Assembly: GCA_019358945.1 (NCBI GenBank)
Contig: JAHHIE010000005.1
Coordinates: 62,001-126,000, forward strand
Direction: 5' to 3'
Source: Stenomitos rutilans HA7619-LM2
GTDB lineage: Bacteria > Cyanobacteriota > Cyanobacteriia > Leptolyngbyales > Leptolyngbyaceae
DNA: 64,000 nucleotides
How positions within the stretch are numbered: the stretch's first letter is position 1; each line of letters starts with the position of its first letter. A program made the position numbers and the translations under genes. The notes beneath the pieces are model-generated. The model was given only the letters and a program-made list of their open reading frames with translations. It was not told where the DNA came from and did no database searches. Of the stretch, positions 1 through 64,000 are shown piece by piece.

Positions 1-375
1 GTTGTCGCCGATACCACTAGTTTTCAGGTAGTCGATCGCTTTTTGGGCGATCGATCGAGGGTCACGGCTGTAGGGTTGCCCGGTACGTGGCTCGATAATA
101 CTGCAAATCATGCTCAGGGTCGGTTCTGCCATGAAGGGATCGATCCAAGCCGTATCTGGATCGGGCACCATTGCCATGTCTGAGTCATTGATGGCTTTCC
201 ACCCCCGGATGCTGGAGCCATCAAAGGCAACGCCATCGCTAAAGCTGCTCTCGTCAATCATGTCGTGGAACAGCGTTAAGTGCTGCCACGTTCCTGGTGT
301 GTCAATAAATTTCAGATCGATCATCTGAATCTTGTCACGTTTAATCCATTCCAGGATTTCCTGCGGGGTTGCCAT
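1..375 (-). CDS. glnA: Glutamine synthetase type I, N-terminal part (cut by window edge)
   Basis: This gene makes glutamine from glutamate, ammonia and ATP, the entry step of the GS-GOGAT cycle. Only the first 125 residues are present; the rest lies beyond base 1. The visible part is the beta-grasp domain of a bacterial class I enzyme, with the conserved FDGSSIRGW motif at about residues 48-56 and the [10 protein letters not shown] stretch after it. The ATG at 375 is preceded by a good ribosome site (AAGGAG, 6 nt away). A leader of roughly 290 nt separates the gene from an NtcA-type promoter at 680-721, so transcription is expected to rise under nitrogen limitation. The identification is secure from the sequence alone. 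Confidence 0.97.
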
Positions 376-679
376 GTATTACTCCTTGTTGAAGTACTGT
401 CTCAAAGTTGGGAGAAGAGAAACTACGGTAGAAACGGTTTTGGCTCGGAGGTGAATGAGTTAACCGTGAACGATACTTAAGCGATCAAGCAATGAAAGCG
501 CGGACGAAAGCGTTGAGCCGCAGAGTTGAACCCGAATGAGAGATCACCTATAAGCCTCAAACCAGAATTGCTCTATGCCAAAGGACTTTGTTAAGTCTCC
601 GAAGCTAAGAAAAGTGCTTTGCAGAGGCATCTTCGCCGCCAAAAAACACCTTAGATTTCAGAGCTTGTGTATCTGAATC

Positions 680-685
680 ATCCTA
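680..685 (-). promoter_or_regulatory. -10 box of the NtcA-dependent glnA promoter
   Basis: TAGGAT on the minus strand lies 22 nt after the NtcA site at 708-721. Transcription would start near 673, giving a glnA leader of almost 300 nt. I looked for a glutamine riboswitch in that leader and found no convincing match. Confidence 0.75.
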
Positions 686-707
686 GAGATAGGCTTGAGT
701 GGTTTTT

Positions 708-721
708 GTATCAAATATTAC
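708..721 (-). promoter_or_regulatory. NtcA-binding site of the glnA promoter
   Basis: On the minus strand this reads GTAATATTTGATAC, a perfect match to the NtcA consensus GTA-N8-TAC. Exactly 22 nt downstream is TAGGAT (680-685), matching the TA-N3-T -10 box of NtcA-activated class II promoters. NtcA is the CRP-family nitrogen regulator that responds to 2-oxoglutarate. The site faces glnA. Confidence 0.9.
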
Positions 722-1146
722 AAAAAGTCGGTCTCTCTTGGTAAGCTTAAACTTAGATTAAGATTGCAATCTGTCGCTGCACTGAATGAAAGCACTTACT
801 TTCGTCGTGTTGTCAGTCTTGTAACAGTTAATGTTTACAATCACGCTGCGTCACGATTCGGTTTCACGCGCATGGTAAACTTTACTAGGCGTTTAGAGGC
901 TTCCAAAAAGCTGACAGTGTTGCCTTTTAAGCTGGGTAAAGGGTAATTGAGCCGTTGTTACCCGTTTGCGATCGCAACCAGCGGTTGTCACTGTGAGGCT
1001 GAGCGCTTGGGGAAATTTGCGCCGACGTTCATCTGAACTGTTCATCTGCAAAGTGGTGTTGATCACATCCCAACCTTGAACAAAGCAACTTGAACGAACC
1101 AACCATAGCCAAACGTCATATATAAGGATCATTGGGAGAGAACTTT

Positions 1147-1656
1147 ATGCGGGATGCAGTGACGAGTCTGATCAGAAACTACGACATTACTGGTCGCTAT
1201 CTGGACCGCAATGCCATCGACAGCCTGAAGTCTTACTTCGACACAGGCATCGCAAGAGTCCAGGCATCAGCCGTGATCAACGCAAACGCGGCTTCGATCG
1301 TCAAGCAGGCAGGTCTTCAGTTGTTTGATGAGCTGCCAGAGTTAATTCGTCCTGGTGGTAATGCCTACACAACCCGTCGGTATGCGGCTTGTCTGCGGGA
1401 TTTGGACTACTACTTGCGCTATGCCTCGTATGCACTAGTCGCAGGCGATACTGATGTGCTAGATGAACGGGTGCTGGAAGGCTTGCGAGAAACCTACAAC
1501 TCCCTTGGTGTGCCACCTGGCCCAACCGTCCGGGGCATTCAAATCCTCAAGGCGATCGTTCAGGAGCGGGTTGCTGAAGCTGGCATCACCAACACAGCCT
1601 TTTTAGACCAGCCATTTGATTACATGGCGCGCGAACTAAGCGAGAAGAATCTCTAA
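1147..1656 (+). CDS. apcF: Allophycocyanin beta-18 subunit (ApcF)
   Basis: ApcF replaces one normal beta subunit in the phycobilisome core trimer that contains the core-membrane linker ApcE, and so forms part of the terminal emitter that passes energy to photosystem II. The 169-residue product has the length expected of the family and the globin-like phycobiliprotein pattern. Cys82 in RRYAACLRDLDYY is the phycocyanobilin attachment site, and NAN in VINANAAS is the region of the beta-subunit methyl-Asn. I chose the ATG at 1147 because GGGAG lies 7-11 nt before it and MRDAVTS is the family start; a TTG at 1132 is in frame but overlaps that ribosome site. The gene stands alone and ends at a strong hairpin terminator. 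Confidence 0.95.
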   Translation: MRDAVTSLIRNYDITGRYLDRNAIDSLKSYFDTGIARVQASAVINANAASIVKQAGLQLFDELPELIRPGGNAYTTRRYAACLRDLDYYLRYASYALVAGDTDVLDERVLEGLRETYNSLGVPPGPTVRGIQILKAIVQERVAEAGITNTAFLDQPFDYMARELSEKNL

Positions 1657-1698
1657 CGCACCTAATTTTCAACGTGACTGACGATAGTGTCACGTTAC

Positions 1699-1740
1699 GA
1701 GAACGGGCAGGTCACTCATTAGTGGCTTGCCCGTTCTCTT
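1699..1740 (+). terminator. Rho-independent terminator after apcF
   Basis: GAGAACGGGCA (1699-1709) pairs perfectly with TGCCCGTTCTC (1728-1738). The loop can form further CACT/AGTG pairs, and a short T run follows. It lies 43 nt after the apcF stop codon. Confidence 0.85.
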
Positions 1741-1850
1741 TGGCTATTCTTAGTCTACTTTTCTCTATGTCTGCTGACGTACAAAGTGGTTTTTGTGGAC
1801 GGTTCGCGATCGTGACTTGTAAACTGCCGTCCACACGGGCAATTCACCGA

Positions 1851-3230
1851 CTAAAGAGCCGTATTGCTGTTTACCGTCAGGGTCAGATCAGCATCGGGAT
1901 TGATCACCACAACTTTGCTGTTGCCAGAGCGATCAAGAATACCGCCCAGGGTGGCACCAGCCGCTGCACCTGTTGTCACTTTTTGAGGAGTAATCGTGCG
2001 ATTACCTGTGACACCCGCCACGCCTGCGCCTAATGCAGCACCGATCGCGGCATCCCGAATGGTTTTACCAAGATTCCGATTCTGATTGGCACCGATTGCC
2101 GATCCCAACACGGTGCCCAACACGGTAGTCTGGCCTGAGATCACTCGATCGCCTGTAACCCCTTGAATCACCGCAGAAGCCGCTGAACCCAACGCTGCGC
2201 CACCAAGAATGGTGCCAAAGTTTGGATCACGAACATCGCGGGTTTCTGTAATCACACTGGAGGAGGCATTCAGAGCAATTTGCCGCCCGTTCACAACTAG
2301 TTGATTGGCAACAAACTGTGAACCACCTTGCGCGGGTTGCACTTGACCAATAATCTGGCTGCCTGCTGGAACCACCACCACACCTTGGCTGTTTCGCACA
2401 TCCTGAGCCACTGTCAGGGAAACAGGTGCCGTTTCACTGGGTGAGACGATGATGCGTTGCGCAGCGGTGTATCGCACTGGAATCGAAGTGCCTGCAAGCA
2501 CCAGATTGCTCTGGGCCTGATTGCCTTGAGACGTCGCGCCCGCGATGTACTGGCTCGAAATGGTGCTGGCCGTTTGTCCCGTGCCCGCTAGCGACTGACA
2601 CAGAAAGGCAGACACTTCAGCCCGACTAGCCAGCTGATTCGGATTCAAGGTGCTCACATCGGGATAGTTAACCACAAGACGCTTTTCGGTGGCAGCAGCA
2701 ATACCCGTCTGGGCATAAGCTGGAATCGCAGCCGCATCAGAGAAACTAGCATTAAGAGTGTTAATAGCTGGCTGAGACGGCGCGTAGTTCAGTCCACTGG
2801 CTAGCGCAACCAGGACTTGAGCACGGGGAATATTTTGCGTTGGGTTGAAGACGTTACCAGGATAGCCAGACAAGAAGCCCGTTTGAGTCGCAGTCGTGAT
2901 GGCGCTATACGCCCAATAGTTAGAAGCTACGTCAACAAACTGGACAGCACTGCGCGATCGAGCGACGTTGGGGAATGCTTTGCCCACCATTGAAGCAAAT
3001 TCGGAGCGAGTTACCGGGGCGCTGGGGCGGAAAGTGCCATCGGGATACCCACTAATAATGCCCTGCTGCGTCAGTGACACAATGCACGACTGCGCCCAAT
3101 TACCCTGCACATCTGAAAAGCTCGTTTGGGCAGAGGCAGGAGCTAATGTCACAAGCGGTGCAGCACCAGCTACCGCTGATACAGCCGCAATCAAAGCAGA
3201 CAGCGATCGAACCTTTGGGGTCTGAAACAT
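1851..3230 (-). CDS. SLH-domain protein with glycine-zipper tail
   Basis: A 459-residue exported protein. The N-terminus is a signal peptide ending near APASAQ (residues 30-36). Three S-layer homology repeats follow: SFSDVQGNWAQ..., QFVDVASNYWAY... and ASFSDAAAIPAYAQ..., together covering about residues 36-215. A beta-rich middle part contains RDVRDPNFG, and the C-terminal 120 residues carry repeated GxxxG-type glycine zippers (GAALGAGVAG, GAAAGATLGG). In cyanobacteria SLH domains bind periplasmic cell wall, so an envelope or outer-membrane location is expected. The exact role is unknown. I prefer the ATG at 3230 because it starts the signal peptide; an in-frame TTG at 3290 would add 20 residues that do not resemble one. 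Confidence 0.85.
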   Translation of the reverse strand: MFQTPKVRSLSALIAAVSAVAGAAPLVTLAPASAQTSFSDVQGNWAQSCIVSLTQQGIISGYPDGTFRPSAPVTRSEFASMVGKAFPNVARSRSAVQFVDVASNYWAYSAITTATQTGFLSGYPGNVFNPTQNIPRAQVLVALASGLNYAPSQPAINTLNASFSDAAAIPAYAQTGIAAATEKRLVVNYPDVSTLNPNQLASRAEVSAFLCQSLAGTGQTASTISSQYIAGATSQGNQAQSNLVLAGTSIPVRYTAAQRIIVSPSETAPVSLTVAQDVRNSQGVVVVPAGSQIIGQVQPAQGGSQFVANQLVVNGRQIALNASSSVITETRDVRDPNFGTILGGAALGSAASAVIQGVTGDRVISGQTTVLGTVLGSAIGANQNRNLGKTIRDAAIGAALGAGVAGVTGNRTITPQKVTTGAAAGATLGGILDRSGNSKVVVINPDADLTLTVNSNTAL

Positions 3231-3601
3231 ATCGTTTATCACCACAACAACTTCCCCTATTGATGGTGAGGGATCAAAAGTGTTCCTCAAATCATCTCGG
3301 TAGAGGGCAGTAGCAAAAGTGGCATAATTCCAACCCGATCGGTTTCGAGGGCTACATTGGAGTGGTAAACGCCTACAGTAGTATCAGCAAATTACTCTGT
3401 AGAGATATTTAGGGATCGAAGCATTGAGACTCAGTGAACCTTTGTCAGTTACCCTTCGACCAGCAAATACTTTGACATCAAACGTTCTGACAGTAAAAAT
3501 GCTTTGACAGCCGAAACAGTGGAGAGGTCAAACGCAGTTGATTCCCGCTGCCAAGTTGCAGCAGTTAGTTATCTGACGTTCACGCGCGATCGCAATACGG
3601 T
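3231..3601. other. Divergent intergenic region, no gene seen
   Basis: These 371 bp lie between the SLH gene and the channel gene and presumably hold both promoters. I found no clear regulatory motif, repeat or small gene. Confidence 0.6.
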
Positions 3602-4651
3602 ATGCACGGTTCACTCAAACGGATTCTGACTGGCACAGGCTTTCTCAGCCTAACCCTAGTGGTTGCTGTGACAGGGTACAAACTGGCTGGCTGGAGCCTG
3701 CTTGATTCTGTATATATGGTGGTAATCACCGTCTTTGGTGTGGGCTTTGGCGAAATTGGTCCCATGTCTCCACAGCTTAGAGTGTTCACCATGTTTGTGA
3801 TTATTGCGGGTTGTACGTCTGTCGGCTATATCTTCGGCGGCTTCTTCCAGATGATCACTGAAGGTGAAATCAACCGCGCATTGGGAGCAAGACGGATGAC
3901 CAAAGAGATTCAAACCCTTGAGCATCACATCATCATCTGTGGCTACGGTCGCATTGGGCAAATCCTGGCGCGCCAGATGGTGGAGGCAAGTCAGCCATTT
4001 GTCATTATTGACAACAACTTGGGACGCATTGAAACGGCAGAAGCGATGGGCTATCTCGTTCGCCTTGGGAACGCGACTGACGAAGGCATTCTTGAATCAG
4101 CGGGCATTGAACGAGCCAAAGTGCTGGCAACGGTTTTACCAGATGATGCAGCCAACGTCTTTATTACGCTGACAGCCCGTGGACTTAACCCCGACCTCAT
4201 GATCATGTCACGCGGCGAATACCCTTCGACAGAAAAGAAACTGCGCCAAGCAGGAGCCGATCACGTCATTTTGCCTGCTGAAATTGGCGCACTCCGAATG
4301 TCACATCTTATTACCCATCCAGCAGCCCTTAGCTTTTTGGATGCAACGGTAGATGGCAGTAGCCTGAATGAATTGCTATCGCAAATTGATGTGCAGGTCG
4401 ATGAACTTGCAGTACCGTTGGGTTCACCGCTAGTCGGCAGCACCATTAATGCGGTACAGGTACGCGGCAAAGGCACCTTTATTGTCGTGGCGTTGCGAAA
4501 GTCAGACGGCAACACGATCGTCAACCCGAATCAAGACGTCTTGCTGGATGAAGGCGATACTGTCATTGTGATGGGGCATAAAGGCGACATTCCCAAATTC
4601 GCTCACAACTATGCGCTGAAGCGGCAGATGCGATGGGGCGCGAGGGGATGA
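3602..4651 (+). CDS. Potassium channel with RCK (TrkA-N/TrkA-C) domains
   Basis: A 349-residue two-helix potassium channel subunit. Helices at about residues 12-32 and 62-86 flank a pore loop with the filter-like sequence TVFGVGFGE, in place of the usual TxGYGD. A cytoplasmic RCK domain follows: the Rossmann core starts at HIIICGYGRIG (about residue 112), with the acidic end of the second strand at FVIIDNN, and a TrkA-C domain lies at about residues 255-340 (VGSTINAVQVRGKG). Four subunits would form a channel in the cytoplasmic or thylakoid membrane gated by a ligand on RCK. The start has no strong ribosome site, but MHGSLKRILTG leads directly into the first helix. The family is clear; ion selectivity cannot be read with certainty from this filter. 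Confidence 0.88.
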   Translation: MHGSLKRILTGTGFLSLTLVVAVTGYKLAGWSLLDSVYMVVITVFGVGFGEIGPMSPQLRVFTMFVIIAGCTSVGYIFGGFFQMITEGEINRALGARRMTKEIQTLEHHIIICGYGRIGQILARQMVEASQPFVIIDNNLGRIETAEAMGYLVRLGNATDEGILESAGIERAKVLATVLPDDAANVFITLTARGLNPDLMIMSRGEYPSTEKKLRQAGADHVILPAEIGALRMSHLITHPAALSFLDATVDGSSLNELLSQIDVQVDELAVPLGSPLVGSTINAVQVRGKGTFIVVALRKSDGNTIVNPNQDVLLDEGDTVIVMGHKGDIPKFAHNYALKRQMRWGARG

Positions 4652-4838
4652 AGAAGTGAGGGGTGAGAAAAGGTTGAAAGCTGAAACCTGAGGGCTGAAG
4701 GCTAAAAGTAGGGTGAGTCGTAGGTGGTCAAAATTATTTCAAAACTCTTTTATCCTTTATCTTTCATCCCTCATCCCTTCCCCACTCCCGCCCATGCTCT
4801 TCTACGATAAAGATGGCCTTATCTACAACTGAGACAAA
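4652..4838. repeat. STRR-type short repeats between channel gene and gpx
   Basis: Degenerate seven-base-like motifs (GGGTGAG, GAGGGCTGAAGGC, TTTATC, TCATCCC) resemble those at 8341-8520, 28490-28600 and 56630-56810. They are typical of the short tandemly repeated sequences of filamentous cyanobacteria. Confidence 0.6.
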
Positions 4839-5321
4839 ATGACTGCAACCATTACGGATATTGCTGTAAAGACGATCGATGGCAAAGAGCAGCCTCTAGC
4901 GGAGTATGCGGGCAAGGTTTTGCTCATTGTGAATGTGGCATCGCGCTGTGGCTATACACCGCAATACACTGGCCTGGAGCAGCTTTATCAGACGTATCAC
5001 GCGCAAGGGCTAGAAGTGCTGGCGTTTCCCTGCAACGACTACGGTGGGCAAGAACCGGGCACGAACGAAGAAATCGTGCAGTTTTGCACAACACAGTACG
5101 ATGTCACTTTTCCCTTGTTCGACAAAGTGCACGCGAAGGGGACACAGCAGCATCCGCTTTATAGCCGCCTCACATCTGTAGATTCGGCAGGCGATGTGTC
5201 CTGGAATTTTGAAAAATTTCTGGTGAATAAGAAGGGTGAAGTCGTGGCACGGTTTAAGAGTGCCGTGAAGCCTGATGCGCCAGAGTTAATTGGGGCGATC
5301 GAGCAAGCGTTGGCAGAATAG
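4839..5321 (+). CDS. gpx: Glutathione peroxidase family protein
   Basis: A 160-residue thiol peroxidase of the GPx/BtuE family that reduces peroxides and lipid hydroperoxides. The peroxidatic Cys37 is in VASRCGYTPQY, Gln71 in GGQEPG and the catalytic Trp in VSWNFEKFLV, which together form the active-site set. Cys83 in EEIVQFC is at the place of the resolving cysteine of thioredoxin-dependent members. Because the active residue is Cys rather than selenocysteine and a resolving Cys is present, electrons probably come from thioredoxin or NADPH rather than glutathione; this is inference. The start follows a short leader without a strong ribosome site. The gene converges with phnE across a hairpin. 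Confidence 0.93.
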   Translation: MTATITDIAVKTIDGKEQPLAEYAGKVLLIVNVASRCGYTPQYTGLEQLYQTYHAQGLEVLAFPCNDYGGQEPGTNEEIVQFCTTQYDVTFPLFDKVHAKGTQQHPLYSRLTSVDSAGDVSWNFEKFLVNKKGEVVARFKSAVKPDAPELIGAIEQALAE

Positions 5322-5336
5322 CTATCAGCAAAAATA

Positions 5337-5393
5337 ACCGCAGAGGCGCAGAGAACGCAGAGAGTTTTTCTGTTGCCTTTGCGTCTCTGCGGT
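5337..5393. terminator. Inverted repeat between convergent gpx and phnE
   Basis: ACCGCAGAGGCGCA (5337-5350) pairs with TGCGTCTCTGCGGT (5380-5393) with one mismatch. The unit is a common cyanobacterial repeat (CGCAGAG steps, seen again near 45848-45910). Its place between two gene ends suggests a bidirectional terminator. Confidence 0.6.
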
Positions 5394-5403
5394 AAATCAA
5401 GCT

Positions 5404-6207
5404 CTAGTGATGTTCTAAATGCTGGCGCAGACTACCGCTAAGGGCATCGATCGCGGTCACCACGACTAGCAGCACTAGCATCATGGTGGTGGCTTTGTTG
5501 TACTCAAACCCTCGAATGTAGTTGACTAACTCAAAGCCGATGCCACCCGCACCAACGACACCCAGCACCGAAGCCGCCCGAATGTTGTATTCAAACATAT
5601 AGAGCGTGTAGCCAAGCGCCAGGGGCAACACTTGCGGCAAAACACCATACTGCGCTATTTGCAGCCAGGATGCTCCCACTACCTGTAGAGCTTCGATCGG
5701 ACGCGGATCAACCGCTTCGATCGCCTGCTGATAAAACTTTGCCAGATAGCCGATGGTGTAGATGCCCAGCGCCAGCGTGCCTGCGGGTGCGCCTAAGCCA
5801 GTTGCGGCCACAAAAAACAGCCCCAGCACGATCGACGGCACAGACCGTACCGCATTTTGCAGCAGGGCTGCCAGCCAGCGCAGCCACCGAGGGGCAAGAT
5901 TCTGAGCCGACAAAATGGCAATGGGAACGGACAGCACAACGCCGATCGTTGTGCCCCAAAGCGACATCTGCACGGTTTCAATCAGTGCTTTAACTGCCAC
6001 ATCTACCACAGCCAGATCGGGGGGAAACAGCCGCGAGACGAAATCGGTCATGTAGGGCACGCTGTCTTGCAGCAGTTGCAAATCGACCTTTAGCCCCTCC
6101 AGTGCCCATCCATAAACGAGCACTACTAGTCCAACCAAGCCTACTCGTGTCAGCCACCCGCCAATTTTGAGACGAGATGCTTTGGAGAACAATAAAGGGG
6201 ATGTCAT
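5404..6207 (-). CDS. phnE: Phosphonate-type ABC transporter permease
   Basis: The 267-residue permease spans the inner membrane with about six helices. The EAA loop that contacts the ATPase is visible as VVGASWLQIAQYGVLPQVLPLALGY split over two helices near residues 175-200. MFEYNIRAASVLGVVGAGGIGFEL, shared by PhnE proteins, lies at about residues 205-230. Its ATG overlaps the phnC stop as ATGA, so the two are translated together. It is the last gene of phnD-phnC-phnE. No carbon-phosphorus lyase or phosphite dehydrogenase gene is in this window, so the true substrate (phosphonate, phosphite or phosphate) stays open. Confidence 0.92.
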   Translation of the reverse strand: MTSPLLFSKASRLKIGGWLTRVGLVGLVVLVYGWALEGLKVDLQLLQDSVPYMTDFVSRLFPPDLAVVDVAVKALIETVQMSLWGTTIGVVLSVPIAILSAQNLAPRWLRWLAALLQNAVRSVPSIVLGLFFVAATGLGAPAGTLALGIYTIGYLAKFYQQAIEAVDPRPIEALQVVGASWLQIAQYGVLPQVLPLALGYTLYMFEYNIRAASVLGVVGAGGIGFELVNYIRGFEYNKATTMMLVLLVVVTAIDALSGSLRQHLEHH

Positions 6208-7028
6208 GGCTGCATCGCTCGAATGAGCGGCGTAAAGTGAGTAGAAAGATGCTCACAGTCTCCATCGTGAACGATTCGCCCGACATCAAGCAGAATGGCT
6301 CGTTCGGCATAGGTTTCGGCGATTGCCAAATCATGCAGCACCGCGACGATCGTCATCCCGCGATCGCGGTGCAATGCCGCTAGCGTTGCCATTACCTGTT
6401 GAGTTGCTGCCACGTCCAGTCCAGCCGTAGGTTCATCGACGAGTAAAATCTGAGGCGATTGGATCAGTGCCCGCGCGATCGCCACTCGCTGCTGCTGCCC
6501 ACCGCTGAGCTGGCTCGTTTTGCGATCGGCGTGATCGCTCAACCCCAACTGAGCCAACAACTCCAGCGCTTGACGGCGATCGTGCCGACTAAAGCCACCC
6601 AGCGATTGCCAGGTTTTTAGCGCTCCCAAGCGCCCACAGAGGACATTTTCTAAAGCAGACAGTTGGCGAATCAACCCGCCGCCTTGAAACAGCATTCCTA
6701 CCTGTTGACGTATCTGTGGCAGTGAGCGGAGTGTCAGGGGAACCCCATTCACCTCAACGCTGCCCTGCCGGATGGGAACCAGCCCCACCCAACTTTTGAG
6801 CAACGTTGACTTTCCGGCTCCATTCAACCCCAAAAGCGCCACAAATTCGCCAGAACGAATTGTGCAGGTAATGTCATTTAAGATCGGGCGATCCAACGCC
6901 GCTACGGGAGCGGTCGTGAGCCGATGGCAGGCAAGAGCCAGAGAGCGAACCGTTGGGACATTAGACGCACTCAGGCGTGAGGTTGAAGGGTCGGGCGCGG
7001 AGAAAGGTCGCGCGGCGTTCATACTCAT
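6204..7028 (-). CDS. phnC: Phosphonate-type ABC transporter ATP-binding protein
   Basis: The 274-residue ATPase powers uptake through PhnE. Walker A is GLNGAGKST, the signature is LSGGQQQRVAIARAL, Walker B is ILLVDEPTAG, and the switch His is in VLHDLAIA. A leading extension of about 35 residues rich in Ser, Pro and Ala precedes the ABC domain, which is unusual. I take the ATG at 7028 as start. The frame stays open to an ATG at 7082 that overlaps the end of phnD; neither has a clear ribosome site, so the start is uncertain. Confidence 0.9.
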   Translation of the reverse strand: MSMNAARPFSAPDPSTSRLSASNVPTVRSLALACHRLTTAPVAALDRPILNDITCTIRSGEFVALLGLNGAGKSTLLKSWVGLVPIRQGSVEVNGVPLTLRSLPQIRQQVGMLFQGGGLIRQLSALENVLCGRLGALKTWQSLGGFSRHDRRQALELLAQLGLSDHADRKTSQLSGGQQQRVAIARALIQSPQILLVDEPTAGLDVAATQQVMATLAALHRDRGMTIVAVLHDLAIAETYAERAILLDVGRIVHDGDCEHLSTHFTPLIRAMQP

Positions 7029-7050
7029 AAACCAGTAAGGGGAATGGTCA

Positions 7051-8040
7051 CTAGGGTGCGATTCCAACTTGTTGCAGTGCATCCCGCATGGGTTGGAGGT
7101 GCCGAGAGTGATCGACTTGCACCAGTTCAGTGGAGTTGTAAAGATTCTTCAGCAGTGCGTTATTGCCCGGTTGGTTGAGCTTGAGTAACGCGTTGATAAT
7201 CTGCGTCCGCTGACGCACTGGAATGTCATCATCGATCGCTACACCATGCGCTGGCACTCCTGCAATCGAATAGAGACGACGCAACTGATTTGCTTCTGCT
7301 GCTGTAATGTAGGGCGGTTTCAGCGCATATTCTGAGACGGCTGCCACATCTGCCTGCCGCCGCAGCACCGCTTGCAGCGCACCGCTGTAATTACCCCCAT
7401 AGGTTACTTGCTGAAAGAAGCCATCCAGTCGATCGCGGCTGGGTACCAATCCTTGCTTGACCAAAGCACCTACCGGAAAGATGAATCCTGAGCCGGAAGT
7501 CGGTGACGTAAACGCCATTTTTTTGCCACGCAGTTGCTCTAGTGTTTGCTTCGCGTTGGCTTTGCTCGACAGTGGGCTGTCTTTCCGTACAACCATGACC
7601 GAACTGTAGGTATAGCGCCCAGAGTAGTTAGGACGTACTTCCGCCAGATAAACCCGTGCCTTGGCTAATTGCTCTGCCTTTAAAGCCGGACGGCTACTGA
7701 GAAACGCCATATCCACTCGATTGGCTCGCAGGGCTTCAACGGCTGCGGTGTCATCCGACACGATCGCTTCTACAGGCGTTTTCAACTCTTGAGACAAAAA
7801 CCGGGCAACGTCATTGGCTTTACGCTGCAAGTCGGTGGAGTCAGCCCGACTGGGAAACGCAATTTTGATGGTTGATTGGGGTTTTTGTGCGAGAGTTGTC
7901 TTCACAAGCGCTGACGCATCTTGTGCGATCGACGACTGGTTATCAGCTTGAGCCGTTTGACTCAAACTATTGAGAAAAACTCCGCTTAAAATGAGCACAC
8001 CTGCACCCGCAACAAAAGAAAGCTTTTGACCTAGAGTCAT
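7051..8040 (-). CDS. phnD: Phosphate/phosphite/phosphonate-binding protein
   Basis: The 329-residue periplasmic receptor feeds PhnC-PhnE. It begins with a signal sequence (about residues 1-32, ending SQTAQA), then the PhnD fold: IKIAFPSR, VEAIVSDDTAAVEALRANRVDMAFLS in two parts, and the phosphate-loop-like TSPTSGSGFIFPVGALVK, also split. The latter resembles the ligand loop of PhnD/PtxB proteins. The ATG at 8040 has AAAGGAA 8 nt before it. It is the first gene of the leftward operon. I saw no convincing Pho box upstream, though imperfect TTAA steps occur. Confidence 0.9.
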   Translation of the reverse strand: MTLGQKLSFVAGAGVLILSGVFLNSLSQTAQADNQSSIAQDASALVKTTLAQKPQSTIKIAFPSRADSTDLQRKANDVARFLSQELKTPVEAIVSDDTAAVEALRANRVDMAFLSSRPALKAEQLAKARVYLAEVRPNYSGRYTYSSVMVVRKDSPLSSKANAKQTLEQLRGKKMAFTSPTSGSGFIFPVGALVKQGLVPSRDRLDGFFQQVTYGGNYSGALQAVLRRQADVAAVSEYALKPPYITAAEANQLRRLYSIAGVPAHGVAIDDDIPVRQRTQIINALLKLNQPGNNALLKNLYNSTELVQVDHSRHLQPMRDALQQVGIAP

Positions 8041-8522
8041 GGGAAATTCCTTTGAAATCAGTGTTTTAGAAGATCAACACGTTAAAACGTAGAAAATGAG
8101 CAAGCTTGACAAGAGCGTAGCAAAAATTGAAGACTTGCCTGTTCAAAGCAGATCTGCATCTGCCGCCGCTTGAGGCTAAAAGCAAGAATCGCCAAAAAAT
8201 CAGCTCAACAGCCCTTGGAAAGATTCGCCGCTCCGTTTGCTAAATGCTTGCATCAAAATCAAGATGATTGTAGGAATAGTTGAGAACTTAAGTCAATAGC
8301 TGTTACAGCAATTTAATTGATCAAGAGTTTGCCTTCTGCCTTTGATCTAGCGGTCAGCGGTCAGCTTTTTAGCCTTTAGCCTATTCCCCACTCCCTACCA
8401 ATGCGGTCAGCCTATCCTTCGGGAAGCAAGCTACAGCTTTTTAGCCTTTAGCCTTCATCCCTCATCCTTCACTCCTCATCCTTCATCTCTCATCCCTTCT
8501 ACCCACAGCCTCCTGTCCTGCA
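8041..8522. other. Intergenic region with STRR repeats
   Basis: The part next to phnD (8041-8330) is ordinary AT-rich upstream sequence. From about 8341 to 8515 it is short-repeat DNA: AGCGGTCAGCGGTCAGC, then TTTAGCCTTTAGCC and many steps of TCATCCT/TCATCCC. No gene is seen. Confidence 0.7.
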
Positions 8523-9398
8523 TCACACCTTGCCCACTAGTGCCTCCAACTCAGCACACAGCGATGGGGGCGCATAGCCGAGCTTAAACGCTTTAGTACT
8601 GTCTAAAGACAGGTCGGGCGGGCGGTTAGCAGCCATCGGTACATCTTCTTGACGGCAGGCAACCATGCTGGTGGTTGGTAGTGAGAGAATCGCTGCCATT
8701 AAGCAACCAAATTCGTAGCGTGACACGCGTTCTTTGCCGCCTAGGTGCAACCGTCCCTGTACCGTTTGTAGCGCGAGCAGTAAGCCTCTCGCCGCTGTGG
8801 TACCACTCACAGGTGTCCGAATCTCATCTGTAAAGAGCTTGAGTTCTTTGCCTGATCGCAACGCTTGGATGAATGGCTGGATAAAGCTACTGGCAGTGGG
8901 TGGCACCGCGCCAAACATCAGCGGCATTCGACAAATGGCAGCGTTAGGGTAGCGATCGAGAATTTTCACTTCAGCGAGAGCTTTTTGCTCACCATAGCGA
9001 TTAATGGGTGAGACTGGATCTTCTTCTTTGTAGGGTGCGTTTAAGCCATCAAAGACCATTTCACTCGAAGCAAAAGCAAAGGGAATCGACTGATCGGCGC
9101 ACAGTCCTGCAAGATTCACCGCTGTAGTGACGTTCAGCCGATACGATTCCTCCGGTTGATTCTGGCACACGTTAGGACTGGATTGTGCAGCTAAATGGAC
9201 GACTGCATCCGGTTGCACGTCTTGAAAGAGGCGTTGTATCGCGGCAAAGTCAGTCAAGTCGATCGCCAGCATCGTTGTACCAGGCATGGCGATCGACCTG
9301 GTAAACAAAGTGCCATAAACCTTCCATGTAGGTGCCGCCACCTGGCAAAGGTTCCAACCCAAAAAGCCGCTAGCGCCAGTGACGAGGAGATTTTGCAT
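8523..9398 (-). CDS. RmlD-like NAD(P)-dependent sugar reductase/epimerase
   Basis: A 291-residue extended short-chain dehydrogenase of the RmlD (dTDP-4-dehydrorhamnose reductase) type. The nucleotide-binding motif is GASGFLG (residues 8-14). VVHLAAQSSP and the active-site YGEQK (Tyr-x3-Lys, about residue 135) follow, and the C-terminal part has the substrate-domain pattern FTDEIRTPVSG. The product likely acts on a nucleotide-linked sugar. No rhamnose-pathway neighbours are present, so the substrate is not known. The short-repeat block begins right after its stop codon. Confidence 0.85.
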   Translation of the reverse strand: MQNLLVTGASGFLGWNLCQVAAPTWKVYGTLFTRSIAMPGTTMLAIDLTDFAAIQRLFQDVQPDAVVHLAAQSSPNVCQNQPEESYRLNVTTAVNLAGLCADQSIPFAFASSEMVFDGLNAPYKEEDPVSPINRYGEQKALAEVKILDRYPNAAICRMPLMFGAVPPTASSFIQPFIQALRSGKELKLFTDEIRTPVSGTTAARGLLLALQTVQGRLHLGGKERVSRYEFGCLMAAILSLPTTSMVACRQEDVPMAANRPPDLSLDSTKAFKLGYAPPSLCAELEALVGKV

Positions 9399-9551
9399 CG
9401 GTGCCTATGTGCCAACCTGATGTGTCAGTCTAGAGAGCGGGTGTGATAGCCAGCTACCGCCGTTGGATGCCATTATCCTAAAGCTAAAGTGAGTTGGAAT
9501 CAGTACGCGCTCATGCCAATTCAAGCAATGTCGTTTAATAAGGATGTCGTC

Positions 9552-10499
9552 ATGCAGGATTGGTGGCAAGCAACGTTTCCTAAAGGGCGACAAACGCTGA
9601 TGATCCGTGATGCTAACGATCGCTCCGTTGCTATTGCCTACGGGGAAAAAGGGACGGGTAAGCCGCTGGTGTTTGTTCATGGCGTAGCAAGCTGGAGCTA
9701 TTGCTGGCACGCCAATATTGCACCGTTAGCACAGCACTTTCGCGTCATTTGCTTTGATGCCAAAGGCAGTGGGTTTTCTGACAAGCCGCTGCAACCAGAG
9801 CAACCCAACCATAAGGTCATCGAGTTAACGCGAGTGCTACAAGCCTTGTGCGATGAACCTGCTGTGATCGTGGCAGAATCGCTGGGAGCGCTAGTCGCAC
9901 TGGCAGCCGTTCAGGCCCACCCAGAACTGTGCGATCGCCTCGTGCTCCTGAATGTACCCATCTTCCCGCAACAGTTGCCCAACTGGGGCATGCGACTCCT
10001 TGCCGATCTCCCGATGGGTCTGGTTGAAATCGCTGATCAACTCCGTCTTGCCAAAGTGCTTGACCCCGTCATCCGTCAACTCGTCTATGCTCTACGGGCA
10101 GAAGTCATTGCCGATCCCGCTCATGCCACGATCGATGACGTTTACTGGAGTACCTACCCGCAAATCGAGTTTCCTGGCACGCTCACCAAACTGGCAGAAG
10201 AATTTCAACTGGCTGCACGCGAAATCAAGCGACTGGAACAGGGACAGCCCAATCTCATTCGATCGGTGCAAGAGAAACTACCGCAAGTTACCTGCCCAAC
10301 GCTGATTCTCTGGGCAGACCAGGATCGCTGGTTTCCCGTTAGCGATGGCGAACAGTTGCGCGATCGCCTACCCAACGCCACCCTCAAAATTATCCTCAAC
10401 TGCGGACACTACGCCGCTGGCGGTCAACCAGAATTTGTCAATGCCGCCATTCTCTCTTTTCTGCACGATCTGATAGCCCCTCCAAAAGCCGTTGGGTAG
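9552..10499 (+). CDS. Alpha/beta hydrolase
   Basis: A 315-residue alpha/beta-hydrolase-fold protein. The oxyanion-hole motif is FVHGVASWSYCW. The nucleophile elbow is VAESLGA, with Ala in place of the first Gly of GxSxG. The acid is probably Asp in LILWADQDRWFP, and His is in NCGHYA. This pattern fits the haloperoxidase/epoxide-hydrolase-like group. I selected the ATG at 9552 (AAGGAT 8 nt before it); GTG at 9489 and ATG at 9528 are in frame. It diverges from the RmlD-like gene. The substrate cannot be told. Confidence 0.85.
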   Translation: MQDWWQATFPKGRQTLMIRDANDRSVAIAYGEKGTGKPLVFVHGVASWSYCWHANIAPLAQHFRVICFDAKGSGFSDKPLQPEQPNHKVIELTRVLQALCDEPAVIVAESLGALVALAAVQAHPELCDRLVLLNVPIFPQQLPNWGMRLLADLPMGLVEIADQLRLAKVLDPVIRQLVYALRAEVIADPAHATIDDVYWSTYPQIEFPGTLTKLAEEFQLAAREIKRLEQGQPNLIRSVQEKLPQVTCPTLILWADQDRWFPVSDGEQLRDRLPNATLKIILNCGHYAAGGQPEFVNAAILSFLHDLIAPPKAVG

Positions 10500-10513
10500 A
10501 AGGCAGAAGGTAA

Positions 10514-10571
10514 AGAAGTTGTTGGTTTTTAGTTGTATAGCTCTTTGGGCATTCAAGAAAAGTTTTTAGAA
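10514..10571 (+). repeat. Dispersed ~58-bp repeat, copy 1
   Basis: It matches, with a few changes, the reverse complement of 28569-28625. The shared core reads TTGGGCATT, then AAGAAAAGTTTTT. It lies just after the hydrolase gene. Confidence 0.75.
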
Positions 10572-10680
10572 GGAGCCAGAAGTCAGGAGCCAGAAGTCAG
10601 CGGACAACGAACACTCAAAGCTTCACCTTTAGCCCCACTCCCTACTCCCTACTCCACATTCCCCCTCTTCTCTAACAACT
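10572..10680. repeat. Direct repeats and STRR sequence
   Basis: GGAGCCAGAAGTCA occurs twice in tandem (10572-10585 and 10586-10599), followed by ACTCCCTACTCCCTACTCC steps. This is part of the dispersed repeat families of the window. The rest of the gap to 10787 has no gene I can recognise. Confidence 0.7.
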
Positions 10681-10787
10681 AACGGCTAAGGTGAGCGGCG
10701 GTGAATAACCCTGAAACGAAGCGCGAAGACTCTATTCCGTCCGCTCCACTGCGTTGCCAGACCGTGCCTCAATGGAGGAACCTTCAA

Positions 10788-11159
10788 CTACTCAGTAGGC
10801 TTGATGGTGACGTTACCACCTTCTACCGCTCGAATATACAAGTCGTAACCATACAGTAAACTCATCCCGACTAAAGGATCAGTCTCCGCTTCATTCACAG
10901 GAATATTCCGGTATTGCCCATCCCAAATCACAGTTGCGGCATAAACTTCAAAAGTAACTTCGCTTCCATCGCCCAATGTTCCGCGATCGATGCCCGTCCA
11001 AGACAAGTTCAAAGCAACAATAATTTCACGCGGCAGGCTCAGAAATCCTGTGTATCCTGTATCAACCACTGCATTAATCAGGCGTGTCTGACGATTTGTA
11101 TTGCTCACAACCAGCGAAATAATCGCCTCACAGCTTAAGCTCACGACACCGTGCATCAT
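10788..11159 (-). CDS. Retropepsin-like (clan AA) aspartic protease family protein
   Basis: A 123-residue single-lobe aspartic protease-like protein. The catalytic motif AVVDTGYTGFLSLP (Asp-Thr-Gly) is followed by a flap-like segment and by VGMSLLYGYDLYI, which fits the second hydrophobic-Gly element. Retropepsins work as homodimers. The start codon overlaps the stop of the gene before it (ATGATG/TGA), so translation is coupled and the start at 11159 is well supported. The in-frame extension to 11225 is unlikely. Its function in cyanobacteria is not established; the tight pairing suggests the partner is its substrate, regulator or antidote, which is inference. Confidence 0.8.
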   Translation of the reverse strand: MMHGVVSLSCEAIISLVVSNTNRQTRLINAVVDTGYTGFLSLPREIIVALNLSWTGIDRGTLGDGSEVTFEVYAATVIWDGQYRNIPVNEAETDPLVGMSLLYGYDLYIRAVEGGNVTIKPTE

Positions 11160-11431
11160 ACGGATTTTCTTAGGCTCCGTGCGCCAAAGCGATGAACAGC
11201 ACGATGCCCGATCCGGACGATCCAAGGTTGGGCATCAGGAAGTCGTTCAAATAAGCGATCGGTTGCCTCCAAAATTTCGTCTGCGACTTCAAAAGCTCCC
11301 GTTTCGATGTCGATCGCCACAATTCTGCCGTGATTGCCTTCCTTAACTTGCGATCGCACCTGCGACTCATAAATTTCGTCACCGCGTCGAGCAAACTCTT
11401 CTTTGCTGTAGCGGGGTTGTCGAATGGTCAT
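11156..11431 (-). CDS. Conserved hypothetical partner of the retropepsin-like gene
   Basis: This 91-residue protein begins MTIRQPRYSKEEFARRG and ends with an FERLPDAQPWIVRIGHRAVHRFG-type pattern, rich in Arg and His. The charged start and the middle AIDIETGAFEVADEILEA resemble small proteins I know from many cyanobacterial genomes, where they sit just before a clan AA protease gene. No catalytic motif is visible. It overlaps the next gene by one codon step. A toxin-antitoxin or maturation pair is possible but untested. Confidence 0.75.
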   Translation of the reverse strand: MTIRQPRYSKEEFARRGDEIYESQVRSQVKEGNHGRIVAIDIETGAFEVADEILEATDRLFERLPDAQPWIVRIGHRAVHRFGARSLRKSV

Positions 11432-11997
11432 CAGCCTGACCTCGTTATCAATTGGGTCCCTTACTTTAACTTAGGCGATCACGCAATCACTTATCAGAGA
11501 TCGCCCTCAAAAATAAATTGATCTTGCTCTGGGTTTGTAACGATACAGTTTCGGAAAGATTCAACCATCGCAATAAACTGTCTATCCTCATTGGCTGTTG
11601 CAGCTTCCTTCAGCATTTGGATTTACGCTTCCAGCTTCTCTAACTCATTTCTAGTAAGAATTAAGCGATCTTCAATCCCACTTATTTGGTGATACTCTCC
11701 AATTCCCAACTCCGTATTGATTCGGTACATATCTGTAAGGGCACCCGAATCTGTATTGCCACACAATGTGACAACCGCTATTAATTTCACACCCGACCAG
11801 TCTACTCATAAGATGCTAGCTATAGCTTTTGTCTATGATATTCAGAGTATTCGATCTAACAACTGGTTCAACTCCTCACTCTTCCTCCTCTCCCACACCA
11901 ATTACCGGGTCTGTTGCATCAGCGCGATAGAATAAACTCAACATAATGTATCAATAACAGTACGTCGCGCAAGCAGCTTACGGGAGATCAGAGACGC
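11432..11997. other. Intergenic region upstream of dnaK3
   Basis: It holds the broken small ORF (11494-11730) and the upstream region of dnaK3 (about 11731-11997). I see no CIRCE-like inverted repeat in front of dnaK3. Confidence 0.5.
11494..11730 (-). pseudogene. Small ORF interrupted by an in-frame stop
   Basis: From ATG at 11730 a 79-codon frame runs to TGA at 11494-11496, broken only by TAA at 11623-11625 (codon 36). Protein-like sequence lies on both sides: RINTELGIGEYHQISGIED before it and MLKEAATANEDRQFIAMVES after it, helical and charged. This looks like a recently broken small gene or a sequencing error; two separate short genes are less likely. Confidence 0.5.
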
Positions 11998-14508
11998 ATG
12001 GGCAAGGTAGTCGGCATTGATCTGGGAACCACCAACTCAGTTGTCGCCGTGATGGAAGGCGGTAAGGCAGTGGTGATTGCCAATGCTGAAGGGATGCGAA
12101 CCACTCCATCCGTCGTTGGCTTTAGCAAAGATGGTGAACGATTGGTGGGGCAATTAGCGCGACGGCAGGCCATTTCTGACCCACAAAATACGTTCTACGC
12201 GGTGAAGCGTTACATTGGTCGCAAGTACGCCGAACTCAGCCCAGAGTCTAAGCGTGTGCCCTACACCTTGCGTAAAGATGACATGGGCAACATCAAGCTC
12301 AAGTGTCCTCGCTTGCAAAAAGAATTTGCTCCCGAAGAAATTGCGGCGATGGTGCTACAAAAACTGGTAGATGAAGCCAGTCGCTATCTCGGCTCATCCG
12401 TGACCGACGCTGTGATTACGGTGCCTGCCTATTTCAACGACTCGCAGCGGCAGGCAACGCGGGATGCTGGGCGGATTGCAGGGCTGGAGGTCAAGCGTAT
12501 TCTCAATGAACCAACGGCGGCCGCGCTGGCATACGGACTCGATCGCCGTGAGAGTCAGACCATCCTTGTCTTTGACCTGGGTGGTGGCACCTTTGATGTG
12601 TCCATTCTGGATGTGGGCGACGGGGTGTTTGAAGTGAAAGCCACTAGTGGCGATACCCAACTCGGCGGTAATGATTTTGATAAAAAGATTGTAGATTGGC
12701 TGGCAGAGCAGTTTCTAGAAACGGAGGGTGTGGATTTGCGGCGCGATCGTCAGGCACTGCAACGCCTCAGCGAAGCTGCCGAAAAAGCCAAAATCGAGCT
12801 ATCGGGTGTCACCGTGACGGATATCAATCTACCCTTCATCACAGCGACCGAAGAGGGGCCGAAACATCTGGAAACGCGCCTAACCCGATCGCAGTTTGAA
12901 GGGTTGTGCAGCGACCTGATTAGCCGTGTGCGTAATCCCGTCAAGCAAGCCATTCGGGATGCAAACTTGAATCCTAGCCAGATCGATGAAGTGGTGCTGG
13001 TGGGCGGCTCTACTCGCATTCCCATTATTCAACAGTTGGTGCAGAGTTTGATCGATCGCGAACCCAATCAGAACGTGAATCCAGATGAAGTGGTTGCGGT
13101 TGGTGCGGCGATTCAAGCAGGCATTCTGGCGGGTGACGTGAAAGATGTGTTGCTGCTGGATGTCACACCGCTGTCGTTGGGGCTAGAGACAGTGGGCGGC
13201 GTGATGAAAAAGCTCATTCCTCGTAACACCACGATTCCGGTGCGCCGTTCCGACATTTTCTCTACTGGAGAAGATAATCAAACCCTGGTAGAAGTCCACG
13301 TGCTGCAAGGGGAACGGGAGATGGCCTCAGGCAACAAATCGATCGGGCGCTTCAAGCTCACAGGCATTCCTCCAGCACCGCGCGGCCTACCCCAGATTCA
13401 AGTTTCGTTCGATATCGATGCAAACGGCATTTTGCAGGTTGCGGCGATGGAGCGCACTACCGGACGCGAACAAACCATTACCGTCCAGAATGCCTCTACT
13501 TTGAGCGATGAAGAAGTCAAGCGCATGATCCGCGAAGCACAGGAGTACGCCGACACCGATCGCCAGAAGAAAGAAAAAGTCGAAAAGCGCAATCAGGCAG
13601 AATCTCAAATCTTCCAGGCAGAACGCCAACTGCGAGAAGCCACGCTCGATTTTGGCATGCAGTTTGTCAGTGGCTACCGCTCTAAGATTGAACGGGCGAT
13701 CCAGTCCTTGCGGGAAGCGCTCAACGCCAACGACGATCGCGGCATCGATCGTGCCAAAGCCGACCTGGATGATGCTCTGTATGATCTCCGCCGCGAAGTC
13801 TACCAGCGCAACAAAGAAGATGAAGAGAGCGACAGTCTGTTTGGAGCCATCAAAAGCTTCTTCACCGATGACGATGACGACTACTACGATGACGATCGTC
13901 GCGATTACGATAATTTTGGTGGTGTGCCTCGTCGTCCTAACTACCCCCGTAATCCTTATAGCGGCGGGGCTGCGGAACGACCTGATTCTTGGAATCGTGA
14001 CCGCCCTTACTATTCAAACGATCGACGCGATTCTGGTGATCGGTACAGCGCCAGCAGATACGCTGGACAAGACACAAGTGCCAGCAGTTCCTCTTGGAAC
14101 GACAGTCGCTATAGTGGTCGGGATGCTGGATCTTCTCGCAGCGATCGCTCCGACAACTCAGACTGGGACGACGATCGCCCCAATACTCGCTCGAATGACC
14201 GCCCCAGCGATCGTCCTCGTTATAACGATGAGCGCGGTTATGATAGTGGACGCAACGACAGTGGATATGGCGAGAGTGGACGCAGCGACAGTGGACGTAG
14301 CGATGGTCGTAGCCAACCCTCTAGCAGACCCCGCAGCGAACCACGCGACTCCTATCAAGACAGCGGCTCTACCCGTGACGATCGACCCTCCTACGACTCC
14401 CGCCCTGCTGATCGCGATCGCAGCGATCGACGGCCCTCTCGCCCCCCCAAAAACGCCCGCCCTAATCTGTATCAAGACAACTGGGATGAAGACGATGAAT
14501 GGCTGTAA
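11998..14508 (+). CDS. dnaK3: Hsp70 chaperone DnaK3 with long disordered tail
   Basis: An 836-residue Hsp70. The nucleotide-binding domain (about 1-385) shows [24 protein letters not shown] and [11 protein letters not shown]. The linker [15 protein letters not shown] and the substrate-binding domain follow to about residue 510, then the lid. From about residue 620 the protein is a roughly 215-residue low-complexity tail of Asp, Arg, Ser, Tyr and Gly ([11 protein letters not shown], many SDR and RDS steps) ending in WDEDDEWL. Long charged tails and a following dnaJ mark the thylakoid-associated DnaK3 type rather than DnaK2. The ATG at 11998 fits the family; GGGAG lies 13 nt before it. It is followed by dnaJ after a 90-nt spacer with a perfect hairpin. 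Confidence 0.93.
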
Positions 14509-14524
14509 TCCAGTTTTGAATGAT

Positions 14525-14567
14525 GAGTTCTGAGTTTTGAGTGTCCAAAATTCAAAACTCAGAACTC
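14525..14567. repeat. Perfect 16-bp stem hairpin between dnaK3 and dnaJ
   Basis: GAGTTCTGAGTTTTGA (14525-14540) pairs perfectly with 14552-14567, with an 11-nt loop. More CAAAACT units follow to 14586. It has no terminal T run, so it may stabilise or process the dnaK3-dnaJ message. The CAAAACTC unit is a dispersed repeat also seen near 28515 and 56700-56790. Confidence 0.7.
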
Positions 14568-14598
14568 AAAACTCAAAACTTAAAACTATATTCTTTCC

Positions 14599-15567
14599 AT
14601 GCAAGACTTTCGGAACTATTACGACATTTTAGGCGTTGCAAAAGATGCCACCGTTGACGAGATTAAGAAGGAGTTTCGGCGACTGGCGCGGCAGTTTCAT
14701 CCTGATCTGAACCCTGGCAACAAGCAGGCAGAAGAGAAGTTCAAAGACATTAATGAAGCCTATGAGGTGCTCTCTGATCCCACGAAGCGCGCTCAGTATG
14801 ATCAGTTTGGTAAATTCTGGCAGCAGCGGGGTTTTAAGGGTGGTCAACAGCCCAAAACGTCGCGTGGTTGGGATGGAAGGAGTGATCGCGTTGGAGACGA
14901 TGTAGACTTCGCGGAGTTTGCCGATTTCAATAGCTTTGTCGATCAACTGCTCAATCGTCGCGCCAATAAAGACACGACCCCACCCCGCGCTGGTACCCGC
15001 GATTACTTCCAGCCGGGTACCACAAAGACAAGTTATACCGTCCCCCGTGCGACTCGTCGAGATGCCGAAGCGCGGTTAGAAGTGCCCCTGGAAAAAGCCT
15101 ACACCGGGGGACAAGAGCGGATTCGACTGGAAGATGGGCGATCGCTCGAAGTCAAGATGCCGCCGGGACTGGTCACGGGACAGCGCCTCCGGTTGGAAGG
15201 TCAGGGCGTAGCAGGGGGCGATCTGTACCTCAAAATTATCGTGAAACCCCATCCCTTCTTCCGGCTGGAAGGCTCTGACATTCAATGCCTGCTCCCCATC
15301 ACACCTAGCGAAGCCGTTCTCGGTGGGCCGCTGGAAGTCCCCACGCTGGATGGCCTGGTGAAAATGACTATTCCGGCAGGTGTGCGGACGGGACAACGCC
15401 TGCGACTCGCCTCCAAAGGCTATCCCACTGCTAGCGGCAGACGCGGTGATCAGATCGTCGAAATTCAGATCATGGTGCCACGCGATCCCAGCCCACAAGA
15501 GCGCGACCTGTACGAAAAGCTCCGCCAACTCGAAACCTTCGACCCGCGTGCCGATTTACCTGTGTAA
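14599..15567 (+). CDS. dnaJ: DnaJ-type co-chaperone (class II), partner of DnaK3
   Basis: A 322-residue J-domain protein. The J domain (residues 1-72) carries the HPD motif in RQFHPDLNPG and the DQFGKFW end. A linker with several Arg and Thr follows, then two beta-barrel substrate-binding domains starting at ARLEVPLEKAYTGG. There is no zinc-finger CxxCxGxG region, which makes it a class II (CbpA-like) DnaJ. Its position just after dnaK3 suggests it is the dedicated partner of that Hsp70. No good ribosome site precedes the ATG at 14599. Confidence 0.92.
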   Translation: MQDFRNYYDILGVAKDATVDEIKKEFRRLARQFHPDLNPGNKQAEEKFKDINEAYEVLSDPTKRAQYDQFGKFWQQRGFKGGQQPKTSRGWDGRSDRVGDDVDFAEFADFNSFVDQLLNRRANKDTTPPRAGTRDYFQPGTTKTSYTVPRATRRDAEARLEVPLEKAYTGGQERIRLEDGRSLEVKMPPGLVTGQRLRLEGQGVAGGDLYLKIIVKPHPFFRLEGSDIQCLLPITPSEAVLGGPLEVPTLDGLVKMTIPAGVRTGQRLRLASKGYPTASGRRGDQIVEIQIMVPRDPSPQERDLYEKLRQLETFDPRADLPV

Positions 15568-15577
15568 AACTCGCCAA

Positions 15578-17878
15578 TCAACCCATATCCAACGGTATAG
15601 CAGCATTCACCAGCGACAACAGCACGCCCGTTTGCTCCTGCCCATTGGTTGCCAGATCGCTGTGGCAGAGGTAGATGCGTTCTCCCACACGACCGAGCAA
15701 ATCATGCAAAATGCGGCGCAAACGGCGTTCATTGGCCTCCATCGTGTCGGCTGATGTCCAAGCGCGGCCCGACCAGCCTTGCAAAAAGAGGGGAGCCGCA
15801 AACAGCGAATCGACGCCACTCAACCATCGTGGTGAGCCAGCATCCAGCCAAAATTGCCAGCGATGGGCACGACGACTAGAGCGATACTGAAACACATTCG
15901 TCAGCAACACCGCATTACTAGCAGGCCCGATCGGACGTACAGGGTAAGGATTTGCCGTCACAGTACCACTTTGCAGAAGCTGAATGAATCGACTCACCGT
16001 CATAGAGGCAGGGGCATCGAAGCGTTGACGATGGCGCAGTCTGCTATCCACCTCCCAGTAATGTTGGGCGGCTTCAATTAACTGACGCAGCGCAGACACT
16101 TGCTCAAATGGCAAGGAGCCACCCCCAAACAAAAAGTGCTGAATGGCTCGATCGAGCAGCGACACCGCATTGGGGATCAACCGCTGCTCTAACTGGCTCT
16201 GCTGAGTTTCAATCCACTGCACGATCGCCTGATAAGCCCCACTCGCCTGATAGCCCAATCGATCCCATCGGGGAAACGTGGTAGCGGGCAGCAACCGGGG
16301 TCGATCAGGATGCGGTACAAAGCAATAGTCAGCCAGTAGGCCAGCACGAACAGGGTCGATCGAGAAGGATGAAGGATAAGGGCTAAAGGATAAAAGAGCG
16401 TCTTGAGTCATATCTACCTCCTGCCCCCTGCCCCCTGCCCCCTGCCCCCTGCCCCCTGTCCCCTGTCTCCCATGCCCCATCCCCTGTCCCCCATTCCCCA
16501 TCCCCTGACTCAACACCACCAACATCTCCGCCACCGCATTTCGATCAACCAGTCGTCCCAAACCTGCATAAACGAGAGTCAATAGGGTTAACAATGCCCG
16601 AATCACGGGTGAACTGGTAAGAGGACGTTGATCATTAAGCGACTCAACCGAAATTTGGTGCTTGGCTAGTAGTTCGGTCAGGCTGTAGCGAGCGATCGCG
16701 TCTACACCAGGGGCAATCACCGCCATGTCGCGCGGCTGTACCTGTTGCGTCTGCACCGCTTCGATGATGATTTCTGCTGTACGGCCTAACAGTTGAGCGC
16801 GGGAGGTTGTTTGAATCGTTTGAACGCTGTCTGGCAGGGTGGCGAAAAAAATGGGATCAGTTGCCAGAGCGACGATCTCGTCATCCAGCGTGTCGCCTAA
16901 ACAAGAGACTGGACGATCGGTCAGCATTTCTACCTGGCAGCGATCAGCTAACCCAGACAGGTAGGCAGGATCAGCACCCAGACCCAAACGGACTGCGCCA
17001 TCGGGGTTATAGGTAAAAATGGCACTGGCTCCAGCATCTAATAAGGTGTCGAAGAGCGTCCGGGCGATCGCGGGATACTCATCTACATCATCTGCCAGCA
17101 GCAGTTGATACCGCTGTGCCAACTGCTGTTGATAGACTGGATGGGGCAGTAAGTGCTGCCAGTACAGCCCCGCAATAATGCCGTAGGTCAGCAGTCCTCG
17201 TTCCAGGCACCACTGCTGCCAGAGCTGCAACAGGTCGCCTACTTCAGCATCCGGCAGCGGGAGTGCGTCTACTTGCCCGTTGAGTCCCTGGTCTAAGATA
17301 ACGGGCACATCAGCGAGGGGAATACCCGCCAGCGACGCTAGCTGCAACAGGTCCAGTAGCCGTCGCACTAACCGGCCTTCTACAATGGTTGGCTGCTGCC
17401 CGATCACCCGGTCTAACGTCGATCGCCAAAGCTGGGTCGCCAATTCCTGTTCATTTTCGGGTGCCAGTCGCACGGGAAACTGGGCTTTGAGGTCAAGCTG
17501 CTGAATGAGCAACGACCAAAACAGCAACACCTCTTCCTGAAAGAAGCCCAGTGGAGTCGTAGAGTGCAAGGATATGCGTCCCTCCGTCGCCGCTGTCAGA
17601 CGATCGAGCAAGTCAATGCGGTTATCGCCGATCGCCGCCAACACCAGCACTCCAGGCGCAAACCCACCCGCAGGCAAAGGTCGAGCGATCGATGAAGTGG
17701 CTGAAGTCGTCGAAACACCACGATCTTTCCCCTGTAGACTCTCCACGCGATGAGCCGCACTCGCACCATCAACCCAGCCTCGTGCGCCAGACCGCATCCA
17801 GCGACGAAACTGATCGACCAGAAACGTTGTTTTGCCGCTGCGCGTTGCCCCTGTTACCCAAATTGGTTCACCAGTCAC
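15578..17878 (-). CDS. UvrD/AddB-like superfamily 1 helicase-related protein
   Basis: A 766-residue protein with Walker A VTGATRSGKTTF (residues 8-19) and a Walker B-like LLLADDVDEYP near residue 270. A UvrD-type C-terminal element is seen as QPRDMAVIAPG. This order, and the absence of other strict helicase motifs, recall the inactivated helicase subunits AddB/RecC, so a DNA-repair role is inferred. A stretch encoded by about 16385-16510 is low complexity (GQGMGHGRQGTGGRGQG type) and comes from short-repeat DNA inserted in frame. The GTG start at 17878 is the first in the frame and leads straight into the P-loop strand. It converges with dnaJ (10 nt apart). Confidence 0.75.
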   Translation of the reverse strand: MTGEPIWVTGATRSGKTTFLVDQFRRWMRSGARGWVDGASAAHRVESLQGKDRGVSTTSATSSIARPLPAGGFAPGVLVLAAIGDNRIDLLDRLTAATEGRISLHSTTPLGFFQEEVLLFWSLLIQQLDLKAQFPVRLAPENEQELATQLWRSTLDRVIGQQPTIVEGRLVRRLLDLLQLASLAGIPLADVPVILDQGLNGQVDALPLPDAEVGDLLQLWQQWCLERGLLTYGIIAGLYWQHLLPHPVYQQQLAQRYQLLLADDVDEYPAIARTLFDTLLDAGASAIFTYNPDGAVRLGLGADPAYLSGLADRCQVEMLTDRPVSCLGDTLDDEIVALATDPIFFATLPDSVQTIQTTSRAQLLGRTAEIIIEAVQTQQVQPRDMAVIAPGVDAIARYSLTELLAKHQISVESLNDQRPLTSSPVIRALLTLLTLVYAGLGRLVDRNAVAEMLVVLSQGMGNGGQGMGHGRQGTGGRGQGAGGRGQEVDMTQDALLSFSPYPSSFSIDPVRAGLLADYCFVPHPDRPRLLPATTFPRWDRLGYQASGAYQAIVQWIETQQSQLEQRLIPNAVSLLDRAIQHFLFGGGSLPFEQVSALRQLIEAAQHYWEVDSRLRHRQRFDAPASMTVSRFIQLLQSGTVTANPYPVRPIGPASNAVLLTNVFQYRSSRRAHRWQFWLDAGSPRWLSGVDSLFAAPLFLQGWSGRAWTSADTMEANERRLRRILHDLLGRVGERIYLCHSDLATNGQEQTGVLLSLVNAAIPLDMG
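16378..16512. repeat. STRR block inside the helicase-like gene
   Basis: CCCCCTG is repeated at least five times in tandem (about 16422-16460), followed by CCCATCCCCTG variants and preceded by AAGGATGAAGGATAAGG. The total insertion keeps the reading frame open. Confidence 0.85.
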
Positions 17879-18024
17879 TCATTGCTCTCAACTGATTTTG
17901 TTACTATGTCTAAATGCTTTTAGCGGTAGCTCTAATGTCTGACGATCAAGCCCTATCCTTCCAGGCTACCAAACCTTGATTGCTAGCGTTGAAGACCTGG
18001 CAAAATTCTGCACTTATTTGTGTC

Positions 18025-19539
18025 ATGCAAACAACAATTTGGATGCGGCTGAAGCAGTCGCTCTCTTCTATAAGGCAGTGGTATGAACAAACGCCAGAGC
18101 GAGCGCTTGATCAAGCCTATGCGGCTGCCTTAATGATTAAGTCGATCGAGGACGAGCATTTTGATGGCAACCCGATCTCAGAAAACTCAGAGAAATACGG
18201 CACCAATTCTGCGGCAGTCTTTCAAGCAGAACTGAAAAAATGTCTCAAGATTGCAACGCTGCGATTATCAGAATTTAAGGCCAGTCGATATATCTTTAAT
18301 ACTACCGATGGATCTGCCAATGCACTTAAAGGCGTGACTTCACTCGCCAACAAAGAGCGATCGGCCATCATTTTAGAGAAGCTGAAGTTTATTGATGATG
18401 TACTCGCCACCTATCAGCCCCAACCAGCAGAATCGCTCTCGCTTGTCCCCGTTGAGCCAAATGGTGCCCCTCGGTTATCTGAACGCGAACAAGCTCAGCT
18501 AATAGTGCGCCCCACTGGAGATCTGAGCAATCAGCGCTTGAGTAACGGCCAAACGATTGAGCAACTCCAGCGATCGGGTGCAGCTTTGGATGATGATGGC
18601 ACGGGTATTTTTGACAAGTCTGGAGTGCTACCTCGAACCCTTGCCAGCACCATTAACCGCATCAAGCGAGATTTAGACCCAAATGCTGAACAGCAGGTGG
18701 TACGGAGCTTTCGGAGTACCAAGGTAAAAACACAAACGGCCATCCGCCTTTTACTTATCCTCATTGTTGTGCCCTTGCTGACCGAGCAAATCTCTAAAAC
18801 AGTCCTGATCGGCCCTGTTGTCGATGCTTTTCGATCGCCCGCTATCGCTGAACCCTTCTTAAACTTTGAGCTTCAAGAAGAAGCACTCCAAGAACTGCAA
18901 ACCTTTAAAGAACGACTAGAGTTTGATTTGCTCTTGGGGAAAGCACCCAGCCTTACCGATGAGGGCGGTGGGGAGCGTGGTGGCATTGGTGAAGCAACAC
19001 CCAACGAAGGTCAATCTGAAGGTAAACCTAGCGAAGGTAAACCCAGTTCTAGTGGTGAAGCGCCCAAGCCACTGAGCAAAGTCGAGCAAGAAGCTGCCAT
19101 TGAAGAAAAGTTGAAGGAAAGAGCTGAAGAGATCAAATTGGAATACAGCCGTACCAGCTCCGATGCCATCAAAAACGTCTTCGCTGATCTCTTTGCGGTA
19201 GGGGCCTTCGCGCTCGTGCTGCTGCTAAGGCGGCGTGATGTGGCAATTCTTAAGTCTTTTATTGACGACACCGTATACGGCCTGAGCGATAGCGCTAAAG
19301 CCTTCGTCATTATCTTGTTTACGGATATGTTTGTGGGGTTCCACTCACCTCACGGTTGGGAAGTGCTGCTAGAGGGGCTATCTAAACACTGGGGTTTGCC
19401 GCCCAACCACAGCTTCATCTTTCTCTTTATCGCCACATTTCCAGTGATCTTAGACACCATCTTCAAGTACTGGATCTTCCGCTACCTCAACCGCATTTCA
19501 CCGTCGGCAGTGGCAACTTACAAAAATATGAACGAATAA
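18025..19539 (+). CDS. pxcA: Proton extrusion protein PxcA (CemA family)
   Basis: A 504-residue member of the CemA/PxcA family, needed in cyanobacteria for light-induced proton extrusion. The N-terminal part has the family start IRQWYEQTPERALDQAYAAA (about residues 20-40). A first membrane helix lies near residue 235 (LLLILIVVPLLT), then a charged linker. Three further helices follow at the C-terminus, including AVGAFALVLLL, FVIILFTDMFVGFHSPHGWE in two parts, and FLFIATFPVILDTIFKYWIF. The linker holds a Gly/Glu/Ser-rich run (GEGKPSEGKPSS type). The ATG at 18025 is preferred; the frame extends to a TTG at 17980 and also has ATG at 18043. It diverges from the helicase-like gene. Confidence 0.9.
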   Translation: MQTTIWMRLKQSLSSIRQWYEQTPERALDQAYAAALMIKSIEDEHFDGNPISENSEKYGTNSAAVFQAELKKCLKIATLRLSEFKASRYIFNTTDGSANALKGVTSLANKERSAIILEKLKFIDDVLATYQPQPAESLSLVPVEPNGAPRLSEREQAQLIVRPTGDLSNQRLSNGQTIEQLQRSGAALDDDGTGIFDKSGVLPRTLASTINRIKRDLDPNAEQQVVRSFRSTKVKTQTAIRLLLILIVVPLLTEQISKTVLIGPVVDAFRSPAIAEPFLNFELQEEALQELQTFKERLEFDLLLGKAPSLTDEGGGERGGIGEATPNEGQSEGKPSEGKPSSSGEAPKPLSKVEQEAAIEEKLKERAEEIKLEYSRTSSDAIKNVFADLFAVGAFALVLLLRRRDVAILKSFIDDTVYGLSDSAKAFVIILFTDMFVGFHSPHGWEVLLEGLSKHWGLPPNHSFIFLFIATFPVILDTIFKYWIFRYLNRISPSAVATYKNMNE

Positions 19540-19584
19540 AGAGAGGCGCGGTAAGACTGTTAAAGAGAGACGCGGTAGGACTGT
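19537..19584 (+). repeat. 24-bp tandem repeat overlapping the pxcA stop
   Basis: Two 24-bp units (19537-19560 and 19561-19584) differ at three positions. The first contains the pxcA stop codon. Confidence 0.8.
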
Positions 19585-19967
19585 ATACAGAGCGCGCAGA
19601 GCAGTCACTTGGCACTGAAACAGGCTTCTTTCAGGAGTTTCGGGAATCGCTAACGACATCTCGATCGCCAGTATCGTACTAGATTGCAGGATTTACAGTC
19701 GCAAAATGCTGGCTGGGCACACCACTTTTTAGAACAAAATTAGCTTCATAAAGCAAGAAGTTTATCGCGTTATGGGCAGTAAGGTTGGTTCAGTTTCTGC
19801 CCTAAGATTTTGTCTGGCACCGAGCCAGTAAATCATACGTTGGGGTAGGGGTAATACGAATATAAAGAAATTAACAATAACTGAATGTGGATTTATTGCT
19901 CCATCTGCAAATAGCTGAACTATAATCACGGCACACATTTGAATCAACAATCCTAAAGGCTCATGCC
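19585..19967. other. Intergenic region upstream of the HU gene
   Basis: It contains the HU promoter near its end. The minus-strand open frame at 19762-20013 is probably not a gene: it runs into the HU gene and has no family pattern. Confidence 0.6.
19896..19926 (+). promoter_or_regulatory. Sigma70-type promoter of the HU gene
   Basis: A perfect -10 box TATAAT (19921-19926) lies 42 nt before the start codon. A weaker -35 (TTGCTC, 19896-19901) is 19 nt upstream of it. Confidence 0.65.
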
Positions 19968-20297
19968 ATGAACAAAAGTGAATTAGTGGACGCGATCGCA
20001 GCAAAGGCATCAATTACCAAGAAAGATGCAGACGCCGTACTCAGTGCAGCCGTAGATGCCATCATCGAGGCAGTCTCTTCTGGAGACAAAGTAACACTAG
20101 TCGGCTTTGGCACCTTTGAAGCGCGTCAACGCCAGGAGCGCGAAGGGCGCAACCCCAGTACAGGTAAGCCGATCAAGATTCCAGCAACGACTGTACCTGC
20201 GTTTTCGGCAGGTAAGTTGTTTAAGGAAAAAGTAGCTCCTGCAAAGGAAGAGAAAGAGGAAAAAGCTACGAAGGGGAAAGCCAAAGCGAAGAAATAA
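19968..20297 (+). CDS. hup: Histone-like DNA-binding protein HU
   Basis: A 109-residue HU/IHF-family nucleoid protein. MNKSELVDAIA, the DNA-binding arm core VGFGTFEARQRQEREGRNPSTG (split here over two beta strands) and IPATTVPAFSAGK are all present by residue 83. A Lys/Glu/Ala-rich tail follows (KEEKEEKATKGKAKAKK), longer than in most HU proteins and likely to add DNA contacts. HU bends and packages DNA as a dimer. The gene has its own promoter and a strong terminator. Confidence 0.96.
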   Translation: MNKSELVDAIAAKASITKKDADAVLSAAVDAIIEAVSSGDKVTLVGFGTFEARQRQEREGRNPSTGKPIKIPATTVPAFSAGKLFKEKVAPAKEEKEEKATKGKAKAKK

Positions 20298-20338
20298 CAG
20301 CTAATTCGCTTATTTGGTATGACGGCCTGCTAGTCGGT

Positions 20339-20368
20339 ACCCCTTGCCAGCGGCATGGGGTTTTGTTT
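20339..20368 (+). terminator. Rho-independent terminator after HU
   Basis: ACCCCTTGCC (20339-20348) pairs with GGCATGGGGT (20352-20361) with one mismatch. The tail is TTTTGTTT. Confidence 0.85.
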
Positions 20369-20604
20369 CTGCTGCGCGGTTCCTGCTTGAGCGCTCAGGG
20401 GCTCCTGAAGCGTTTTTGTGCTTCGAGTCTGGGCAGGTTCAGTGATCGTCGGCTACTATTCTCAAGACGACCTTCATCTGCCCTTCTGCTTCTAGAAACA
20501 AACTCTCAGGTACGTTCCAGGCAAACAATTTAGCTACACGGCGCTAAGGCTGTGCCATCAAGCTGTCGCAAAACGCACAACTGCTTGACATTTAAGGCTT
20601 GTGT
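20369..20604. other. Intergenic, nothing recognised
   Basis: After the HU terminator there is no gene pattern up to the small membrane-protein gene. GC-rich inverted steps (GCGCTCAGGGGCTCCTGAAGC) may add to termination. Confidence 0.5.
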
Positions 20605-20763
20605 TTACTGTCGAGCGTCACGATTCATCGCAAAGTTGTAGACGGCAACCGCGATCGCGAGCACCAGCAAGAGGTGAATGAGTCCACCAGCAATATGAAG
20701 CGAGAAGCCCAATAGCCAAAAGGCTGCTAGAACCACAACAAGCCCCCAAAGCAATCCAAACAT
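20605..20763 (-). CDS. Small lmo0937-type membrane protein
   Basis: A 52-residue protein with two hydrophobic helices: LLWGLVVVLAAFWLLGF (residues 4-20) and GLIHLLLVLAIAVAVYNF (residues 27-44). The WLLGF...GGLIHLLLVLAI pattern is that of the lmo0937 family of short stress-associated membrane proteins. The ATG at 20763 has AAGG 8 nt before it. A longer frame over the same DNA encodes a nonsense Cys/Ser-rich sequence and is not the gene. Function is unknown; homologues are often induced by salt or general stress, which I infer only loosely here. Confidence 0.8.
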   Translation of the reverse strand: MFGLLWGLVVVLAAFWLLGFSLHIAGGLIHLLLVLAIAVAVYNFAMNRDARQ

Positions 20764-21240
20764 AGTTATTACCTTCGATTGATGATGATATTGTAGGAGT
20801 CGCCACCGCGCTCAGAAAACACTCCAAAAGTAGAGATTGCTGTTCTGGCTCGTTCAGACTTATGGCATGGTGCCAAGACCAGAACAGCGCCGTTCTGCAC
20901 TCAATATCTGAAGCAGTAGATCGCTCCCCTTAGTGAAGAAAGCCAGTGCATGGTGTTGATCAAAAAGCCTGGAGTTGCAATTTACAGCGATTCTCGATCG
21001 AGTAAGCCACAGTCTTTCTAGGACGGGTGCAAGGTGTAGGGGCGCGGGTGTGGTGAAACCAAATGAAAACGTCTGTAAGGGACTTTAACCATCAAGAAGC
21101 TTAGTGCCGCTGGCTGAGGCGATCGTGACAAGGCAAATCACAGCGTTTGCACAAGAGAAGTGCTTCAAGTGACTGTTGGGTGCCCTCCTTTGCTGCTACA
21201 CCTCAGCATGTTCAGCTTTTTGCCCCTGGCTTGTTTGCAT
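20764..21240. other. Intergenic with a 10-bp-stem hairpin
   Basis: GCTGTTCTGG (20839-20848) pairs perfectly with 20879-20888 around a loop that itself holds TGGCA/TGCCA. The remainder shows no gene. Confidence 0.5.
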
Positions 21241-21804
21241 ATGAATCGTGTCGAACCAGAAGCACAGCCGATCACGCTAGTGATCTCCGAAGTCGTAGAA
21301 CCTGCCCAAGTCCAAGCTTACGAAGCCTGGACGAAAGGTATCAATCAGGCTGCCAGCCAGTTTGAAGGTTATCTAGGAGTCGATATTATTCGTCCTAGAG
21401 ATCATACGTTCTCCGAATACGTCATTATTGTGAAATTTGACCAGTACGCCCATTTTAGAAACTGGGCTACTTCAGCCACCTATAAGAACTGGATGGCGCA
21501 ATCTCGTGGTTTAGTGGTATCGCGATCGCGCCAGCAATCGCCGGGAGGACTGGCGTTATGGTTTATGTTGCCAAGCCATACTGGACAAAAGCCTCAACAA
21601 CCTGCTTATTACAAAATGGTAGCTCTTGGTGTCCTAGCAGTTTATCCATTAATCTTGCTTGCCAATGCCCTGCTTGGGCCATTGCTACAGGGTTTGCCAG
21701 GACTACTATCCTTGTTGATCTCAGTAACTTTTGTGTCAGCGTTGCTGACCTATCCAGTGATGCCTTGGCTCACACGGAGATTAAGCTTCTGGCTTTACCC
21801 ATGA
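21241..21804 (+). CDS. ABM-domain membrane protein (antibiotic biosynthesis monooxygenase-like)
   Basis: A 187-residue protein whose first 95 residues form a ferredoxin-like ABM domain (ITLVISEVVEPAQVQAYEAW, then EGYLGVDIIRP and YVIIVKFDQ). Two to three membrane helices follow (about residues 120-185: VALGVLAVYPLILLANALL, then LLSLLISVTFVSALLTYPVMPWL), so it is a membrane-anchored member. The MNRVEPE start at 21241 fits the domain border. The frame is open up to GTG at 21160 with an additional hydrophobic stretch, so a longer product cannot be excluded. Substrate unknown. Confidence 0.75.
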   Translation: MNRVEPEAQPITLVISEVVEPAQVQAYEAWTKGINQAASQFEGYLGVDIIRPRDHTFSEYVIIVKFDQYAHFRNWATSATYKNWMAQSRGLVVSRSRQQSPGGLALWFMLPSHTGQKPQQPAYYKMVALGVLAVYPLILLANALLGPLLQGLPGLLSLLISVTFVSALLTYPVMPWLTRRLSFWLYP

Positions 21805-22151
21805 TTCTGGCTTAGCCTTTAGCTTTCAGCGTTAAATGTCAGGCTGACTGCTGACCGCTAACTGCTAAACGCTAGTTAGGTCTAACACAGCATGCTTTTC
21901 ACGCATGATTTAGGACTGCTCCATCTAAATAGAGAGTAGTGGCAGCTTTCAATATCCCCAAAGCCAGACGTTAGGGTTACTCGCTTTTTCTAATCTGAAT
22001 TAGATCTGATAGGTATTGAGTCTGCAAACTGCCTGCAAAGCGGATTCTCATGCTCTCTTGTTAAAGGCTTACCTTTGAATACCAATTTTCAGCCATTTGA
22101 ATACTAATTTTCAGCCATTTCACTTTTCTAGTGTTTTAGGAGGTTAATACG
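21805..22151. other. Intergenic with a 22-bp tandem repeat
   Basis: It begins with dispersed repeat sequence (GCTGACTGCTGACCGC, 21843-21858). Two 22-bp units (22074-22095 and 22096-22117), differing at one base, sit 35-78 nt before the lipoprotein start and could bear on its expression. Confidence 0.7.
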
Positions 22152-22583
22152 ATGCTGCATCAGCATTTACGAAAATTTTTCGTTGCCTTGTTTCTTGTGT
22201 TCGTTCTTCTGACAACTTCTGCGTGCGCTACAGCCACTCAGGCAAAAGAGACCCCTTATTCTTCAGCAAAACCCACGATCGGCTACAGACAACTTGAACG
22301 CGGCAACACAGCCGCAGGACAAGGATTTGGTGACTGGGTGGTTCAAGCAAGCCGAGGGTTAGTTCAAGACGCTTATGTACGAGATAACGATAAGTTGGGG
22401 GCTGTGATTTCGTCCAAGGTGCAGCCTACAGAGGTGCGATCGCTAGCGAAATCTTTGGTTCAGGGCTTTCATCAGAATGCACCCAATCGGGATTTAACTG
22501 TTTTGATCTATGCCCCTGATAAAAAGCTGATTCTAACTGCCAAGTACAACAACGCTACGAAGCAGATTGATTACCAGGCATAG
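22152..22583 (+). CDS. Putative lipoprotein, unknown function
   Basis: A 143-residue protein with a signal peptide and the lipobox LTTSAC (Cys at residue 25). The mature part begins with a Thr/Ala/Ser-rich linker, then a mixed alpha/beta domain (FGDWVVQASRGLVQDAY; VLIYAPDKKLILTAKY). The start is firmly set by AGGAGG 8 nt before the ATG. I do not recognise the family. Its neighbours are small stress-type proteins. Confidence 0.75.
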   Translation: MLHQHLRKFFVALFLVFVLLTTSACATATQAKETPYSSAKPTIGYRQLERGNTAAGQGFGDWVVQASRGLVQDAYVRDNDKLGAVISSKVQPTEVRSLAKSLVQGFHQNAPNRDLTVLIYAPDKKLILTAKYNNATKQIDYQA

Positions 22584-22678
22584 TTAGCTGCAACCACCAT
22601 TTGCTCAACTATTTCAATGCAAATCGCTTCAGCTTATTTCATTTCAAGCCTATAAGTTTGTAAACGGAGTTTACCACC

Positions 22679-23194
22679 ATGAGTAGCAGTGACCAGTACA
22701 AACGCGAAATCATGAATGATTTGGCACGAGGCAATACTGACTCTCTCGATAAGATGCCAGAGGCAAGCAATTATGACAACTTTGACGATTTTGCCCAACG
22801 CTCTAGCCGTGAAGAACGCCGTCAGTTGTTCGGCAAAGCACTGAATCCCGATCGCATTCCTTCGACACAGATGGAGCCTGAACTGCAAAAAGCGATCGCC
22901 CAAATCAAACCCAATGAGCGAGCGGATGTAGCAAAAGATTTCTTTAAGCATCTTAAGCAACATCACTTAAGCGATCGTGATTTGGAGAGCCAGTTAGGGT
23001 TATCGTCTCACCATCCCAGCCATATGACGGCTGACGATGTCACTAAGCTAGCTGGATATGCTTATCACAACCATCCTGACGTTTTCCACGAGGTTCTCGC
23101 GGATCAACCGATCTTGATTCGTTTTCTCAGCAATCCGCTTGTGGGTGCCGCTTTTGGCGCAGTCGCAGCAAAGTGGCTTGGGCACCGCAAATAG
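22679..23194 (+). CDS. Conserved hypothetical protein with C-terminal glycine-rich helix
   Basis: A 171-residue hydrophilic protein rich in Asp, His and Lys, with a single nonpolar helix at the end (LVGAAFGAVAAKWLG, residues 153-167). The middle part has helices of the type RADVAKDFFKHLKQHHLSDRD. No catalytic motif is visible and I do not recognise the family. The start ATG follows GGAGTTTACCACC. It lies 95 nt after the lipoprotein gene on the same strand. Confidence 0.65.
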   Translation: MSSSDQYKREIMNDLARGNTDSLDKMPEASNYDNFDDFAQRSSREERRQLFGKALNPDRIPSTQMEPELQKAIAQIKPNERADVAKDFFKHLKQHHLSDRDLESQLGLSSHHPSHMTADDVTKLAGYAYHNHPDVFHEVLADQPILIRFLSNPLVGAAFGAVAAKWLGHRK

Positions 23195-23242
23195 CCATGC
23201 ACGTTCAATGTGTTTAGCGTAGCGCTATAGGGTTCTGAAAGC

Positions 23243-23353
23243 GTGAGTAAGAAAACGCGAAAGCCGCAACGAAGATGGCTCTGATGGTGGTTGAAAGCTT
23301 TAAACCCTTCATCATCAAAGCTTTCCAGGTTTTTCGTTTTTTGCTCTACTCAC
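23243..23353. repeat. Long imperfect hairpin (MITE-like or structured RNA)
   Basis: GTGAGTA (23243-23249) matches TACTCAC (23347-23353). The next 20 bases of each arm are also largely complementary. An inner stem GAAAGCTTT (23293-23301) pairs with AAAGCTTTC (23317-23325). Confidence 0.55.
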
Positions 23354-23391
23354 ACCAATTCTCTATGGAGCTGCATTCAATCTTGAGGGAG

Positions 23392-23412
23392 GGGCATGGC
23401 ACTGCCATGCCC
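23392..23412. repeat. Palindromic repeat, family 1 copy A
   Basis: GGGCATGGCA, C, TGCCATGCCC: perfect 10-bp arms around one base, followed by TACAG after one base. The related copy is at 28704-28726. Confidence 0.75.
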
Positions 23413-23464
23413 GTACAGCCTCGAATTTAGTGCAAGAACAAAAAGATTTGGTATCAGAACCCTA

Positions 23465-23608
23465 AAAGTCATCAATGCTAGTCGAGGTATTGATGGGAGC
23501 GGACACGCTTACTGGGTTGATCAAAAAGCTGGTTTTACAACCCAAGAACAAACTGACTTAATTCAATTTCTACTCTCGCTCGACGATAACCCGGCAATCT
23601 TATCTTAG
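23465..23608 (+). pseudogene. Possible remnant of a c-type cytochrome gene (C-terminal end)
   Basis: The frame NASRGIDGSGHAYWVD...GFTTQEQTDLIQFLLSLDDNP looks like the end of di-haem cytochrome c proteins, where a G-H-x-[FY] turn is followed by an LT..E...LI.FL.SL helix. No haem CxxCH is present. The preceding bases are palindromic repeat sequence rather than coding. I call it a fragment with low confidence. Confidence 0.35.
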
Positions 23609-23905
23609 GTGATTAATTGCGTTAGATCCAGATGAAGTAAGTGCAAAGGCTGGCATTTTGGAAAAGCCATCATCTCAGTTTTTTGAGGATCACTGATGCA
23701 TCAGTCTTATTTCGGTGAGAACTGACTTACCGCACGCCCTCAAATTCTTTCGTAGCTTCATCAGACTGTCCATCAAGGGGTGATGCCATAGCTGATGTTA
23801 ACCCCCTACGGGAAGCAATCAAGCCACGGGCAACGATGCTTCCCGTCTTTAAGAGATGACTAATTGACTGCTTAGCCCTTACAACGTTTCAGGTATTCTC
23901 TTCAC

Positions 23906-25177
23906 TCAGCCTACCAACCGCAATCCTTTGGTATGCAGGGTTTGCTCAAGTTGCTCCATTTCTTGCAGAGTTTCCCCCGCGACAATGCCGTAAATTTCGG
24001 TATAGATTTTGCCGTATTTCACTTTCTCCAGAGCAGAAAGAATGATCAAGTCCTGTCGTTCTAAATGCGATTTAAGTGTGACTAGAATGGCATCCAGCGT
24101 GCCATCCATGCGGTAGTCGGTGGAGTATTTGGCGATCGTCTTGTTCAACTTCAGCGATTGATGGCGTTGGAGACAGAGCGGTGTGGAACCGTTAATGCGA
24201 AAATTGGCATCGATCGCGTAAAGAGAGCCATCTCGGTCTTCCAAAACATCAAAGCCAATGACACCAAAGTACCCCTGTTGATGAGCATATTGACCGATCG
24301 CGGCGATCATGTCAGAGAATTGGCTCAAATCATGCGTGTAATCAATTACACCTCCTAAATACGTGCCAGTAGCACTAACAAGTTGCTGAGTAACGCCAAT
24401 GAGAGTAATTTCTCTCTGTTTGTTGACATAAAACTGTACGCAATAATTGTGAGTTTCGTTTTTAACAAATTCTGAAACAATGATTGTCCTTAACAGATTA
24501 ATCTTGAGGTATTGCTTCAGTTCTTCAAGGCAATAGTTCAGGTCACTTTGATTGTGGATGATGTAAGTGCCCTCTCCAGAAAGACCGTGAGATGTTTTGA
24601 TCAAGTAAGGGAATGGCCGGGAAAGCTGCATCTGGTCGAGGTTACTGTGATCCACCTGATAAGTTTGATAGGTGGGACAGAGTACCCCCAACTCAGCCAA
24701 GGTTGCTTTACTCAGCAGTCGATAATGCACCTCTGGATTAACGGCATGTTTTTCACGTCTCAGGTGGTCGAAGGGAAAGAGTGTCAGCACTCGATCGATG
24801 CGATCGCTCTGGCTCAGATCATCCAAGTAGGTTGAACAGTCTAGAAATTCTAACTGCTGGTATTGAAAGCCAAAATGGTCTCGCCAATAGTGCATCAGCA
24901 AGTCTTGAGGTGGACTAATCACCACACCGGGCAACGTGTCTCCTAACACGGCCAGATTTTTCCAGGGTTCTTTCTGGCAAATCTTATCGAACGATGTTTT
25001 GGTGGCTTCACTGTTACCATCCTGGAGAAAATATTTCTGAACGTTGGGGTAGGCTGCCCAACGGGCGGTTGCTGGATAGTTCAGGAGCAGCGCATAGTTC
25101 TCAACGTCAATGTCTTGTGCAAAAACATCGGAAAGAGAATTTCCCTGAAAAAACGGAAAGGTGTTCTGAGAAACCAT
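23906..25177 (-). CDS. ATP-grasp ligase of unassigned specificity
   Basis: A 423-residue ATP-grasp protein. The central and C-terminal lobes show FPYLIKTSHGLSGEGTYI (ATP-binding Lys and glycine loop), IIVSEFVKN (hinge), and VIGFDVLEDRDGSLYAIDANFRINGST (metal-binding Asp and Asn-x-Arg-x-N) written here in pieces. The NxRxN-type motif fits amino acid or peptide ligases. The N-terminal 120 residues are not a known domain to me. It begins 11 nt after the wreck of an isoaspartyl peptidase gene on the same strand, so the two probably formed an operon that made and cleaved, or modified, an amide or peptide bond. No product can be assigned. Confidence 0.8.
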   Translation of the reverse strand: MVSQNTFPFFQGNSLSDVFAQDIDVENYALLLNYPATARWAAYPNVQKYFLQDGNSEATKTSFDKICQKEPWKNLAVLGDTLPGVVISPPQDLLMHYWRDHFGFQYQQLEFLDCSTYLDDLSQSDRIDRVLTLFPFDHLRREKHAVNPEVHYRLLSKATLAELGVLCPTYQTYQVDHSNLDQMQLSRPFPYLIKTSHGLSGEGTYIIHNQSDLNYCLEELKQYLKINLLRTIIVSEFVKNETHNYCVQFYVNKQREITLIGVTQQLVSATGTYLGGVIDYTHDLSQFSDMIAAIGQYAHQQGYFGVIGFDVLEDRDGSLYAIDANFRINGSTPLCLQRHQSLKLNKTIAKYSTDYRMDGTLDAILVTLKSHLERQDLIILSALEKVKYGKIYTEIYGIVAGETLQEMEQLEQTLHTKGLRLVG

Positions 25178-25187
25178 ATCAGGGTCT

Positions 25188-25500
25188 TTAGGCGATCGCC
25201 AACGGTTGATCCTTACGGGTAAAAACAGTCGGTTGCTGCAACGCTTCGGTCATATAGGCAACCGCCGTATCTTGCGAATTATAGGCCCAACCGATGCGTC
25301 CCTGACGATCGATTACAATGCAACCTGCTTCACCCTCAACCTGTTCCTTTAAAGTATCGATCGTATGTCGAGACGCTGCTTCTGGGTGTTTGTCTCCTGC
25401 GAAGTCATCGATCACCGTCTTTGGCTGCGACTTTATCTTCTGTCACGGTTTTGGCTCCACCGTGAACAATGATGGCTGGGATAAGTGGATGGGCGAATAA
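25188..25500 (-). pseudogene. Isoaspartyl peptidase/L-asparaginase pseudogene with internal deletion
   Basis: Two pieces of an Ntn-hydrolase remain, in different frames. The N-terminus PAIIVHGGAKTVTEDKV (about 25415-25475) is joined directly to the C-terminal end EGEAGCIVIDRQGRIGWAYN (about 25245-25340). The central part with the autocatalytic Thr is gone, so most of the roughly 300-residue enzyme is missing. Intact relatives remove beta-aspartyl residues and also cleave cyanophycin-derived beta-Asp-Arg. The joint is near 25405-25415. Confidence 0.8.
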
Positions 25501-25671
25501 GTAGTGAGATGTTATTTTCCAGAGAGTTCTAACCCTGGTTGACTGACAAATCTTTCTGCGATCGCTGGGCCCGTCCTGCACTGCAAGTGCTGGCTTACAG
25601 AAGGAAGTCCGGATTTTCATCACGGGCAGGTGAGCAGCGTACTGAAGGGCTTTAAAGCACGCTCTAACCTG

Positions 25672-26082
25672 TTAGCGAGTTTTAGAACTCAATAGGTTCT
25701 GAACAGTTTGTAAAATCTCATCTAATCCACAATCCTTGGGCATGACAACGTCTACCTGCAAGCCAAAGGCATTGTCCAGGGTGAGATCGCCACGACTGAT
25801 AAACGCTGACGTGAGAATGGTGAGGGGTGGGCGTTTCAGTTGCGTTTTTAGCTGATGAATGATTTCGATACCGGTTATAGGCGTTTCATGACGATGATGA
25901 GGCGCGATCGTGAAGTCGATGATCACCAGATCGTAAGATTCAAGGGCAGAATTCAAAAAACTCTGGGCATCTGTAAAGGTTGTAACCTCAAAACTCGCCC
26001 TAAAGAAGCGTTGAATGGCAATACACCAACGTTCGTCGTCGTCCAGTACAGCCACCTTGGGCATTGCATTAGTCATTGGCAC
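25672..26082 (-). CDS. Stand-alone response-regulator receiver protein
   Basis: A 136-residue CheY-like receiver. The acidic pocket is VLDDDE (residues 12-17), the phosphoacceptor Asp is in DLVIIDFTI, the switch Ser/Thr is in LTSAFIS, and the conserved Lys is in MPKDCG. An inserted stretch (APHHRHETPITG) after the phosphoacceptor is slightly longer than usual. There is no output domain and no histidine kinase nearby. GTG at 26082 has AAGG 10 nt before it; ATG at 26076 is the alternative start. Confidence 0.88.
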   Translation of the reverse strand: MPMTNAMPKVAVLDDDERWCIAIQRFFRASFEVTTFTDAQSFLNSALESYDLVIIDFTIAPHHRHETPITGIEIIHQLKTQLKRPPLTILTSAFISRGDLTLDNAFGLQVDVVMPKDCGLDEILQTVQNLLSSKTR

Positions 26083-26441
26083 AAATCAAGACCTTAGCTT
26101 GTCAGGTAACGGTCTAAGCGCATCTATCAACTTCAGCTAAACAGGTTTGGCTCAGTTTTCCCAGTCTTACAGCGTTTAGTAAAGTGGGCAGTGCCCACAA
26201 TGGCTTAAAAGCCTTGTTGCAAGGGCTGTAGGTTTATATCCACTCTACAATTGTGGCTTATCGATGTAAAAACGGCTGTAATCCACAGTTTTATAGGTTG
26301 CCACTTGACCTTTTGAGACTAGATAACTCGTTTAACTATCGTACTGCGAACCGGAAGCCAGAAACTTCAGCTTTTATTAATCAGCATCTTGATCAACATT
26401 TGCTAGCATCTTGACGAACAGCAACCTAAGGCACGTTTGAT
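26083..26441. other. Intergenic, nothing recognised
   Basis: These 359 bp separate divergent genes. They presumably carry two promoters, but no specific motif was identified. Confidence 0.5.
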
Positions 26442-26831
26442 ATGGCACCTGCAACTGTATTGCGATTCATGCAAAAGACTGCCGAAGACGAAGCATTACG
26501 GCAACAACTTGAAACCTTGCTGGGTGTTGGTGATGGCAACATTAGCAGCGAAGCCGAGCTAGATGCTGATGAAACCGAAGCGCTGAAGGGAGAACGCGCT
26601 CCCGTAGTGGCGGCCTTTGCCACCCAAAATGGGTTTGCCTTTTCTGCGGCTGATCTCGTCACGGTTGTGGAAGCCTTCCAGAAGCACCAGTTTGGCGAAT
26701 TATCGGATGCTGAGTTTGCGGCCTTAGTGGGTGTTCCAACGGCTGGGGAAGCGGCAGCTCTCAAGGCAACAGCGAGTCCGCTCAAGCGCTTATCACGCTA
26801 CCTAGGTGAAACCTATCTTGGCATTCGTTAG
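26442..26831 (+). CDS. Nif11-domain protein with extended C-terminus
   Basis: A 129-residue protein. VLRFMQKTAEDEALRQQLETLL (split) at residues 6-27 and the later APVVAAFATQNGFAFSAADL match the two helices of the Nif11 domain, but about 25 acidic residues (SSEAELDADETEAL type) separate them, which is unusual. After the domain comes HQFGELSDAEFAALVG and a basic tail (SPLKRLSRYLGETYLGIR). Nif11 domains serve as leader peptides of ribosomally made, modified peptides in cyanobacteria, but no double-Gly cleavage site, Cys/Ser-rich core or modifying enzyme is seen here. It may be a free-standing Nif11 protein. Confidence 0.7.
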   Translation: MAPATVLRFMQKTAEDEALRQQLETLLGVGDGNISSEAELDADETEALKGERAPVVAAFATQNGFAFSAADLVTVVEAFQKHQFGELSDAEFAALVGVPTAGEAAALKATASPLKRLSRYLGETYLGIR

Positions 26832-26961
26832 GCCACGATCGCCAAACTAAAGCTGGCACGTGTCAGCGATCGTCGATCGAGCCTCCCAGTTGGGAGCGCT
26901 GGCATCATTTCTGCACCTTACAGCCAGTTGCATTCACCCCACCCCAAACCCAATACCCGGT

Positions 26962-27561
26962 TTAATAAGATGGCCGATCGACTTGAGCGCCGCTGTAGCT
27001 GACCGTGTTTGCCTGTGGAAACTTAGTGTGACTCGTCTCTGCGCCAGCCAGCTCAACTCCAGCCAGTATTGCATCTGTGAGGGTGGCACCGCTGAGAATA
27101 GCGTCGGTGAAGTCAGTATTGGTCAAATTGGCGCGCTGCAACTTCGCGTAACGTAGATTCGCGCTACGTAGAACGGCGTTTGTCAGGTTTGCATCGCGCA
27201 GATCAATGCCGATGAGATTCGCGCCGATTAAGTTAGCATCGGTGAGGTCGGCACCGCTGAGGTTCGCGCCGATGAGGTTTGCTCCACGCAGTTCAGCTTC
27301 GGTAAGGTCATCGCCCGCCATTTGCGCTCCGGTAAGATTGCTACCGCTGAGGTTCGCGCTACGCAGATTGGCACCACTAAAGTCGTCACCGCTCCAATTA
27401 GAACCGCTGAGATCGGCGGCTTCCAAATCGGCATGGCTGAGATCAATATGGCTCAAATTGACGCCAACAAAATTTGGAGTGACGTGACCATGAGCTTGCC
27501 GCCATTGATTCCAAACGCTAACACCCTGTCTAAGTAGGTTAAGATGCGATTCGTCGGCCAC
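26962..27561 (-). CDS. Pentapeptide-repeat protein
   Basis: A 199-residue protein. From about residue 33 to 175 it is built almost wholly of A(D/N)Lxx pentapeptides (ANLSGSNLTGAQMAGDDLTEAELRG type, shown in part), which fold into a right-handed quadrilateral beta-helix. A short helical N-terminus (LNLLRQGVSVWNQWRQ) caps it. The GTG start at 27561 has an excellent AGGAGG 8 nt before it. Functions of this family vary widely; none is evident here. Confidence 0.9.
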   Translation of the reverse strand: MADESHLNLLRQGVSVWNQWRQAHGHVTPNFVGVNLSHIDLSHADLEAADLSGSNWSGDDFSGANLRSANLSGSNLTGAQMAGDDLTEAELRGANLIGANLSGADLTDANLIGANLIGIDLRDANLTNAVLRSANLRYAKLQRANLTNTDFTDAILSGATLTDAILAGVELAGAETSHTKFPQANTVSYSGAQVDRPSY

Positions 27562-27616
27562 AACGTTACCTCCTCTTTGAGCCTGCGATCGACGTATGAC
27601 TGGCTACTTAGAGCAA

Positions 27617-28420
27617 TCAAAGATTATTACCATTGCCATTCAGACCAGTTTCGGTCTGATCGGTTGAGATCAACTCACCAAGGGTTTCATTCAGCGCTTT
27701 TGGATCCATGAAGATAATCTTGGAGTTATCACTTTCGCTGAGCTTCAAATTGGCATCAACATATTTTTGGGCGATGAGGTACTGCAACACCGCTTGAGAA
27801 TTGGGCTGCCCCTGTAACGCTAAGGAAATACGTCGAATTGATTCTACCATTCCCTCAGTTTCCGACATCGTTGCCTTACGCCGACTTTCAGCCGATCGCT
27901 CCAGCTCTAAAGACTCCAAAATTGTTTTTGAGGGCGCGAGTTCTTGCACTTCTACCCGCATAATCTTCACGCCCCAGCTTTCGGTCGCCTCATCAAGCTG
28001 ATGGAGCAGCGCTTGGTTGATCTTATTGCGCCCCGAAACGGCTTCTCGCAAATCCATTTGACCAATTTCGCCTCGCAGAGCCGTCACCACTAAATTGGTC
28101 AGAGCGGATTCTAAGTCTTCAACACCGTAATAAGCTTTTTGGACATCCAGAATCTTCCAAAACATGACGGCATCCACCGTGAGCGGTACATTGTCACGAG
28201 TAATGGTTTGCTGCGGATCGATGTCCAGCACCTGTTCGCGTGTAGATTCGACCAGAACCGTATCAAACACTGGGATGACAAAGTTGAGTCCTGGCTTCAG
28301 GTTGCGCCGATGCTTCCCCAAACGCTCCACAATGCCCTCATTACCCTCATTAATGATTTTGACCGAACCAGCGATGTAGCCAACCACTACTAGCGTAAGG
28401 GCGGCAATCAACGATTCCAT
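27617..28420 (-). CDS. SPFH-domain membrane protein (stomatin/paraslipin-like)
   Basis: A 267-residue protein with one N-terminal membrane helix (LIAALTLVVVGYIAGSV) followed by the SPFH domain (EGIVERLGKHRRNLKPGLNFVIP, split; RDNVPLTVDAVMFWKI; VVTALRGEIGQMDLREA). A coiled-coil region with EVQELAPSKTILESLELE follows. Such proteins form ring-shaped membrane oligomers that organise proteases and other partners. I chose the ATG at 28420 because AGGAG lies 9 nt before it; the frame extends to 28468 without a ribosome site. Confidence 0.92.
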   Translation of the reverse strand: MESLIAALTLVVVGYIAGSVKIINEGNEGIVERLGKHRRNLKPGLNFVIPVFDTVLVESTREQVLDIDPQQTITRDNVPLTVDAVMFWKILDVQKAYYGVEDLESALTNLVVTALRGEIGQMDLREAVSGRNKINQALLHQLDEATESWGVKIMRVEVQELAPSKTILESLELERSAESRRKATMSETEGMVESIRRISLALQGQPNSQAVLQYLIAQKYVDANLKLSESDNSKIIFMDPKALNETLGELISTDQTETGLNGNGNNL

Positions 28421-28568
28421 AGGTAAGGCTCCTGCGGATGTGCAGTATGAATGAGTGCACTCACTCAATTGTATTCCCAGTCTCGTTTATCGGCAGTAAT
28501 TGAGTGAGGAGTGAGGAGTGATAAAGAGTTTTGAGTTTTAAGTTAAAGAGCGATCAGCGGTCAGCGTG

Positions 28569-28625
28569 CTTCTAAAAACCAAAAACTTTTCTTAATGCCC
28601 AACGGGCTATATAACCAAAAACTTC
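28569..28625 (-). repeat. Dispersed ~58-bp repeat, copy 2
   Basis: Inverted relative to 10514-10571. The shared core is AAGAAAAGTTTTT with TTGGGCATT, and TATAGC lies on the far side. Confidence 0.75.
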
Positions 28626-28703
28626 TCCGCTTCCCCTGCTTTTTCCGCTTCCCTTGCCTCATACCGATTTAAAGAATGATGGCTACAGATCAATTGGTGG
28701 GTG

Positions 28704-28726
28704 GGGGCAAGGCAATGCCTTGCCCC
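28704..28726. repeat. Palindromic repeat, family 1 copy B
   Basis: GGGGCAAGGCA, A, TGCCTTGCCCC: perfect 11-bp arms, followed by TACAG as in the copy at 23392-23412. Confidence 0.8.
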
Positions 28727-28820
28727 TACAGAATGTGTCGCATTTTCAATTCAAATTGGTATCACCTGCCCTGCTTCCCCTGCCCCCCGCTCCCCGTGCC
28801 CTCTGCCCTCTGCCCTCTAC

Positions 28821-30407
28821 CTAGTCATCTTCCAGATTCAATAACTGCTGGTCGATCGTCTGCACGCGCGATTTAACAACCTCTTCTGATAGCACACGCT
28901 TGCGTAATGCCTCATTCAAAGCATCTTTCTCTGCCAGCAGCAGGCGACGACGAATGGCATCCAGACGTGCAACCCTGCCGCTGGCAGCGGTTAGTTGGTC
29001 GGGGCGGCGGTTGTAAAAATCACGCAAGGAGCGTTCGGCGGCAGCAATGCGAACTTGATAACTGGCGCGCATTTCTTCATAGACGGCTTTGGGCAGTACG
29101 CCTGTTTTAAGCAAGGTATCCAGTTCGTCCTGCGCGGCTTTAGCAGTAATGAGTTGGGATTGGAGCGATTCGATCCATTGCTGTGATTCAGAGGTATGCA
29201 CCAGTTCCAGACGATTGATCAACCACGGTAGGCTCAGCCCCTGCCCAACAAGAGAGACTAAGACAGAGCCAAAAATCAGAGCAATGAGCGCTTCACGATC
29301 GGGCAATGTGCTGGGCAGGCTGAGTGCCAAGGCCATTGATAGCGAGCCTTTGATATTGCCGAAAAACAGGACGTGCTGCCAGCGGAGCGGCAAGTGGCGA
29401 TCGACTCGTTTGACGATCGCCAGCAATGGGTACACCGACAGAAAGCGCCCCACCTGATAAGCTAGTACCGCTAGAAGTACAGCGGGAAGGGTTTTAAGCA
29501 ACGTTTCCAGGTTGATTTCAATGCCAATCAGCAGAAAGATGAAGGTGTTGACCCCAAACCCCGCGTATTCCCAAAAGCTCAGCACCGTAATACGGCTGGA
29601 AGCAGAAACCGTTTGGGAGCGCTCTAAATTGCCGACTACTAGACCTGCGACCACAACAGCAACAACGCCAGACATGCCAAAAAACTGGCTGAGTTGGAAG
29701 GTACCGAGCGCGATCGCCACTGTCAATAGAATATTGCTCAGGGAGTCGTTCGATCGAGCATAAAGTCCTACACCCAAGTACCCAAGAGCCAAACCTACCA
29801 GGCCGCCCCCCAGAATGACCACCAACAGTTCTTTAATGCCGTCAGCAAACGTCAGGGAACCTGTTGCGTTCACTTTCAAAATCAAGCTGAACAGCACCAG
29901 CGCGATGCCATCGTTAAAGAGACTTTCGCCTTCGACGATCGTGGTCAATCGAGGCGGCACCGTCACTTCCTTAAAGACCGCAATCACTGAAACGGTGTCC
30001 GTAATTGCCAGGATTACGCCGATTAATAAGGCAGAAATCCAAGGCAAGCCCAAGCCAAACTTTAAAATAGCAGCCGTGACACCAGAGGCAATGACCACAC
30101 CTGGCCCTGCCAGTAGAGTGACGGGTTTGATCGTGCTGCGAAGCCGACTAATATCGGTGTTGATCGCCGCTTCAAACAGCAGAATGGGCAAGAAAAGATT
30201 CAGAATCAACGCTGAATCAAGTCCAATTTTGCGCGGTAGAAGCTCTGTAATGGCTAGCCCAGCCACCACTAGCCCGGTCACGTAAGGAATCCGCAAGCGC
30301 CGTGACACGAGCGCCACTCCAGTTGCGACCAACAGCAGGATGATCAGCACCGTGACTAATTGAGTGGCGTTCGACTGTTCGCTGTTGACGATCGCAAAAA
30401 ATGTCAT
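28821..30407 (-). CDS. Na+/H+ antiporter (CPA1/NhaP type)
   Basis: A 528-residue monovalent cation/proton antiporter. About twelve membrane helices occupy residues 15-400, with the CPA1 hallmarks LFLPILLFEAAI, ILAITDTVSVIAVFKE and EGESLFNDGIALVLF; the ND pair in the last is the ion-binding site. The C-terminal 120 residues are hydrophilic and helical (SLQSQLITAKAAQDELDTLL and LRKRVLSEEVVKSRVQ), likely a regulatory tail. It would handle salt and pH balance in the plasma or thylakoid membrane. The ATG at 30407 lacks a clear ribosome site. Confidence 0.92.
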   Translation of the reverse strand: MTFFAIVNSEQSNATQLVTVLIILLLVATGVALVSRRLRIPYVTGLVVAGLAITELLPRKIGLDSALILNLFLPILLFEAAINTDISRLRSTIKPVTLLAGPGVVIASGVTAAILKFGLGLPWISALLIGVILAITDTVSVIAVFKEVTVPPRLTTIVEGESLFNDGIALVLFSLILKVNATGSLTFADGIKELLVVILGGGLVGLALGYLGVGLYARSNDSLSNILLTVAIALGTFQLSQFFGMSGVVAVVVAGLVVGNLERSQTVSASSRITVLSFWEYAGFGVNTFIFLLIGIEINLETLLKTLPAVLLAVLAYQVGRFLSVYPLLAIVKRVDRHLPLRWQHVLFFGNIKGSLSMALALSLPSTLPDREALIALIFGSVLVSLVGQGLSLPWLINRLELVHTSESQQWIESLQSQLITAKAAQDELDTLLKTGVLPKAVYEEMRASYQVRIAAAERSLRDFYNRRPDQLTAASGRVARLDAIRRRLLLAEKDALNEALRKRVLSEEVVKSRVQTIDQQLLNLEDD

Positions 30408-30568
30408 AGGAACGTAACCTGTAAGCCAACGAAGACGGCTGCAAATGGATAAGCTATAGTCAGGTTCAGTGAATTGGACATGAGTCTCAGTGTTCTTACA
30501 CTAGACCGATCGTGCTGCTGGCATCCTACCAGTGCTTGCAAGCCAGTTTAGAGTGTAAGGCTTACAGT

Positions 30569-30613
30569 CCAATGTCTAAAGGGCCAATGTCTAAAGAGCC
30601 AATGTTTAAAGGG
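30569..30613 (+). repeat. Three tandem 15-bp repeats upstream of argD
   Basis: CCAATGTCTAAAGGG, CCAATGTCTAAAGAG and CCAATGTTTAAAGGG lie head to tail, ending 42 nt before the argD start. Confidence 0.85.
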
Positions 30614-30655
30614 CACTCCTTCCCATTTGTTCTACCGATTTGAGGAGCTATTTCA

Positions 30656-31930
30656 GTGAGTCCAGAAGCACTAGTCCAACCTCTACCCACGATCGCCACA
30701 CCGCTCGCTACCACCAGTCCCTTTAGCCCAGAGGACTTTAACGAGCATGTGATGACAACCTACGCCCGCTACCCGATCGCCCTGGAGCGAGGAGCCGGTT
30801 GCCGCGTATGGGATACAAACGGGCGCGAATATCTGGATTTTGTTGCGGGTATCGCCACCTGCACACTGGGACATGCTCATCCCGTCATGGTGCAAGCTGT
30901 AACGGAGCAGATTCAAACGCTGCACCATGTCTCTAACCTGTACTACGTGCCACAGCAGGGCGCATTGGCAAAGTGGCTGGTCGAGCATTCTTGCGCTGAT
31001 CGTGCCTTCTTCTGCAATTCTGGAGCCGAAGCCAACGAAGGAGCGATCAAACTCGCCCGGAAGTACGCCCACGAAGTACAAAACATTGCTGATCCGATCG
31101 TGATTACGGCCCACGCTAGCTTTCACGGACGCACGCTAGCGACGGTTACTGCCACTGGACAGCCCAAGTATCAAAAAGGATTCAGCCCGCTGGTGCCCGG
31201 TTTCTACTACGTCACCTATAACGACACTGCTGCGCTGGAAGCTGCACTGGATGACCTAGATCGCAATGAACCACGAGTCGCTGCCATCATGCTCGAAGCA
31301 CTACAAGGGGAAGGTGGAGTGCGTCCGGGCGATCGCGCTTACTTCCAACGAGTGCGCCAGCTTTGTGATGAGCGTGGCATTCTGCTAATTCTGGATGAAG
31401 TGCAGGTCGGGATGGGTCGCTCTGGGCATCTGTGGGGCTACGAAAATCTGGGCATTGAACCGGATATCTTTACCTCTGCAAAAGGTCTGGGCGGCGGTAT
31501 CCCCATTGGTGCCATGCTCTGCAAGTCCTTTTGCAACGTCTTTCAACCGGGCGACCACGCCAGCACCTTTGGCGGCAATCCCTTTGCCTGTGGTGTGGCG
31601 CTTTCAGTCTGCGAAACGATCGAGCGCGAAAACCTGCTGTCAAATGTGCGCGATCGGGGTGAGCAGTTGAGAGAGGGACTGCGAGCGATCGCCCAAAAAC
31701 ACCCCAATCACATCGCCGAAGTACGCGGCTGGGGACTCATTAACGGTCTAGAAATCGAAGCCGACTCACCACTGACCTCATCCGAAATTGTCAAAGTGAC
31801 AATGGCAAACGGCCTGTTACTGGTGCCTGCGGGACCCAAAGTCGTCCGCTTTGTACCACCGCTCATTGTGACGGAAGATGAGATCGACCAGGCGTTAGGC
31901 GCGATCGAGCAAGCATTTGCCTCTCTGTAG
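30656..31930 (+). CDS. argD: Acetylornithine aminotransferase
   Basis: This 424-residue PLP enzyme (class III aminotransferase) converts N-acetylglutamate semialdehyde to N-acetylornithine in arginine synthesis. Conserved parts: FFCNSGAEANEGAIKLARK (phosphate-binding), SFHGRTLATVTATGQPKY, LILDEVQVGMGRSG (Asp contacting the pyridine ring) and TSAKGLGGGIPIGAM (PLP lysine). An N-terminal extension of about 25 residues before DFNEHVMTTYARYPI is longer than in E. coli. The GTG start is supported by GAGGAG 9 nt before it. Arginine supply also feeds cyanophycin in cyanobacteria. Confidence 0.95.
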   Translation: MSPEALVQPLPTIATPLATTSPFSPEDFNEHVMTTYARYPIALERGAGCRVWDTNGREYLDFVAGIATCTLGHAHPVMVQAVTEQIQTLHHVSNLYYVPQQGALAKWLVEHSCADRAFFCNSGAEANEGAIKLARKYAHEVQNIADPIVITAHASFHGRTLATVTATGQPKYQKGFSPLVPGFYYVTYNDTAALEAALDDLDRNEPRVAAIMLEALQGEGGVRPGDRAYFQRVRQLCDERGILLILDEVQVGMGRSGHLWGYENLGIEPDIFTSAKGLGGGIPIGAMLCKSFCNVFQPGDHASTFGGNPFACGVALSVCETIERENLLSNVRDRGEQLREGLRAIAQKHPNHIAEVRGWGLINGLEIEADSPLTSSEIVKVTMANGLLLVPAGPKVVRFVPPLIVTEDEIDQALGAIEQAFASL

Positions 31931-31978
31931 GGTTTATTAGCCCAAGTTTGCAATACATACGTCAAACATACAACGAGT

Positions 31979-32300
31979 CTAATGCTCTAACGGGCTTCTA
32001 ACTCCTTGTCCACCTCGATTTGTTGGTTTGCCTTTTTGCTTTAAGTTGAGGCGCACTTGGTAACACGCGATCGCGGTTTCCTGTCTCATCGGTACAACCA
32101 AGCAGGCATCAATGAAGGCTAAGTAACGGGCCAGTTTTTTTTGTGGCAAGGGCAGAGTTCGCAGCACCAAAGAGCAATTCACCGACGACAGTGAGTGGTA
32201 AAATCACGTTCGACAAGGCAAGCACCCGCTGAACAACTGCTTCATCACCGTTGAGGTAACGGATAGCAACGGAGGTGTCGAGGGCGACTTTACCAGCCAC
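31979..32300 (-). pseudogene. VapC-like PIN toxin, frameshifted and truncated
   Basis: The first part reads VALDTSVAIRYLNGDEAVV and PLTVVGELLFGAANSA, a type II PIN domain with the first acidic residue and conserved Glu. At a run of eight T (A on the coding strand, 32145-32152) the frame breaks and continues one frame over as KKLARYLAFIDACLVVPM and ETAIACYQVRLNLKQKGKP. The expected NDIWIAA-type end with the last acidic residues is missing. One extra A would explain the shift, but the lost C-terminus indicates real decay. It overlaps the antitoxin gene by 11 nt. Start is GTG at 32300. Confidence 0.8.
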
Positions 32301-32520
32301 TTACGTCAACCTTGCCAAATTCTTCAGCAAGAATCGTTTGGACTTCCTCGGCTTCTTCGTTGCTGAGAATGCCTGCAAATTTTGCCAGGGGATGTACGGC
32401 TTGAGCCTCGTACTCGATCGCCAGCCTGACCTTGCTATGCTCAACTAAGCCAGTAACAGGATGTACCGGGCGAAGAATGCCATTTTCATACACTGCCTCG
32501 ATCGTCTGTGATTCAGTCAT
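32290..32520 (-). CDS. Antitoxin of the AF2212/PG0164 (DUF104) type
   Basis: A 76-residue protein. It begins TIEAVYENGILRPVHPVTG, the short beta-hairpin pattern of DUF104 antitoxins, followed by VRLAIEYE and a helical toxin-binding tail (EEAEEVQTILAEEFGKVDV). Its last codons overlap the PIN toxin gene. The ATG at 32520 fits the family; an in-frame extension to 32607 has no family support. Because the toxin appears inactive, this may be an orphan antitoxin. Confidence 0.8.
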   Translation of the reverse strand: MTESQTIEAVYENGILRPVHPVTGLVEHSKVRLAIEYEAQAVHPLAKFAGILSNEEAEEVQTILAEEFGKVDVSGW

Positions 32521-32725
32521 GCGCTTGGTTTGATAGACGATAACTCCAGTGTAGCGATCGCGCCCAACCGATGAGGCGATCGTCCGATCAGGATGCTTAG
32601 ATTTCACTTCAGTGAATGGCTAGTGGGCAAAGGCTTGACAAGTTCAACCCAATCTACGGTGAGGGGCGATCTTGCTAGATTGAACATAGTTAAAATGATT
32701 CTAGTTACTGAATTGGAAGACTGTT

Positions 32726-33493
32726 GTGAGTTTTGAAAAGCTACACTATGCCACAAGATTAGTTAGTGGAAGTACTCGTTATCATGAAATTGTTGGAGAG
32801 TGGCACTTAAAACGTCAGCAATTAGCTGTCCAGTTAGAAGCTTTTCCTTTCTTAATTGAAGCCTACAAATTTACTGAGGGAACTCCTTATGAAAAAGATT
32901 CTAGGATTAAACTGTCTGATCCATTTCCTCGTTTACATTTAGCTAATGCTTGCGAGTCAACAGTTAATGCACTTTATTCGTTAGCAGAAGTGGCTTCGCA
33001 CTTTGCAAATCGAGTAAGTACTGGTAGGCTACCCTCAAGTTTCAATTCACTGAAAAAGAAAGTTGAGATAGAACAAGTAGATGAAGCACTAATTGCTGCT
33101 CTTGGTGACCTTCAATGGTATCGAAAAGTAAGGAAATTACGCACCGAATGGGTTCATTACTCGACCATCTTTATTTGCGAGGATCAGAATGGAGAGCCAA
33201 TGATTTCCGTAAGGTCATACAGGCGACCTTCTGATAAATCTGAAATTCTTGAACAAACTCAATACCTTGTCACTGAAGTGGTTGATTGGGTAAGGAAAGC
33301 TATTATTACGGTTGATGCTTATGGTAGTTACTTGTTAAGTAAATATGTAATGCATCGCTTTAATCCTGATGAAATAATTACAGTTACAAAATATGATGAG
33401 AACGGCTATCCTCTGCTTTTAGAAGATTTCCGTTTTAAAGTGGAAAAGATTACGATTAAGGAGTACATGTGTCGAGGAGGAATTACAATATAA
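32726..33493 (+). CDS. AT-rich hypothetical protein with a HEPN-like R-x4-H motif
   Basis: A 255-residue mainly helical protein. RTEWVH (Arg139-x4-His144) in LRTEWVHYSTIF resembles the R-x4-6-H motif of HEPN RNases, at the start of a helix after a loop as in HEPN folds. Earlier helices contain NACESTVNALYSLAEVA. Codon use is AT-rich compared with the neighbouring genes, which suggests recent transfer. GTG at 32726 has GGAAG 8 nt before it. It lies beside a decayed toxin-antitoxin locus. The HEPN assignment rests on one short motif and helical context. Confidence 0.6.
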   Translation: MSFEKLHYATRLVSGSTRYHEIVGEWHLKRQQLAVQLEAFPFLIEAYKFTEGTPYEKDSRIKLSDPFPRLHLANACESTVNALYSLAEVASHFANRVSTGRLPSSFNSLKKKVEIEQVDEALIAALGDLQWYRKVRKLRTEWVHYSTIFICEDQNGEPMISVRSYRRPSDKSEILEQTQYLVTEVVDWVRKAIITVDAYGSYLLSKYVMHRFNPDEIITVTKYDENGYPLLLEDFRFKVEKITIKEYMCRGGITI

Positions 33494-33976
33494 TCTGCTT
33501 TCTAATGCTAATTTTTGTACGATGGCGCGAGAACTAACTAGTCGATCGTCACCACGTTCGACTTCATTACGGCTAAAGTCACCCAACAAGCTCTTTATTA
33601 TGACGATAGGTAACTCTCCTCAACAGGCTGTACGGCTTCAACATGGCGGTTTCTGACATCACTCGTGTGCTGGGGCGATCGCCCTTCGACATCAGTTGAA
33701 CTGTCGGTAAAGAATCTAAGCGGTGAGTTGATTTGGTGGCGATCACTAAAGTAGTTACTCAAGACGATCTAGCACAGGACATGATGGATAAAATCCGTCT
33801 GGTTATGCTGTCCGCACAGTGTAGAGAGCGGCGTTCGGTCATAAGTGGAAAGATGAATCATTGAGAATGGCCGCAAGTCGATGCAGGGTCGATCGCGCCA
33901 CTCAAAACTGAAGCGCGCAATAAGTTCTCTACTATGAAGATAGGTAACTCTCCTCGACAGGCTTCGCGGTTTCAAC
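33494..33976. other. Intergenic with a degenerate copy of the mfd 5' region
   Basis: Two related segments (about 33590-33690 and 33920-34020) lie 330 bp apart. Between them a 42-codon frame (33736-33864) begins VAITKVVTQDDLAQDMMDK; it could be a fragment of a former gene but I do not recognise it. Confidence 0.55.
33590..33690 (+). repeat. Degenerate duplicate of the mfd leader and first codons
   Basis: It matches about 33920-34020: GATAGGTAACTCTCCTC, CAACATGGCG and GCGCTGGGGCGAT-like blocks occur in the same order. It would encode MAVSDITRVLGRSP, against [14 protein letters not shown] in the real mfd. The copy soon runs into TGA. Confidence 0.85.
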
Positions 33977-36900
33977 ATGGCGTTTTCTTCTATCACTCGT
34001 GCGCTGGGGCGATTGCCCCTCACAACCGAACTTCTAACCAAGCTTCAGCAGCATCAATACCTGAAGCTAAACGGCTTAGCACGGTTGCCAAAAGGATTGG
34101 TCAGTTCTGCCTTGGCACAAGCCCAGTCTCGCAACCTGCTGGTTGTCACCGCTACGCTTGAAGAAGCCGGACGCTGGACTGCCCAACTGGAAGCAATGGG
34201 CTGGCAAACGGTTCACTTTTATCCCACGTCCGAGTCATCACCTTACGAACCATTTGATCCAGAGTCGGAGATGGTGTGGGGGCAGTTGCAGGTGTTGGCG
34301 GACTTGGTAAAGGATAAAGGCGAAAGTATAAAGGATAAAAGTGAAGCCAATTCATCCTTTAGCCTTCATTCTTCATCCTTTGCGATCGTTACGACCGAAC
34401 GTGCCCTTCAACCTCATTTACCGCCTGTTGCGACCTTTAAGCCATACTGTCTGACACTGAAGCGAGGCGCGGAATTAGACCTGGAAACGCTGGGGCAGGA
34501 ATTAGCGCGATTGGGCTACGATCGTGTCCCGCTGGTTGAAACTGAAGGGCAATGGAGTCGGCGCGGCGACATTATTGATGTGTTTCCGGTTGCATCGGAG
34601 TTACCAATGCGGTTGGAGCTGTTTGGCGATGAGTTGGATCAGATTCGGGAGTTTGACCCCGCTACGCAACGATCGCTCGATCGCATCGAACAGCTTGTAC
34701 TCACACCCACAAACTTCGCACCCATCATTCAAACCGCGCTCATTGTTGAGAAAGCTGAAGCGTTGAAAGCATTTCTATCTGAAGAAGATCAGGAAAAATT
34801 TGACCAGGGGCAAATGCCGGAAGGGTCTCGTCGTTTTCTGGGGATTGCGTTTGACAGACCTGCGTCCCTGCTGGATTATTTGCCGGAAAATACGCTAATC
34901 GCGATCGACGAACCCGATCAATCGGAAGCGCATGGCGATCGCTGGTTCGAGCACGCCGAAGAGCAGTATGGGGAAAACAGCGGTCAGCAGTCAGCGGTCA
35001 GCGGTCAGCCCTTACCACGTATTCATCGATCGTTTGCAGAATCGTTGGCGGAGGTGGAGTTGTTCGATCGGCTTTACTTATCGGAGTTGGCAGAAGAACC
35101 AAAAGTGCGCACTGCTCAAGATAAAGGCCCTGCTCCGATTAATTTGGCGAGTCGATCGGTGCCTGCGATTCCCCATCAGTTTGGCAGGCTGGCGGAGACA
35201 TTGCGGGAGGAGCGCGATCGCGGTTTTTCGATCTGGCTGGTATCGGCGCAACCCTCGCGATCGGTGGCGTTGCTGCAAGAGCACGATTGTCCCGCACAAT
35301 TTATTCCCAATCCGCGTGATTATCTGGCGATCGACAAACTTCAGGTGCAGCACGTTCCCGTTGCCGTGAAGTACTCCGGGTTGGCGGAACTAGAAGGCTT
35401 CATTCTGCCGACGTTTCGGTTGGTGGTAGTGACCGATCGAGAGTTTTTCGGGCAACATTCTCTCGCTACGCCCAGCTATGTTCGCAAACGTCGTCGTGCG
35501 GCATCCAAGCAGGTTGACCCAAATAAGCTGCGACCGGGCGATTACGTGGTGCACAAAAATCATGGTGTGGGTCGGTTTCTCAAGCTCGAAAGCCTGACGC
35601 TAAACCACGAAACCCGCGAATACCTGGTGTTGCAGTACGCCGATGGCTTATTGCGTGTGGCAGCCGATCAACTCAGTTCACTGTCACGCTTTCGGGGGGC
35701 AGGCGATACTGTACCCGAACTTAACAAAATGTCTAGCAAAGCCTGGGAGCGCACTAAGAGCAAGGTTCGTAAAGCCATCAAGAAAGTCGCGGTGGACTTG
35801 CTTCAACTGTATGCCCAACGTGCCCAACAGGCTGGCTTTACCTACCCTCCCGATATGCCCTGGCAGGAAGAAATGGAAGAGTCCTTTCCCTACCAACCCA
35901 CGCCGGACCAATTGAAGGCCACGCAAGATGTGAAGCAAGATATGCAGAGCGATCGCCCAATGGATCGGCTCGTCTGCGGCGATGTGGGTTTTGGCAAAAC
36001 CGAGGTTGCTATTCGCGCCATCTTCAAAGCGGTCACAGCGGGTAAGCAAGTGGCAATGCTAGCTCCCACGACTATTCTGACCCAGCAGCACTATCACACG
36101 CTGAAGGAACGGTTTGCACCCTACCCCATTCAAATCGGCCTACTCAACCGTTTTCGAACGCCCCAAGAACGGAAGGATATCATCCAACGCCTCAAAACGG
36201 GTGAACTGGATATTGTCGTCGGCACCCATCAGTTGCTTAGCAAGGATGTGCAGCCAAAGGATCTGGGCTTGCTGGTGGTGGATGAAGAGCAGCGGTTTGG
36301 GGTGAATCAGAAGGAAAAAATTAAGTCCCTCAGAACGCAGGTGGATGTCCTCACGCTCAGCGCCACCCCGATTCCACGCACCCTTTATATGGCGTTGTCT
36401 GGCGTGCGCGAGATGAGCCTCATCACCACACCGCCCCCGTCTCGTCGTCCCATCAAAACCCATCTGTCGCCCTACGACCCCGAAGTGATGCGAACCGCCA
36501 TGCGCCAGGAACTCGATCGCGGCGGGCAAGTTTTTTACGTGGTGCCCCGTGTGGAAGGTATTGAAGAAATCGCCGTTCGTATCCGTGAAATGATACCGAG
36601 CATTCGGATTGCGATCGCGCACGGACAGATGCCCGAAGCGGAACTGGAAACGACCATGCTGACCTTCAGCGAAGGCGAAGCCGATCTTCTCCTCTGCACC
36701 ACCATTATTGAATCGGGGTTGGATATTCCTCGCGTCAATACCATTTTGATTGAAGACGCACAGCGCTTTGGACTCTCGCAGCTTTATCAGTTGCGGGGAC
36801 GAGTGGGCAGGGCAGGCATTCAGGCACACGCATGGCTCTTTTACCCCAAGCAGAGTCAGCTTACCGACACGGCACGCCAGCGATTACGAGCCATTCAAGA

Positions 36901-37543
36901 ATTTGCGCAGCTAGGTTCTGGCTATCAGTTAGCAGTACGCGATATGGAAATTCGGGGAGTCGGTAATCTACTGGGAGCCGAGCAATCGGGACAACTGGAC
37001 GCGATCGGCTTTGACCTTTACATTGAAATGCTGGAAGAAGCGATCGGCGAAATCCGTGGGCAAGAAATTCCGACTGTCGATGATACGCAGATTGATCTCA
37101 ACTTGACGGCATTTATTCCCGCCGATTACATTCCTGACCTGGATCAAAAGATGAGCGCCTACCGTACCGTAGCCTCTGCTAGCAGCAAACAGGAACTCAC
37201 GCAAATTGCCGCAGACTGGAGCGATCGCTACGGTGCCATTCCCGCAGCCGCCCTCCAACTGATACGGATTGTAGAGTTGAAGCAGATTGCCAAAAAGCTG
37301 GGCTTCTCGCGCATCAAGCCTGACGGCACACAGCATATTGCGCTAGAAACACCGATGGCAGAACCCGCCTGGAACTTACTCAAAGCCAACCTGCCGGATC
37401 ATCTGCATTCGCGCTTTGTCTATACGCCAGGAAAGGTTACAGTTCGAGGCTTAGGCGCACTCAAGGCCGAACAACAGCTAGATAGCTTGCTGAACTGGCT
37501 CGGTCGCATGCAAGGTGCATTACCTGAACCCGCGATCGTTTGA
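33977..37543 (+). CDS. mfd: Transcription-repair coupling factor Mfd
   Basis: A 1188-residue ATP-driven translocase that removes RNA polymerase stalled at lesions and recruits UvrA. Order: UvrB-like N-terminal module (to about 330), RNA-polymerase-interacting domain with [17 protein letters not shown] (about 515), helicase/translocase domain with Walker [12 protein letters not shown] (about 670) and [10 protein letters not shown] (about 765), TRG motif region [15 protein letters not shown], and the C-terminal UvrA-blocking domain. Two low-complexity insertions come from short-repeat DNA and keep the frame: [15 protein letters not shown] (about residues 114-128) and [14 protein letters not shown] (about 333-346). 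A degraded copy of its start lies upstream. The ATG at 33977 is the first plausible start. Confidence 0.95.
34305..34385. repeat. STRR insertion inside mfd
   Basis: AAAGGATAAAGG and AAAGGATAAAAG, then CATCCTTTAGCCTTCATTC: the same seven-base-like steps as the intergenic repeats, here in frame in mfd. Confidence 0.8.
34978..35012. repeat. TCAGCGGTCAGC repeat inside mfd
   Basis: GCGGTCAGCAGTCAGCGGTC and onward: a GGTCAGC seven-base tandem identical in kind to those at 8349-8366, 28555-28566 and 40901-40918. Confidence 0.85.
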
Positions 37544-38005
37544 AAAATAAGGGATGCTGAGCAAGCTGGAGCCGTGCTATTCACACACCAAGCGCTTCTG
37601 CGAAAGTTTAGGCATACTGACGCAAAATATTTAAATGCAAGTTACTATTAGCACAGTGACCTGACAATATTACTGAGTGATCTCGATCGTTGACATTGCC
37701 ATCTACGCGATGTATCTTCATCGATCTGTATCATCTGTTTAACAAAATTAGGACTTACGCGTCTGAAGCTTAAACCTTCGATCCCTCCTTCCTCCCTTAA
37801 AAGGGAGGAACTCCAAAAGCCCCCTCTCAAGGAGTTGGGATTTAACTGCGTAAGCCCTGAAAACGATCTCGCATCTGAAAATCGATCACAAGAACCAATC
37901 GTATCGCTCTACCTAAGCCGTATTTTAATGTTGAGGATCCAGAAGTCTGGCTTCAAGGTTTTCTAAGAAACGGTGGGTTGGTTAGCTACAGAGCAACAAG
38001 GTGCT
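37544..38005. other. Intergenic with MITE-like element
   Basis: Apart from the 109-bp inverted-repeat element at 37750-37858, I see no gene or motif. Confidence 0.6.
37750..37858. mobile_element. MITE-like element with 11-bp terminal inverted repeats
   Basis: AGGACTTACGC (37750-37760) faces GCGTAAGCCCT (37848-37858), with one mismatch. An inner hairpin CCTCCCTTAAAAGGGAGG (37790-37807) sits in the middle. GGACTTACGC ends are common among small non-coding repeats of cyanobacteria. No transposase gene is present. Confidence 0.6.
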
Positions 38006-38425
38006 ATGCAAACAACGATCGCTGCCCCTGTATCCAACTTGAACTCCAGCATCCGCATCTTACTGGTTGAGGATAATGATATCAGTCGTCAATTGATGAC
38101 TGACTTTTTGAGGCACTGCGGTTACTCGATTAACGCCCTTTCAAACGGTTCTACGTTTGCGCGCGAGATGGCGTTGTTTTGCCCCCACTTGGTGTTGCTC
38201 GACCTGAAGTTACCCGATATAGATGGCTTTGCGGTATTAGAGCAAGCACAGCAAACCACAGAGTGGGCAGAGACTCCCATTATTGTGATTTCAGCATTTG
38301 CTTTTCAAACGGATCGAGAGCGAGCCTTAAGCTTGGGCGCTCGTCAGTATTTGGTCAAGCCTGTAATGCTACCCCAAATTCAACAAGCGATTCATGATGA
38401 GCTAAAAGCACTCACGGTACAGTAG
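38006..38425 (+). CDS. Response-regulator receiver protein
   Basis: A 139-residue CheY-like protein. ILLVEDNDISRQ (acidic pair), LVLLDLKLPDIDG (phosphoacceptor Asp) and YLVKPVM (conserved Lys-Pro) are all present, so phosphotransfer should be intact. The N-terminal 17 residues (QTTIAAPVSNLNSS) precede the domain. I chose ATG at 38006 (AAGG 7 nt before it); the frame extends to GTG at 37973. There is no output domain and no kinase nearby. Confidence 0.9.
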   Translation: MQTTIAAPVSNLNSSIRILLVEDNDISRQLMTDFLRHCGYSINALSNGSTFAREMALFCPHLVLLDLKLPDIDGFAVLEQAQQTTEWAETPIIVISAFAFQTDRERALSLGARQYLVKPVMLPQIQQAIHDELKALTVQ

Positions 38426-38612
38426 GCAAGCCTCTGCACCTCAACATTTTTATGACGATTCACTTAAACGCATGATCTATGGGTGATTAGCAGGACTTAC
38501 ATTATCCTCACTCAACGATCACCACTGCGGTTGGGCTTGTGCTGCAATTGGCTTAAGGACAGGGCTTTAATCCGACTCAATATATGGGCACAAGCGGCTA
38601 TGCCATTAGGGG

Positions 38613-38798
38613 CTACTGGCTTCGTTGCTGCGTGACAAACGTTTCAATATTTTGGCTGAGAGACTGTACCGTTCTACCAGTCTGCGAGATTTGGGCAGTT
38701 AGTTCCGCAATAAGTAGCGTTGCTGATTGCAGTTGGTTGAGGGTCTGTTCTAGTTCTTCACGGGTCTGTGATTCAAACTCTTCGAGCGTCATATACAA
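38613..38798 (-). CDS. Small coiled-coil protein
   Basis: A 61-residue, all-helical protein with heptad-like spacing (EEFESQTREELEQTLNQL, then LIAELTAQISQTGRTVQSL). It has no Cys and no membrane segment. ATG at 38798 has AGG 9 nt before it; a second ATG is at 38792. It diverges from uvrC. I cannot assign a function. Confidence 0.6.
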   Translation of the reverse strand: MYMTLEEFESQTREELEQTLNQLQSATLLIAELTAQISQTGRTVQSLSQNIETFVTQQRSQ

Positions 38799-38876
38799 AA
38801 CCTGACGTATCAGTGTGCGGTTGTTTAATTAATTACACATCGATCTTAGCGATTACGGAGATGCGCGTCTCTAGCA

Positions 38877-40898
38877 ATGTTTGAAGTCTCCATAGATTCG
38901 TTTAAAATTGAGATAAAGCCCCATCACCAATCGTTGTCTGTGACATCTGCAAAAGCGTTAACACTGGTTAAAGACCCAGATCGTTTGGAACGTCGCCTCA
39001 AAGAGATTCCAGCGGAGCCGGGTGTGTACTACATGCGGGATGCGAACGATCAGATTCTCTATATTGGGAAGTCTAAAAAGCTACGATCGCGCGTCCGCTC
39101 CTATTTTCGGGACAATCAAGGCTTGAGTCCTCGCATTGCGTTAATGGTGAAGCAAGTGGCGGAGATCGAGTTTATCGTCACCGATACCGAAGCCGAAGCT
39201 TTAGCGCTAGAGGCAAACCTGGTCAAGCAGCACCAACCCCACTTCAATGTGCTGCTGAAGGACGACAAAAAATATCCTTATCTCTGCATCACCTGGTCGG
39301 AAGCCTATCCGCGCATCTTCATCACGCGTAAGCGACGGGTGAGTAAGGAAAAAAAGGATCGCTATTACGGTCCCTATGTGGATACGGGATTACTGCGGCA
39401 GACGCTGCATCTGGTGAAACGGATCTTCCCCCTGCGGCAACGACCCCAACCGCTCTTTAAGGATCGTCCGTGCCTGAACTACGATATTGGTCGCTGCCCC
39501 GGTGTATGTCAGGCGTTGATCACCCCAGAGGACTATCACAAGATCGTGCAGAAGGTGGCGATGATCTTCCAGGGGCGATCGCGCGAACTAACCGACATCC
39601 TCACCGCGCAGATGGAAAAGGCAGCAGAGTCGTTGAACTTTGAGCAAGCCGCCAGAATTCGTGACCAGATTGCAGGTTTAAAGCTGCTCGGTGCTGACCA
39701 AAAAGTGTCGATGGCGGACGATACCATTTCACGGGATGCGATCGCTCTGGCTGCCGATGATCAATATGCCTGTGTGCAACTCTTCCAGATTCGTGCGGGT
39801 CGCCTAGTAGGGCGCTTGGGCTTTGTTGCCGATGCTCAATCGGGTTCACCCGGAGACATTTTGCAGCGCGTGTTGGAAGAGCATTATCAAACCGTCGATG
39901 CAGTGGAAATTCCCGCTGAGATTATGGTGCAGCACGAACTGCCCGAAGGTGACATGCTGGCAGAGTTTCTGACGGAGGCAAAGGGGCGGAAGGTGACGAT
40001 CGTCGCGCCTCAGCGTCAGACCAAAGCTGAGATGATCGAGATGGTCGAGCGCAATGCCGAGTATGAGTTAGCACGGACGCAACGGTTTGCCGATCGTAAC
40101 GCCCAAGCTATGCTCGACCTTGCCGAAATTCTCGACTTGCCAGAACTACCTCGCCGCATTGAAGGGTACGACATTTCTCACATCCAGGGTTCAGATGCGG
40201 TGGCATCGCAAGTCGTCTTCGTTGATGGGCTACCAGCCAAACAGCACTATCGCCATTACAAAATCAAAAATCCGACGGTGACGTCTGGGCACTCCGATGA
40301 TTTCGCCAGCATGGCAGAGGTGATTCGTCGCCGTTTTCGCAAGTATGCAGCGATGAAAGAAAAGGGTGAGTTGGTGAAAGCTGAAGCCGATTCTGTGTTG
40401 AGCCGTCATGTGTCTGCAACGGCTGATTTTCCCGATCTGGTGATGATTGATGGGGGCAAAGGACAGCTTTCGGCAGTGGTCGCGGTTTTGCGCGAGATGA
40501 ATTTGCTGGACGATGTGAAAGTCGTTAGCCTTGCCAAGCAGCGCGAAGAAATTTTCTTGCCTGGAGAATCCTTGCCGCTGAACACGGATGCTGAGCAGCC
40601 CGGTGTGCAGGTACTCCGTCGTTTGCGGGATGAAGCGCACCGCTTTGCCGTGAGCTTTCACCGCCAACAGCGCAGCGATCGCATGCGTCGATCGCGCCTC
40701 GACGAAATTCCCGGCCTCGGACATCATCGTCAGAAACAACTGCTTGCCACCTTTCGGTCGATCGACTACCTGCGTGAAGCCAGTCCTGCTCAGATTGCAA
40801 CGGTTCCTGGTATTGGCCCTCGTCTAGCCCAGCAAATTTACGACTATTTTCATCCTGCACAGGATGCTCCTGAGCCAGAGTCAGCAACGATGAATTGA
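38877..40898 (+). CDS. uvrC: Excinuclease ABC subunit C
   Basis: A 673-residue nucleotide-excision nuclease subunit that makes both incisions with UvrB. The GIY-YIG domain ([19 protein letters not shown], split) lies at about residues 46-65. The UVR motif for UvrB binding is in [20 protein letters not shown]. The RNase H-like 5' nuclease domain has [17 protein letters not shown] and MIDGGKGQL. Two helix-hairpin-helix motifs end the protein ([13 protein letters not shown] and [12 protein letters not shown]). The first 20 residues before VTSAKAL are not conserved in the family as I know it; GTG at 38940 is a likely alternative start. Confidence 0.95.
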
Positions 40899-41264
40899 TT
40901 AGCGGTCAGCGGTCAGCTTTAGAGTTACTTCTGGCTCCTGATTTCCGTTTCTGACCACTAAAACCAGAGCGATTTACTTCTCATAGCGCTTAATATCTGC
41001 TTCACAAACTCGGTGTGTACGGATAATTTTGCGCTCCAGTGTCGGCTTTGGCTTTAACCCCATCCGCTTCTATGTTGTACTGGAAGTCGGCACAGGAACG
41101 AGTGGTTCGCTTTATTCATCTGAGATGAACACCGCACAATTTTTTGGGCACTCTACGCTTAATTCCTTCGCCGCGCTGAGAGTCTAGACTGAATTCTTAC
41201 CGGATGGAACGATCGCACGATGAAAAGGTTCTGCAATGGCAAGTGGTGTTAAAAGGGAGGGTGC
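40899..41264. other. Intergenic with dispersed repeat and a possible 29-codon ORF
   Basis: GCGGTCAGCGGTCAGC lies at 40903-40918, followed by TTCTGGCTCCTGA, related to the repeat at 10572. On the minus strand 40974-41063 a short frame reads MGLKPKPTLERKIIRTHRVC and on; too short to call. Confidence 0.5.
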
Positions 41265-42305
41265 GTGACTAGCTCACACAAGGTTGGAGTCGTCATCATT
41301 GGGCGCAACGAGGGCGATCGTCTCTTTCGCAGTTTAGATTCCGTTGTGGATGGCTCTCGTCCCGTTGTGTATGTGGACTCTGGCTCGACGGATGGAAGCT
41401 GTGAGGCTGCTGGCGATCGCGGCGTTATCGTAGTCAATTTGGACTTATCGATTCCCTTTACAGCCGCGCGTGCTCGTAATGCTGGGTTCGCTCGTCTGCG
41501 GGAACAGCATCCTGATATTGAATACGTCCAATTTATCGATGGTGATTGCGAAGTGGTAGCAGGTTGGCTCGAAGCTGCCGCCGCTGCGCTGGACGAAAAT
41601 CCTACGGTCGTAGCCGTATGTGGCTGGCGGCGTGAACGCTACCCGGATCGCAGCCCCTATAACCGCATTTGTGACGTTGAGTGGCGGATGGGGTCAGTGG
41701 GTGAAACCGCTCACTTTGGTGGCGATGTCATGATTCGTGCCAGTGCGTTCGCCGCTGTAAGTGGCTATGACAGCAGCGTGATTGCGGCGGAAGATGATGA
41801 ACTGAGCGTGCGGCTGCGACAGGCAAACGGGTCTATCCTCCGCATCGACCATGACAGCACCCTCCATGATGCCAATATCCATCAGCTCTCACAATGGTGG
41901 CAACGGGCGAAACGCTGTGGCTATGCCTACGCTCAGGTTCACAGCCTGCACGGTGCGCCGCCAGAACGGAAGTTTGTCAAGGAGATCCGGCGCACCTGGC
42001 TGTGGGGCGTCTTGGTGCCTGTGGGCGCGATCGCGCTTGCACCCTTCACCCTTGGGCTTTCGCTCCTTGCCTTCGGACGCTATCCACTGACGGCGTTGCG
42101 AACCATTCTGGGTACACACAAACGAGGGTTTTCCTGGGAGGAGAGTATTCCCTGGGGTTTGTCCTGCGGGGCGTCTGTATTTCCAGAAGCATTTGGAGTC
42201 ATCAAGTTTACGAGCGATCGTTTGCTCAACCGACAACACAAGATCATTGAATATAAGGGCGCTCAAACGCCTGTTGTCAATACCGTTCACATCACAGGGA
42301 GATAG
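41265..42305 (+). CDS. Family 2 glycosyltransferase
   Basis: A 346-residue GT-A fold transferase. VGVVIIGRNEGDRL (residues 7-20), VVYVDSGSTDGS and the DxD-like FIDGDCEV (metal/nucleotide-sugar binding) are clear, and GYDSSVIAAEDDELSVRLR carries the acceptor-side acidic residues. Two C-terminal hydrophobic helices (LWGVLVPVGAIALAPFTLGL; about residues 245-270) suggest membrane association. GTG at 41265 is supported by GGGAGGG 5-10 nt before it. The next gene starts 3 nt after its stop, so the two form an operon, probably for an extracellular polysaccharide or glycolipid. Confidence 0.9.
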   Translation: MTSSHKVGVVIIGRNEGDRLFRSLDSVVDGSRPVVYVDSGSTDGSCEAAGDRGVIVVNLDLSIPFTAARARNAGFARLREQHPDIEYVQFIDGDCEVVAGWLEAAAAALDENPTVVAVCGWRRERYPDRSPYNRICDVEWRMGSVGETAHFGGDVMIRASAFAAVSGYDSSVIAAEDDELSVRLRQANGSILRIDHDSTLHDANIHQLSQWWQRAKRCGYAYAQVHSLHGAPPERKFVKEIRRTWLWGVLVPVGAIALAPFTLGLSLLAFGRYPLTALRTILGTHKRGFSWEESIPWGLSCGASVFPEAFGVIKFTSDRLLNRQHKIIEYKGAQTPVVNTVHITGR

Positions 42306-42308
42306 CCA

Positions 42309-44456
42309 ATGGCAGTTCATAACGGACAAAGCAAACCCGTCGCCGTCGCGCTGCTTGGGGCAGGCTACATTTCTGATTATCACCTCGCAGCACTGCGCCT
42401 TCTACCCAACGTTGAGGTGCGTGCGATCTGTGACTTGAACAAGCGGTTAGCAGAGCAGTTTGCACAGTCAAAGGGCATTTCAACCGTTTATGGTGATCTG
42501 GGTGAGATGCTGTCTAAAGAGCGTCTGGATGTGGTGCATATTCTCACACCGCCTCATGTGCACTTTGCCACGGGTTGCCAGGTGGTTGAAGCGGGAGTCG
42601 ATGCCTTTATTGAGAAGCCTTTGTGCCATCGGGTGAGCGACTGTCAAGAACTCCGTCGTCGTGCCGAAACCATTGGACAGACGATCGGTGTGAGCCACAA
42701 CTTCCTCTACTTCCCGGTGTACGAAAAGCTTGTCGCCGATTTGCGTAGCGGACGGCTCGGACGTGTTGATCAAATTGATATCGTCTGGAACAAGGAACTG
42801 GGTCAACTCACAGGTGGCCCTTACGGCGCGTGGATGCTTCAAACACCCAAGAACATTCTGTTTGAAGTCGCGCCCCACTCCTTTACCCATCTGGTTCACT
42901 TGATTGGGCAACCCGATTCGCTGTCGGTAGATGTGAACGATCGCATCGATTTGCCTCGTGGGCTGGAGTTCTACCGACGTTGGGAAATTCGCGGCTGGAA
43001 GGGCAACACCAGCATTCGTATCCGGTTCTCATTCATTGACGGCTATCCAGAACACTACATCCATGTGCGCGGCACCAATGCGATCGCCCATGTGGACTTT
43101 GAGAACAATACCTACACCTGCCAGGAGCACACACCGTATCTGCTGGACGTCGATCGCTTTGCCACCGTTGCCGCCACTGCCCGCGAATCTTTCTCGCAAG
43201 CGGCTGGCACGCTGACGAGCGCAGTTCTCGCCAAAGCTGGTCTTTCCAAAGTCTCTGCACCGTTCTCCTACAGCATTGCGCGGACGGTCGAAAGCTTCTA
43301 CACGACCCGTCGCAGCAAGCTGGATGAGCGGATCGATCCATCCTTGGGAGAAGGCGCGATCGCCCTGGCTGAATGGGTTGCCCGCGAAACACACCTGCCA
43401 GAGCCGAAAACTGATGTCTTTGCGTTGAATCAGCCTGCGATCGCAGAACTGCCAAAGTCCAATGTACTCGTCATTGGTGGCACAGGCTTTATTGGTCAAG
43501 CGCTGGTGAAACGCTTGCGACAAGACGGTCATGGGGTTCGCATTCTCGCCCGCGACCCCAACAACTGCTCACCCGCACTTCGCAATCTGGGCGTGGAACT
43601 GGCGAAAGGTGATTTCGCTGATGCCAACGCTGTTGCAGCCGCTCTGGACGGTATTGAATACGTTTACCATCTGGCACGCGGCAATGGCAAAACCTGGGCA
43701 GACTACCTCAAAACGGATGTGGAGCCGACACGCAAAGTCGCGGAACTGTGTCTGGAGCATGGCGTGAAGCGCTTGTTCTATGCGTCGTCGATCGCCATCT
43801 ACTACGCAGGCAACGGTGCCGGGACGATTACCGAAACCACAAAACCTCATGAAGGGATGCTGCGAGTCGCACCATACCCGCGATCGAAAGTCGAAAACGA
43901 ACGTATCTTGCTTCAGCTTCAGCGCGAAAAGGGTTTACCTGTCGTAATCTTCCGTCCCGGTGTGGTTCTCGGTCGGGGTGGCAATCCCTACCACTGGGGC
44001 ATTGCTGCATGGCCCTATAACTCCGTCTGTCGTCTGTGGGGTGATGGTAACAGTAAGCTGCCGATCGTGCTGGTGGATGATGTTGCGGACGCAATGGCAC
44101 GGGCGATCGCGGTTCCTGGCATTGAAGGCGAGTCCTTTAACCTCACCAGCGAACCTCAAGTCACTGCCAATGATTACCTTGACGAATTTGAGCAACAAGC
44201 GGGGTTGAAGCTTCGACGTATTCCCACCTCTAGCTGGCGCAACTACTCAGAGTCGTTAGCGAAGTGGGCAGTGAAGAAACTCGGACGTGACCCCAACGCC
44301 GCCTTCCCCAGCTATGCCGACTGGGAGGGTCGCAGCTTTGCCGCCGTGTTTGATTCCTCCAAAGCCGAGCGCCAGCTTGGTTGGTCGCCCATCAAAGATC
44401 GCACCACTCTGATCAAAGAAGGCATCCACGCTCCGGCTGAAGAGTTCTTTGCCTGA
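42309..44456 (+). CDS. Fused Gfo/Idh/MocA oxidoreductase and NAD-dependent epimerase/dehydratase
   Basis: A 715-residue two-enzyme fusion. The N-terminal half is a Gfo/Idh/MocA dehydrogenase: Rossmann motif LLGAGYISDYH (about residue 16), EKPLCHRV (catalytic EKP Lys, about 99) and an alpha/beta catalytic domain to about 370. The C-terminal half is an extended SDR: VLVIGGTGFIGQALV (about 385), VYHLARG, YASSIAIYY and YPRSK (Tyr-x3-Lys, about 523). The reading frame is continuous with a 15-residue linker. Oxidation at one sugar carbon and epimerisation or reduction at another by one chain is the likely job. GGGAG lies 8-12 nt before the ATG. It is co-transcribed with the glycosyltransferase. Confidence 0.9.
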   Translation: MAVHNGQSKPVAVALLGAGYISDYHLAALRLLPNVEVRAICDLNKRLAEQFAQSKGISTVYGDLGEMLSKERLDVVHILTPPHVHFATGCQVVEAGVDAFIEKPLCHRVSDCQELRRRAETIGQTIGVSHNFLYFPVYEKLVADLRSGRLGRVDQIDIVWNKELGQLTGGPYGAWMLQTPKNILFEVAPHSFTHLVHLIGQPDSLSVDVNDRIDLPRGLEFYRRWEIRGWKGNTSIRIRFSFIDGYPEHYIHVRGTNAIAHVDFENNTYTCQEHTPYLLDVDRFATVAATARESFSQAAGTLTSAVLAKAGLSKVSAPFSYSIARTVESFYTTRRSKLDERIDPSLGEGAIALAEWVARETHLPEPKTDVFALNQPAIAELPKSNVLVIGGTGFIGQALVKRLRQDGHGVRILARDPNNCSPALRNLGVELAKGDFADANAVAAALDGIEYVYHLARGNGKTWADYLKTDVEPTRKVAELCLEHGVKRLFYASSIAIYYAGNGAGTITETTKPHEGMLRVAPYPRSKVENERILLQLQREKGLPVVIFRPGVVLGRGGNPYHWGIAAWPYNSVCRLWGDGNSKLPIVLVDDVADAMARAIAVPGIEGESFNLTSEPQVTANDYLDEFEQQAGLKLRRIPTSSWRNYSESLAKWAVKKLGRDPNAAFPSYADWEGRSFAAVFDSSKAERQLGWSPIKDRTTLIKEGIHAPAEEFFA

Positions 44457-44479
44457 TGTGTAGTGGCACAAGATTGGCT

Positions 44480-45841
44480 TTACAGTGCAGCATCTACAGC
44501 TTGGAAAAAATGCCCAATCAGGTAGAGAGAGCCGCACAGAACCGTGAGAGGAGCGTCTGTCTTTGGCTTCATTCTTGTTGCGCTTGGCTGATCGCTTGTG
44601 GCGGCTTCTAACGCGGGAAGCACATCGAGATAAGTTTGACAGGCTGCCAGGTCAGGGCAAACCTCGTAGGCTAAGGCGGCCAATTTCTCAGGGTCGGCGG
44701 TGCTATGGTCGGGGACAGGCACGAGGTAGAGCCGATCGCCCCCTCGCAGCAGTGCCTTAAATACATCGGCATGATCTTTTGTGGAGAGCATGCCCATGAC
44801 CCAATGAATTTGGGTGCTGCGGTTGCTGACGATCGCGGGACTATCCATAAACTGCCGCAAAACTTCTGCGCTGGCAGGATTGTGGGCACCATCAATCAGA
44901 ATCTTGTGTCCTTCCCAATGGAACCATTGCAAGCGTCCTGCCCATCTCGTTTTAGCGATGCCGTTGACGATCGTCGCGTCCGATATTTGCCATCCTTGCT
45001 GTCGTAGCACCTGAAGCGCGGCGATCGCGAGTGCTGCGTTATGGCGCTGAATGTCTCCAAGCAGAGGCGATCGATACTTGAGCGCTTTGAGGATAATGAT
45101 GCCTTCTGCTTCGAGATCAGGCGATTCTGGCTGAATGTCGTACTCTTCCACACCTTGATATTCTGCCCATCCATCGCCCAAAGCTTTTGCAGGCTGAGGA
45201 TACACCGTCAAGCACTCTAGCTCAGCCGTGCGACGATGAATGACCGCAGCTGCTTCTGACGGTAGTTGCCCAATGACGGCGATGCCACTGTGCTTAAGAA
45301 TGCCTGCTTTTTCCCAGGCGATGTCTGCCAGCGTAGGCCCCAAGCGCTGCCAGTGTTCACGGCTGATGGAGGTAATGATGCTCACAAGGGGACGATCGCA
45401 CACGTTAGTAGCATCCAGTCGTCCACCCAGCCCTACTTCGATAACTGCGATGTCAACATGCTGTTGTGCAAAGTAAAGCCATGCAGCAGCTGTGAAAACC
45501 TCAAACTGAGTCGGGGACGGATCAAGTGATTGACTGGCAGCGATGACTTGCTGAAGTACCTGTTCCAGATCGGAAGTAGCGATCGGCTGCTCATTGACGC
45601 AAATGCGCTCTTCCCAACGCACCAGATGCGGCGAGGTATAGCGTCCCACCCGATAGCCTGCCTCCGTCAGCACCGCAGAAAGATACGCACAAACCGATCC
45701 TTTGCCGTTGCTCCCCGCCACATGGACAATCGGCACCTGCTCATGGGGGTTGCCCAGTGCCTTTAGAAGCTGCTGAATCGATTCTAACCCCAGCCGTACC
45801 CCAAAGCGGGCAAATGTTTGTAGTGTTGCATCGATGTCCAA
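44480..45841 (-). CDS. folC: Dihydrofolate synthase/folylpolyglutamate synthase
   Basis: A 453-residue Mur-ligase-family enzyme that adds glutamate to dihydropteroate and folates. The P-loop is HVAGSNGKGSVCAYL (residues 40-54). YTSPHLVRWEERI, VIEVGLGGRLDATNV and the C-terminal DGAHNPASAEVLRQF are typical. A short insertion (ATSDQPSATRMKPKTDAP) precedes the last strand. The only fitting start is TTG at 45841, next to CGCAGAGA repeat sequence that acts as a weak ribosome site. It converges with the fused oxidoreductase gene. Confidence 0.93.
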   Translation of the reverse strand: MDIDATLQTFARFGVRLGLESIQQLLKALGNPHEQVPIVHVAGSNGKGSVCAYLSAVLTEAGYRVGRYTSPHLVRWEERICVNEQPIATSDLEQVLQQVIAASQSLDPSPTQFEVFTAAAWLYFAQQHVDIAVIEVGLGGRLDATNVCDRPLVSIITSISREHWQRLGPTLADIAWEKAGILKHSGIAVIGQLPSEAAAVIHRRTAELECLTVYPQPAKALGDGWAEYQGVEEYDIQPESPDLEAEGIIILKALKYRSPLLGDIQRHNAALAIAALQVLRQQGWQISDATIVNGIAKTRWAGRLQWFHWEGHKILIDGAHNPASAEVLRQFMDSPAIVSNRSTQIHWVMGMLSTKDHADVFKALLRGGDRLYLVPVPDHSTADPEKLAALAYEVCPDLAACQTYLDVLPALEAATSDQPSATRMKPKTDAPLTVLCGSLYLIGHFFQAVDAAL

Positions 45842-45847
45842 AATCTC

Positions 45848-45912
45848 TGCGCTCTCTGCGTCTCTGCGATTCCTTTTACTATTTTAGGCTGTACCGCAGA
45901 GGCACGAAAGAA
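45848..45912. repeat. CGCAGAG-type inverted repeats upstream of folC
   Basis: CTCTGCGCTCTCTGCGTCTC (45846-45865) faces ACCGCAGAGGCACG (45893-45906). It belongs to the same family as 5337-5393. Confidence 0.6.
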
Positions 45913-45914
45913 GA

Positions 45915-47195
45915 CTATTTGGGATCGACGATCGCACCCATAAACAATATCGTTCCCGTCCGATTATCACGGATGGCGCAGAAAAAGGGACGATCGACCA
46001 CCATTCGAAACGGTTCATTCATCGGCATGGAGGTTGCCACAATGCCGACTGACGTTGCTGCCGCTGCTTCCGTACCTTCTTCGTTCATGTCCACAAAGGT
46101 TTTATGTTTCACCTGATCGATTTTGGTAGAGGCTGTACTTAGTGCGTCAAAGTTAGCCTTGCTGGCATCGAAGGCGATCGGCATGCCCAGAGCCGATAAT
46201 GCTTTTTTCAGTTCCACCTCATATTCCAGCTTAAAACGAGGCACCTGCACAGAACCGGGTTGGGTGCGAAACCGACTCATCCACTGCTGCCAACTCTCAG
46301 CGGTCAGCGTTTTAGTAAAGTCTGGCAGGTTAAAAGATTTCTTTGGCAAAAAGAGAACCATGCTGACCTGTTTTTTGTCGTAGGGAAGGCTAACCGCTTG
46401 AAACTGATTGGTTTCGTAATACTTGTAGCTGCCCGTTTGCGCCATCATTGGGTGGCGCTTTTGGCTACCATCTGCCCGGTAAAACGGCTTATTAACCGTG
46501 TCAGTCTTATCAAAGGCTTTCGCCCAGGTGCCTTTAAAGTAGATGGCATTGATTAGAAACATCACATCATCGGGTTTCAGACTATCTACAATCTGGCTAA
46601 TTTTGCCGCGAGTGTTTTCTTTCACCCAGTTGTTGATTGTCGCTGTGGCATTAGGAGCCGCAAAGTCCAAATCGGTTACCTGTGCGCCGTAAAATTTCTG
46701 ATTATGTTGAATGAAGGCTGGCTTGAAGGGAACGCCTTGCCGTGCCCAAAGTGAGTTTGCGATCGCAAGCTGCACGCCTGCATCAGGAGTCTCAAGCAAC
46801 GCTTTCAGAGTTGCGTTTGCCTGGTTGAGTTCAGTTAAACTCATCCCTTGAAGCTCAAGAGTTTTTGCCATCTGCTGCTGCGTTTCACCGCTTGCACCGT
46901 TGTAAGCCATCGACAGCGCGATCGCAATACTGGACGGTGATACAAACACATTCTGGTTGCCCTCCTGCTTAAGCAACTCTGAAAACAGCTTGAAACCAAA
47001 GGTAGTATTCGCAGTGACTAGCTTCGGATTGACAGCTTGAGGCTTCTGCATCGCGATCGTCTGAGGTGGTTGAAGCGGTTGCGGACTGGCGATCGCTGGA
47101 TGCACACTCGTTGCCTTCAAGCATCCCATCAAACCCAGTAGCATCAAGCTACCGCTCACAATCGCACCTGTATGCCGCAAGCTACAATGACTCAT
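45915..47195 (-). CDS. Serpin, predicted lipoprotein
   Basis: A 426-residue serine-protease inhibitor. The signal peptide ends in the lipobox LLGLMGC, so the protein is probably anchored outside the plasma membrane. The serpin body (from ANTTFGFKLFSELLKQ) shows NVFVSPSSIAIALSM, VMFLINAIYFKGTW and the hinge EEGTEAAAATS, which has the small residues needed for loop insertion and so indicates an inhibitory serpin. Counting 17 residues from the hinge Glu places the scissile bond near VAT-SM. FRMVVDRPFFCAIRD ends the family signature. ATG at 47195 has AGGAG 8 nt before it. Serpins are scarce in bacteria; the target protease is unknown. Confidence 0.93.
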   Translation of the reverse strand: MSHCSLRHTGAIVSGSLMLLGLMGCLKATSVHPAIASPQPLQPPQTIAMQKPQAVNPKLVTANTTFGFKLFSELLKQEGNQNVFVSPSSIAIALSMAYNGASGETQQQMAKTLELQGMSLTELNQANATLKALLETPDAGVQLAIANSLWARQGVPFKPAFIQHNQKFYGAQVTDLDFAAPNATATINNWVKENTRGKISQIVDSLKPDDVMFLINAIYFKGTWAKAFDKTDTVNKPFYRADGSQKRHPMMAQTGSYKYYETNQFQAVSLPYDKKQVSMVLFLPKKSFNLPDFTKTLTAESWQQWMSRFRTQPGSVQVPRFKLEYEVELKKALSALGMPIAFDASKANFDALSTASTKIDQVKHKTFVDMNEEGTEAAAATSVGIVATSMPMNEPFRMVVDRPFFCAIRDNRTGTILFMGAIVDPK

Positions 47196-47335
47196 TTTCA
47201 CACTCCTGATCAAATGCTGCATGATGCTTTCTACACTTCCACGATCTTATGTTCGGGATGGAAGGACGCGATCGTTGCAGATTCAGTCACTAACCGTAAG
47301 GAGGACACTCTCTTTGCTAGAGCGCGTTATCAATT

Positions 47336-47476
47336 AAGCTTTTGGTATCTGTTGTAAAATTTCAGCCAGTGTCGAGTCTTGAAACCGCGCCTCACGTTCT
47401 TCTGTATAATTTCCATACCCTGTCGAAAACTGATTGAGAAAGCGGAGGGTATTGGCAATGCCGAGCTCTTACATCA
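47336..47476 (-). pseudogene. Fragment of a small protein next to the decayed PIN gene
   Basis: The minus strand reads IANTLRFLNQFSTGYGNYTEE and then REARFQDSTLAEILQQIPKA before a stop. The -GYGNYTEER- pattern resembles small cyanobacterial proteins found beside PIN genes, by my recollection. There is no start codon in the frame; TAA precedes it. Confidence 0.4.
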
Positions 47477-47525
47477 GAAGTGCGATCGCTTCTTGAGTGG
47501 TTTGGTTAAGAGATTTGGGCTGAGT

Positions 47526-47790
47526 TATGTTGATAGCTCTGCAATTAACTCTAAAGTTGAAACCACTTTCGTCGGCTGAGTCTCTGCTAGTTTTGCTCGT
47601 CTCAGAAATCGGTCATCACAGGTGCAAAAGTAATCGGCTTGAGCTGCGATCGCCGAGGCTAAGTGCAACGCATCCAACGGTTTGATGCCCAACTCCACGA
47701 ATGCTTGGGCGCGATGCTCGATCGACTAGCTGCGCAGCATCTCATGAGCAGCAATGTATCTGTTTTGGGAAAAATCTAGCGATCGCACCC
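47526..47790 (-). pseudogene. PIN-domain (VapC-like) gene remnant
   Basis: The minus strand reads VELGIKPLDALHLASAIAAQ and then ADYFCTCDDRFLRRAKL, the second half of a PIN domain with its Asp-rich metal residues. Before it, AAHEMLRS is followed by a stop codon (TAG at about 47727-47729) and then SIEHRAQAF. The first half with the initial Asp is not found. It is therefore inactive. Confidence 0.75.
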
Positions 47791-48037
47791 ATTGGTTTCT
47801 CACAAAAGCGGCTCTCACCAACAGTCCGATCTCTCTCACAAAGGGCATCGATCGCACCCCATCATTTCAGCCGCATCTGCCACCGTGCGATCGTTGTTTT
47901 GTCAGCACCATGCGATCGTTTGGCAGATTTGAAACCTTTAGTGTCAAAGATTTTAGCGATCGTCGCCAAAGGTTAGGCTATTGTAGTTGACACATAAAAA
48001 ATAGAGCATAGACAATAACCACTCTCTCATGAGCTTA

Positions 48038-49006
48038 CTAACTGGCGTCTGGGGTACCGAGCCTTACCTTACAGGCTCGAATAAGCTCTTGGTGAGCCTC
48101 ATACGCCGCTGTTGCCGTAGCATTTAGTTCATCTCTTTTCTTCCAACGAGGATTTGCATCATCAAACTCATCCAGTTCCATAGAAAAGATATCGCCCTCA
48201 TCCCCCGATCTCCATCCGTTCACGCTTAGCCCATCTCGGAATGAGATCAGCTTTTCCATAAAATCTGTTCGCTTGCTTTCAAGGTGAGGGTCTATGAACT
48301 CATACAGCGCATTTCCCCAATCGTGGATGAAATCGTTAACTCCAGTTAACCATCTGTAAGGGAATGCGCCTCCAAGATCCCAATCACGAAGGAAAAATGC
48401 TGTAGTGCCGTTTGAAGGAAACTGCTCCAAGAGCTTAGCAAATAGCAGTCGATCAGATCGTATCGATGAATTTGTAGTGGGAGTCGAGAATAGAATACCA
48501 CTGCCGCACATTACCTTAAGTGCTTCAGTAAGCTTGAAGACGAGATCTTTATGAACCTCTCGATAAGTCTGCTTATCTGCATTCGGATGGAGAGTGAAGG
48601 TAATTGGCCAACGGCGTGTGGCAAGATTGAAGGGCATTTGGTCTTTTGGACTTCCAAACGCATCATTCATTACTAAGATTAACCGTTCATCACTAAGCGA
48701 GTGTAGTGCAAATCCGAGCTCAATAAGGACATTGGCGTTCGCGCAAAGCCTGCCTTCAGCGGATTCTGAAGTAAAGGATACGTCAGCAACAAAAGCAGAA
48801 CTCGCTTCAATCTTTGAGAAAATTGTATACACGATTTCTGGCGATCCTGGTGTCCCTTTTGTATCGTGATCTACTTCTGGACGCTCATCAAGTCCATAAT
48901 CTCGTTTGATAACGCGCATTGCGTCTTTAAGAGCATCTCGAATAAAGTACCGATTGACATTCTCAGGGTGTTCACTTTGCCATGAATAGAAAACTGAGAT
49001 CGTCAT
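48038..49006 (-). CDS. TIR-like putative immune effector or nucleotide-binding protein
   Basis: A 322-residue protein. It starts TISVFYSWQSEHPENVNRYF (FYSWQS at residues 6-11), the first strand and loop of a TIR-like fold known from bacterial defence proteins. AFVADVSFTS and NANVLIELGFAL (Glu96 at the place of the catalytic or ligand Glu) follow, then ERLILVMNDAFG and PFNLATRRWPITF. Residues 170-322 form a separate, unrecognised helical domain with several Trp. Such folds often hydrolyse NAD or bind a nucleotide signal. The gene stands alone; no sensor gene is adjacent. The start ATG at 49006 is the first in frame. Confidence 0.75.
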   Translation of the reverse strand: MTISVFYSWQSEHPENVNRYFIRDALKDAMRVIKRDYGLDERPEVDHDTKGTPGSPEIVYTIFSKIEASSAFVADVSFTSESAEGRLCANANVLIELGFALHSLSDERLILVMNDAFGSPKDQMPFNLATRRWPITFTLHPNADKQTYREVHKDLVFKLTEALKVMCGSGILFSTPTTNSSIRSDRLLFAKLLEQFPSNGTTAFFLRDWDLGGAFPYRWLTGVNDFIHDWGNALYEFIDPHLESKRTDFMEKLISFRDGLSVNGWRSGDEGDIFSMELDEFDDANPRWKKRDELNATATAAYEAHQELIRACKVRLGTPDAS

Positions 49007-49362
49007 ATTTCACTGTATTCGCAACACTTGTTTAGACAGACCCTTACCATCTAAGAGCTTTAAGTTAGACAATTAGACCGAAATCGCGCTGTCTAAAATC
49101 TGATCGAGGTAATTAGGCTGCGACTTGCTAAGCAGTAGCCTTCTACAAGGATAGCGATTATTGCTTGTGCTCAAACCATTGTCACTTCTGCTAGAGCGAT
49201 CGTTACTCACGATGAATCTGATCTTGACTACACTCCATCGATCAACCTTGCCCTGTGCCTAGAACGCTAGCGGTTCTCTCAGCACCGTGGCAGCACCGAG
49301 AGGCATCAAGGCACAGGTTAGAATCCTATTAGAATCAGTGAAAGGGCAACGAGGAACGGGTG
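49007..49362. other. Intergenic with a hairpin
   Basis: CCTGTGCCT (49252-49260) pairs with AGGCACAGG (49309-49317), with further partial pairing inside. It sits about 50 nt before the Uma2 gene. Nothing else recognised. Confidence 0.5.
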
Positions 49363-50013
49363 ATGCTGCTGCTGGAAGACCTCTCTCAATGGTTAGAGCT
49401 AGATGACCCGGAAGAACGGCGAGTGATCTCTAACGTCTCCTGGTCACAATACGAAGCATTGCTGACCCGGATGGGAGACAGTCTGGCGTATCGCATCAAC
49501 TATTTAGATGGAGTTCTGGAAATTGTGGCACCCAGCCGTCGGCATGAAAGTGGCAAAACTCGCATTGGGACACTTTTAGAAATCTATTTTCTGGAGACGG
49601 ATACCGAATATTTCCCCACTGGCTCCACGACCTTTCGCAACGCAGACAAACGAGTTGGAACGGAGCCAGATGAAAGCTACTGCATTGGCACCGATAAAGC
49701 GGTTCCTGATCTGGCGATCGAAGTGGTGGTAACGAGCGGCGATCTTAATCGACTGGAACGGTTTCAGCGCTTGGGAGTCCAGGAGGTCTGGTTCTGGCAA
49801 AACAACTGCTTCCTGCTGTATCACCTGCGTGCAGAGAACCTGGAGCAATGGGCGCAAACCTTTGGCTATGAGGCGATCGACCAGAGTGAACTGCTTCCCA
49901 ACCTGGATATGACATTGCTGAGTGAGTGTGTGCAGAATCCTAATCCACTGGCGGCAGCAAAGGCGTTCCAGCAAGGAATTCGCGATCGCCACTGCCTTAA
50001 CCATCGTTGCTGA
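49363..50013 (+). CDS. Uma2-family (DUF820) endonuclease-like protein
   Basis: A 216-residue PD-(D/E)xK-fold protein of the Uma2 family, very abundant in cyanobacteria. YRINYLDGVLEIVAPS (first conserved Glu), PDLAIEVVVTSGDLNRLERFQRLGV (the D-x-E-V core, written in parts) and EVWFWQNNCFLLYHL are the family landmarks. The C-terminus (PLAAAKAFQQGI) is also typical. The ATG at 49363 follows AGGAAC; GTG at 49360 is adjacent. Biological role is not known for the family. Confidence 0.88.
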   Translation: MLLLEDLSQWLELDDPEERRVISNVSWSQYEALLTRMGDSLAYRINYLDGVLEIVAPSRRHESGKTRIGTLLEIYFLETDTEYFPTGSTTFRNADKRVGTEPDESYCIGTDKAVPDLAIEVVVTSGDLNRLERFQRLGVQEVWFWQNNCFLLYHLRAENLEQWAQTFGYEAIDQSELLPNLDMTLLSECVQNPNPLAAAKAFQQGIRDRHCLNHRC

Positions 50014-50015
50014 TG

Positions 50016-50225
50016 TTACGTTGAACCCAGCGATCGTTACTTATGCTCAAGCGGTGGTTACCAACGAAGAAGCTGTGGTTACTTACACTCAAGCGGTGGT
50101 TACTTCCGTTCAAGCTGCGGTTACTTATGCTTGAGTTATGTTTACTTACGCTCAAGCTGTGGTTAGTAATGATGAAGCTGTGGTTACTAGCATTAAAGCT
50201 GTGGTTACTAACATTGAAGTTACCG
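50016..50225. repeat. 21-bp minisatellite, ten units, between the Uma2 gene and alaS
   Basis: Ten degenerate 21-bp units begin at 50016, 50037, 50058 and so on, each starting TTAC or TTAG and most ending AAGCTGTGG or a variant. The units keep exact length, so they can be read as heptapeptides. On the plus strand (VVTYAQA, VVTNEEA type) one TGA interrupts them at 50132-50134. On the minus strand (NHSLSVS, NHSFNAS type) the frame 49997-50242 is open throughout. Confidence 0.9.
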
Positions 50226-50354
50226 TAAAGCAAATAAAGCAAGGAGCAAATAAAGTAAATAGCGAATTAACCCCGATCGCAGTGGGAGATTGGCTAGTTC
50301 ATGCGGCATCATTAAGATCAGCGAATAATTTCTTACAGTCCCCCACCACGTTTC
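50226..50354. other. alaS upstream region
   Basis: The stretch after the minisatellite carries AAATAAAGCAAGGAGCAAATAAAG-type sequence in part and presumably the alaS promoter; no box is clear. Confidence 0.4.
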
Positions 50355-52982
50355 ATGGCTACTCCTCCTAGCGGCACTCAAATTCGGCAAACCTTTCTCG
50401 ACTTCTACGCAGCCAGAGGGCACACGATTCTGCCCAGTGCTTCTTTGGTGCCGGAAGATCCTACCGTGCTGTTGACGATCGCCGGGATGTTGCCGTTCAA
50501 ACCGATCTTTTTGGGACAGCGTCCGGCTGAGTTTCCTCGCGCGACGACTTCGCAGAAGTGCATTCGCACCAACGACATCGAGAATGTGGGACGCACGGCG
50601 CGGCACCACACCTTCTTCGAGATGCTGGGAAACTTCAGCTTTGGGGATTATTTCAAACAGCAGGCGATCGCGTGGGCGTGGGAACTGTCTACGAAGGTCT
50701 ACGGCTTGCCACCGGAACGCCTGATCGTGAGCGTCTTTGAAGACGACGATGAGGCCTTTGCAATCTGGCGAGACGAAATTGGCATTCCGGCTCATCGGAT
50801 TCAGCGCATGGGTGAGAAAGATAACTTCTGGGTGTCGGGGCCTACGGGGCCATGCGGACCGTGTTCTGAAATCTACTACGACTTCCATCCCGAAAAGGGC
50901 GATGCACACATTGACCTGGAAGATGACGCCCGGTTTATTGAGTTCTACAATCTGGTGTTCATGCAGTACAACCGGGATACGGCAGGTACTTTGACCCCAC
51001 TGCAAAACAAGAATATTGACACCGGGTTAGGTCTGGAACGGATGGCACAAATCCTCCAGAAGGTGCCCAATAACTATGAGACTGACCTGATCTTTCCGAT
51101 TATCCAGAAGGCAGCGTCGATCGCCAACGTCGATTATGCTACCGCTGACGGAGCAACCAAAATCGCGCTTAAGGTCATTGGAGATCACATTCGTGCCGTC
51201 GTTCACATGATTGCCGATGGCATTGTGGCTTCCAACGAAGGTCGCGGCTACGTGCTGCGTCGCTTGATTCGTCGCGTCATTCGCTACGGTCGCTTGATTG
51301 GCATCGATCGCGAGTTCACGCCCAAAGTTGCTGAAACCGCGATCGCCCTTTCAGAGTCTGCTTATCCCAACGTGCGCGTCATGGAGCGAACCATCAAAGT
51401 CGCGCTGCAACGCGAAGAAATTAATTTTCTCAAGACGCTCGATAAGGGCGAACATCTGCTGGCAGAAATCGCCGCGCAAGTTGGTGTAGGTGGGCAAATT
51501 TCGGGCAAAGATGCCTTTAAGCTCTACGACACACACGGCTTTCCTCTAGAACTAACAGAAGAGATTGCAGCTGAACGAGAATTGACCGTCGATGTCGCTG
51601 GGTTTGAAGCCGAAATGGATAAGCAACGGCGGCTCTCCCAAATGGCGCACACGACCATTGACCTCACGGCTCAAGGCTCTCTCGATCAACTCGCAGCCCA
51701 CATCGAGCAAACCGAGTTTGTGGGCTATACCCAACCCGTCACCGAAGCTGTTGCGCAAGTATTGATGGTGAACGGCAAACCCAAACAAACGGTAGAAGCA
51801 GGCACAGAGGTTCAGGTTGTGCTGGATGAAACGCCGTTTTACGCCGAGTCAGGCGGGCAAGTTGGCGATCGCGGCTACCTCTCTGGCGACGACGTTCTGG
51901 TACGCATTGAGGACGTGCAAAAAGAGTCGGCGTTCTTCGTCCACTATGGTCGTGTAGAACGAGGCACGCTACATACAGGTGATACCGTTACAGCGCAGAT
52001 TGACCTTGCTTGCCGTCGTCGCGTTCAGGCACACCACACCGCAACGCACCTCCTCCAATCGGCATTGAAAAAGCTGGTGGATGACAACATTTCGCAGGCG
52101 GGTTCGCTGGTCTCCTTCGATCGCCTCCGCTTTGACTTTCATTGCCCCCGTCCCCTCACACTTGACGAACTCCAGCAGGTTGAAGAGCAGGTCAACACCT
52201 GGATTGCTGAAGCGCATTATGCTCAGACATCCATCATGTCGATCGCCGAAGCAAAGGCAAAAGGCGCGATCGCCATGTTTGGCGAAAAATACGGCAGCGA
52301 AGTCCGCGTGCTGGATGTGGCAGGTGTATCGATAGAACTGTGTGGCGGCACCCATGTCAGCAATACCGCCGAAATTGGTCTGTTCAAAATCGTTTCTGAA
52401 ACAGGCGTTGCGGCTGGCATTCGTCGCATTGAAGCCATTGCGGGTACGGCAGTGCTGGAATACCTGAACCTGCGCGATGCGATCGTCCGTGACCTGAGCG
52501 ATCGCTTCAAGGTGAAGCCAGAAGAAATTGGCGATCGCATCACGTCTCTGCAAACCGAACTCAAAACCACTCAAAAGCAACTCGAAACCGTTAAAGGACA
52601 GCTTGCCCTCGCTAAAGCTGATAGTCTTTTGACGCAGGCTGAACCCGTTGGCGAATTCCACATTCTCATTGCTCAACTGGATGGCGTTGACCCCGAATCC
52701 CTCAAAACCGCTGCGGAACAGCTTCAGCAAAAGTTGACCAATGGCGCGGTTGTTCTTGGTTCCGTGCCCGAAGCGGATAAGGTCAGCCTAGTCGCTGCCT
52801 TCAGCCCTGCCGTGATTCAGAAAGGACTTCAGGCTGAGAAACTGGTAGGCGCGATCGCCAAACTCACAGGCGGCGGCGGCGGCGGTCGTCCTAACCTCGC
52901 TCAAGCAGGCGGACGCGATGCCAGCAAACTACCAGAAGCACTCGCAGAAGCCAAAAATCAGCTAATCTCTGGTTTGAGCTAA
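50355..52982 (+). CDS. alaS: Alanyl-tRNA synthetase
   Basis: An 875-residue class II synthetase that charges tRNA-Ala and edits Ser/Gly errors. The catalytic domain (about 1-260) shows [20 protein letters not shown] in part, [26 protein letters not shown] and [12 protein letters not shown]. The tRNA-binding domain follows; the editing domain has HHTATHLL and CGGTHV (zinc ligands, about 560-670). A coiled coil and C-Ala domain end with the Gly-rich [15 protein letters not shown]. Full length. The ATG at 50355 is the family start but lacks a strong ribosome site. A 21-bp minisatellite ends 129 nt upstream. Confidence 0.96.
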
Positions 52983-53033
52983 ATTGGTAGACCAGCGAAA
53001 TATTTGCTAAATCGCCCCTCTGGAGGAACGGGC

Positions 53034-53231
53034 TTGGGCAGGAAAAAAGACATTCAGCAGGTTGAAGTGGTTGCAAGAGAATTCAACATGACCCCAGAAG
53101 AACGCAGAGACTTTGGTGATTTTCTAGAAGCAGAAAAACTCAGTGATCATAGTGGCACTAAAAACGATCGCGGTGATTTCACCTATGAAGAACTGAGGCA
53201 AAAAGCGCGAGAATTCTTAGGATTGAGTTAA
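53034..53231 (+). CDS. Small hypothetical protein resembling the end of a polymorphic toxin
   Basis: A 65-residue charged protein (GRKKDIQQVEVVAREFNMTPEE at the start, RGDFTYEELRQKAREFLGL at the end). The R-x-F-G-D-F-[LI]-E and G-D-F-T-Y-x-E-L pattern resembles the last residues of polymorphic toxins as I recall them, which suggests a detached toxin tip. TTG at 53034 has GGAGG 8-12 nt before it, a convincing start. It begins 51 nt after alaS and is followed 25 nt later by another small gene that could encode the cognate immunity protein. Confidence 0.6.
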   Translation: MGRKKDIQQVEVVAREFNMTPEERRDFGDFLEAEKLSDHSGTKNDRGDFTYEELRQKAREFLGLS

Positions 53232-53256
53232 CTGAGTTAAGACATTTCTTAATGCA

Positions 53257-53787
53257 ATGACAATCGAACTTACTCACCAAATTACTGACATTAAAGGGAT
53301 TAATCAGCTCTACGCAATCGCAAGTCGTGTGATTGGTGAGACATGCTGGAAAGCAACTCTCAGCTATGGAGATGAGTTAACGCTTCACTTCGGCGAACAA
53401 ATTCCGTATACTCATCCCTCAATGGCTGGAAAGCACAAGGGGAGTTGGATATTAGGGACACGCGGCACTGCATGGCAATTAAACAATCCATCCGACGCAA
53501 GTGCAACGTTAGATACTAAAGCAGCTATGCTTGATATTTTCAAACGTGAGCTTCGTCAGCTTGAGGGTAATATTTTGCAATCGCTCAAAATTGACTATCC
53601 GGTGCTTGGTCTGACACTAAATTTCAGCCAAGGTATCCACTTAACCATCACCCCTCCTGTCCGTTACGATGAGTTTGACTTGCCCTACTGGGAGTTATTT
53701 ACCCCTGATCATCAAGTTTTGCAGGTCGGTCCTCAGTCAAGTTGGTCATTGATTCAATCCGATCGAAGCCCATCAACTCCGGATTGA
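53257..53787 (+). CDS. Hypothetical protein, candidate immunity partner
   Basis: A 176-residue acidic, beta-rich protein without signal peptide or membrane helix. Recognisable stretches are WKATLSYGDELTLHFGE, GSWILGTRGTAWQL and PYWELFTPDHQVLQVGP, patterns of strands with few helices. I do not recognise the family with certainty. Position directly after the toxin-tip-like gene on the same strand is what suggests immunity. The start has no clear ribosome site. Confidence 0.6.
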   Translation: MTIELTHQITDIKGINQLYAIASRVIGETCWKATLSYGDELTLHFGEQIPYTHPSMAGKHKGSWILGTRGTAWQLNNPSDASATLDTKAAMLDIFKRELRQLEGNILQSLKIDYPVLGLTLNFSQGIHLTITPPVRYDEFDLPYWELFTPDHQVLQVGPQSSWSLIQSDRSPSTPD

Positions 53788-53963
53788 AACGGTCTATGAA
53801 AGTGGTCGAGAAATACCATTACCAAGCACAGAGGTTTAACCTTACTAAGGATCGTGGATTAAATAATCTGTGTAGATTGGGTTAAGGCACATAGCTGGCT
53901 CAACTCAACCTACAAAACTCAAAGCAGCCTTGCAGTAACCTCAAAGAGTCTCAAAGAGTTGCT

Positions 53964-54530
53964 ATGGTTCAGTCCCCTACAAAACGCATCACGTTTGAAG
54001 ACTACCTGACCTACGACGATGGGACAGACAATCGGTATGAACTCTTCGATGGAGCGCTTGTCTTAATGACTCCTCCAACAGGTGAACATGGGGCGATCGC
54101 AGGGTTTCTGCTCGTTCAGCTTTACCTAGAGATTCAACGCTTAGGGCTAGATTGGCGGGTGCGGCAAGGAGAGACAGGCGTGCGAACCACCGAAAGTCGG
54201 TCACGCTTGCCGGATGTCTGTGTCATCACAGACGAACAAGCACAAGCCATTCGCTATCAAGCGGCTATTCTCACAACGGCACCGCTCTTAGCGATCGAAA
54301 TTGTTAGCCCAGAATCCGTGACACGCGATTACCGATTCAAACGCTCCGAATACGCCGCTCTCGGTATTACTGAATATTGGATCGTTGATCCTCTAGAAGC
54401 CAAGCTTTCCGTACTGCTGCTGAATGACGGCTTCTATGATGTCATCGAGTTTAGGGGCAGCGATCGCTTACTTTCTCGCACCTTTCCTGAACTTGCTTTA
54501 ACCATTGAGCAAGTCTTAACTGCCCAATAA
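53964..54530 (+). CDS. Uma2-family (DUF820) endonuclease-like protein
   Basis: A 188-residue PD-(D/E)xK-fold protein. ITFEDYLTYDDGTDNRYELFDGALV (in parts) contains the first conserved Glu. RLPDVCVI, APLLAIEIVSPES (D...E-I-V core) and DYRFKRSEYAALGITEYWIVDP are all typical. The catalytic Lys position appears intact (RFKRSEY). It is complete and stands alone. It is the second Uma2 gene in 4.6 kb and differs clearly from the first. Confidence 0.9.
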   Translation: MVQSPTKRITFEDYLTYDDGTDNRYELFDGALVLMTPPTGEHGAIAGFLLVQLYLEIQRLGLDWRVRQGETGVRTTESRSRLPDVCVITDEQAQAIRYQAAILTTAPLLAIEIVSPESVTRDYRFKRSEYAALGITEYWIVDPLEAKLSVLLLNDGFYDVIEFRGSDRLLSRTFPELALTIEQVLTAQ

Positions 54531-54545
54531 GTACAAAGGCGGGTC

Positions 54546-54659
54546 ATGCTTAAAAAGCTCATCTTGGAAACCTGGAAAAGTTTTCGTTATGCAGAATATT
54601 TCATTGAACTACTTAATATCATGATGGGTAGAAACATTCGCAAAAAACTGAAAGGCTAA
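54546..54659 (+). pseudogene. N-terminal remnant of an AAA-type (RecF/OLD-like) ATPase
   Basis: A 37-codon frame begins MLKKLILETWKSFRYAEYF, like the first strand pair of RecF/OLD-type ATPases (LKKLxLENWKSF.YAE), then loses similarity before the place of the Walker A loop and stops. Only the gene start remains. Confidence 0.6.
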
Positions 54660-54671
54660 GGCTTTATATCA

Positions 54672-55277
54672 CTAGCCAAGGCATCCAAGTACCCCTTCAT
54701 TTTGCACTGCAACGTGTTGATAAAAGGTTTTTAGTTTCTCGAAGTCTTGTTGTATCCACGTCAATTCATTTTCATCCTCATCACCGCGAATTTTATAGAC
54801 GCTGTGTTGACGCATTGCTGGTGGATCAAAATGTTGATGAAGCAATACGGGCGTGATACCAGTTAAGCAATCGGCGATCGCACCGACATCATCGGGCAAT
54901 GTATAGCTAATACGAAAACCAATCGTCGTCTTGACCTGTGGATGTAAAATTGTGCCACCAAAAATGGCCTTTTCAATCAAGCTTAAATCAGGGCTTGGTT
55001 CAGGTTGGGGCTGATCTTGCCGCCGATTCTCAGAAAGCAAGTAATAGAGTGCGTCCCAACGACGTCCCCAAGCCAAACAGCGTGTTTCTAAACCGGGATG
55101 CTGTTGAATAGTTTGCTGTGCTGCTTCGGCAAAGCTAAGCCACGGTTGTTCCGAGGTTATTGCACCTCTCTCGATGGAACTGAAAAATTCAAGCAAACTG
55201 CCAAGTTCAGGATCTTGCCGTGATCGTTGCAGCAACGGACATTCAGGCATTGCCTGATATGTCATATCGATTCCCAT
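54672..55277 (-). CDS. DUF1877-family protein
   Basis: A 201-residue cytosolic protein. It starts GIDMTYQAMPE and contains RRWDALYYLLSE (the conserved W-x-A-L-x-Y-L-L), AIFGGTIL and PVLLHQHFDPPAM, ending WIQQDFEKLKTFYQHVA: the order of DUF1877 proteins. Function is unknown for the family. ATG at 55277; a second ATG at 55265. Confidence 0.75.
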   Translation of the reverse strand: MGIDMTYQAMPECPLLQRSRQDPELGSLLEFFSSIERGAITSEQPWLSFAEAAQQTIQQHPGLETRCLAWGRRWDALYYLLSENRRQDQPQPEPSPDLSLIEKAIFGGTILHPQVKTTIGFRISYTLPDDVGAIADCLTGITPVLLHQHFDPPAMRQHSVYKIRGDEDENELTWIQQDFEKLKTFYQHVAVQNEGVLGCLG

Positions 55278-55377
55278 ACAGCAAAGGTTAGAAACTATTC
55301 AACTTCAGCTTAAAGGACGATCGCAGAGTGAGCCTTTCCCATCCAAGAAAGCTCTATTAATCAACAGCTGTGATCAC

Positions 55378-56148
55378 TTAGTGAGTTGGTGTTTCAGCCA
55401 GCAACCAGCGCCAGATTTCGGGGAGTCGTCGTTGCCAGGAGGTCTCATAGTGCGATTCACCGTTTCCGAGCAGGAAGTGGACTTCGTGGTCTTTGTAGCC
55501 CAGCCCTTTGAGGTGGTTGTAGAAATTTTGCGTGATGGGGACGTAGTCAAGCCAAACGCCATGAAACGAGTATTGCTCCTGGCTCCCCACATATAGATAG
55601 ATTTTTAACCAGACATTTTCGTGACGATCCCAGAACTTAAACATCCGATCGCCACCCCACATCAAGGCAGGCGAAAGTCCACCAATGCGACCCACCGTCT
55701 GGGCATATTTCTTGCCGATGTAAAGGGACATCAACCCGCCCATACTGGAACCCATGACACCTGTCCACTGCGGCTGTGGGAGGGTGCGGTAGGTTTTATC
55801 GATATAGGGCTTAAGCTGCTTCACCAAAAACTGAGCGCACAGGTCGCCTCGTCCACCAATCCAGGGAGAGTATTCGATCATGCGATCGGGCGTATTGTCG
55901 ATCGCCACAATAATCCAGGGACGGACGCTTCCTTCTTTAACCAGCGCTTCCATCGTCGTGTTGGCGCACCAGGTATCAAACATGGCCGATTCTGGATGGG
56001 AAAACACATTCTGCCCATCAAACATGTACAAGACAGGAAACGATTGACCTGGCTGCTGTGTATAGGCATCAGGCGTAAAAATGCGAATGGTGCGCGTTAT
56101 CTGCTCAGCATCAGAATGGAAGTTGCGAATAATCTGAATAGTGCCCAT
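55378..56148 (-). CDS. Esterase of the EstD/enterochelin-esterase-like family
   Basis: A 256-residue alpha/beta hydrolase. FPVLYMFDGQNVF, WTGVMGSSMGGLMSLYIG (nucleophile Ser in GSSMGG, about residue 130), GGLSPALMW and the His in GNGESHYETSW make the triad with an Asp. The family hydrolyses esters such as siderophores, S-formylglutathione or acyl groups. No signal peptide with the ATG at 56148; the frame extends to 56226 without better support. Confidence 0.87.
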   Translation of the reverse strand: MGTIQIIRNFHSDAEQITRTIRIFTPDAYTQQPGQSFPVLYMFDGQNVFSHPESAMFDTWCANTTMEALVKEGSVRPWIIVAIDNTPDRMIEYSPWIGGRGDLCAQFLVKQLKPYIDKTYRTLPQPQWTGVMGSSMGGLMSLYIGKKYAQTVGRIGGLSPALMWGGDRMFKFWDRHENVWLKIYLYVGSQEQYSFHGVWLDYVPITQNFYNHLKGLGYKDHEVHFLLGNGESHYETSWQRRLPEIWRWLLAETPTH

Positions 56149-56344
56149 AGTGAGTGAGGAAGGGTAAACGACGTGTAGTTGGGGGCTAGAAAACGCATCA
56201 TTGCATCGAACCGTTGATGAATACATAGGCGGTGAGCGCCATTCCCAACAGAGCGCAAAGAAAAATTGGGGTATAGAGAAAAAAGTAGTGGAGACGGTTT
56301 CAGCCTCGCTAACCTGAGTGTAATGTTGCAGTCTTCTACAACGT

Positions 56345-56620
56345 ATGGAATTGATTCGCGCACATATATGGATTTCGGGACGGGTTCAAGGTGTTGCCTA
56401 CCGCATGACAACGGCCAAGATTGCAACGCACCTGGGTTTGAAGGGCTGGGTGCGAAATTTACCCGATGGACGAGTCGAAGCGGTTTTTGAGGGAGAGGAG
56501 GCCGCGATCGAGTCAATGGTGCGCTGGTGTCACGAAGGGCCACCAGAGGCGATCGTAGAACAAGTGAGAGCTTCTTACGAAACGCCGGAGGGCTTGCAGT
56601 CATTCAACATTCGCCGTTGA
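56345..56620 (+). CDS. acyP: Acylphosphatase
   Basis: A 91-residue enzyme that hydrolyses acyl phosphates. ISGRVQGVAYRMTTAKIA carries the phosphate loop and catalytic Arg20; GWVRNLPDGRVEAVFEG holds the catalytic Asn38. The usual VGFR is VAYR here, a tolerated change. It ends FNIRR. Full family length. Immediately after it lies a GGGGAGGC tandem repeat. Confidence 0.95.
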   Translation: MELIRAHIWISGRVQGVAYRMTTAKIATHLGLKGWVRNLPDGRVEAVFEGEEAAIESMVRWCHEGPPEAIVEQVRASYETPEGLQSFNIRR

Positions 56621-56629
56621 GTTGAGTAG

Positions 56630-56853
56630 AAGGCAGAGGGCAGGGGAGGCGGGGAGGCGGGGAGGCGGGGAGGCGGGGGAAGCAGGGGAGGCGGGAGAAG
56701 CAACTCAAAACTCGCTAGCTTGTCGATACAGAGCGCTACTTAAAACTCTTACACCTCTCACCTCTCTGTCCAACTCAAAACTCAAAACTTCTACGCTGAC
56801 CGCTAAAAATCGTCAGAGAATGTCTAAAGATGCAGAAATCTCTACTTTTTACA
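56630..56853. repeat. GGGGAGGC tandem repeat and STRR sequence
   Basis: Head-to-tail GGGGAGGC units run from about 56643 to 56677, then GAAGCAGGGGAGGCGGG, then CAACTCAAAACTC motifs and GCTGACCGCTAAAAA. No gene. Confidence 0.85.
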
Positions 56854-57912
56854 CTAATGCGTCAATTGCAATGGAGTGGCGACCTGCTGAATTTCGCGCA
56901 GTTTTTGTAGCACCAGGCCCTCGGTGAGTAAGCGCTTCGCTTCCTGGATGCCTGCTTCGAGCGATCGACAACCGCCACAGCGCCATAAATAGAATCCGCT
57001 GCTCCAGAGAGTAGACTGCATCAACTCAGAGGGTTGTCCTTGCAGGACAGACTGCATGGCTTCAATCAGTTTCGGTGTTGCGTCTAAGGGGACATTTTTG
57101 CCCTCAAAGCCATAGTCTCGTGAATGCAGGTGCAGGCGTTCAAAGTCGATCGCGGTTGCGCCTAAGCCGATAATAGCTGTCCGCTCTCTAGGCAAATCAA
57201 TACTTCCTTCTAAGCCTTTCACACTGGTGAAGTGAGTGATCCCTCGCAAGGTGATCGCCTCTTGAAACATCAATTCTGTCGGTGGATGCACGAAACCAGA
57301 GACAACATGCACCTCGCCTGCGTAGGGAGACCAGATTAACTCCATTGTCGCAAACGGTGGGCGTTTACCGATTTGTTCACGATAGGGCACCAGTCCTTGA
57401 GCCAGAGGAAAGTGGGTCGGCAAATAGATAAAGCCCAGCCCTGTGGCTTCTAACACGTGCTGCACTTGCGAGAGTGCAAGTTTGCTCCAGTCCACACCCC
57501 ATTCACGCCAGTAGTCAATAAGCGGTTCACCCTCTTTAGTCGGCATACGATCGCCCCCATGCATAATCACGGGGCAATGAGCCGTAGCCAAAATCAAGGC
57601 AATCAAAGGAGCGAGGGGAGTTGTGCGCGATCGTCCATCGTAGGGCACGCCCATCACCGTCACAGGATAGGCAGACGCGATCGAGTGCAGGCGTGGACCA
57701 AGTTCTGCATAGGCATCCAGCATCCCCGCCAACTCGGTACCTGTAGGTCGCCGGATGCGATGAGCAATCATGAATGCGCCAATTTGAGCCGGGGTCGCCT
57801 CTTGTAGCAACATCAACCGAGTTGCCGCTGCCGCTTCTTCACGGGTCAAGGATTCACTGGTATGTGTGCCGCTGCCCACTTTGCGAAGTAGTTCTCTAAA
57901 CTCATGACTCAT
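56854..57912 (-). CDS. cnaT: CnaT, anthranilate-phosphoribosyltransferase-like nitrate assimilation protein
   Basis: A 352-residue member of the glycosyltransferase family 3/TrpD-like proteins. VMGVPYDGRSRTTPLAPL, MHGGDRMPTKEGEPLIDYW and SVKGLEGSIDLP follow the TrpD order, but the phosphoribosyl loop GGDRMPTKEG differs from the biosynthetic GTGGD. In Anabaena cnaT (all0601) lies beside ntcB and is needed to express the nir operon. Here it follows ntcB after a 43-nt gap on the same strand, which is strong support. No trp genes are nearby. The start ATG at 57912 fits. Confidence 0.85.
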   Translation of the reverse strand: MSHEFRELLRKVGSGTHTSESLTREEAAAATRLMLLQEATPAQIGAFMIAHRIRRPTGTELAGMLDAYAELGPRLHSIASAYPVTVMGVPYDGRSRTTPLAPLIALILATAHCPVIMHGGDRMPTKEGEPLIDYWREWGVDWSKLALSQVQHVLEATGLGFIYLPTHFPLAQGLVPYREQIGKRPPFATMELIWSPYAGEVHVVSGFVHPPTELMFQEAITLRGITHFTSVKGLEGSIDLPRERTAIIGLGATAIDFERLHLHSRDYGFEGKNVPLDATPKLIEAMQSVLQGQPSELMQSTLWSSGFYLWRCGGCRSLEAGIQEAKRLLTEGLVLQKLREIQQVATPLQLTH

Positions 57913-57955
57913 AGCATTAACTCAATAGCGGCAGAAAGCACCCGCAAGAACGCGC

Positions 57956-58930
57956 TTACTCAACGGTTGCGATCGACAGTGGTAGCTGAATTTGAGGTGG
58001 CAACAAAGCAGCCACAAGATTAAAAAAGTGTTGAATGGGTGGAATTTGTAAGCGATCGCGCGTTGTCACCAGCACCACCTGACGGGTAAACGGCGGATCG
58101 GTCAGCGAATCGGACAACTCACCCTGCTGGCTCTTAACACCAGGAGCCAGCGATCGCACAGCTAAGGTACGGTCTGCATACGCCTCAACGAGAGCAGTTT
58201 CGGGCAGCAGAGCAATCAGTTCACCCTGCCGCACTACGCCTCGAAAGGCATCTGGCGTATTGAGTTCCAGTACCGCCCGTAACGTGGCTCCCCGTCGTTC
58301 AAACTGCTCCTGCACAAGCCGCTGCATCCCGTAGCCATCCTTAAAGACGACTTGGGGGTGTGTGACCAGTGCATCCCAGGGAACCGTTTCGTAGGTTGCT
58401 AGGGGATGGTCTGCTGCAATCAGTACCTTAATCGGCTCATCGTACAGCACCTGCACCACCATTTCTGGGTTCGTCATTAAAAACCGATTGTGCATGACGA
58501 TCGCCAGATCAACCAGCCCATCCTTCAGCACCTTGAGGGAGCGATCGCTGCCCAGCGCTGTCACCCGCAGTTGTACATCTGGGTAGTCGCGGCAAAACTG
58601 CTGCAACACGGGTGGCAGATGGTAAGCACAGATGGAATGAATCGCTGCCACACAAAGCTCTGGCTGTTTACCCGCCAGCAAATCATCTAAATCCTGAATC
58701 GCGATCAACCATTCCTGGCAAATCTTTTTGGCGCGCGGGAGAAACCGATCGCCCGCGATCGTCAGCTTTGCCTGGGTCGTGCGATGAAAGAGTGGAATCT
58801 TCAACGCAGCCTCTAAGCTTTGAATCTGCCGACTGATGGCTGATTGCGTCACGCCACAACGTTGAGCAGCTTGCTGAAAGCTACCTGTCTCTGCCACCGC
58901 GAGAAACGCTTGCAACTGCTCTAGGCGCAT
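57956..58930 (-). CDS. ntcB: LysR-type regulator NtcB of nitrate assimilation
   Basis: A 324-residue LysR-family activator. The helix-turn-helix is MRLEQLQAFLAVAETGSFQQ and onward to AISRQIQSLE (residues 1-40). The effector domain has ELCVAAIHSICAYHLPPVL and VFKDGYGMQRLV. It matches the NtcB proteins of Anabaena and Synechococcus as I remember them, which switch on nirA-nrt-narB with nitrite as signal. I chose ATG at 58930 because it starts the family domain; the frame extends to 59083, across the promoter. An NtcA promoter lies at 58987-59028. Confidence 0.87.
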   Translation of the reverse strand: MRLEQLQAFLAVAETGSFQQAAQRCGVTQSAISRQIQSLEAALKIPLFHRTTQAKLTIAGDRFLPRAKKICQEWLIAIQDLDDLLAGKQPELCVAAIHSICAYHLPPVLQQFCRDYPDVQLRVTALGSDRSLKVLKDGLVDLAIVMHNRFLMTNPEMVVQVLYDEPIKVLIAADHPLATYETVPWDALVTHPQVVFKDGYGMQRLVQEQFERRGATLRAVLELNTPDAFRGVVRQGELIALLPETALVEAYADRTLAVRSLAPGVKSQQGELSDSLTDPPFTRQVVLVTTRDRLQIPPIQHFFNLVAALLPPQIQLPLSIATVE

Positions 58931-58986
58931 GAAATCAGACGTAATGGTTAAAAATGTAGTCAAGGTCACAACGATACCTTCCAGTG

Positions 58987-58992
58987 ACCTTA
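58987..58992 (-). promoter_or_regulatory. -10 box of the NtcA-dependent ntcB promoter
   Basis: TAAGGT on the minus strand, 22 nt after the NtcA site at 59015-59028. Predicted start of transcription is near 58980, about 50 nt before the ntcB ATG. Confidence 0.75.
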
Positions 58993-59014
58993 GCGGATCT
59001 GTCCAGTCAGTTCG

Positions 59015-59028
59015 GTAGACCTTGATAC
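59015..59028 (-). promoter_or_regulatory. NtcA-binding site of the ntcB promoter
   Basis: On the minus strand this reads GTATCAAGGTCTAC, a perfect GTA-N8-TAC. TAAGGT (58987-58992) follows after exactly 22 nt as the TA-N3-T box. The spacing equals that in front of glnA. Confidence 0.9.
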
Positions 59029-59051
59029 AGCAAACGCGTTCAGTAGACATC

Positions 59052-59077
59052 AAAAAAGCCCCGCCAAAGGCAGGGCT
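59052..59077 (-). terminator. Rho-independent terminator of the COP23-domain gene
   Basis: On the minus strand AGCCCTGCC, TTT, GGCGGGGCT then six T. It lies 79 nt after the stop of that gene and ahead of the ntcB promoter, so it isolates ntcB. Confidence 0.9.
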
Positions 59078-59155
59078 AAGCATTGATTCTAATCTTATGA
59101 AAGGTACGACATTGCCGCGCCTCTACAAAAGAAATCATCCAATAGAACGGTTGCC

Positions 59156-59992
59156 TTAGCGAAAGTTCCCAGGATTTAGCCGCCGGGGAGCAGAGGTGTT
59201 AGCAGCGCCACTTCTCAGTTGCGTCCCTGTGCCACCGTCGCGTCGATCAAGGAAGGGACGCAGATTGATGCCGTCTGAACCGCTCGTCGATTGGCCGATG
59301 TTTGATAGTCCACCGATCGCCCGTCCAATTTGATCAACAATGTCGCTGCCGCCACCACCTGTATAGGTGTTCACTCCTTGCGTTTGCTGCCCACTGTCAG
59401 CAACGGTCAGGTTTTGGAAGACCCGATCGCGAGTCGAAGTGGGATCTTGTCCGTTCGGCACGGTCAGCACAATCCGACAGCTAGAAACTCTTTCTGTAGT
59501 CACGCAGACAGTGTTGTAGCCGTTCTCCGCGCCTGTCTTCATTTCCAGCAGCCCATCGGGGCGGTAAGATTCCAAGCGGCGGCTAATTTCGGCACAACGA
59601 CGATTGGCATCCCAGCCACCACCCATATTGCTGGGAATAGCCCAGGGGTAGGATTGTGTCGGCTGGCTTTCAGGACGATACATCACCGTATATTGACCAC
59701 TCACCATCTCGCAGGTAAAGCGAGTACCCGAAGCCGTTGTGGTAGAACCCGTGGATGGATTCGTCGTAGGGTTCGTCGTTGAGCCTGATTGCTGTGGCTC
59801 TGGGTTCACAATGACATCACCCGTATTTGTCGTTGAACTTTGAGCAACCTGAAGCGGCAATGCTGGCACAAAGGTTTGAGCTGCGATCGCGTTACCACCA
59901 CTTAGCAGCAACACTGCACTTAGCAAAGCGCTTAGGCTGCTGTACCGAAACGTAGAATTTCCCAACCTGTTTCCCAACTTCGGTAACGACAT
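59156..59992 (-). CDS. COP23-domain exported protein
   Basis: A 278-residue secreted protein. The signal peptide ends near NAIAAQ (residue 39). A Ser/Thr/Pro/Gly linker (TNPTTNPSTGSTTTASG) leads to the COP23 domain: RFTCEMVSGQYTVMYRPES, YPWAIP, GGWDANRRCAEISRRLE and NTVCVTTERVSSCRIVLTV. Two Cys pairs are likely disulfides. The domain is named after a circadian-oscillating membrane protein of Synechococcus; its biochemical role is unknown. The Gly-rich C-terminus (INLRPFLDRRDGG) is poorly structured. Confidence 0.85.
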   Translation of the reverse strand: MSLPKLGNRLGNSTFRYSSLSALLSAVLLLSGGNAIAAQTFVPALPLQVAQSSTTNTGDVIVNPEPQQSGSTTNPTTNPSTGSTTTASGTRFTCEMVSGQYTVMYRPESQPTQSYPWAIPSNMGGGWDANRRCAEISRRLESYRPDGLLEMKTGAENGYNTVCVTTERVSSCRIVLTVPNGQDPTSTRDRVFQNLTVADSGQQTQGVNTYTGGGGSDIVDQIGRAIGGLSNIGQSTSGSDGINLRPFLDRRDGGTGTQLRSGAANTSAPRRLNPGNFR

Positions 59993-60461
59993 AGCAAAAA
60001 CCTCAAAAAGACGTTAATAACTGAAGCGACGATGACAGAACGACGCAAACCTCGGAGGTTTTAACCAAGAATCTTTTCTATAGCACTTTCGCATGCAGGA
60101 GCGTGACCTCAACACGATCGCCCCAAGACTGATAGAGCAGCGAGCCATGCAATCTAGATCAGTTCGCCTCCAAGCAAAACATTCAAACCCAGTGACGTGC
60201 TACCGGCCCTCAAAGTTCCCCTTCAATAGTCCCCAAGTAGCTCTGCTCAGGGGTAGTTCCACACTTCTTTACATATCCTTGAGATGCCAACTGATATTCG
60301 ATCGAATACAACTAAGGCTCTACGCTTTATAAGCCGTCATATAACCCCACATACAGTCAGCGTTAGTTTTAGATTAGTGGAGCTGATTTCACAAAACTTT
60401 ATTTTGAAACGATAGGTATCGTATACTACGCGTTGGTGATTAAGAAGGAGCAGAACTGTAA
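59993..60461. other. Divergent intergenic region before crtR
   Basis: It carries the upstream regions of both genes. A -10-like TATACT (60422-60427) lies 35 nt before the crtR ATG. The frame 60093-60332 has no ribosome site or protein pattern. Confidence 0.5.
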
Positions 60462-61466
60462 ATGTCGGAGGCAGTGAAGCCCCTGACGGTGCCCAAGGAG
60501 TTGCTAGGTCCTCCTGGTGATTTCAATCCAACCCTGCTGATGTTTATCGGATCAGTGGCGCTGGCATCGGTGTCTACTTTGGGTTACTTTTGTTGGCATT
60601 GGTATCACTGGTGCAGCTTTGTGCTGAATTTCGTCGCACTGCATATAGTTGGTACGGTGATTCATGATGCTTGTCATAATGTGGCGCATCGCAATCGAGT
60701 GCTTAACGCGTTTTTGGGGCATGCCAGCGCGTTGATGCTTTGCTTTTCGTTCCCGGTGTTCACACGAGTGCATATGCAGCATCATGCACATGTCAACGAT
60801 CCCGCTAACGATCCCGATCATGTGGTTTCTACGGCTGGCCCGTTGTGGATTATCAATGCTCGGTTTTTGTATCACGAAGTCTATTTTTTCAGGCGTCAGC
60901 TCTGGCGTAAATATGAGCTATGGGAGTGGGTTGCTGCGCGACTAGTGCTAGCTGCGATCGTCTTCTCGGCTTTTCAGTTTGACTTCACAGACTATGTGTT
61001 TAATTACTGGTTTGTTCCCCTAGCGGTGGTTGGTTTTGCGCTTGGACTCTTTTTTGATTACTTGCCGCATCGCCCCTTCCATGAGCGCGATCGCTGGAAA
61101 AATGCCAGAGTGTATCCTAGTGCGGTGCTTAATCTGTTGATCATGGGGCAGAACTACCATCTAGTACATCATCTTTGGCCTTCCATGCCCTGGTATAACT
61201 ACCAGCCCGCTTACGTTGCGACTAGGCGACTACTAGATGCAAAAGGTGCTCACCAATCGCTAGGCCTTTTGCAAACGCCACAAGACTTTTTTGGTTTCCT
61301 TTACGATGTGGTGCTGGGTATTCGCTTTCATAAGCCGCACCCGGTTACCGTGAAGCAAGCTAGAGAGACTGCGCTTGGCCCACCAGTGCTTCGAGTAGAC
61401 GAGACAAGTGAATCTGAAGTCATAGAACCTTTGCTGGCAAGTCGTTCTACACCGTCATCGCCCTGA
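60462..61466 (+). CDS. crtR: Beta-carotene hydroxylase
   Basis: A 334-residue membrane-bound di-iron hydroxylase converting beta-carotene to zeaxanthin (and deoxymyxol to myxol). The His boxes are HDACHNVAHR, VHMQHHAHVNDP and NYHLVHHLWP, each in its expected place, with membrane helices around residues 25-65, 160-210. NDPANDPDH and EVYFFRRQLWRKYELWEW are typical of cyanobacterial CrtR. AAGGAG lies about 10 nt before the ATG. The C-terminus is about 30 residues longer than in Synechocystis. The gene stands alone. Confidence 0.95.
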   Translation: MSEAVKPLTVPKELLGPPGDFNPTLLMFIGSVALASVSTLGYFCWHWYHWCSFVLNFVALHIVGTVIHDACHNVAHRNRVLNAFLGHASALMLCFSFPVFTRVHMQHHAHVNDPANDPDHVVSTAGPLWIINARFLYHEVYFFRRQLWRKYELWEWVAARLVLAAIVFSAFQFDFTDYVFNYWFVPLAVVGFALGLFFDYLPHRPFHERDRWKNARVYPSAVLNLLIMGQNYHLVHHLWPSMPWYNYQPAYVATRRLLDAKGAHQSLGLLQTPQDFFGFLYDVVLGIRFHKPHPVTVKQARETALGPPVLRVDETSESEVIEPLLASRSTPSSP

Positions 61467-61639
61467 GTTAAACCAGACGAGCACCACCCAGTAAAAGCCT
61501 CTATCAGCAGCTTGCTTCTGTAGGCTGATTGCGATCGTTCGGTATCTCTATCTGGGTAGAGATACGCTTGGATGGTCGTTTCCTCAATAATGGTCACATA
61601 GCAAGACTGTTAGCTCTTGGTAAATTTGAGGAAAAAACT

Positions 61640-62020
61640 ATGGTCGGAAATCTTTTAACCTTACTGGCTACGGCGCTAAGTCTGCTTGTAGTTGATTTAG
61701 CGGTTCCTGGAGTCGATATCGCTACGTTCCCAGCCGCAATCATTGCAGCCATCTCGATCGGGTTGGTTAATGCGTTTGTCAAACCTATTTTGTCTATTCT
61801 GTCGTTGCCGCTCAACTTTTTGACGTTGGGGCTTTTCTCCCTCGTTGTGAATGGCTTTTGCTTTTGGTTGGCCTCTGTGTTTGTTCCTGGCTTTAGGGTG
61901 GACGGCCTCATTGCCTTCATTCTTTCCCCGATCGTCCTGTCGCTGGTCAGCACGTTCTTGAATAAATACTTTGCAGAACGTCAGGTTGGTGTCTTGCCCG
62001 AAGCGAAGCCTGAGGTCTAA
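61640..62020 (+). CDS. Phage-holin-family (Phage_holin_4_2) membrane protein
   Basis: A 126-residue protein with four hydrophobic helices (LLTLLATALSLLVVDLAV; AAIIAAISIGLVNAFV; FLTLGLFSLVVNGFCFWLA; AFILSPIVLSLVSTFL). The N-A-F-V-K-P-I-L and N-x-L-T-L-G-L-F pattern identifies the family, which is widespread in bacteria and usually unrelated to phage. GAGGA lies 7-11 nt before the ATG at 61640; an upstream extension to 61529 is not supported. It ends at a strong hairpin terminator. Confidence 0.88.
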   Translation: MVGNLLTLLATALSLLVVDLAVPGVDIATFPAAIIAAISIGLVNAFVKPILSILSLPLNFLTLGLFSLVVNGFCFWLASVFVPGFRVDGLIAFILSPIVLSLVSTFLNKYFAERQVGVLPEAKPEV

Positions 62021-62084
62021 GGTCTTGTTTGGTCTGGGATTGTCTGCGCTGATGGCAATTTCGTTATTGTTTGGAGTTAAAAGA

Positions 62085-62122
62085 AAGGGCAAGGAGATCG
62101 TTCAGACTCTCCTTGCCCTTTT
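62085..62122 (+). terminator. Rho-independent terminator after the holin-like gene
   Basis: AAGGGCAAGGAGA (62085-62097) pairs perfectly with 62108-62120, followed by TT. Thirteen base pairs, 10-nt loop. Confidence 0.85.
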
Positions 62123-62170
62123 GCTCAGTCTACGATCGTGGAGTGTTCGCCACTCGGCACGAGCCGGAAT

Positions 62171-62575
62171 CTAAGTGGTTGTTTTAGCGATTAAAGCTGC
62201 TTGAGCCATCGTCCAGTCGGGTCGAAGACTTTTAGCCTGACGTAGATAGGGATGGTAGATTTCAAGCTCTGGATTGGGTGTATTGAAGTGAATGAGAAAG
62301 CGGATACAGCGCTCCAAGCTACCTTCGACATGCATTTGCTGCACATCCAAAAGTGGCACGTTTGACCAATGAGGCCGTTCACGGGCGATCGAAGCAGGGA
62401 AAGTGGCATCCAGATCACGGGTAGCGGAAAAGGTCGCACTCACGATTTCGTTTGGATCAAGCCGATTATAAGCTTCCAGCTCATCCAGCAGTTCGTGGAC
62501 GGCTTCTCGAATCGCTTCAATTGAATTTTCTGAGACTGTTGTGGCCCCACGCACCGCCCGCACTCTCCAACCCAC
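62171..62575 (-). CDS. aroH: Chorismate mutase, AroH type
   Basis: A 134-residue trimeric chorismate mutase making prephenate for Phe and Tyr. It begins GWRVRAVRGATTVSENS, where Arg7 of the B. subtilis enzyme is matched by the Arg of AVRGATTV. EIVSATFSATRDLDATFPA and SLERCIRFLIHFNT carry the other active-site residues. The GTG at 62575 has GGAGG 8-12 nt before it, so the longer frame to 62644 is rejected. The C-terminal 20 residues (YLRQAKSLRPDW) are the usual helix. Confidence 0.93.
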   Translation of the reverse strand: MGWRVRAVRGATTVSENSIEAIREAVHELLDELEAYNRLDPNEIVSATFSATRDLDATFPASIARERPHWSNVPLLDVQQMHVEGSLERCIRFLIHFNTPNPELEIYHPYLRQAKSLRPDWTMAQAALIAKTTT

Positions 62576-62712
62576 GCTTAATCCTCCACGCACTTTCGCT
62601 AACACTTCTCTTGTATGAACAATTCTAATGATGTCTAACCCCAAGCTGCGTGCTGGTGATCAAACAGCTTGCATTCAATCGTGTCTGATCTTAATCATGG
62701 CTGCAAATGCTA

Positions 62713-62737
62713 AGGATGGCAGCCAGAATGCCATCCT
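62713..62737. terminator. Short inverted repeat downstream of sppA
   Basis: AGGATGGCA (62713-62721) pairs with TGCCATCCT (62729-62737). It sits between sppA and aroH, which lie on the same strand; no strong T run. Confidence 0.5.
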
Positions 62738-62795
62738 GCTTATTAATAATTAAGACGTTGCTGCCAGAAGCAAACTCTGTTTCGCTAGCTTGCTT

Positions 62796-63635
62796 CTAGG
62801 GGCGATAGAGCCAGAGTGGTAAACCACTCGTTGTCAGCTCAAACTCCAGACATTCGACCCCTAGTGCCAGTCCGGGCAAAGATGCTAGTTGAACCAGCGC
62901 ACTAGCATCCCTTGAAAACAGCCGATTCAAGAATGGTTTACGTTCTTCTAAGGTAAAGGTGCGGGTTTTCTCAGGGTCTAGCCCAACCAGTTCGGCGGCC
63001 CAGCAACGTGCATCCTCTTCGGTACCCAAACGATCGACCAGTCCCAAGGCTAATGCTTGCTGCCCAGTAAACACGCGACCATCGGCAAAGCTCCGGACGG
63101 TTTCGGCTGCCAACTTGCGACCATCGGCGACTGTTTGCACAAATTGCTGATAGCTGACATCAATGAGTTCTTGCAAGATCGTTTTTTCTGACTCGGTGAT
63201 TTCGCGATCGAACGCCAAAATATCTTTATATGGCCCGGACTTCACCACCTTAAATGAAACGCCAACTTTCTCCAGCAAGCGCTCCAGATTGTTGCCGCGC
63301 AAGATGACCCCAATACTGCCTGTGATCGTGCCAGGATTTGCCACGATATGCTCTGCACCCATGCCAATGTAAACTCCGCCAGATGCTGAGATGTTGCCAA
63401 AACTCGCGACGATTTTAGTCTTGCGTTGCAGTCGCTTTAGCGCCTCATAAATTTCCTGTGAATCGCCCACAGTGCCACCGGGGCTATCAATGCGCAGTAG
63501 CAACGCTGGAAACCGTCGTTCTTCCACTGTTTTAAGCGCTTCTAAAACACGTTTACGGGTTGCACCTGCGATCGCGCCGTTAATTTCAATACGGGCAATT
63601 TGTTTTTGAAAGCGAGGCTTAAGAGGCCAAATCAT
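62796..63635 (-). CDS. sppA: Signal peptide peptidase SppA
   Basis: A 279-residue Ser/Lys protease of the SppA/S49 family, which degrades signal peptides; in cyanobacteria one SppA also acts on light-harvesting antenna. LLLRIDSPGGTVGDSQEIYEAL (in parts), SFGNISASGGVYIGMGAE (nucleophile Ser) and VKSGPYKDILAFDRE (Lys region) are clear, followed by FADGRVFTGQQALALGLVDRLG. This is the single-domain short form. There is no long N-terminal membrane helix; MIWPLKPRFQKQIARI could bind the membrane surface. ATG at 63635 is preferred over the in-frame extension to 63704. Confidence 0.92.
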   Translation of the reverse strand: MIWPLKPRFQKQIARIEINGAIAGATRKRVLEALKTVEERRFPALLLRIDSPGGTVGDSQEIYEALKRLQRKTKIVASFGNISASGGVYIGMGAEHIVANPGTITGSIGVILRGNNLERLLEKVGVSFKVVKSGPYKDILAFDREITESEKTILQELIDVSYQQFVQTVADGRKLAAETVRSFADGRVFTGQQALALGLVDRLGTEEDARCWAAELVGLDPEKTRTFTLEERKPFLNRLFSRDASALVQLASLPGLALGVECLEFELTTSGLPLWLYRP

Positions 63636-64000
63636 AATCAACCAGCGATAAGTGAAACAGGGAGTGAAAAGGTGACACCAACGGCAGAGCAAGCGCGTAA
63701 ACAATTGACCTGTGAACCATTAAAAGCACCGTCTCACAGCAAGCATTTCAGGAAGCGGTCAAACTCGATGGGTCTAAATCTAGTGCATGCCCAAACTCTA
63801 GTGTGCCTTAATACATAGAGTTTCGACTAGGGCGCATCATCGATTAAGCTCAGAAACCTTGAGTATCAGCCTTACCGCGCCCGTCCTCACAAACCAGGCT
63901 AGGGGCTGGAACTCTTGCTGCAAGTATACGTATGAGTCGTTGGCGACAGCCCCTAGCCACAAGCCATGATTAGTTCGCGCTGTGAGTCCCTATCGTTGAA
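63636..64000. other. Right-edge region with a long-armed hairpin
   Basis: GGCTAGGGGCTG (63897-63908) pairs perfectly with CAGCCCCTAGCC (63947-63958) around a 38-nt loop. I see no gene here. Confidence 0.6.

Follow-up and report, generated by a model that had tools for sequence, protein, structure and literature searches.

An intact ATP-grasp ligase beside a destroyed isoaspartyl-peptidase-type gene: remains of a recurrent cyanobacterial gene pair that may make and break a small peptide

The window, by which we mean the whole stretch of 64,000 nucleotides analysed here, corresponds to C105:62001-126000 of a 7.28-Mb cyanobacterial genome, and it carries an ATP-grasp ligase gene preceded by the remnant of a hydrolase gene (Table 1). 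The remnant is closely preceded, on its own strand, by a gene for a stand-alone response-regulator receiver protein (25672-26082, minus strand; PF00072, E 2.3e-6, not reaching the curated cut-off), and a 129-aa protein whose N-terminal part is a Nif11 domain (PF07862, E 1.6e-5) is encoded at positions 26442-26831 of the plus strand. No Rfam elements were found within the window.

Table 1. Features of the ligase locus (positions in the window)
Feature	Positions	Strand	Predicted function
ATP-grasp ligase, intact, 423 aa (P0001), LdmS-like	23906..25177	-	L-amino-acid / small-peptide ligase
Gap of 10 nt from remnant to ligase start, as short as in the intact operons of close relatives	25178..25187	-	
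C-terminal hydrolase remnant (Asparaginase_2 clade), about residues 219-298 plus stop, no catalytic residue	25188..25430	-	
Deletion junction, ~197 codons missing relative to six relatives, frame shifted	25415..25430	-	
N-terminal hydrolase remnant (PAIIVHGGAKTVTEDKVAA), in a different frame, with no usual start codon in place	25417..25485	-	

When intact hydrolases from relatives were used as queries, their residues 1-23 matched positions 25485-25417 with 74% identity and their residues 222-298 matched positions 25421-25191 with 67.5% identity (E 5.5e-29), the two pieces lying in different frames. An earlier note on this DNA had described a destroyed isoaspartyl peptidase gene beside the ligase, with its N- and C-terminal pieces fused out of frame over a large deletion, and both statements were confirmed by these matches, while the distance to the ligase that it gave as 11 nt had to be corrected by one nucleotide. 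ATG, GTG and TTG are all absent from the remnant at the position where the relatives start. The C-terminal piece alone matched PF01112 (Asparaginase_2) over profile positions 252-303. None of the Asparaginase_2 active-site motifs is left in the window copy, all of them having been situated in the deleted segment, which carried the nucleophile and all substrate-binding motifs. On this sequence evidence, the remnant upstream of the ligase is a destroyed gene of the isoaspartyl-peptidase type.

The ligase reading frame starts with ATG and has no internal stop, and its product matched Pfam ATP-grasp_3 (PF02655) above the cut-off (E 3.5e-8). Residues K194, D310, D323, N325 and R327, which we take by analogy to be ATP/metal ligand positions of the ATP-grasp fold, were invariant in 25 of 25 relatives; the window protein has the domain, the ATP lysine and the metal-binding D/N residues that define ATP-grasp enzymes. 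The ligase thus looks as intact as had been claimed at the outset, yet it departs from its relatives at 9 of the 208 columns conserved in at least 93% of them, against a median of 2 among the relatives and 1 to 6 in its sisters. Since these departures outnumber those of the sisters, yet none is at a presumed ATP or metal residue, the ligase is likely, though not certain, to be still active. Its dN to relatives was similar to that among paired relatives; synonymous sites were saturated and dN/dS values were therefore left unused. Over all loci, hydrolase-less ligases were in general no more divergent than the others, and relaxed selection on them was not seen (P 0.6).

The best NCBIfam model for the window ligase was LdmS (NF047900), with 108.3 bits against an equivalog cut-off of 475. 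A profile of 25 ligases matched a single PDB protein, 7r8p/7r8q (E 3.5e-19), which is S. aureus SAOUHSC_02373, named L-aspartate-L-methionine ligase (PMC12235713). An AlphaFold model of the ligase was obtained with moderate confidence (pLDDT 80.5, pTM 0.83, residues 35-68 poor), and its top fold match was again 7r8q (E 7.3e-21), with TM-scores of 0.69/0.75 that indicate the same overall fold; the next matches were the ATP-grasp peptide or amino-acid ligases 3wvq/3wvr, 8ynd and 3vot.

A ligase scan with one genome per species gave 76 further ligase loci, all cyanobacterial to judge from their titles. Remnant and ligase had been taken in the earlier note for a former operon, an idea that would fall if intact copies of the two genes were never found together in relatives. 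A clade-specific Asparaginase_2 protein adjoins the ligase in 41 of the 76 loci, and the ligase-hydrolase pair is real and recurrent. The hydrolase copies beside the ligases mostly share 60-87% identity and belong to one tight clade (the copy at L037 is cut by a contig end). Gene order is mostly hydrolase-ligase, with ligase-hydrolase at L027, L037, L038, L039 and L063 and also in the pair carried by a plasmid of Gloeothece citriformis PCC 7424, and the spacing runs from overlap to ~420 nt across pairs, being 6-26 nt or a slight overlap between the intact genes of several relatives. The remaining neighbours of the pair vary by locus. HflX, identified by sequence reading upstream of the pair in Nostoc, was taken as lineage synteny, and a glutathione-reductase-like gene was rejected as a clue to a thiol peptide, as it is not a steady neighbour, unlike the hydrolase. 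This gene is found 36 nt upstream of the ligase at two loci (L028:1837-3279 and L090:6504-7946), both in genomes without the partner hydrolase. One genome that has the pair also has a second, solitary operon-type hydrolase (L137:2572-3513). The folds and chemistry of both enzymes are already known; the pair and its product are apparently undescribed so far, as had been supposed of the pathway, and no description of an ATP-grasp enzyme paired with an isoaspartyl peptidase was found in the literature searched, whose reach did not extend to subscription papers and the 2009 amidoligase survey (Iyer and co-workers), so that an earlier mention there is possible; a broader search gave a single hit, on an unrelated matter.

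The best PDB matches of the intact partners were isoaspartyl peptidases/L-asparaginases (E 2.5e-57), and the partners keep the Thr nucleophile at the self-cleavage site as well as the STGG, GRVGD and TTG-GE motifs that mark members of Asparaginase_2. In a tree, three groups were resolved, namely the operon clade, canonical IaaA (support 100) and a cyanophycin-locus group (support 96). At the variable position of the motif S-x-T-G-D-G-E, Asp was present in 53 of 53 operon-clade members scanned, with Ile in canonical copies and Tyr in cyanophycin-locus copies, and this clade-specific Asp might shape the leaving-group pocket. The operon hydrolases would be an unrecognised specialised subfamily within the proteins annotated as isoaspartyl peptidase/L-asparaginase. 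Besides the remnant, the window genome has a single PF01112 gene (C105:168090-168992); it is intact, is situated on the same contig at a distance of ~81 kb and encodes a canonical IaaA-type product that is ~31% identical to the operon-type hydrolase.

The cyanophycin-locus copies (L134, L135 and L136) form a third Asparaginase_2 subfamily, with S-x-T-G-Y-G-E as their motif and 37-43% identity to the operon clade, and come from apparent cyanophycin loci of ligase-free relatives, an assignment made by sequence reading of the adjacent CphA- and cyanophycinase-like frames. No cyanophycin genes were recognised beside the ligase-hydrolase pair, and in the window genome cphA is on contig C32 and cyanophycinases are on C32 and C12, the window being on C105. 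A small-peptide or a cyanophycin-related pathway had originally been suggested for this locus; the former remains the best reading, and the latter was rejected, given that the cyanophycin genes are on other contigs and that the operon hydrolases form a clade apart from the cyanophycin-locus subfamily.

Among 386 sampled cyanobacterial genomes, the ligase was present in 16 and the clade hydrolase in 8, all 8 of them among those 16 (hypergeometric P ~1e-12, a value that treats genomes as independent and ignores kinship). Within the order to which the window genome belongs, the clade hydrolase is intact in 7 genomes, and each of these has the ligase. The hydrolase clade was thus not seen without the ligase, and the ligase was often alone. 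A genome-wide search of 35 genomes in which the ligase has no adjacent hydrolase detected a clade hydrolase elsewhere in 11 and none in 24, 23 of which keep a canonical-type IaaA. One of the 11 distant hydrolases is next to a second full-length ligase copy, and three are next to a ligase fragment. At L094, L095 and L097, an intact operon-type hydrolase adjoins a short ligase fragment and a full ligase is encoded elsewhere in the genome, that is, the pair is broken in the opposite direction. Hydrolase remnants near the ligase were also detected at L029, L077, L012 and L013, and at L012 and L013 the ligase itself is likewise broken. At least 17 changes of the paired state are needed on the ligase tree, of which well-supported branches force 8; loss of the hydrolase has occurred repeatedly. 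In the window genome the loss is probably recent, because its ligase falls within a clade of 14 members of which 12 are paired.

The patchy distribution, the varied contexts and the plasmid copy could be taken to mean that the two genes have no functional link and merely travel together on mobile DNA. We regard this as very improbable, since the two gene orders are both maintained and the hydrolase occurs only where the ligase is present, even when it is no longer adjacent. It is generally known that ATP-grasp enzymes can use ammonia, and this would suit a two-protein synthase with the Ntn hydrolase as the source of ammonia for its ATP-grasp partner, as in a glutamine amidotransferase. Amidotransferase activity does occur in some Ntn hydrolases (PMC6376114); however, the best structural relatives of the ligase are peptide ligases and many genomes keep the ligase without the hydrolase, which makes such a synthase very unlikely.

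We consider it reasonably probable that ligase and hydrolase constitute a module that makes and breaks a small peptide, probably a beta-aspartyl one, and that the window keeps the make half only. For substrate, bond type, product and biological role we propose that the LdmS-like ligase would activate an amino-acid carboxylate, most likely that of aspartate by family analogy, as an acyl phosphate, and would join it to an amine to give a dipeptide or a comparable small amide. The partner hydrolase, which has a Thr nucleophile, is self-processing and shows the isoaspartyl-peptidase fold, would to judge from its family bind the L-aspartyl group, and would most likely cut this product at the beta-aspartyl bond, thereby recycling it or switching it off. 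That the breaking enzyme was never seen without the making enzyme is as expected of a hydrolase specific to the product. In the window genome, the large deletion and frameshift would have left synthesis alone, and the product may then be stable and accumulate, be exported, or be broken down by the housekeeping IaaA encoded elsewhere on the contig. Several observations weigh against a make-and-break module: the ligase shares no more than ~21% identity with LdmS and scores 108 bits against the cut-off of 475, the name Asp-Met ligase given to LdmS implies no beta linkage, isoaspartyl peptidases double as L-asparaginases so that the ligase product need not be the hydrolase substrate, and the hydrolase is missing from roughly half of the genomes that carry the ligase.

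The hydrolase could instead feed the ligase: working chiefly as an L-asparaginase, it would release aspartate for use by an Asp-X ligase, and its loss would be tolerated because aspartate is available anyway. Both activities exist in this fold group, the one-way dependence and frequent loss suit an accessory supplier, and the ligase resembles an Asp-using enzyme; nevertheless, aspartate is a common metabolite, and a tightly conserved partner devoted to its supply, with a residue fixed across the clade, is hard to explain, and we hold this reading to be rather unlikely. A further alternative is an editing or damage-control role, in which the proper ligase product would be an alpha dipeptide and the hydrolase would remove a wrong, beta-linked side product. 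Although the ligase can persist without the hydrolase and LdmS is by name an Asp-Met ligase, IaaA enzymes are promiscuous (PMC10206079) and could already do such editing, and we judge this role to be distinctly unlikely.

A more specific form of the make-and-break proposal is put forward tentatively: the LdmS-like ligase might produce a beta-aspartyl dipeptide, whose second residue may be basic in view of the fixed Asp beside the hydrolase active site, for the dedicated hydrolase to clear. Several lineages, among them the present one, might have since given up this removal, so that what had been a reversible pool would now be made in one direction only. The module is scattered through cyanobacteria, including Nostoc, and probably makes and breaks an as yet undescribed small peptide. 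It predicts a substrate class, and strains with natural single losses are places in which to seek the product.

Compared with known systems, the ligase shares with LdmS the NYCVQF, G..TQL and YAID-NFR-NGST blocks, whereas it is ~21% identical over the fold match, and has a different ATP-loop sequence; in the single staphylococcal relative inspected, no hydrolase adjoined the gene. The intact partners share the full active-site motif set and a similar length with IaaA, EcAIII and human ASRGL1, but form a separate clade only ~31-37% identical to the IaaA of the same genomes. The isoaspartyl dipeptidases of cyanophycin loci (PMC10206079) have the same fold family and finish the degradation of a beta-aspartyl product there; the cyanobacterial ones, however, belong to a different subfamily, in which the marker position is Tyr. 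Finally, although Anbu is proteasome-like and is encoded in a four-gene operon whose ATP-grasp protein is glutathione synthetase-like, the Anbu operon (PMC6376114) likewise encodes an ATP-grasp amide-forming enzyme together with an Ntn hydrolase.
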